From Ectocarpus siliculosus (Eukaryota; Sar; Phaeophyceae; Ectocarpales; Ectocarpaceae), in NCBI GenBank assembly GCA_000310025.1, contig FN648615.1:1-25425 (forward strand): DNA of 25,425 nt. The letters run 5' to 3'. A model generated the notes under the pieces. It did not search any database. It saw only the letters and a list, made by a program, of their open reading frames with translations, and was not told the DNA's origin. The number at the start of each line of letters is the position of its first letter. The first letter of the stretch is position 1. This document shows, in pieces, positions 1 through 25,425 of the stretch. The translations under genes were made by a program, and so were the position numbers.

Positions 1-651
1 TGACAAAATAAGGGCCGTCAGCGATTCAATCTGAGATGCTGTTTTCAATCTCCAACCCTTTTTTCTGTGACACGTGACAAAATGGGGGCCTTAACCCAAG
101 GAATACACACAGAAAACAGTGTTTCGATCTGAGATCGTGTTTTCAATCTCCAACCCTGTTTTCTGTGACACGTGACAAAATGGGGGCCCTAACCAAGACA
201 TACACTGTGAAATCAGGGATTCAATCTCCAACCCTGTTTTCGGTGACACGTGACATAATGGGGGCCCTAAGCCAAGGAAAACAGGGCTTTAATCCCCAAC
301 CCTGTTTTCAATCTCCAACCCTGTTTTCTGTGACATGTGACAAAAAGGGGGCCCTAAGCCAAGACATACACTGTGAAAACAGGGATTCAATCTCCAACCC
401 TGTTTTCAATCCCCAACCCTGTTTTCTGTGACACGTGACAAAATAGGGGCCCTAAGCCAAGACATACACTGTGAAAACAGGGATTCAATCTCCAACCCTG
501 TTTTCAATCTCCAACTCCAACCCTGTTTTCTGTGACACGTGACAAAATGGGGGCCCTAAGCCAAGACATACACTGTGAAAACAGGGATTCAATCTCCAAC
601 CCTGTTTTCAATCTCCAACCCTGTTTTCTGTGACACGTGACAAAATCGGGG

Positions 652-681
652 CCCTAACCCTAACCCTAACCCTAACCCTAA
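652..681. repeat. Interstitial telomere-type tract (CCCTAA)5
   Basis: Five uninterrupted CCCTAA units follow directly from the GGGGCCCTAA of a satellite monomer. TTAGGG is the telomere repeat of animals, many fungi, and various algae and protists. The tract is internal to the satellite, so it is an interstitial telomeric sequence and not the chromosome terminus. It runs in the same direction as the CCCTAA seed present in each monomer. Confidence 0.95.
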
Positions 682-1205
682 GAGGGATTCATCTTCAACC
701 CTGTACTCAATCTCCAAACCTGTTTCCTGTGACACGTGACAAAACGGGGGCCCTAAGCCAAGACATACACCGTTTATAGAGAGTTTCAACCTGAGATCCT
801 GTTCTGAATCTCCAACCCTGGTTTCTGTGACACGTTATAAAATGGGGGCCCTTACGCTAAGGAAAACAGGGCTTTAATCCCCAACCCTGTTTTCAATCTC
901 CAACCCTGTTTTCTGTGACATGTGACAAAAAGGAGGCCCTAACCCTAAGAGGGATTCATCTTCAACCCTGTACTCAATCTCCAAACCTGTTTCCTGTGAC
1001 ACGTGACAAAAAGGGGGCCCTAAGCCAAGACATACACCGTTAATAGAGAGTTTCAACCTGAGATCCTGTTCTGAATCTCCAACCCTGGTTTCTGTGACAC
1101 GTTATAAAATGGGGGCCCTTACGCTAAGGAAAACAGGGCTTTAATCCCCAACCCTGTTTTCAATCTCCAACCCTGTTTTCTGTGACGCGTGACAAGATGG
1201 GGGCC
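681..1205. repeat. 267-bp higher-order duplication in the satellite
   Basis: The block from AGAGGGATTCATCTTCAACC at 681 recurs at 948, a shift of 267 bp, and the similarity runs to about 1205. Both copies carry the same private variants: CCAAACCTGTTTCC, GACACGTTATAAAATG and CTTACGCTAAGGAAAACAGG. Part of the array was therefore copied as a multi-monomer unit, by unequal exchange or gene conversion. Confidence 0.85.
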
Positions 1206-2011
1206 CTGAGCCAAGACATACACCGTGATCACAGGGTTTCAACCTGAGGTCCTGTTTTGAATCTCCAACCCTCTTTCCTGTGACACGTGACAAAAAGGGG
1301 GCCCTAAGCCAAGGCATACACCGTCAAAACAGTGTTCCAATCTGAGATCCTGTTTTGAATCTCCAACCCTGTTTTCTGTGACACGATACAAAAAGGGGGC
1401 CCTAACCTAAGGCATACACCGTCGAAACAGTGTTTCAATCTGAGATCCTGTTATCAATCTCCAACCCTGTTTCCTGTGACACGTGGCAAAATGGGGGCCC
1501 TAAGCGAAGACATACACCGTGAAAACAGCGTTTCAATCTGAGATCCTGATTTGAATCTCCAACCCTGTTTTCTGTGACACGATACAAAAAGGGGGCCCTA
1601 ACCCAAGGCATACACCGTCAAAACAGTGTTTCAATCTGAGATCCTGTTATCAATCTCCAACCCTGTTTTCTGTGGCACGTGACAAAAAGGGGGCCCTAAC
1701 CCAAGGTATACACCGTCAAAACAGCGTTTCAATCTGAGATCCTGTTTTGAATCTCCAACCCTGTTTTCTGTGACACGTGACAAAAAGGGGGCCCTAACCC
1801 TGTTTTCAACCTCCAACCCTGTTTTCTGTGGCACGTGACAAAATGGGGGCCCTAACCAAAAAGGGGGGCCCCAACCCTGTTTTCAATCTCCAACCCTGTT
1901 TCCTGTGGCACGTGACAAAATGGGGACCCTAACCAAAAATGGGGGCGCCAACCCTGTTTTCAATCTCCAACCCTGTTTCCTGTGACACGTGACAAAAAGG
2001 GGGCCCTAACC

Positions 2012-3625
2012 CGTTGATGCACATGGTATGCGTGGATGCCTGTCTGCCTGTCTTTTCTATCCTCTCTCTCGTCTCTTTGGCACGAAAAAAACGAAAAGAA
2101 GGACCAACGGTTTGTTATCATCAACGTGCCCGAGTGCCAACATACAGAGTATCAGCTAGCGTGGGTTGGGGGCGCTCTTGGCAGAGACGAACGCGCCTTG
2201 TCCGCTATTCGTTCACTACGTAAGGGTGTGCATACAAGTGTTCGTGTCACCTTGAAAAAGTCACTTTAATTTCGCTTGCTGCTTGTTTCCGGCTGATCAA
2301 ATTTGGCTGCACCACAACGGCAGCCCACCTGCCCAATACCAGCTGTCTGCCCAATACCAGCTGTCCGGGGATGTATTGGCGCAGGCTAACAGTCCTGTGT
2401 TTTTATCCTGTGAAGATCTATTCTCGAGTTATATATCACGAGAGTTTTTCACCAAAAATGTACAAAGCAGCGAAAGGTCCAAAAAAGTCCCGCCGGTCCA
2501 TGAATCGAGTTTTATTTATGTCTCATGCTGCACGAAACCCCAGATCTGCGTTGATCCGTATCTAGTGCTGAGTACACCAAACAGGCTTAAGAGACAATCT
2601 GCTTGATCAGATCGCGGCACTTGGCCGGAACAACTTCAATCCGAAATCTATCGTTCCAATTCGAAACTAATATCTAAAGTAAAACGTTCGTTGTCCTCCG
2701 AAGTCATTGATTTCCTAATATAACCCCATCATCCGAGGTACAGTAAATGTTGAAATGAATATCAAATCATAGTGCTTCATCCATATGGTATACGAATAAT
2801 CTATCCCCTCCAGACGGTACTCTCTACGAAACTTCAAGTCTTTCCATCCAAAAACGTCTTAATCAAACATAAGATCTTCAACGAGAGCCTACCTCATCGT
2901 CACATCTTCATCTCTCGATCATCCACCGAAAATCCATGCCATACTCAACTTAGCTGTGAACACCATCCAGATGGCCTCTCCGCACTTCTCAAAACACCCC
3001 GAAACACGAGAATTGCCCTCAGAAATCATCTGCAAGAAATCAACATCCCTTTTCGGATAGTGTGGCCAATACTGTAGAAACGTAACTGTCACTTGAAGAG
3101 AATCCTCAAACGAAAACCATGTTTCAACATGTTATTATTGACCATCAGGAAAAAAAGCAATCGAAACGCGCAATATACCAGCTCCGCAGGTAAAACGCAA
3201 TAAATAGTTGCGAATGCAGAGAACAAAGGAAAAAATGCCAATCATAACACAATTAAACAGAATATCACCAGTGCATCCGATCACAACCCCCCGACCTCAT
3301 ATGTCACTGCACCAAGGAAGAAATGAAAATTCTCGTGCTGCTTACCAGGATCGTGGCAAAACGCTCACCTCCCCACTATTCTTGGTAGAAGTACGGCAAG
3401 AACGCTGAACGTACGCTACACGAGAGAGAAAAACGCAAAACACATGCTATACCAACAGGACACACGCCCAGATTTCTGTAGATCCGCATTTAGTGCTGAG
3501 TGTACCTGTCATAGAGCTAGCCCATGAGAGCCCAAGGTACGGGGGACTCCATAATCCCCCCAAAAAAACACACAAATACTCCAAGAGCCTCCGCGTCTCA
3601 TACCGACCGCCGTGTAAACAGGGTT
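2012..3625. other. No recognised gene; AT-richer unique sequence
   Basis: Right of the satellite there is a pyrimidine-rich stretch near 2040-2080 and an 18-bp direct repeat (GCCCAATACCAGCTGTCT) at 2331-2348 and 2349-2366. From 2640 to 3400 the sequence is AT-richer with marked C-over-G skew on the + strand. A diverged 39-bp direct repeat (about 79% identical by eye) lies at 2543-2581 and 3474-3512. The open frames (2283-2606 +, 2772-3077 +) resemble no family I know. Some 3' untranslated sequence of the minus-strand gene ending at 3626 may lie at the right edge. Confidence 0.5.
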
Positions 3626-4545
3626 TTACTGCTGGCCCTCCTCCTTTTCCTGTTTGTCGAGAAGGGGAAAGTGGACCCCCAGAGCGCTGGCCACGCGGTA
3701 GTCCTCAACGGTGCCACGGAACGCTTCGAACCCCGACTTAACCTCTTTCCCGTTGTCGTCGTACATCGGGCGGGCCGTCTCACCGAGGAGGCCGGACAAC
3801 GCCGGGTTCTCAACGTCCAGCCCGTCCACCACAACGTCCATCTGCCAAAACTCGAGGTCAGGGATAACCCGTCCATCCCAGTGTAGCTCCCCGTCGCCCT
3901 GGTGGTTGACGCCAGCATCGAGGCGCACCGCGAGAGTGGGCGTCTCGATCTTGAAGATGGCGTGGGTAGATTGCATGTCGGCGAGGTCGTTCTCGGCGAT
4001 GTACTTGGCGCACCAGCCGGGCGCAGGCATGTGATCGGACTTTAGGATCCAGTCCTCGAAGCTTTCACGTTTGGCCAGCTGGCGCCTACCCTCTAGCATT
4101 TCCTGGTACATGCGCCCCCATATCTTATGACCGCCGAACTGCCGGCACTCCACCGGAAGGTTAGAAGCAGACACTGAGATGGCACCGTCGGCAACTGGCA
4201 ACTGCCTGGAGAATCGAAGGAGCTCATCTGCTTTCTGGCCGTCGACAAATACGCGCAGTCCGCCGTTCGCAAGGCAGGGCGAAACGCCCTCAGGACAACC
4301 GTCGGTGTCGGTGGCGTAAGGGTTTTCCACTTCGATGACGAGAGAGTGTCCCTCCGACATTACGGCCAGGCTCGTGATCAACTGGCGGTCGGGGAACTCG
4401 TCAGGCAGAGGAGCGGTTACGCGAAGGTTGATGTTGATATCGGAATCATCGTCCTTGACCAGGGAGTACCATCCGCCGTCAACCCCGGACCAGTTGATTC
4501 TCTGGCCACGAAGACCTTGCATGTGGGGATCTCCAGTGGCGCTGC
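3626..4545 (-). CDS. Secreted/cell-surface-type GDPH protein with Root_cap/VWD-like domain (3' exon)
   Basis: This is the longest convincing coding exon in the window, about 306 codons. It opens with SATGDPHMQGLRGQ and INWSGVDGGWYSL, the GDPH start typical of VWD-like and algal Root_cap-like domains. Cysteines appear as DGCPEGVSPC, ECRQF and GWC. Near the C-terminus, LSGLLGETARPMYDDNGKEV and a DYRVASALGVHF stretch match the G-LG-T and DYR blocks I associate with the Root_cap family (PF06830). It ends in a lysine/glutamate/glutamine tail and TAA at 3626-3628. The open frame extends upstream to a TTG, but a strong 3' splice site (pyrimidine tract, then CGTCAG) sits just before GCAGCGCC at 4545. 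I take 4545 as the exon boundary, which places the start codon in an unseen 5' exon. I searched 4546-5300 on the minus strand and found no signal-peptide exon or good donor. The role is probably extracellular or wall-associated; the molecular function is unknown. Confidence 0.75.
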
Positions 4546-5257
4546 CTGACGAGTATTGTGAGGAACATTTGAGAGCGGAGAAGGACGACAACGAATCGCG
4601 GAGCCGTTGTGTAAATTGGGGAAAGGAAAACGCACGAGATATTTAAACTAGACGTGCTGCCTATAAAGGCAAGATACCATGCAGCACAACGATTCTTCGC
4701 AAACGCACCAGTTATTCCCAGGCCGGACGCGCGCTACGTATAAACAACTTGGCAATGGAAGTCGACACAAAAATTTCAATATCTTTGCATTCGGCGTATA
4801 TGTTGCAAAGAACGCTTTTCTGCAATGTAGAGCTTATTTATTGTCGATATTTTCCGTGATTCCTTCTGTCAGCGAAACAAAAAAAGCGGCGTATTTTGCC
4901 AACCAGTTGCGGTTTGGAGTAGTGAGTCCGATGGTATGGGCCACTCAAAAACACCGCAGTGAATGCCTATCGACCTGTGTCATTTTGTTTGCGGGTCGCG
5001 ATGCCTGTCATTTTAGCGCCGGAAGATAAAGGCGAAATCTTGCGGTACAGATGGGCACCACATGCACGTAGTGCTAGGAAGCAGTGCGACATCAACGGTG
5101 CCGGCGCACGTCCGCTGGTCTCCTGTCTCTATGCTCGCGACCAACCACCCACCCAAACCACGTTGGACAACAGGTAAATTGACATATCAGAGCTGGCTCT
5201 GCGTCTACGCAGGTCGGCCGTGTCTGCATCAGTGTTGGGGTTGTTATGCGGCGATGA
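4546..5257. other. Intron or upstream region of the Root_cap-like gene; no other gene seen
   Basis: On the minus strand the first about 60 nt form the pyrimidine tract and 3' splice site of the exon ending at 4545. A TAA lies in that frame near 4640, so the frame cannot continue upstream uninterrupted. The open frames here (4679-5029 +, 4959-5177 +) match nothing I recognise and mostly lack good start contexts. Confidence 0.4.
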
Positions 5258-5605
5258 GGAGGTCTCATCCGATGTCCAGGCGAGGAAGCGTTAAGAGCAG
5301 CGGGAGATTTTTCGGATGTGTGGTCCACGAGGCACATCAACGAGCAAGAGGCGTACGCGTTGAAGCAGACGTTGGTATTGTACTGTAAGGAGCGGCCGAA
5401 ACAAGTCAAGGGATCGACGTTGGTGATGGACGTAGACAATAAGTAAGGCGCTTTTCTACGCGGTGGAGAGAGGGCAAACTACGAACTCCTGTATAGGGTT
5501 GAGATGGCCAACCCAAAGCTCAATCATGCCCAGAAAACAAAGGGTCACTACTACACGCCGAGATACCCTCCTAAACAATCCGGCCCATTCTCAACACCCA
5601 ACTGA
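5258..5605 (+). pseudogene. Retroelement RNase H-like fragment (DIRS/tyrosine-recombinase type), broken
   Basis: One frame runs from 5258 to a TGA at 5603-5605 with a single internal TAA at 5444-5446. From 5321 it reads WSTRHINEQEAYALKQTL, then a KERPKQVKGSTLVMDVDNK block, the stop, then GAFLRGGERANYELL. The order H-I-N-x-x-E-A-x-A-L, a later V-x-G-x-T-L-V-x-D-x-DN, and R-x-G-x-R-x-x-x-ELL is the RNase H pattern of DIRS/Ngaro-type retroelements, where the catalytic acidic residues are the E of the HINEQEA block and the D of DVDN. The stop directly follows DNK, and no reverse transcriptase or recombinase was found nearby, so this is a relic. Its 3' end runs into the repeat unit starting near 5570. 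Confidence 0.55.
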
Positions 5606-7200
5606 TTATGATATGAGCTTCGGGCGTACAACAAGCGTAGGTGCAGTGAGCCAAAAGGGTTGAGCACCATCAATCTCACCAGGGGTAGGCGCTGGTGTTA
5701 GGAGGAACACCGAGAGTAGCACCGAGGATAGACCCAGAGTAGCAACAAGAGAGTAGCACCGAGTGGGAACGAGAGCATTGCGGGAGGCCGACTGAGTGTG
5801 GGCAGATGTCGAGTTAAACGAAGCGTGTGGAAGTTGTTCACGTAAATCCCAAACATCATGATGACACATCAACCCATCCACATTCGAAATGAGCTCGTCG
5901 AAAGATTGTTGTCGTCAGACAGGCAGATTTGCGGGTATTTGGGGGATTGGGATTGAACGGCAGGGTCAAGTCAAATTTGCCGTCGCTGCTGTCATTTTCC
6001 GTCGCTCATATGCTGCTGTCATATTTTCCAGGTCTTGTTTCGTTTTCAGGCGTCAGGCGTGTGCAATTCAACTCATCACCGCGGCGGGCGTTTGCGGAAT
6101 GCGGGAGCTACAGTACAGAGCTACAGTACAGGTGTGCACCCTATGCACGCCGTGCAGTGCTGTGCAGCAGTGCGACGACAAAGACACCCAGCACAAGTGG
6201 CTGTTCGTGGTTCCCTTCTCCACGTCCCATCCCAGCCTCGACAACGTGGGACAAGGGCAATATGAGCCGGTTTCGCTCTCAAGCAGGCGGCAGCCATATC
6301 AACGGTTGGTTGAAAGGCAGCAACGGAGTTGACATTTCGTACATAATGCTGATCGTGCCTGTCAAACAACAGCAGTGCAATATTTTACGCGGAAGGAAAT
6401 CTTGCAAACAATTTCGATCACGGTAATCCGGACCATTTTCCAACACCAAGCTGATCGGCTGTTTTCCGACGTACACCAAGCACAGGTGCAGCGAGCCAAC
6501 ACGAATTGGCAACCATCAATCTTACCGGGGGTAGGCTCTGGCTCTCGTGGTGGTAGGAACACCGAGAGTAGCACCGAGTACAGGAACCAAGCGTAGTAAA
6601 AAGAGGGAAGCACCGAGGGGGTACGTGAGGCATGAACACGGCGTCGAGTGTGTTCGGGTGGATATCAATTTGGAAAATGCGTGTGTCAGTCGTTCGTGTG
6701 TACCCCAAACATCGTGATGGGACATTCACTCACGGACCTTTGAAGGGGCTCGTCGCAACAATCGTTGTACCAGACGGGTAGATGGTGAGTTTTGGGCGTC
6801 GATTAAGAGGGCCAACTCAAAACACAATTTTAACTCAAAACACAATTTTCCGTCTGTGAATGGGTTGAAGTTCGTTTTCGTGTGTGTGATGCCTCGGTTC
6901 TTACAGCGGCGGGAGATAGGCTGAAAGCTGGCTGAACAGATGTGCACCACGTGAACGCAGTGATTCGAAGCAATGCGACAACGCGACCCCCGGCACACGC
7001 GAGCTGTTCTTGGTCTCCTTCCCCGCGACCCACCACCAGCCCCAACAACGTGGGACAGAAGCACTACCAGGTATGAGACGGCTTCTCTTCTAACAAGGCG
7101 GGAGCCATATCAAAACGTTAAAATGGTTAGAATGGTAATCGTGCACCATCAAGCAACAGTGTAATACTCCACGCCGAAAACAATGTTAGAAACAACTTCG
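5570..7200. repeat. Two tandem degenerate ~0.8-kb units (X1, X2)
   Basis: Unit X1 (about 5570-6420) and unit X2 (about 6421-7200) share an ordered set of blocks: AATCCGG.CCATT, a (T/C)GTACA(A/C)CAAGC block, CCATCAATCT.ACC.GGGGTAGG with ACACCGAGAGTAGCACCGAG, a CCCAAACATC.TGATG block, and CAACGTGGGACA. The start motif recurs at about 7200 as a partial third unit. Divergence is high with many indels. On the minus strand each unit has a cysteine-rich stretch behind an AACAG splice acceptor (right edges 6200 and 7003). These share C-x-G-x-x-C-R and A-x-x-H-C and differ by a 3-nt in-frame gap, so they could be decayed exons. No intact gene is supported. Confidence 0.7.
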
Positions 7201-7489
7201 ATGACGGTGATCTGAACCATTTTCATCACGCTTTCAGTGTGTCGCCTAGGGCAAATAGCTGATCCTTGCCAACGTCAAAGACAACATTGGAAATTTTGTG
7301 AGAAAGTCTCCCATACCAGCGCATGCTTTCTACCTCCGGCGCGTTTCAAGATATCAGGCCATTGGCCAACCTCGAAGGTTCCCGGTTGAAAAACATTCTC
7401 CGTTGGGGTGAAAGAGGTCGTCATACTCGACGGTGGTGGGGCTTGGTTACAGGCCTAATCTCCGGAATCTCCGGCAACGCAGGATTCGA

Positions 7490-8600
7490 CGGAAGAAGGC
7501 TTTAGTTATAATGACCGACCTTCGGTAGTCGAAGCGGGATGAGCGCAGCCAGAAACAAACCTACATTCGACATGTGCTCCAGATGGGGGAAAAAGTAAAA
7601 CGTTGCTTTCTTGACATGTTCTTTTACAATGCCTGCATCGAATTGACAGGCGCCAACAAAACTGGGATCATGAAGTACTGCGGACTCGATCACGATGGGA
7701 GGATTCCCCCTTCCCCCGTCCTATGTATAGAAGGCCGGACATCGAAACCCTACGTAGTGCGCTCCCGCCACGTAGCACAAGGCGCATGACCAGGCCATGA
7801 AGCCATGAAGCAAGACACATTTGTTTTTGTGGTCATCGCCTGTCGGCTGAGAGTGGTGTTTGGGGTGATGACGATGACAGCGGGTTTAGTTGGGTTGGTC
7901 ATGAATACCGGACAACTTTCGCGACATCAAGCTTTGATCCATTCGAATAAGCCCCATATCCATCCGTTGCTCGTTGACAACAATCATGTTTTATCGTTAC
8001 CTGCACATTCCCCGTCGGAGTTGCACACCAGATCATCTTCGCAGTCGCATCCGTCTCCGGTGAAGCAAGGGTCGCCGAGAGCAATAGCGCTTTTTTCTAA
8101 GGATGCAGAGAGTGGGCCAGAAATGCAGACGACAGAAAATGTATTTTGATCCAGAAGACTTCCAGGACCGCCCATCGCAATACAACCGAAGTGAGGCGTC
8201 CCAGACGTGACTGCCCGACAATGGGGAACTTCCCATGACATCAGCTCAGAATGCTTCGCCTCGAGAAATGGTTAACAATCAAGCACCATGTCCGACCAAA
8301 AGTGGCGAATGATTTTGATGAGACGGACAACCCAACCAAATAGTGTAACTCATACCCGTTTGAGCGTAAGTTATGTACGTGCATGTTACATGTCAGAGAA
8401 GAAACGTTGTTAGCACCATGTTCTCGCCGCAACCGGGCGGGTACACTTTGCCCTTGGCTTTCCCTGTGTCGATGCTTTCTAACCTGTGCAGACACCGTCC
8501 GCGCAGCACTGTGAGGAGCACTGCGAGTCCTGGGTACACTCTGTACGGTTTCAGACACGAACAAAGCGAGGGTAGATACTTAGGGTGGGCGTGGGCTATT
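7490..8600. repeat. Left arm of an old segmental duplication
   Basis: This stretch aligns in order with about 10630-11770, including intronic sequence: GCGGACTCGATCACG (7679 region and 10817 region), the GGCCATGAAGCAAG block, GATGACAGCGG, GAGTTGCACAC.AGATCATCT with TCGCAGTCGCATCC, and TCCTGGGTACAC.CTGTACGG. Introns show indels while the cysteine exons stay aligned. Together with the paired degenerate units left of each arm, the whole duplicated segment is roughly 3-3.5 kb per copy. Confidence 0.8.
7833..8540 (-). pseudogene. Left copy of the ten-cysteine secreted-protein gene (5' end not found)
   Basis: Minus-strand exons match the copy at 10825-12428. The exon at 8484-8540 (57 nt, acceptor CCGTACAG, donor GTTAGA) encodes a C-x5-C-x3-CC-x4-C segment that includes CTQDSQCSSQCCADGVC. 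The exon at 8001-8096 (96 nt, acceptor CATCCTTAG, donor GTAACG) encodes GDPCFTGDGCDCEDDL and a VCNSDGEC tail. All introns are phase 1. A short last exon at 7833-7846 (acceptor CACTCTCAG) would add a few residues and TGA. The exon-2 deletion of 12 nt relative to the right copy is in frame and spares every cysteine, and exon 3 is the same length in both. No signal-peptide exon was found between 8541 and 9300, so this may be a 5'-truncated duplicate, or the first exon may have diverged or moved. The weak GTTAGA donor is another sign of decay. Confidence 0.6.
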
Positions 8601-9103
8601 GGAAGGTTCTGGGAGTTGAGTATTGACAATCCGTCGATGCCAGAAAATTACTTGGCTCTCCTCTGTTGTTTGGAACTTGACCAAAGAATCTGTACTTGGA
8701 GACTTGATATGTATGCTGCATCAACCAAAATACGGCGACAATAACTGGCAAGAGCGGCAGGCGGTCAAATGTGTCATCGACGCATGTCGGCCACATATAT
8801 TTGGTTGAACCGCACCCAACGCCGTGTGATATATTTTTACCGTGCCGAAGAGAATAATCGGTACTATCGGTGCGACCAACTTGACGCCTGCAGTCTTATC
8901 TCACCTTCGGTACGGCTGGTGTCACCGTATTCGAACGGCAGGCGACAGTGGCAGCTGCTAGTTTAAATACTAGAACGGACAAATTCTATAGCACTCTGGA
9001 GCTTTCTTCGTAAGAGATCGCGAGGGGAAACAGACAACAAAATTCATGACATAGAAGTGGAGAACCTAAAAATGCCATCACCATAGAAAGTGCCGCTTGG
9101 CAT

Positions 9104-9134
9104 GGTTAGCTTAGGGTTGAGGTTGGGGTTATAG
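9104..9134. repeat. Degenerate G-rich telomere-like tract
   Basis: The + strand reads TTAGCTTAGGGTTGAGGTTG and then GGGTTATAG. It is a run of imperfect TTAGGG-like units in the opposite orientation to the CCCTAA tract in the left satellite. It lies between the two arms of the segmental duplication, to the right of the left arm. Confidence 0.55.
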
Positions 9135-9269
9135 TTCACCTGCCAAATGCGGCTTTGTGAACTGACGAGGGGGGCTAGCAAGGGCACTAACGGCCCCCGA
9201 AAACACGCGACAGCGGGCTACCTAAGCAAGAGCACTACCGTATCGTACAGGTATCTGCCCAAAGCAAAG

Positions 9270-10300
9270 ATATCAATATCAACGAGGGCCAACCATGGTG
9301 TTCGTGTTGACCATCTGCAAGTTCAACTCTGGGACTCGTAAGATAACACCACAAGAACATTACAACACTCCAAAACGATTCGACACCATCAATCTCACCA
9401 TCGGGCCCTGTTGATCGTGGCATCGAGGAAAGTACCAAGGATAGCACCGAAGGAAAACGCGAGGAGGGGAGGCGGTGCCGACTGAGTGCGACAGGTACTA
9501 GTCGGAAATATCGTGTACTCTCTACACGGAAATCCCAATCGAGTGACACAGAATGAATATGTCCGGTCATCAACGAGGGGCTCGTCGCCGACCTTCGTCC
9601 TATCCCTAAGCCAGTGCTCATCCCCAGTATATCACAACCAAAATACTCGTGAAGTGCTAGCATCAGACCACTTTCTTTCGCCAACACAGTTCCAGTAACC
9701 CTGGTGGGTTAGGGTAAACCCTGGTGGGTTATCAAGCTAGTGCATCAAGCCGGAGTGCGAAATTCCATACGATCCTACACACCCCAGCACGCTACAGTCG
9801 CCCGTCAACTAACCAGCTGGCAAGGGTACACACAGAGTAACGCGCCCCCGTTCGAGACTGGTATGTTCCGTAACAGGATGGGCGTTCCAAACCAAAAGAA
9901 TACGTTGCCGGAAAAAAGTCGCTTGTACCTTATACGGGGATACGGAGCGCTCGCCTGCGACAGAATGTACACTCGTACAAACTCATCGTGCCCACCGAAT
10001 GTAAATATTCGTCGCGGTTTTCCAGTTCGACTATGGCGGTGATGAGGGCGGTGTACAACACCGAAACTGAATGCAGCAGTACCAAATCTTTCGTACAACA
10101 CACGTGGGTGCAGTGAACCAAACCGGCGCACCATTGGATCTTACCAGTGGGGGGCGTAGGTGGCTCTGATGATGATCGCACCGTGGGTAGCACCGTGGAG
10201 ATACATGAGGCATGAACGGGGGCCGACAGAGTTAAGGCTTTTAAAAAATGTGCAAGTTGTTGATGGCAATCCCAAGAACGTGATGCAGCATTTTACCCAT
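9270..10300. repeat. Two further degenerate units (X3, X4) left of the right gene copy
   Basis: The diagnostic block CCATCAATCTCACCATCGGG with ATAGCACCGA occurs at about 9386, and a CCATTGGATCTTACCAG.GGGG block with GTAGCACCG at about 10132. Each is followed by a GAGG-rich block and a CCCAA.AACGTGATG-like block, as in the units at 5570-7200. Minus-strand open frames across them (9235-9687, 9930-10193) look protein-like only in short stretches and differ in frame between units, so I annotate repeats and not genes. Confidence 0.6.
9697..9731. repeat. Short tandem repeat TAACCCTGGTGGGTTAGGG
   Basis: Two near-identical copies of a 19-bp unit (TAACCCTGGTGGGTTAGGG, then TAAACCCTGGTGGGTTAT) lie end to end. 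Each copy contains the inverted pair AACCC/GGGTT, so the unit is also a small hairpin and is telomere-like on both strands. Confidence 0.7.
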
Positions 10301-10629
10301 TAACTTTCTACTGGGATCGTCATGGTTCTTGCCCGCAGGCTGTCAGAAATCACCATATACAAGATGCGAATATATACCATATCCGTTCGCTTTTCGGATG
10401 GGCAGCGAGGGAATATGGCTCCGGCCAACGAAGTGCTGACTCCATACGGCACGACGAGGCACGGACACCCAACACAGCAGAAGTCTGTAATCCAACACCC
10501 TTAGGATCTGTTTTCTTCGCGGGGGGGTTATGACCTAGATGACAAGTCATCCCGGTGCCTCATCACTATCCACAAAATCGACTCAAGGAGTAAATCTCCT
10601 GTTCAGGGTGGACCCGGCAGGAGTCGGAA

Positions 10630-11770
10630 GATGGGTTTAGCTTAAGTCGCCTACCGCCACCGCTGCATCTGGCACCTGGGTGAGTTGTGGGATGAGCGAA
10701 CCCATGATCCATTTCGATATTCGCTCAAGATGGGGAGACGATTCAAGGCGTGGGTGCCCTACCGACGTGCACATTGGCGAGCCGTTGCCAACACTAACGG
10801 TACTACGATTTTCCGCGGACTCGATCACGTTGGGAGTATTTGCCCTTGCTGAGAAGGCCGCACACCAACAACCTTGTACGCGCCCACCACATACAACACA
10901 AGCACATTACGAGGCCATGAAGCAAGGCCTATCTTATGTAGTCGCCTCCTATCCACTAAGGGAGGTGTTGGGGGATGGCGATGACAGCGGACTTGCTTGG
11001 GTCGGTCGAGGCTACTGCTGTGACCGGACACCTTACGCGAAGCACGACAAATTTGATCAAACATAGATAATTGTTCATGGCCACATCAACGTTGTTCGTC
11101 GATATCATATTTTCACGTTACCTTCGCATTCATAGTCGGAGTTGCACACGAGATCATCTTCGCAGTCGCATCCATCATGGCTGAAGCAACTTTCGCCGAC
11201 GCCTCTAAAGCTTTTGTCTACAAAGGCACGGAACGTGAGCCAGAACCACAGAGGTCAATATGAGACGTGGGGTTATGGAGACTTGCACGACCGCCCAGCG
11301 CAGAACAATCGATCGAAGGGAATCGACTCAAGGGGTGACTGTCTACCCCTTGGGAACCTAGCTCTTGGACACTTCATCGTGGAACAACAGGGATGGTTTT
11401 GAACTTCTCAAAGCGTTACGGCAGTATTCAGTCAGCGTAATGAGAACGTCCAGAAATGAAGCAGCCTGTTCAACTAAGTGGCGAAGAACTTTTCTAGGCC
11501 GGACAACCCATGCGCTACTACCGTGGTCTACATGTGCGTGATCTCCGACGTGCGTATCACGAGGCAGGGTGTAACATATGTAGCTCGCGCCGCGTTCTCT
11601 CCACGTTCTCTACGCATTCCGGTAGATAAAGTGAAACACTTGGCCCTCGGGCTTCCCAAGTGTCGACGTGTACTTACAGATGCAAACGAACGGTTCTGGA
11701 CGCGTCGAGCAGCACCGCGAGTTACAGTTTGTGTCCTGGGTACACGCTGTACGGTTTCAGGCAAGCACAA
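10630..11770. repeat. Right arm of the old segmental duplication
   Basis: This is the partner of about 7490-8600 in the same orientation. It holds exons 2-4 of the better-preserved ten-cysteine gene. Conservation peaks over the codons for GCDCEDDL and the following VCNSD, where the two copies differ by a single base, and drops in the introns. Confidence 0.8.
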
Positions 11771-12428
11771 AAGGAGGGCAGGCAAAGGCAGCGGGGCGTT
11801 GTACTCGGAAAATATGCTGGGCAATGAGGTGGCCGACTGCGGCGTTGAGAATCGTTTCCATGTTCGAAACGAGCTTCACTTACATAATACGAAACCGACG
11901 ATACCGACGCTACAGGACAAGAACCGGAAAGAGCGGCACGTGGTCGCTGTCACAGAAGCACGCATTCCACGTTTCCAATATTACCTCCGATATCACTTAG
12001 ATTCGGTGATGGTCCCAACCTGCTTAGAACGGAAGTCACCAATAATGTACGAACGTTGTTTGTGGGCGATACTGACACAATAAGGGTGGAAGGGTGGCAG
12101 CTGATTCCAAGTATGATGCTCTTCCCACAATGGCGATGATACGACACATCAACCAAAACATACTTACTTTCAGCAAATCGGTGTTTTCTGTATAAGGCGA
12201 TGAGAGATTCCTGGGAATTGCAATGCCTTGTGCATGGAAGAGTGCATGGAACAGTGGAGAGAGCGATGGACAGTGGTGACAAATTTTCAGACGAAGCCTC
12301 GCTTCACTTCCACTTTGCTTTGCGACATTCTTACCATCCAAAATGTCCTGCGCCAAAGCCCATTTCGAAGAGACCAGCACGCATAGCACCACCGCCACAA
12401 ATACTGTGGGTGTCCTTGGCATTTGCAT
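10825..12428 (-). CDS. Secreted ten-cysteine protein, colipase/dickkopf-type cysteine order (4 exons)
   Basis: Proposed minus-strand exons: 12335-12428, 11678-11746, 11122-11217 and 10825-10955, all joined in phase 1 (94+69+96+131 = 390 nt, 129 aa plus stop). Exon 1 begins MQMPRTPTVFVAVVLCVLV and ends KWALAQDILD. This is a classic signal peptide with an A-L-A cleavage site, and the donor is GTAAGA. The second Met (12422) is an alternative start. Exon 2 (acceptor CCGTACAG, donor GTAAGT) encodes CTQDTNCNSRCC and a VCI end. Exon 3 (acceptor CCTTTGTAG, donor GTAACG) encodes GESCFSHDGCDCEDDL and VCNSDYEC. The mature cysteine order is C-x5-C-x3-CC-x8-C-x11-C-x5-C-x-C-x5-C-x5-C, the arrangement of colipase, dickkopf C-terminal and prokineticin-type folds. 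Exon 4 (acceptor CCTCCCTTAG) is least certain. An alternative acceptor CTTCTCAG near 10850 opens a different tail ending near 10637. Likely an extracellular small protein; ligand and role unknown. Confidence 0.65.
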
Positions 12429-12556
12429 CTAAGAGTCCTGCGAGGGTCAAAAATCATAGGAGGCAAGGGCAGATATATACATGTGGGTCGCATGAAATCC
12501 GTGCCCAACAAAGACCGCACGACCCGGTAAAAGTTGCATACTGGTGCGGCCTCTGG

Positions 12557-12647
12557 GCGGAAGAAGAAAAGTTTCGGCCATTTTTCGTTCGCAGAAAAAA
12601 ATTATTCTCAATCAAACCTTTATTCTCAGTTATCGGGAGCGGCTGTT
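12557..12647. repeat. Dispersed repeat, copy 1
   Basis: It shares AAGAAAAG..., TTTTTCGTTCGC, GATTCTC/TATTCTC and then TTATCGGGAGCGGCTGTT with 15266-15342, in the same orientation. Relative to the other copy it has about 15 extra bases in the middle. Confidence 0.7.
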
Positions 12648-12834
12648 GTGTTTTCCGTTATTACAGCGCAAGCCAACAAGCTGCATATCCAAAAAATTGA
12701 TTCCGATATCCATCGTCCGGCCAGTCATGCGTCGTCATCACTCACAGTCGCGATTGATTACAGCTCAAATGTGCTGCCGCTCAGATTAGCTTCGTTCACA
12801 AAGGTTTCGTGTTCACTTCAGGACACTTTGATCA

Positions 12835-12859
12835 CTGACAGCTAGCTGCGAGCTGTCAG
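12835..12859. other. Perfect 9-bp hairpin
   Basis: Arms CTGACAGCT (12835-12843) and AGCTGTCAG (12851-12859) are separated by 7 bases. There is no following T-run, and nothing ties it to a transcript. Confidence 0.6.
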
Positions 12860-14189
12860 TAGGAGGAACCGTCTCGTCAACGCGCGGGGAATCGGAACCA
12901 ATGGCAGTTATTCCGTCGGTTCCACTAACTATTAACACCCCGACAGCCGGGTAAAATTATGTCTATCGGGAACCTTCCGAGCACTTATGGGTAATGTCCC
13001 AGTGGCCCTCATATAGGGACGTACGTGTACTCCAGACACTTATTATTATGCCTTGCGTCACAAGTGCCCATCATCGCACAAATTACAACCGGTGCGCACG
13101 GCCGTCCAGAACAAACGGTAGAAGAAGACGGAAAATTGGACATGCCACAAAGGGCGCTCCGCTGCGTATCTCTTCGAGGTCACCGCCGCTGCGCGCGTAG
13201 GCTGTGTATGTATGCGAATCTCATGTATCGAAAAAAAAAGTACCTAACAAGTATGTATGCCCCCAAACATTTCTCTTTCGTGTCGAATGAGCCCCGTTAG
13301 CACCCGCTCGGCCCCAGTCACGAGCTAATAAGCAAAGGTATCGTTGTCTTCCTCTTTGTCGTTCACCACCACAACAACACTCGTTTCCTCGTCTTCACCC
13401 AAACTGCACACGTCCCACCACAGACCCCGGCACACAACAGACCGTACGGGGAGCAAGACTCACGCTCTGGGGACGGGGCCCTGCAGTCTCAAAATCACCG
13501 ATACCCAAAAAACCAGAGGCCCCGCAGAACGAATCTATATAGATCGAGTACACCGCTAGAGTAAGCGCGGAATCGAAATAGTGGAGCGATGTTCTGAGCA
13601 AGGTGCGATCTCTCATGCTGCTCAGGACTTTCCGAATGTTCTGTGCGTGGCAATCATCCAGCCCTGTACAAGCGTCGAGAGCCCAAACGGTCATGAAACA
13701 GCAGTCCAGCCTAACCGAGCATATTTTTAAACAGAAAGTTGAAAGAGTGGACAGAGACCTCTCCAAGTCATCGAAGTTATGGGAGTGAAAATGGACACAA
13801 TGTTGCCAGCTCTCGGGAAGCCAAACGACAAGAAGCTATCCAAGGTGACTCTAATAAAAATAATGCTTTGCGCATACCGCACGACCACCAAGTTATAATG
13901 CTTTTTTCCCGCTCATATGCACAATCTCCCACACTACTGATAGTAGTCCATGGGACACATGAAATTCTATCGCTCTACCTACTTGGGTCACCACGTCACC
14001 TTGCGGCAGCGATTCCGCCGCATTTGGGTGTTGCTGAACTTCGGTGTTGCAAAATTTCGTTAAAACGACGCAAGCCCTTTTTGGCCAAAAACCCAAATTG
14101 GTTGATCCAATTTAGGTATTCAATTTCGGTGACAAAAGAAAACGTAATACACGGCCTAAAAGTGTGTGGACGCGGGGAAATTTCACTCA

Positions 14190-14319
14190 GGGGGCACCGT
14201 GGCGTAAAATGGGGGGCACCGTGGTGATTTAGGGGGCTCCGCAGTGGAAAATGGGGGGCACCGAGGTAATTTAGGGGGATCCGCGGAGGAAAATAGGGGG
14301 TACCATGGTGAGGGGTTCC
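14190..14319. repeat. G-rich minisatellite, ~22-bp units
   Basis: About six units alternate between GGGGGGCACCG.GGT.ATTTAG and GGGGG.TCCGC.G.GGAAAAT forms, ending at AGGGGTTCC. Every unit carries a run of 4-6 G, so the + strand could form G-quadruplexes. The minus-strand frame 13996-14361 reads as a repetitive H/P/L-rich peptide (RSPLNHHGAPHF and similar), which is the repeat translated. Confidence 0.85.
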
Positions 14320-14518
14320 TCTTCCGTGGATCATTTTGCCCAAAATGTTGCATTTTCCCAAAATGAAAAAATCTCCGCAGTTAGTTATCGACGTAGCTCG
14401 ACGAGACGATCACGCACATCATAGTTGTTTCGCGCTTCACATATTTATCTTTAAAAGTCGCACAAACCGTGAATGGACAAATTATTGTGCATGGACCGTA
14501 TGGTGTCACAAGAATCAC

Positions 14519-14620
14519 AGGCCAGAGAAAGACAGAGAGATAGAGAGCTAGCATCAGACTGAGACCGACAAGCAGACACAGACAAACACAGAGCGAGAGC
14601 GGGAGCAGAAGCTGGGTGCA
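14519..14620. repeat. GA/CA-rich low-complexity tract
   Basis: The + strand is nearly free of T and consists of GAGA, CAGA and GACA steps (for example AGAAAGACAGAGAGATAGAG). It creates an apparently open minus frame rich in S, V, C and L that should not be called as a gene. Confidence 0.75.
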
Positions 14621-15265
14621 AAACCAGAGCGTTTGGGAGGCTGTGCATCAGCCCTTTTTTTTGGTTTGCTGATGGGCCTGATGTGGCCTCTTCGCTTTTG
14701 GTTCTCCGTCTCTCTACTTGTACCTTCTTCAGGTCTTCTTGCCTGCACGCAGGCAAACTTCAGCCAAGTTTCACGTGGGTGCCATGCACTCCCAACCATC
14801 GTTCGTATGTATCGGAAAACCCGACCTGAATTAAATTCGGCTACACAAACTGCAAGATAAATAATTATGATTTCCGGGCACGCACGTGCGCGCAATATGT
14901 AACGCTGCTGCTTCCTTAAGGACAGAGGGGGCAAGCACATATGATTTGTTCATTTTTCGTGCTTCGGCATTTCTTTCTCTCGCAACAGTGAGTCTTTTCT
15001 CGCGCTTCCTTCTCCGGGGCACGCAGGAGGCTCGTCGGCACATATATTATATGTAGGCAGACACATACTACCCACATCAATATTATCAGTGTGAGGGTCA
15101 CTTTTCCTGTCATAAGCGTTGCACAGAAAATATCCCAACAACCCATCATGCAGCAACACCAACAGCATCCATCAATCCATCTATCTTGCGGGCGTTGCGG
15201 CGGCTATCCCGACGCGGAGTGAAATTTTGTTTTTCGACTGGCCTGACTTGTTTGTTGTATGTTCG
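14621..15265. other. No recognised gene
   Basis: Short overlapping frames exist on both strands. One + frame (14633-14860) opens with a hydrophobic stretch (SALFFGLLMGLMWPLRFWF) that looks membrane-like but begins at TTG. A 7-bp palindrome ACATATA/TATATGT lies near 15041-15055. Nothing here supports a gene. Confidence 0.4.
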
Positions 15266-15342
15266 CGTAAGAAAAGAAACGTTCTGGCCGCTTTTCGTTC
15301 GCCGAGGATGAAAACGATTCTCAATTATCGGGAGCGGCTGTT
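15266..15342. repeat. Dispersed repeat, copy 2
   Basis: Partner of 12557-12647. The most conserved part is TTATCGGGAGCGGCTGTT at the right end, preceded by CTTTTCGTTCGC. The copies are about 2.7 kb apart; neither has visible target duplications. Confidence 0.7.
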
Positions 15343-15372
15343 ACACGTAGACAAGTGGTTGCCGGCCCTTAC

Positions 15373-15604
15373 TCCTCTGAGGAAAAAATATCCTTTAGAT
15401 AGAGGGTTCAAAATCCTCCAGAGGATATTGTAGACCTTCTGGAAGATTTATGCACGATATACTCCGAGGGAAAAACTATTTAAAGAAATCTCGGCGGACA
15501 GACAAAGTCTTCCCTTCCGAGAATACAAGGAAAGTTTCCCTCCAAGGGGAACGATTCGGCATCCTCTATGTAGCAATTCAAGACAAAACGTTGCCTTAGA
15601 GGAT
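15373..15604. repeat. Cluster 1 of short TCCTC(N)GAGGA palindromes
   Basis: Palindromic or near-palindromic copies occur at 15373-15383 (TCCTCTGAGGA), 15414-15425 (TCCTCCAGAGGA), 15435-15445 (CCTTCTGGAAG), 15462-15470, about 15514-15522, 15538-15550 and 15591-15604. Mean spacing is about 35 bp. The same motif type returns at 16598-16745 and at 24057-24070. Confidence 0.6.
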
Positions 15605-15934
15605 ATGAGCAAACATCGGTCGGTGCAGTTGCTCTTGTGGTGGACTTGTTGTCGTATCATGCGACGTTTGCCTGGCTCGGGACCGTTGGCTTCGTAGGGT
15701 CTTGCTAGAGCATTAAGTTCTGAAATAAATATAGCGCTGCCCCCGTGCGGCTAGGGGCACGATCGCGAATCGAGGGCTCAAGTGGGATTCCTTTGACAGA
15801 CTGGAGGAGCGAAGGTTTCAGGTTCAGGCGGACATTGCAGTACATGAAATTCAGAGAGAGGAACACTGAAGGCGAAAGAGTACAAGCGATGCAATCAAAA
15901 TATCGTAGAGGATTCGCGACGTAAGTGTTGGAAC

Positions 15935-16348
15935 TCACGGACGGCAGCAGCAACGAGTCAGCCGGGAGATCCGAAATGTACGGGGTACAAAACATTTTCG
16001 ACTTCTGCCGTACGTAGTTGTCCAGAAAATGACCTCGATGTGGGTGTTGTAGAATGGTGTACCAGTTGGGGCTTGGTCAGTTTCACTTCGGGACTTGTAC
16101 GTTTGCAGTCGGCCGGTATTATTTGCGGGGAGTGAGACGGGTTTGAAAGAGTTAACGCCGTGCCTCGTAGTTAATGTGGCTGGCGAGACGACGGGCGCTC
16201 CGTGTGTCTCACTCCCGAACGTGTCTCCTAGAAACCGAAGAACAATGATGAAGAAGCAATTCGAGAAAAAACAACGATAAACGGGAAGTTTGTTCGTCGA
16301 ACAGACAGAATGACGTTGATGGTGGAAAGTTTCGGATTGTAGCTTCAT
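15935..16348 (-). CDS. Unrecognised ATG-initiated open frame, 137 aa
   Basis: A minus-strand frame begins with a true ATG at 16348 (MKLQSETFHHQRHSVC) and runs 137 codons. It has one hydrophobic patch (residues about 27-40, FFSNCFFIIVLRFL) that could be a membrane segment or chance, and ends in a CCCRP tail. I recognise no family, and codon use and splice sites give no support. The overlapping frame at 15705-15995 (-) is an equally plausible reading. Included because it is among the few longer ATG frames in an otherwise empty 3-kb stretch; chance is the likeliest explanation. Confidence 0.15.
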   Translation of the reverse strand: MKLQSETFHHQRHSVCSTNKLPVYRCFFSNCFFIIVLRFLGDTFGSETHGAPVVSPATLTTRHGVNSFKPVSLPANNTGRLQTYKSRSETDQAPTGTPFYNTHIEVIFWTTTYGRSRKCFVPRTFRISRLTRCCCRP

Positions 16349-16597
16349 TAATTGTTCGGAAACTTGTGGTCGCGAGGGGAAGAAATTCGAACCCCCTTCC
16401 CTGTCATTCCTTCATTCCTTTGAGAAGAGAGCGCAAACTGGTGTAGCATGTCGAGTAACGAGCCGAAGCTGCAGAGCGCTCGAAGAGAAGGAAGGACAGC
16501 AGTGGCTACATAAAGCAGGAAGCGGCAGTAGTATAGCAAAAATCCTGGACTCCCGTCCCTTTTTTTTCGAAGGTGGGGGAATACATGTATGTCTCAT

Positions 16598-16745
16598 TCC
16601 TCGGAGGATAGACAAATTGTGTCCTCCGAGGAAGTTAAAGGAATATTCGCTCAGAGTGAGAAGATTCGGCATCCTCCAGCCAGTGCATTTTACATAATAA
16701 TAAGAATGGGTTGCTCTAGAGGGAAAATATCATAAAGTTCTTCGG
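16598..16745. repeat. Cluster 2 of short palindromes with an inverted pair
   Basis: TCCTCGGAGGA (16598-16608) and TCCTCCGAGGA (16622-16632) are exact reverse complements, 13 bases apart, and each is itself nearly palindromic. GATTCGGCATCCTC at 16663-16676 also occurs at 15553-15566 in cluster 1, and CTCTAGAGGG follows near 16714. Clusters 1 and 2 are therefore related, about 1.1 kb apart. Confidence 0.65.
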
Positions 16746-16974
16746 AAGGCAATACTTCTCGTGGACAGTTATTCAGGTATCGATCTCCAGGTACATGTCC
16801 CACACCAAACGTGGATGAGATTTAAACCAAGAGGAGCGGCCGACAGCGCTCAATACCACTCGACAGCCATGTGGCCATCGGTGAGGTTTGGTGGTGCCTG
16901 CCCTCGATTTCAACTTTGTCGGCCTACCCCAAACGCAAGATGACATCTATCTGTCGAGGGAACCTGCAAGAGAT

Positions 16975-17105
16975 CGGTCACTCCTAACAAGTCGTCTTCC
17001 TTCTTCTTCTTCTTCCTAGCTTCCTCGCAAACATTCACCGTCATCCATCTCGGTGTGGCCGCCCGTCCAATTGGGTGGCGGGGGGGTAATCCTTAACCTT
17101 AGTTT
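16975..17105 (-). repeat. Dispersed repeat R, copy 1 (inverted)
   Basis: On the minus strand it begins ACTAAGGTTAAGGATTACCC, continues with GGGCGGCCACACCGAGATGG and ATGACGGTGA, and ends with a purine-rich AAGAAGAAGGAAG tail and GTTAGGAGT. The same order occurs on the + strand at 19112. It lies just left of the C-type-lectin-like relic. Confidence 0.8.
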
Positions 17106-17137
17106 ATTGTAATGTTTGCACTTTTGACCGCGGGTAA

Positions 17138-17160
17138 ACCGCCAGCTTACTGTTGGCGGT
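17138..17160. other. Hairpin ACCGCCA/TGGCGGT
   Basis: Seven-base arms are separated by 9 bases, with an outer GACC (17126) and GGTC (17162) pair that can extend the stem across an asymmetric bulge. No function is evident. Confidence 0.45.
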
Positions 17161-17440
17161 ATGGTCTTGTGGCCCCCGGCATTTCGTTCGACCGGCCAAA
17201 GAAAACATGATAAACGTATAAATCAACACACAAAGACACCAGCGACACAAAACAGACGCTATTTGGTATGCACTACTGTGGTGTCATTGCACATGATGTG
17301 TGTGTGTGGGCAAGTTTGACTCATAGTCTATGTAAGTAAACCAGGGGGTACGTGCATTCTTAACGCCCGAACTGAACACGGTCCACCATCGACGATACGC
17401 TGCAGGACCATTCTTCTTCTGGTTCCCACCACCGTGACAG

Positions 17441-17736
17441 ACAGCGGCGGTGGACAATCCGCAGGAGGTTGCGATCCTTGGCATGACAGGGAGCCTGGGG
17501 GGAGCGAACTACTGGGTAGGACTGCACGAGCTAGAGAACAAAATCCTTGAGCGTCTTGGAAATTAAGCCCTGTGGACCAAGCACACGTGAGGCTTGTGCT
17601 GCCAGCAGGTCAACTATGAAGGCGACATGGTGGATGTGCGTTCCGCAGTTGCCGACGGACTGACAGCATTGCGTTTCAGGAAGTGTGCCGTGTACAACTG
17701 CACCCTAGATATCCTCGGTCTTGGCAGGCTTGACCG
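17441..17736 (+). pseudogene. C-type-lectin-like domain fragment, broken by two in-frame stops
   Basis: A strong acceptor (TTCTTCTTCTGGTTCCCACC, then ACCGTGACAG) precedes 17441. The frame reads TAAVDNPQEVAILGMTGSLG, GANYWVGLHELENKILERLGN (split here to stay short), then TAA (17564) and TGA (17588). In the same frame it continues CCQQVNYEGDMVDVRSAVAD, LTALRFRKCAVYNC and LGLGRLDR to a GTGAGA donor at 17737. The run of L/A-x-V-D-N-x-x-E, then GGxNYWVGL, is the central signature of C-type-lectin-like domains. The first conserved cysteines, the WND/carbohydrate-contact region and the last cysteine pair are not visible. Either this is a pseudogene, or 17560-17605 is a short intron (an acceptor GCTGCCAG sits at about 17609) whose donor I could not place. 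A following + exon from about 17796 fits the phase but matches nothing. Confidence 0.5.
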
Positions 17737-17739
17737 GTG

Positions 17740-19111
17740 AGAATACAGTAGACATAATGGATGCACCTACGGTACAGTACCACCTTTCTCGATGGAATAG
17801 TGTCGATCACACAACACGCAGATGGACCTACTGCTGTTGTGCTTGGCCCAAAGGCAAGCCGCCCACAGAGCTAGTCACGCACAGCGCAAGAAACACCGGC
17901 ACACATGCCTGGTGGCGTACTCTGACTGCTACCAGCCTGAACAGCGTACGGGTGCTTTGTGGCACAGGCGGAGTGAAATCAAAGATCGCGGGGGTTGGAC
18001 ACCACAGACTGGTTGGTTGAGTCGGGTTCGTGATGGAGTTGTTCAGCCAATTTTTTAACAACGTCTCCGAACGCTGTTCGGAGGAGCTGCAGGCAGACGT
18101 CTCGGGTACATGTCGCACGGCTGCGGGGGACAACGACTGACTCCCACTGCGCCGGTTGAGGTTGGTACCCTTTCTTCCAGAGTTTTACGTACACACGCAT
18201 ACACCCACACCTGTCTTTTGTCTTTGATCCGGGGAATAGGTTAGTCTCCCCCATGCCGCTCCCTCACGGGGTCCCATTTATGGCATTTCGAAGTGTTTGG
18301 CGTTTTCAGCCGCACTAAGACTGACGTCTTTTAATTTGTCAGCCGGATAGCGCGGTCGATGCTATTGATAAAGAATACACTCACACCACACCGCCGAACA
18401 TGCCATTGACCCGAAATCAGGTACTGCGCATTCCATGCACCACTGCGAGAACACCGATGTGCCATCACCACATCGGAATACCCTAACGATAGAGAAGACG
18501 GGCGGCTCACCTGCTCCGACCACCGACCGTGGGAAGCCCAATGGAGGCGTTGGGGCGGGAGAGGGGGCTGGCACGTACAGAGCCGCGCTCGGAATGCGGG
18601 AGATGCGAATGAGGTGCGCATGGAAGAACGAAACTGACTGAAAAACACGATGACGCATGCATGTAGGACTGAAAGACCGTTTCATGTACTTGCCGCTGAG
18701 GTTCGATTTGTTTCAAGCCGTCTACAAGTACACGTCTCCTCAATGGTAGACAGTAAAACTATCCAATTTCGAATCCGTTTGTCAACATGTTGTACATATA
18801 CTGGGGGCGGTCGTGTCGTGACAGGAAAGTTTCTTCGTCGAGTAGAAAGAACAAACTGGGCTTTATTATAGTTGTAACGGTCGAATACTATGTAGATTAA
18901 GCTGAATTTTTCTGTCGGAATTCCTGGGGTCACGAGTGTGAAAAATAATAGTCTTCGCTACCATTTCGTGACACGCGGGATTCTAGCAGAAGGAAAGACA
19001 GGACACGCGGCCGCGGGCATTGGACGAGAAGACCGGGACGTAACCCAAGTCGAGAGGGATGGGATTTATCGTCCTTGCTGGGTCACCAGCAACATTTATA
19101 CCAGTAGGAAC
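17740..19111. other. No recognised gene
   Basis: This holds possible downstream sequence of the lectin-like relic (17796-18020 stays open in the phase left by the GTGAGA donor, but is low in recognisable content). After that there are only short, mutually overlapping frames. A CA-rich patch occurs near 18185-18210. Confidence 0.4.
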
Positions 19112-19330
19112 AACTAGGGTTAAGGATTGGCCCCCCGCCCCCCAATGGGGTGGGCGGCCACACCGGGATGGATGACGGTGAGGATTTGAGGGGAAGTAAG
19201 GAATAAAAAGGAGGAACACAAGACGTTAGGAGTAGCAAGATTGGACGGTGTATGGAGACGCAACGAAGACGCGAAGAGGTGAAGACGTTCGCGAAGAGCG
19301 AGAGGGCACAGGAGGGTGAAGCATCGGCCC
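19112..19330 (+). repeat. Dispersed repeat R, copy 2
   Basis: It begins CTAGGGTTAAGGATTGGCCC at 19114, then GGGCGGCCACACCGGGATGG, ATGACGGTGAGG, a purine-rich GGAATAAAAAGGAGG part and GACGTTAGGAGT. Copy 1 (inverted, 16975-17105) and copy 3 (24498) share this start. The purine-rich part continues to about 19330 and is also partly matched in copy 3 (GGACGGTGT, then GGAGA.GCAA). Confidence 0.8.
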
Positions 19331-19999
19331 CCGCGCCACCAGTGGGCTGGGGGGGCATACGGTGTGACAGATATCGAGTAGGTCTACTGCGAGAACGGCC
19401 GACGTGTGTGTGCTGCGCAGCTATGGACGATGCTTTCAATCATTTACTACAGTACGTACTCCGGGACCACCTCTCGACCATTTCATTTCGTGGGCAGACT
19501 AATATTCTAATCATGCAAGAAACTTCGTGTTCAAAGCATTTGTTGCCCATACAACCAAGACGCGCGTCACCATTGGCGTGACCAATCAATTCATATCCTT
19601 CACTCGGTGCGGCAATAGTCGATCCGTCTACTAATTAGTTCGTCTAAGCCATTGACGACGGCAGCGATTGCCACTCGATGAAGCATACTGCTGTTGGAAG
19701 AAGGAAAAAGAGGACTACATACAGTTCATAGAGTGATAACTTCGAGTACATAACACCGTACATTGTAGCCCACATGGTAAGGCCCCGAAAGAAGAGTAAG
19801 TATTTTGTGTGATGAATACGAACGAACAACGTAGGGAGCTCTGGACAAACGCTATGGACATGGGCCTGCGAAAACAAATGGAAAAAGAGGTAACAAACCC
19901 GGCCTCGGACTCGGGGTGGATCAGAGCTGGGCACGTCTGCCCGACACCTACACTACTCCATAGTGAACAATCCACAACCAACCATGGCAAGAACCACGT
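19331..19999. other. No recognised gene
   Basis: Only short overlapping frames are seen. The + frame 19809-20048 starts at a true ATG (MNTNEQRRELWTNAMDMGLR) but runs into the transposon end at 20008, so its C-terminal part is transposon sequence. Confidence 0.4.
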
Positions 20000-20007
20000 A
20001 TATAAAG
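20000..20007. repeat. Target-site duplication, left copy (ATATAAAG)
   Basis: This 8-bp sequence abuts the left terminal inverted repeat and is repeated exactly at 21428-21435. Eight-base duplications are the hallmark of hAT-superfamily insertion. Confidence 0.93.
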
Positions 20008-21427
20008 CAGTGTTGGATATTGGGTATCGAATATCGATACAAAACTGATATATATCGACGATACGCAGTAGTATCGGTATTGATTGCCGGTTTCCACGCC
20101 GATATTTGTCGATACGAATCGGTATCGGTATCGATATCGGTATTCGATATTCGATATTTTGGCCCCCTTTTTACCGGGGGAGGGGTCAGTTTCCCAGCTG
20201 TCTACCCCCCCTTTTTTCGCTCCGGCGCCTACGCGCCTACTCCTGTCACCCCCCACTGCCATCACAACCACACACCACACACACACCAGCCCCTGCCAGC
20301 CACACACCACACCAACAGCGCCTGTGTCTCAACTCCTGAGAACCACATCGGTGTGCAACATGAGCCTTCAAGAATTCGGCTTTGTCGCCGGCGATAGCGC
20401 TGCCTCTGCCGAATGAGTAGCAGTCATCCCCGTTAGAGTCAGCTTGCCTCCTTACTACGTAGGTTTGGCGTTTCCCGCAGTTTCAGCAGTAGAGCTACTA
20501 CATTAGTGCGAACAGAGGCCGTACCTCCTGCGGACAATTTATTATGCGGTGTGAACTTGGTTTTGGGACTCGTAATACGTAATGGCAAGGTGTGTGCTTG
20601 ATTTCATGTCCGACCACTTGGGCGTGTGATGAATAGAGGTGACGATTTGATGTCTGTCGTGTTCAAGTTTGGCAAGCGTTTGATTTTCGCACATAATGTT
20701 TTCGCCATGTTGTTTCTTTTGTTTCATTTTGGCTGTTGGGTGTCTAGAGTTGATACTCGCTCGAGGTGCATTGCTGATTGTTGGGCACCTACACCTGGTG
20801 GGTGGAATTTTGCATGCATAACTTTGAAGGTAGTAAGATAATATAAAACCAAGTGTTCCGAGTTTTTTCCGCGTTTTTTTGTCATGAAATCCTTCCTGCT
20901 CGCAGCCGAGCTTGCACTGATTCGATCGCAACCGTACGGCCGTGTTATAGTGTGTACGTGTATACACTATATACACATGCACACTGACTGTAAAATGTAA
21001 AATATATCTGGTGGACATAGCTACACAACCAACCTGCCTCTTGCACGATGCAGTTTTGTATGCGCAACATCACATCACAACGTGTGCCCGCTGTTGTTGT
21101 GCTCGTCGTGATGTTCAACTGCACACACCTGGCACCTGGCAAACACCACTACTTCCATGCCGCCGGACCATGCGCGCACGTCTTGCGCACTGCTGTATAC
21201 TTCAGATAAGGGTTTGGGTGTGCCAGGGTACGTGTAGTTGCGTAACGTTCGCTCTTCTTGTAACCTGAGGCCTTCAAAACCGCCGTATCGATATCGAGTA
21301 TCGATACTCGATACGTATCGAGCCATTTTCGGGATATCGAACAAAATGTCGGTATTTATTTGTGTTTTTTTCTCGATACAAGAGCGTATCGTATCGAACC
21401 CTTCTGCCCGACCAATATCCAACACTG
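20008..21427. mobile_element. Non-autonomous hAT-type DNA transposon, 1420 bp, complete ends
   Basis: Perfect 16-bp terminal inverted repeats (CAGTGTTGGATATTGG at 20008-20023 and its complement at 21412-21427) are flanked by an exact 8-bp target duplication. Ends starting CAG with an 8-bp duplication are typical of hAT elements. Both subterminal regions (20024-20160 and about 21280-21400) are packed with TATCGA/TCGATA motifs in both orientations, probable transposase-binding sites. The interior has no hAT transposase: the best frames (20542-21018 -, 158 aa from ATG; 20084-20416 +) lack a BED zinc finger or the C-terminal dimerisation block. It would have been moved by a transposase made elsewhere. 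The intact duplication and matched ends suggest a fairly recent insertion. Confidence 0.9.
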
Positions 21428-21435
21428 ATATAAAG
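21428..21435. repeat. Target-site duplication, right copy (ATATAAAG)
   Basis: Exact match to 20000-20007. Only one copy would be expected in an allele without the transposon. Confidence 0.93.
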
Positions 21436-22649
21436 TGATAAAAACCGTCAATGAGTGCCCTTCAACCGGAACCAGTTTACACTCCTAAAGCATTTCATTG
21501 GCCATCTCACCGGGGTCGGAGAGATCGCACCAGGGTGCGACACAGCACGCGAAGAAATTCACAATCAAGTAAAATCGATCGCACCCGGTGCCATCTCTCC
21601 GACTACATACTACATATATATGATGACCATGATCATGTACAGGAGATTGTTTCCCTGCTCAAACGCATAGAAAAAATGTTTTCCGGTGGTGCGTGGTGTT
21701 AGCACATGCAGGTACTTTCCGGTGGTGTTGGGGCGCGTACTTTTTGGTGCATGATCTCTGTACAACAAACTACACGTTGTGCTTGCTGCGGTGTTGTTTG
21801 TCGCCGAATACGCCTGTTCGATTTTCTGCTCTCCGGCCGTCGCATTACTTGATTTTTTTGTTGTGCGTCTCCGCTCTTCGAACGAATGAGCACAACTTTT
21901 CTTACACATCTTCCTCTCATCTCAAACCTCCACCCGCACATAAGCTTGCCGCACACTCATCACCATACAGCCTACGAGCGTAGGAACGACCGCCGAGCGG
22001 TACGACGCAAAGCGCCCCTCCATGTAGTAGTATGTCCGGATTTCTGTCTTCTTCGTCTGCGCCCCGGAAAACTTCAACGAGATTTTGGGACAAAAGCCAA
22101 CGACTACGATCTTAAGAGGGAAAATCGAAAACTCTTACCTCTCTCAGTCGTCGATGATTGATTACTGTGTCGCTGCTCGAGGCTGGTGCCACTGTTGCTG
22201 TCCTACGTGATAGCCTGTCGAGTCAATCAAGCCGCTGCCAAAACGGGCCGGGTGGGAAGAGAAGTTTTGCTGGGGTTGGGCTGGCTCAGCGCGGGGGAGG
22301 AGGTGTGTGTGGAAGGTATGCATGCGTGCTTGTGTTCACACTCGCTCTACCTGCGGCACGCAATTAATTGCAACAACACGCGGGACAACAGTTGATGGAC
22401 AACGACTCGAAGTCAGCTGCTGTAGTGCAGCCGGATGGGTTAACCAATGCTACTTGCGTCGGCAGACCTCCACAAACATGGGATATGATAACTTTGCAGC
22501 TTTTCGGTTTATTATGACTTGCGTTCATCAGGTGACGAAAAATCATGTCATATTCGACTCTTGCACGAAAAATAGACCGGTCTCTACCTCGTATGTCGCT
22601 CACAGGTGTGGTGTGGTTAGTACCCGGGAGTATCTCTAGAAAAATAAAC
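21436..22649. other. No recognised gene; one strong hairpin
   Basis: Apart from the hairpin at 21515-21603, this is ordinary sequence with short frames. A + stretch near 22158-22313 reads LLLSYVIACRVNQAAAKTGR and EVLLGLGWLSAGEEVCVE before a GTATGC donor-like site. It looks somewhat protein-like, but it lacks a start and matches no family. Confidence 0.4.
21515..21603. repeat. Inverted repeat, ~25-bp arms
   Basis: The arms at 21515-21540 and 21579-21603 pair along GTCGGAGAGAT.GCACC and GGGTGCGA with one mismatch and one bulge. The loop is 38 bases. It lies about 80 bp right of the hAT insertion and outside its target duplication. Confidence 0.8.
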
Positions 22650-22728
22650 TGATTCGGGGTCGGCCAGAGTCGGAATAACACTCTGTCTACCATCTATTTC
22701 CGGTTTCCGACCCAATGCGTTCTTCTCC
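22650..22728. repeat. Small MITE-like repeat, copy 1
   Basis: It runs from TGATTCGGGGTCGG through GTCGGAATAA to TTTCCGACCCAATGCGTTCT. The ends are imperfect inverted repeats (ATTCGGGGTCGG against CCGACCCAAT). The related copy at 23080 keeps both ends, while the centre differs. Confidence 0.65.
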
Positions 22729-23079
22729 ATATCGATCGGCGTGCAAGTTCTGTGAATACTCCTTTGGTATTAGAAGGGGGTGTAGCTTGTGCACATCTAG
22801 CATTTCTGGGTGGCGTCTTCTTTCTACACCGAGTTCGAGTTCACACTTCGACACAAGGAAGCACAGTAGGTCGGCATAACTCTCGGATTCCTTGGTTGGG
22901 TGAATGGAAAATGATAACGAAGACAATACTTTTGTGTATTTTTCAACCACACTGCAGTCCAACAAGCTGAGCTCGGGGGTCAGCACACCGAACTATATTA
23001 TAGACGTGTCCCCATAAAACAACCATTCAATGCGAAGTATATACATCAATTACGGAGTAAATAATATATTAAAATTGTA
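22729..23079. other. No recognised gene between the two MITE-like copies
   Basis: The minus frame 22687-22986 (99 aa) crosses into the repeat and matches nothing. No splice-bounded exon is evident. Confidence 0.35.
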
Positions 23080-23163
23080 GTGATTCGGGGTCGACTGCAC
23101 GTCGGAATAATGAGTCTTGTTGTATTCATTTCATTTTCCGATTTCCGAATCAATGCGTTCTCC
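23080..23163. repeat. Small MITE-like repeat, copy 2
   Basis: TGATTCGGGGTCG at the left end pairs with CGATTTCCGAATCA at the right end. Direct orientation relative to copy 1. Shared blocks are GATTCGGGGTCG, GTCGGAATAA, and a right block of TTTCCGA, CAATGCGTTCT and CC. Confidence 0.65.
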
Positions 23164-23608
23164 ACGCCGGAGCGCGATTTCTCGGAACATTTGCTTGGGT
23201 AAATAGATAGATAGGTAGGTACAAGGCGTCCCTCCGGAGTGGGGTAAAGAGAGCACCGCGGCAAGGGGTGATGCAAGAACATGGGAAAATGTGACGAGAT
23301 GTGACGATCTCTGACGCGGATTCAGTGTGGAGCTAGTCCGACCACTGTGTGCAGGTTGGAGCCGCTTCGCTTCTTCAGTCTGTTTCCTTCCTTATCCTTC
23401 CTTTCTCTCTCAGTCGCTCGCTATCGCTCACTCCCAGGCAACACCAGGGAACACCAGGCAAGACACTGAGCAAGGTGGAACGCTTGCACTCGCTTGCTAC
23501 TCTGCTAGTAACCATTGTGCTACCTGCCTAAAGTCGGAATACTAGGAATCTGGGCAGGTGGTCGGGATATTCCTGAACGATATGCCCGCCCAGATGGTAT
23601 CTTAATCC

Positions 23609-23757
23609 AAGGGTCCAAATACCATAACACTAGCCCACCCTGAGGGGACATATACGCAGAGGCTAGAACCTGAAGAGGGGGAAATAACAATTCATCTGAG
23701 GCATCTACTCTAGCCTCTGCGTATATGTCCCCTACTAAGGGTCCAAATACCATAACA
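23609..23757. repeat. Foldback structure inside a direct repeat
   Basis: A perfect 25-bp inverted repeat (arms 23643-23667 and 23709-23733; core GGGGACATATACGCAGAGGC) has a 41-base loop. It is bracketed by an exact 21-bp direct repeat (23609-23629 and 23737-23757; core GGGTCCAAATACCATAACA). The left direct copy can also pair with ATGGTAT at 23594-23600. The minus frame 23520-23753 is this structure translated. Confidence 0.92.
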
Positions 23758-23869
23758 AAAAGCTACCAGCAGAGAAACGACAGCAGTAAATAAAAGCATA
23801 GATACTGTAGCTTCGTATCAAAGGATTCGCGGCAGGTCGGCGCGAGCTCAGAACATTTTCAAGGGGTTT

Positions 23870-24275
23870 CTGGATTTAGTTTGGTTGAAGCCCGCAGCCG
23901 CGCGCCGCGCGGATGGATGTACGTAGTCTATGTGTAAATGTGCATGCCGACCTCCCAACCTCTGACTCGGCAGTCTGCACGGAGATGTGTGCACTGCTCT
24001 GCATCTCTGCTGACACCGCCACAAGTTTTGTCATCGATACTCTAAAGAGCATCTAGATCCTTCTGGAGGATTTTTGCTGCAAAAAGAAGTACTGTAGTCT
24101 AGTCTCTGGATTTTTGGGGGTTGAAAGCCCGCAGCCGATCGGATGGATATATATGTGAAAATATGTGCATTGCATGTATGTATGTGCCGGCGTGCCGGCT
24201 TCCTGACGTCGGGCTCGGCAGTCTGCACGAGATGTGTCCACTGCTCAGTCAGCATCTCTGCTGGCACAGCCACGA
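23870..24275. repeat. Diverged tandem duplication, 236-bp offset
   Basis: 23870-24023 and 24106-24275 share, in order, CTGGATTT, TTGAA.GCCCGCAGCCG, CGGATGGAT, CTCGGCAGTCTGCACG, GAGATGTGT.CACTGCTC and GCATCTCTGCTG.CAC. A spacer between them (24024-24105) holds one CCTTCTGGAGG palindrome of the type clustered at 15.4 and 16.6 kb. The long + frame 24121-24840 begins in the second copy and is probably chance. Confidence 0.85.
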
Positions 24276-24497
24276 CATATACTTTGCTTTCCTGCTGCTG
24301 GAAACTACGTACTTGGGGCTGACTGCTGTGTGTAGTTCATTCAGCAGTCGGTCTCAATCATGGCCTCATCGCCATCATCATCAGCAGAAGAAGGACGAAT
24401 CGATTGAGCGGCGTCATCGAGATGTGTTTTTCTGTTTTTCTCCACGCACACACAACCACCCACCACCTTCGGAAAGGGCAACGAAGAACAAACTATG

Positions 24498-24680
24498 TAC
24501 TAGGGTTAAGGATTGGCCAACATCCAGGACGGATGGTGGTGAGTGTCCGGGAGGAAGGAAAGAACAAGAAAAAGTGGAGAAGAGTTGTTGGGGCTGGAAG
24601 AAGGGACGGTGTTGGGAGAGGCAAGGAAGTGGTGAAGAATTTCGGCACTCGACGAGCGCGCGGTCCCGTCGGGGGAAATT
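24498..24680 (+). repeat. Dispersed repeat R, copy 3
   Basis: It starts CTAGGGTTAAGGATTGGCC at 24500, identical over 19 bases to copy 2, but lacks the CCCCGCCCCCCAATGGGG part. It then shares GGACGGATGGTGGTGAG, a purine-rich tract and GGACGGTGTTGGGAGA. The exact left boundary common to copies 2 and 3 suggests a real element end. Confidence 0.75.
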
Positions 24681-25194
24681 GCACCCCACGTTCGAAGTCG
24701 GTGTGAAAACCGCGGCAAGGAAGGAGTGCGGAGGGAATAAAAAAAAACCGGAGACGTCGACGTTTGTTTGCGTCGTGGAACGATCCTTCCGTATAACGCA
24801 GGTACTCACCAATCAATGCAAAAGACAGAGAGAGAGGTAAAATACCCATCGTGAAAGTCAAAGCGCAGGTCATAACTGCATATGACTCATGTCCTGCGCG
24901 GAGAAGTTTCCACGGAGACTTATCAACAAGCAAGAAGTTTGAAGGCCGGCTGAGAAGGTTTGAAGCCACAATCACTTCAGCGACGATGGCAAGCGCAACG
25001 TCAAAACTTCACAGGAAGAAAAGTGGATACAAGAAAAGTGCATACAAAAAAAGAAAAGGCCGGATGCCGACCTGTGGCTCTCTCGGAATGAAGGGATTTC
25101 CACAATTTCCAACTGGTAATCCACAAGTAGTACGGACCATATGAGGTTACTGGCTGGGTAGAGAGAGGTCGGAACGGTTTTTCATGTGAAGAAG
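24681..25194. other. No firm gene; short basic open frame
   Basis: A + frame running to 25144 has an internal ATG near 24986 (MASATSKLHRKKSGYKKSAY) and is lysine-rich, then ends GNPQVVRTI and TGA. It could be a tiny basic protein or a 5' exon of a + gene running off the window. No family is recognised. Confidence 0.25.
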
Positions 25195-25222
25195 ACAACA
25201 ACAACAACCACAACAACAACAA
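25195..25222. repeat. (ACA)n microsatellite
   Basis: Nine trinucleotide units with one ACC interruption lead directly into ATGATG. CAA/ACA-rich tracts are common in 5' untranslated leaders, which fits the possible start codon at 25222. Confidence 0.85.
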
Positions 25223-25425
25223 TGATGAAGGTCGACCCGTCCTGGGTCGTTCGGTGTAAAATGAAACATGTGAAAGGTGGACTGCGTAAAGATCCAGCGG
25301 TCTTTTTCGGCAGTCGCAAAGAAATATGCAACCACATGTATGTCGCAAAAAAAAAAACTCTACCAGAAAATAGAACACCGCCTTCTCTGTTGTTGCAGGC
25401 AGGTTTGCTTCCACAACCCGGGAAC
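25222..25425 (+). CDS. Possible 5' end of a gene cut by the window edge
   Basis: From ATGATG at 25222 the frame stays open for 68 codons to the last base, giving a basic peptide (MMKVDPSWVVRCKMKHVKGG, later FFGSRKEICNHMYVAKKK). An alternative reading is that CTTCTCTGTTGTTGCAG ending at 25398 is a 3' splice site and that coding sequence begins at 25399. Minus-strand frames overlap the same bases but start at non-ATG codons. I recognise no domain. Confidence 0.25.
   Translation, partial: MMKVDPSWVVRCKMKHVKGGLRKDPAVFFGSRKEICNHMYVAKKKTLPENRTPPSLLLQAGLLPQPGN

What the first reader, a model, noticed from the sequence alone, without database searches (positions are those of the whole stretch)
10825..12428. 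A colipase/dickkopf-order ten-cysteine secreted protein in what looks like a protist genome
The exons give a signal peptide followed by C-x5-C-x3-CC-x8-C-x11-C-x5-C-x-C-x5-C-x5-C. This order, with CC early and C-x-C later, is the one known for colipase, dickkopf C-terminal and prokineticin-type domains, which are best known from animals. If the host is an alga or other protist, this is either an undescribed non-animal branch of the fold or convergence.
Basis: partly seen in the sequence, partly recalled or inferred. Interest (0 to 1): 0.82.

Follow-up and report, generated by a model that had tools for sequence, protein, structure and literature searches.

The report
Cysteine-rich secreted protein, brown alga
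A gene, very probably of a brown alga, encodes a small secreted ten-cysteine unit that is kept in several gene copies, and it is better explained as the front part of a local family of modular secreted proteins than as a relative of animal Dickkopf or colipase.

Summary

The genome carries EsV-1-7 repeats in bulk, so it is very probably a brown alga. Five copies of the unit were found, three with a signal exon and two without; all ten cysteines are kept in 5 of 5.

The unit is probably the N-terminal part of a larger gene. Window exons 8540-8484, 8096-8001 and 4545-3626 continue in phase to a 443-residue protein (signal, unit 1, unit 2, 'GDPH' domain); C279 gives the same with 446 residues. 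Elsewhere 8 of 9 hits of another cysteine module lie just upstream of GDPH exons. There is no RNA evidence.

The cysteine order resembles Dickkopf CRD2 (0.2% of gap permutations, uncorrected), but no sequence method tried links them.

The parts
12335..12428 (-). exon 1: start and signal peptide (MQMPRTPTVFVAVVLCVLVSSKWALAQDILD)
   Evidence: kept in C279 and C8, an altered isolated piece in C229. Signal peptide judged by eye, no predictor run
11678..11746 (-). exon 2: cysteines 1-5 of unit 1
   Evidence: acceptor CAG, donor GTAAGT; paralogues
11122..11217 (-). exon 3: cysteines 6-10 of unit 1; ends G|GTAACG
   Evidence: paralogues; donor-like GTAA at its end in 4 of 5 copies
8484..8540 (-). exon 4 (this work): cysteines 1-5 of unit 2, CTQDSQCSSQCCADGVC
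   Evidence: donor GTTAGA
8001..8096 (-). exon 5 (this work): cysteines 6-10 of unit 2, CFTGDGCDCEDDLVCNSDGEC
   Evidence: donor GTAACG
3626..4545 (-). exon 6 (inferred link): GDPH domain, 302 residues from GDPH on, and stop
   Evidence: acceptor ACTCGTCAG, phase 1; dN/dS 0.23 against C279
10826..11121 (-). block after exon 3 also alignable after exon 5 and in the other copies; role unknown (intron element or 3' UTR).

Best explanation
The ten-cysteine stretch is the N-terminal unit of a secreted modular protein of a brown alga: signal peptide, ten-cysteine unit 1, ten-cysteine unit 2, GDPH domain (443 residues in the window model). Shown: the three exons, five related units, kept cysteines, phase-1 junctions, and an open frame through all six exons in two diverged loci. 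Inferred: that all six exons are spliced into one transcript; that the protein is exported to the cell surface or wall; and that the disulfide-held units are small binding heads carried on a GDPH domain anchored in or assembling with the matrix. Each exon of a unit carries five cysteines, an odd number, so at least one disulfide must cross the exon 2/3 border if all are paired within the unit; the two exons then form one domain. Between the window and C279 the unit has dN 0.21 and dN/dS 0.38 against dN 0.07 and dN/dS 0.23 for the GDPH domain; the unit's dS is also higher (0.56 against 0.29), so only part of the difference is selection. Faster change would fit heads that recognise varying partners (speculative).
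For: Exons and phases. Joined frame of 443 residues with 0 stops at GT-AG borders in the window, and of 446 residues with the same six exons in C279. Order unit 1 - unit 2 - GDPH on one strand in C279 (19593-18392, 13842-13316, 5485-4469). C279's GDPH reading meets a TGA just before its acceptor and has no ATG in between, so it needs an upstream exon. A six-cysteine module hits 9 places at E up to 10, 8 of them 0.3-2.6 kb upstream of a GDPH exon on the same strand (distances; the C30 one is weak, E 0.93). Of four such loci given, three showed the module, all three ending TGCG|GTGAGC in phase 1, and 2 of these 3 GDPH exons begin AG|GTGACCC in phase 1, as the window junctions do. dN/dS of the mature unit 0.38, 0.57, 0.46 in three pairs; unit 2 pair 0.29; GDPH 0.23. 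A cysteine-rich exon type of other GDPH genes weakly matches exon 5 (E 8e-5 in a 25 kb search without composition correction).
Against: No transcript data. The C8 copy is intact but no unit 2 or GDPH was found in the 8 kb held downstream. Without splicing, exon 3 (or 5) meets a stop 3-6 codons after the last cysteine in 4 of 5 copies. The block after exon 3 is better conserved between window unit 1 and unit 2 (73%) than intron 2 (61%), which suits a 3' UTR, though in the unit 2 pair the reverse holds (65% against 83%). One hydrophobic start upstream of unit 2 (8796; C279 14085) is shared by both copies and in the window is followed by a GTAA in phase 1, so an own signal exon for unit 2 is not excluded; the GTAA is not listed for C279. 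In C279 another cysteine-rich exon with a GTAAGA donor lies between unit 2 and GDPH; the window has no convincing match to it there. The window GDPH exon is 94% identical in DNA to a C4 copy without such units in the 9 kb held upstream. One C279 donor is weak (GTTGGT). Exon DNA is no better conserved than intron DNA; without cysteine codons dN/dS is 0.62, 0.84, 0.59; one signal-exon pair is 1.22, and exon 3 compared between unit 1 and unit 2 gives 0.38-1.06.
Confidence: 0.55

Rival explanations
1. Unit 1 is a stand-alone secreted ten-cysteine peptide of about 60 mature residues whose last exon is exon 3 read through to a stop (EGNVKI, AGKVKI, EGW), with its own 3' UTR. It acts as a free defence or signalling peptide.
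For: The C8 copy is intact without unit 2 or GDPH in the 8 kb held. Stop 3-6 codons after the last cysteine in 4 of 5 copies. Block after exon 3 alignable in all five.
Against: GTAA donor kept in 4 of 5 copies at that point. Unit 2 then needs its own signal exon, for which only one candidate start is shared and no shared donor. Other cysteine modules of this genome have the same kind of donor after their last cysteine.
Confidence: 0.25
2. A true colipase-fold domain, homologous to Dickkopf CRD2, colipase and prokineticin, in a brown alga.
For: Same cysteine order and similar spacing, permutation fraction 0.0022 uncorrected. The exon border falls between the two five-cysteine halves.
Against: No match in Pfam or PDB; Dickkopf_N 0 but its controls were silent; Prokineticin profile weak and elsewhere. 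hhalign E 0.13 and not above shuffles. Loop between cysteines 6 and 7 is 5 against 16 residues.
Confidence: 0.08
3. Convergent cysteine-knot-like domain: the first six cysteines (C-x5-C-x3-CC-x8-C-x11-C) form an inhibitor-cystine-knot-like core built from local cysteine modules, and the last four are an add-on.
For: GDPH genes of this genome carry C-x5-C-x5-CC-x4-C-x11-C modules. PMC6078440 (passages) notes that Dickkopf subdomains themselves resemble cystine-knot proteins. The cystine-knot spacing is recalled.
Against: Our unit and the six-cysteine module do not find each other in genome searches. Disulfides unknown. Compatible with the best explanation, so this is a rival on fold, not on gene structure.
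Confidence: 0.4
4. Decaying gene fragments left by segmental duplication, no longer making protein.
For: Exons and introns equally diverged. The C229 piece is altered and isolated. One C279 donor is weak, GTTGGT.
Against: No stop or indel in 259 coding columns of three copies. Ten cysteines kept in 5 of 5. Six-exon frame open in two loci. dN/dS below 1 for mature units and 0.23 for GDPH.
Confidence: 0.12

Closest known systems
Dickkopf CRD2 (DKK1, PDB 5fww_C) and the colipase fold
   Same: Ten cysteines, CC at positions 3-4, C-x-C at 7-8, secreted, several spacings equal or within two
   Different: No detectable sequence relation. Loops 6-7 and 9-10 are 5 residues here, 16 and 17 in DKK1. No Wnt-linked context tested
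Prokineticin / AVIT family (Pfam PF06607)
   Same: Small secreted ten-cysteine protein encoded in three or four exons (PMC2694302, passages)
   Different: No profile match at the units. The AVITGA start that PMC2694302 calls essential is absent
Cysteine-module plus GDPH genes of the same genome
   Same: Cysteine-rich phase-1 exons placed upstream of a GDPH exon
   Different: Their modules seen here have six cysteines or other patterns; the ten-cysteine unit was found in five places only
EsV-1-7 cysteine-rich proteins of brown algae
   Same: Cysteine-rich family of the same organism group
   Different: Pfam scan of our protein gave 0 families

Membership tests
Colipase fold / Dickkopf CRD2 | Order of ten cysteines with CC at 3-4 and C-x-C at 7-8 | tested here: met
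Colipase fold / Dickkopf CRD2 | Sequence or profile similarity to known members | tested here: not met
Colipase fold / Dickkopf CRD2 | Five-disulfide topology and two-finger fold | not testable with these tools
   structure prediction switched off
Dickkopf_N (PF04706) | Profile match in this genome | tested here: inconclusive
   0 matches, but 0 of 14 controls rang either
Prokineticin (PF06607) | Profile match at the units | tested here: not met
   4 weak matches elsewhere, none over cut-off
Cysteine-module/GDPH genes of this genome | GDPH exon downstream on the same strand in matching phase, frame open through all exons | tested here: met
   window and C279; the C8 copy lacks it in the 8 kb held
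Cysteine-module/GDPH genes of this genome | Spliced together in a transcript | not testable with these tools
   no RNA data
Secreted protein | N-terminal signal peptide | tested here: inconclusive
   hydrophobic start kept in three copies; judged by eye, no predictor on hand

The most novel reading that the evidence does not exclude
Brown algae hold an undescribed compact branch of the colipase-like two-finger fold, encoded half a domain per phase-1 exon, duplicated in tandem and mounted on a GDPH domain as a fast-changing extracellular binding head.
Probability: 0.15. Interest if true: 0.6.

Novelty: new variant of a known kind. Interest (0 to 1): 0.3.

Why it matters
If the gene model holds, it adds a fast-changing disulfide-rich unit to a large GDPH-type family that Pfam does not clearly recognise (window copy 0 families; one of five relatives weakly DUF6395, E 0.03), in a lineage that evolved multicellularity on its own. 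If the fold proved colipase-like it would bear on whether this fold arose outside animals. As it stands the finding is a modest addition to secreted cysteine-rich proteins.

Tried and rejected
Homology to Dickkopf CRD2 by profile: not found; cysteine-preserving and full shuffles score as high in 69 of 200 and 38 of 200. Relatives of the unit in prokaryote genomes and viral contigs: 0 confirmed of 37 and 32 pattern matches; GDPH in viral contigs 0 confirmed of 36. A DNA pattern for G-C-D-C gave 6 places, five being the units and one (C2) not a unit on reading its frames by eye; the reversed pattern gave 2. Own signal exon for unit 2: several hydrophobic starts listed; one is shared by both copies (8796; C279 14085) but not with a shared good donor, so none was adopted. 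Two of four weak Prokineticin-profile places (C32, C375) proved to be nearly identical cysteine-rich exons, C32's lying 1.6 kb upstream of a GDPH exon; the other two did not look like cysteine modules by eye. The cysteine-rich exon lying between unit 2 and GDPH in C279 has no convincing match in window 4545-8001. C4's contig start does not share the window's satellite. Paper searches on Dickkopf or colipase with algae, protists, Dictyostelium or Ectocarpus and on GDPH with algae listed nothing on such a protein, and PMC8307928 (two passages) was no help; apart from the passages cited, only listings with abstract starts were seen. PMC4963804 (passages) says Dickkopf has been detected in Dictyostelium; not checked further.

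Full report
What is there. The fourth exon is not supported: the AG stands at that place in 3 of 5 related copies, and in two of those the frame stops after four codons (phase read by me from that alignment).

Host. The window is the start of contig C134 in a 189 Mb assembly of 492 contigs. The EsV_1_7_cys family gave 150 matches (150 of 880 candidates scored), with 0 of 14 control genomes ringing. A review says that this family has expanded in brown algae (PMC7457493, one passage). I take the host as very probably a brown alga; the species is not known.

Copies. A protein search of the own genome listed 13 places at E up to 10: 12 are exons of this family and one (C1, E 0.18) is taken as chance. 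With the search by unit 2 and the alignments they make three full copies (window, C279:19593-18392, C8:248589-249731), an isolated altered first exon (C229) and two second units without a signal exon (window 8540-8001, C279:13842-13316). A DNA pattern for the G-C-D-C part found the same five units and one unrelated place; the reversed control pattern gave two. Such searches can miss diverged copies.

Is it under selection? Between the three full copies, exon DNA is as diverged as intron DNA (exons 2+3 72-78%, introns 73-78%), which speaks against strong constraint. But coding columns have 0 gap openings in 259, against 18-24 in 791-920 intron columns. The ten cysteine columns are invariant in 5 of 5 units, against 13 of 46 other columns. 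dN/dS of the mature unit is 0.38, 0.57 and 0.46, and 0.29 for the unit 2 pair; with cysteine codons left out the three rise to 0.62, 0.84 and 0.59; one signal-exon pair is 1.22, and exon 3 compared between units 1 and 2 gives 0.38-1.06 over six pairs. Site numbers are small (about 32 synonymous sites in the mature unit), so these are rough; dS (0.51-0.63) is also higher than the intron divergence. In short, the cysteine frame is kept and the rest changes fast. For the same two loci (window, C279) the GDPH exon has dN 0.07, dS 0.29 and dN/dS 0.23, while the unit has dN 0.21, dS 0.56 and dN/dS 0.38.

Surroundings. Downstream on the same strand lie unit 2 and a 302-residue GDPH domain (exon 4545-3626), one of 93 exon-level matches in this genome. 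The window copy has no Pfam match (one of five relatives weakly matches DUF6395, E 0.03) and no PDB relative better than E 0.14 (that top hit is Fc fragment of IgG binding protein, which I recall as having von Willebrand D domains; the likeness of GDPH to that domain is recalled, not shown). C279 keeps the order unit 1, unit 2, GDPH, and its GDPH reading meets a TGA before the acceptor. All junctions being phase 1, the six window exons join into 443 residues without a stop, and the six C279 exons into 446. Elsewhere a six-cysteine module found 9 places at E up to 10, 8 of which lie 0.3-2.6 kb upstream of a GDPH exon on the same strand (distances taken; the C30 place has E 0.93 and the odd one out, C22, E 0.06). 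Of four such loci given to three showed the module (L016 returned none); all three end TGCG|GTGAGC in phase 1, and 2 of the 3 have an AG|GTGACCC GDPH start. The ending of our units, G|GTAA in 4 of 5, is the same kind of border. A third kind of cysteine-rich exon, found upstream of GDPH at C66, weakly matches exon 5 of the window (E 8e-5, window search without composition correction).

Against one gene: the C8 copy is intact, yet no unit 2 or GDPH lies in the 8 kb held downstream; unspliced, the last unit exon stops 3-6 codons after the last cysteine in 4 of 5 copies; the block after exon 3 is more conserved between window unit 1 and unit 2 than intron 2 (73% against 61%), though in the unit 2 pair it is the other way round (65% against 83%); a hydrophobic start upstream of unit 2 is shared by both copies, with a GTAA after it in the window only; in C279 another cysteine-rich exon with a good donor stands between unit 2 and GDPH and has no convincing match in the window there; and the window GDPH exon is 94% identical in DNA to a C4 copy without such units in the 9 kb held upstream. 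I give the six-exon gene 0.55.

Colipase question. The cysteine order and spacing do resemble Dickkopf CRD2, whose letters were checked against PDB 5fww_C; 0.22% of permutations of our gaps come as close, without correction for choosing this fold among many. Profile methods find nothing: Pfam (only DUF5885 at E 1.1 in one unit), PDB, hhalign probability 0.45% with 69 of 200 cysteine-preserving shuffles at least as good. The Dickkopf_N search is uninformative because its controls were silent. PMC6078440 (passages) proposes that Dickkopf and colipase domains grew by duplication of one cystine-knot-like subdomain, so a similar order could arise again (my inference). The fold could not be modelled. 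The unit may work like a colipase-type disulfide scaffold; membership is not shown.

Most likely working. A secreted surface or wall protein with two disulfide-held heads on a GDPH domain. Export, binding and matrix location are inference; no ligand is known.

Noticed in passing
window 5577-5928 with 6425-6783, 6128-6440 with 6936-7224, 5000-5169 with 6888-7057, 5625-5728 with 10092-10199: Dispersed repeat units 66-72% alike, also frequent in C279 between unit 2 and the GDPH exon; some read as short cysteine-bearing frames on the minus strand. Nature unknown.
   Followed up: no
window 10826-11121 and the matching block after exon 5: About 300 nt after the last unit exon can be aligned in all five units; between unit 1 and unit 2 they are closer than intron 2, in the unit 2 pair not. 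Could be a 3' UTR or an intronic element.
   Followed up: partly
window 277-2011: Satellite-like array, mostly of about 98-bp units, at the start of contig C134, with a (CCCTAA)5 run at 652-681; possibly subtelomeric.
   Followed up: partly
L007 (C4:2500-12400), upstream of its GDPH exon: An exon-like frame resembling a HYR domain (recalled) and a damaged-looking cysteine module upstream of the GDPH exon most similar to the window's.
   Followed up: no
L014, L009, L020, L021: Another cysteine-rich exon type (LSCPAxxC...VGDxxDCGG...CC) occurs upstream of GDPH exons at C66, C279 and C32, and on C375; no Pfam scan was run on it.
   Followed up: partly
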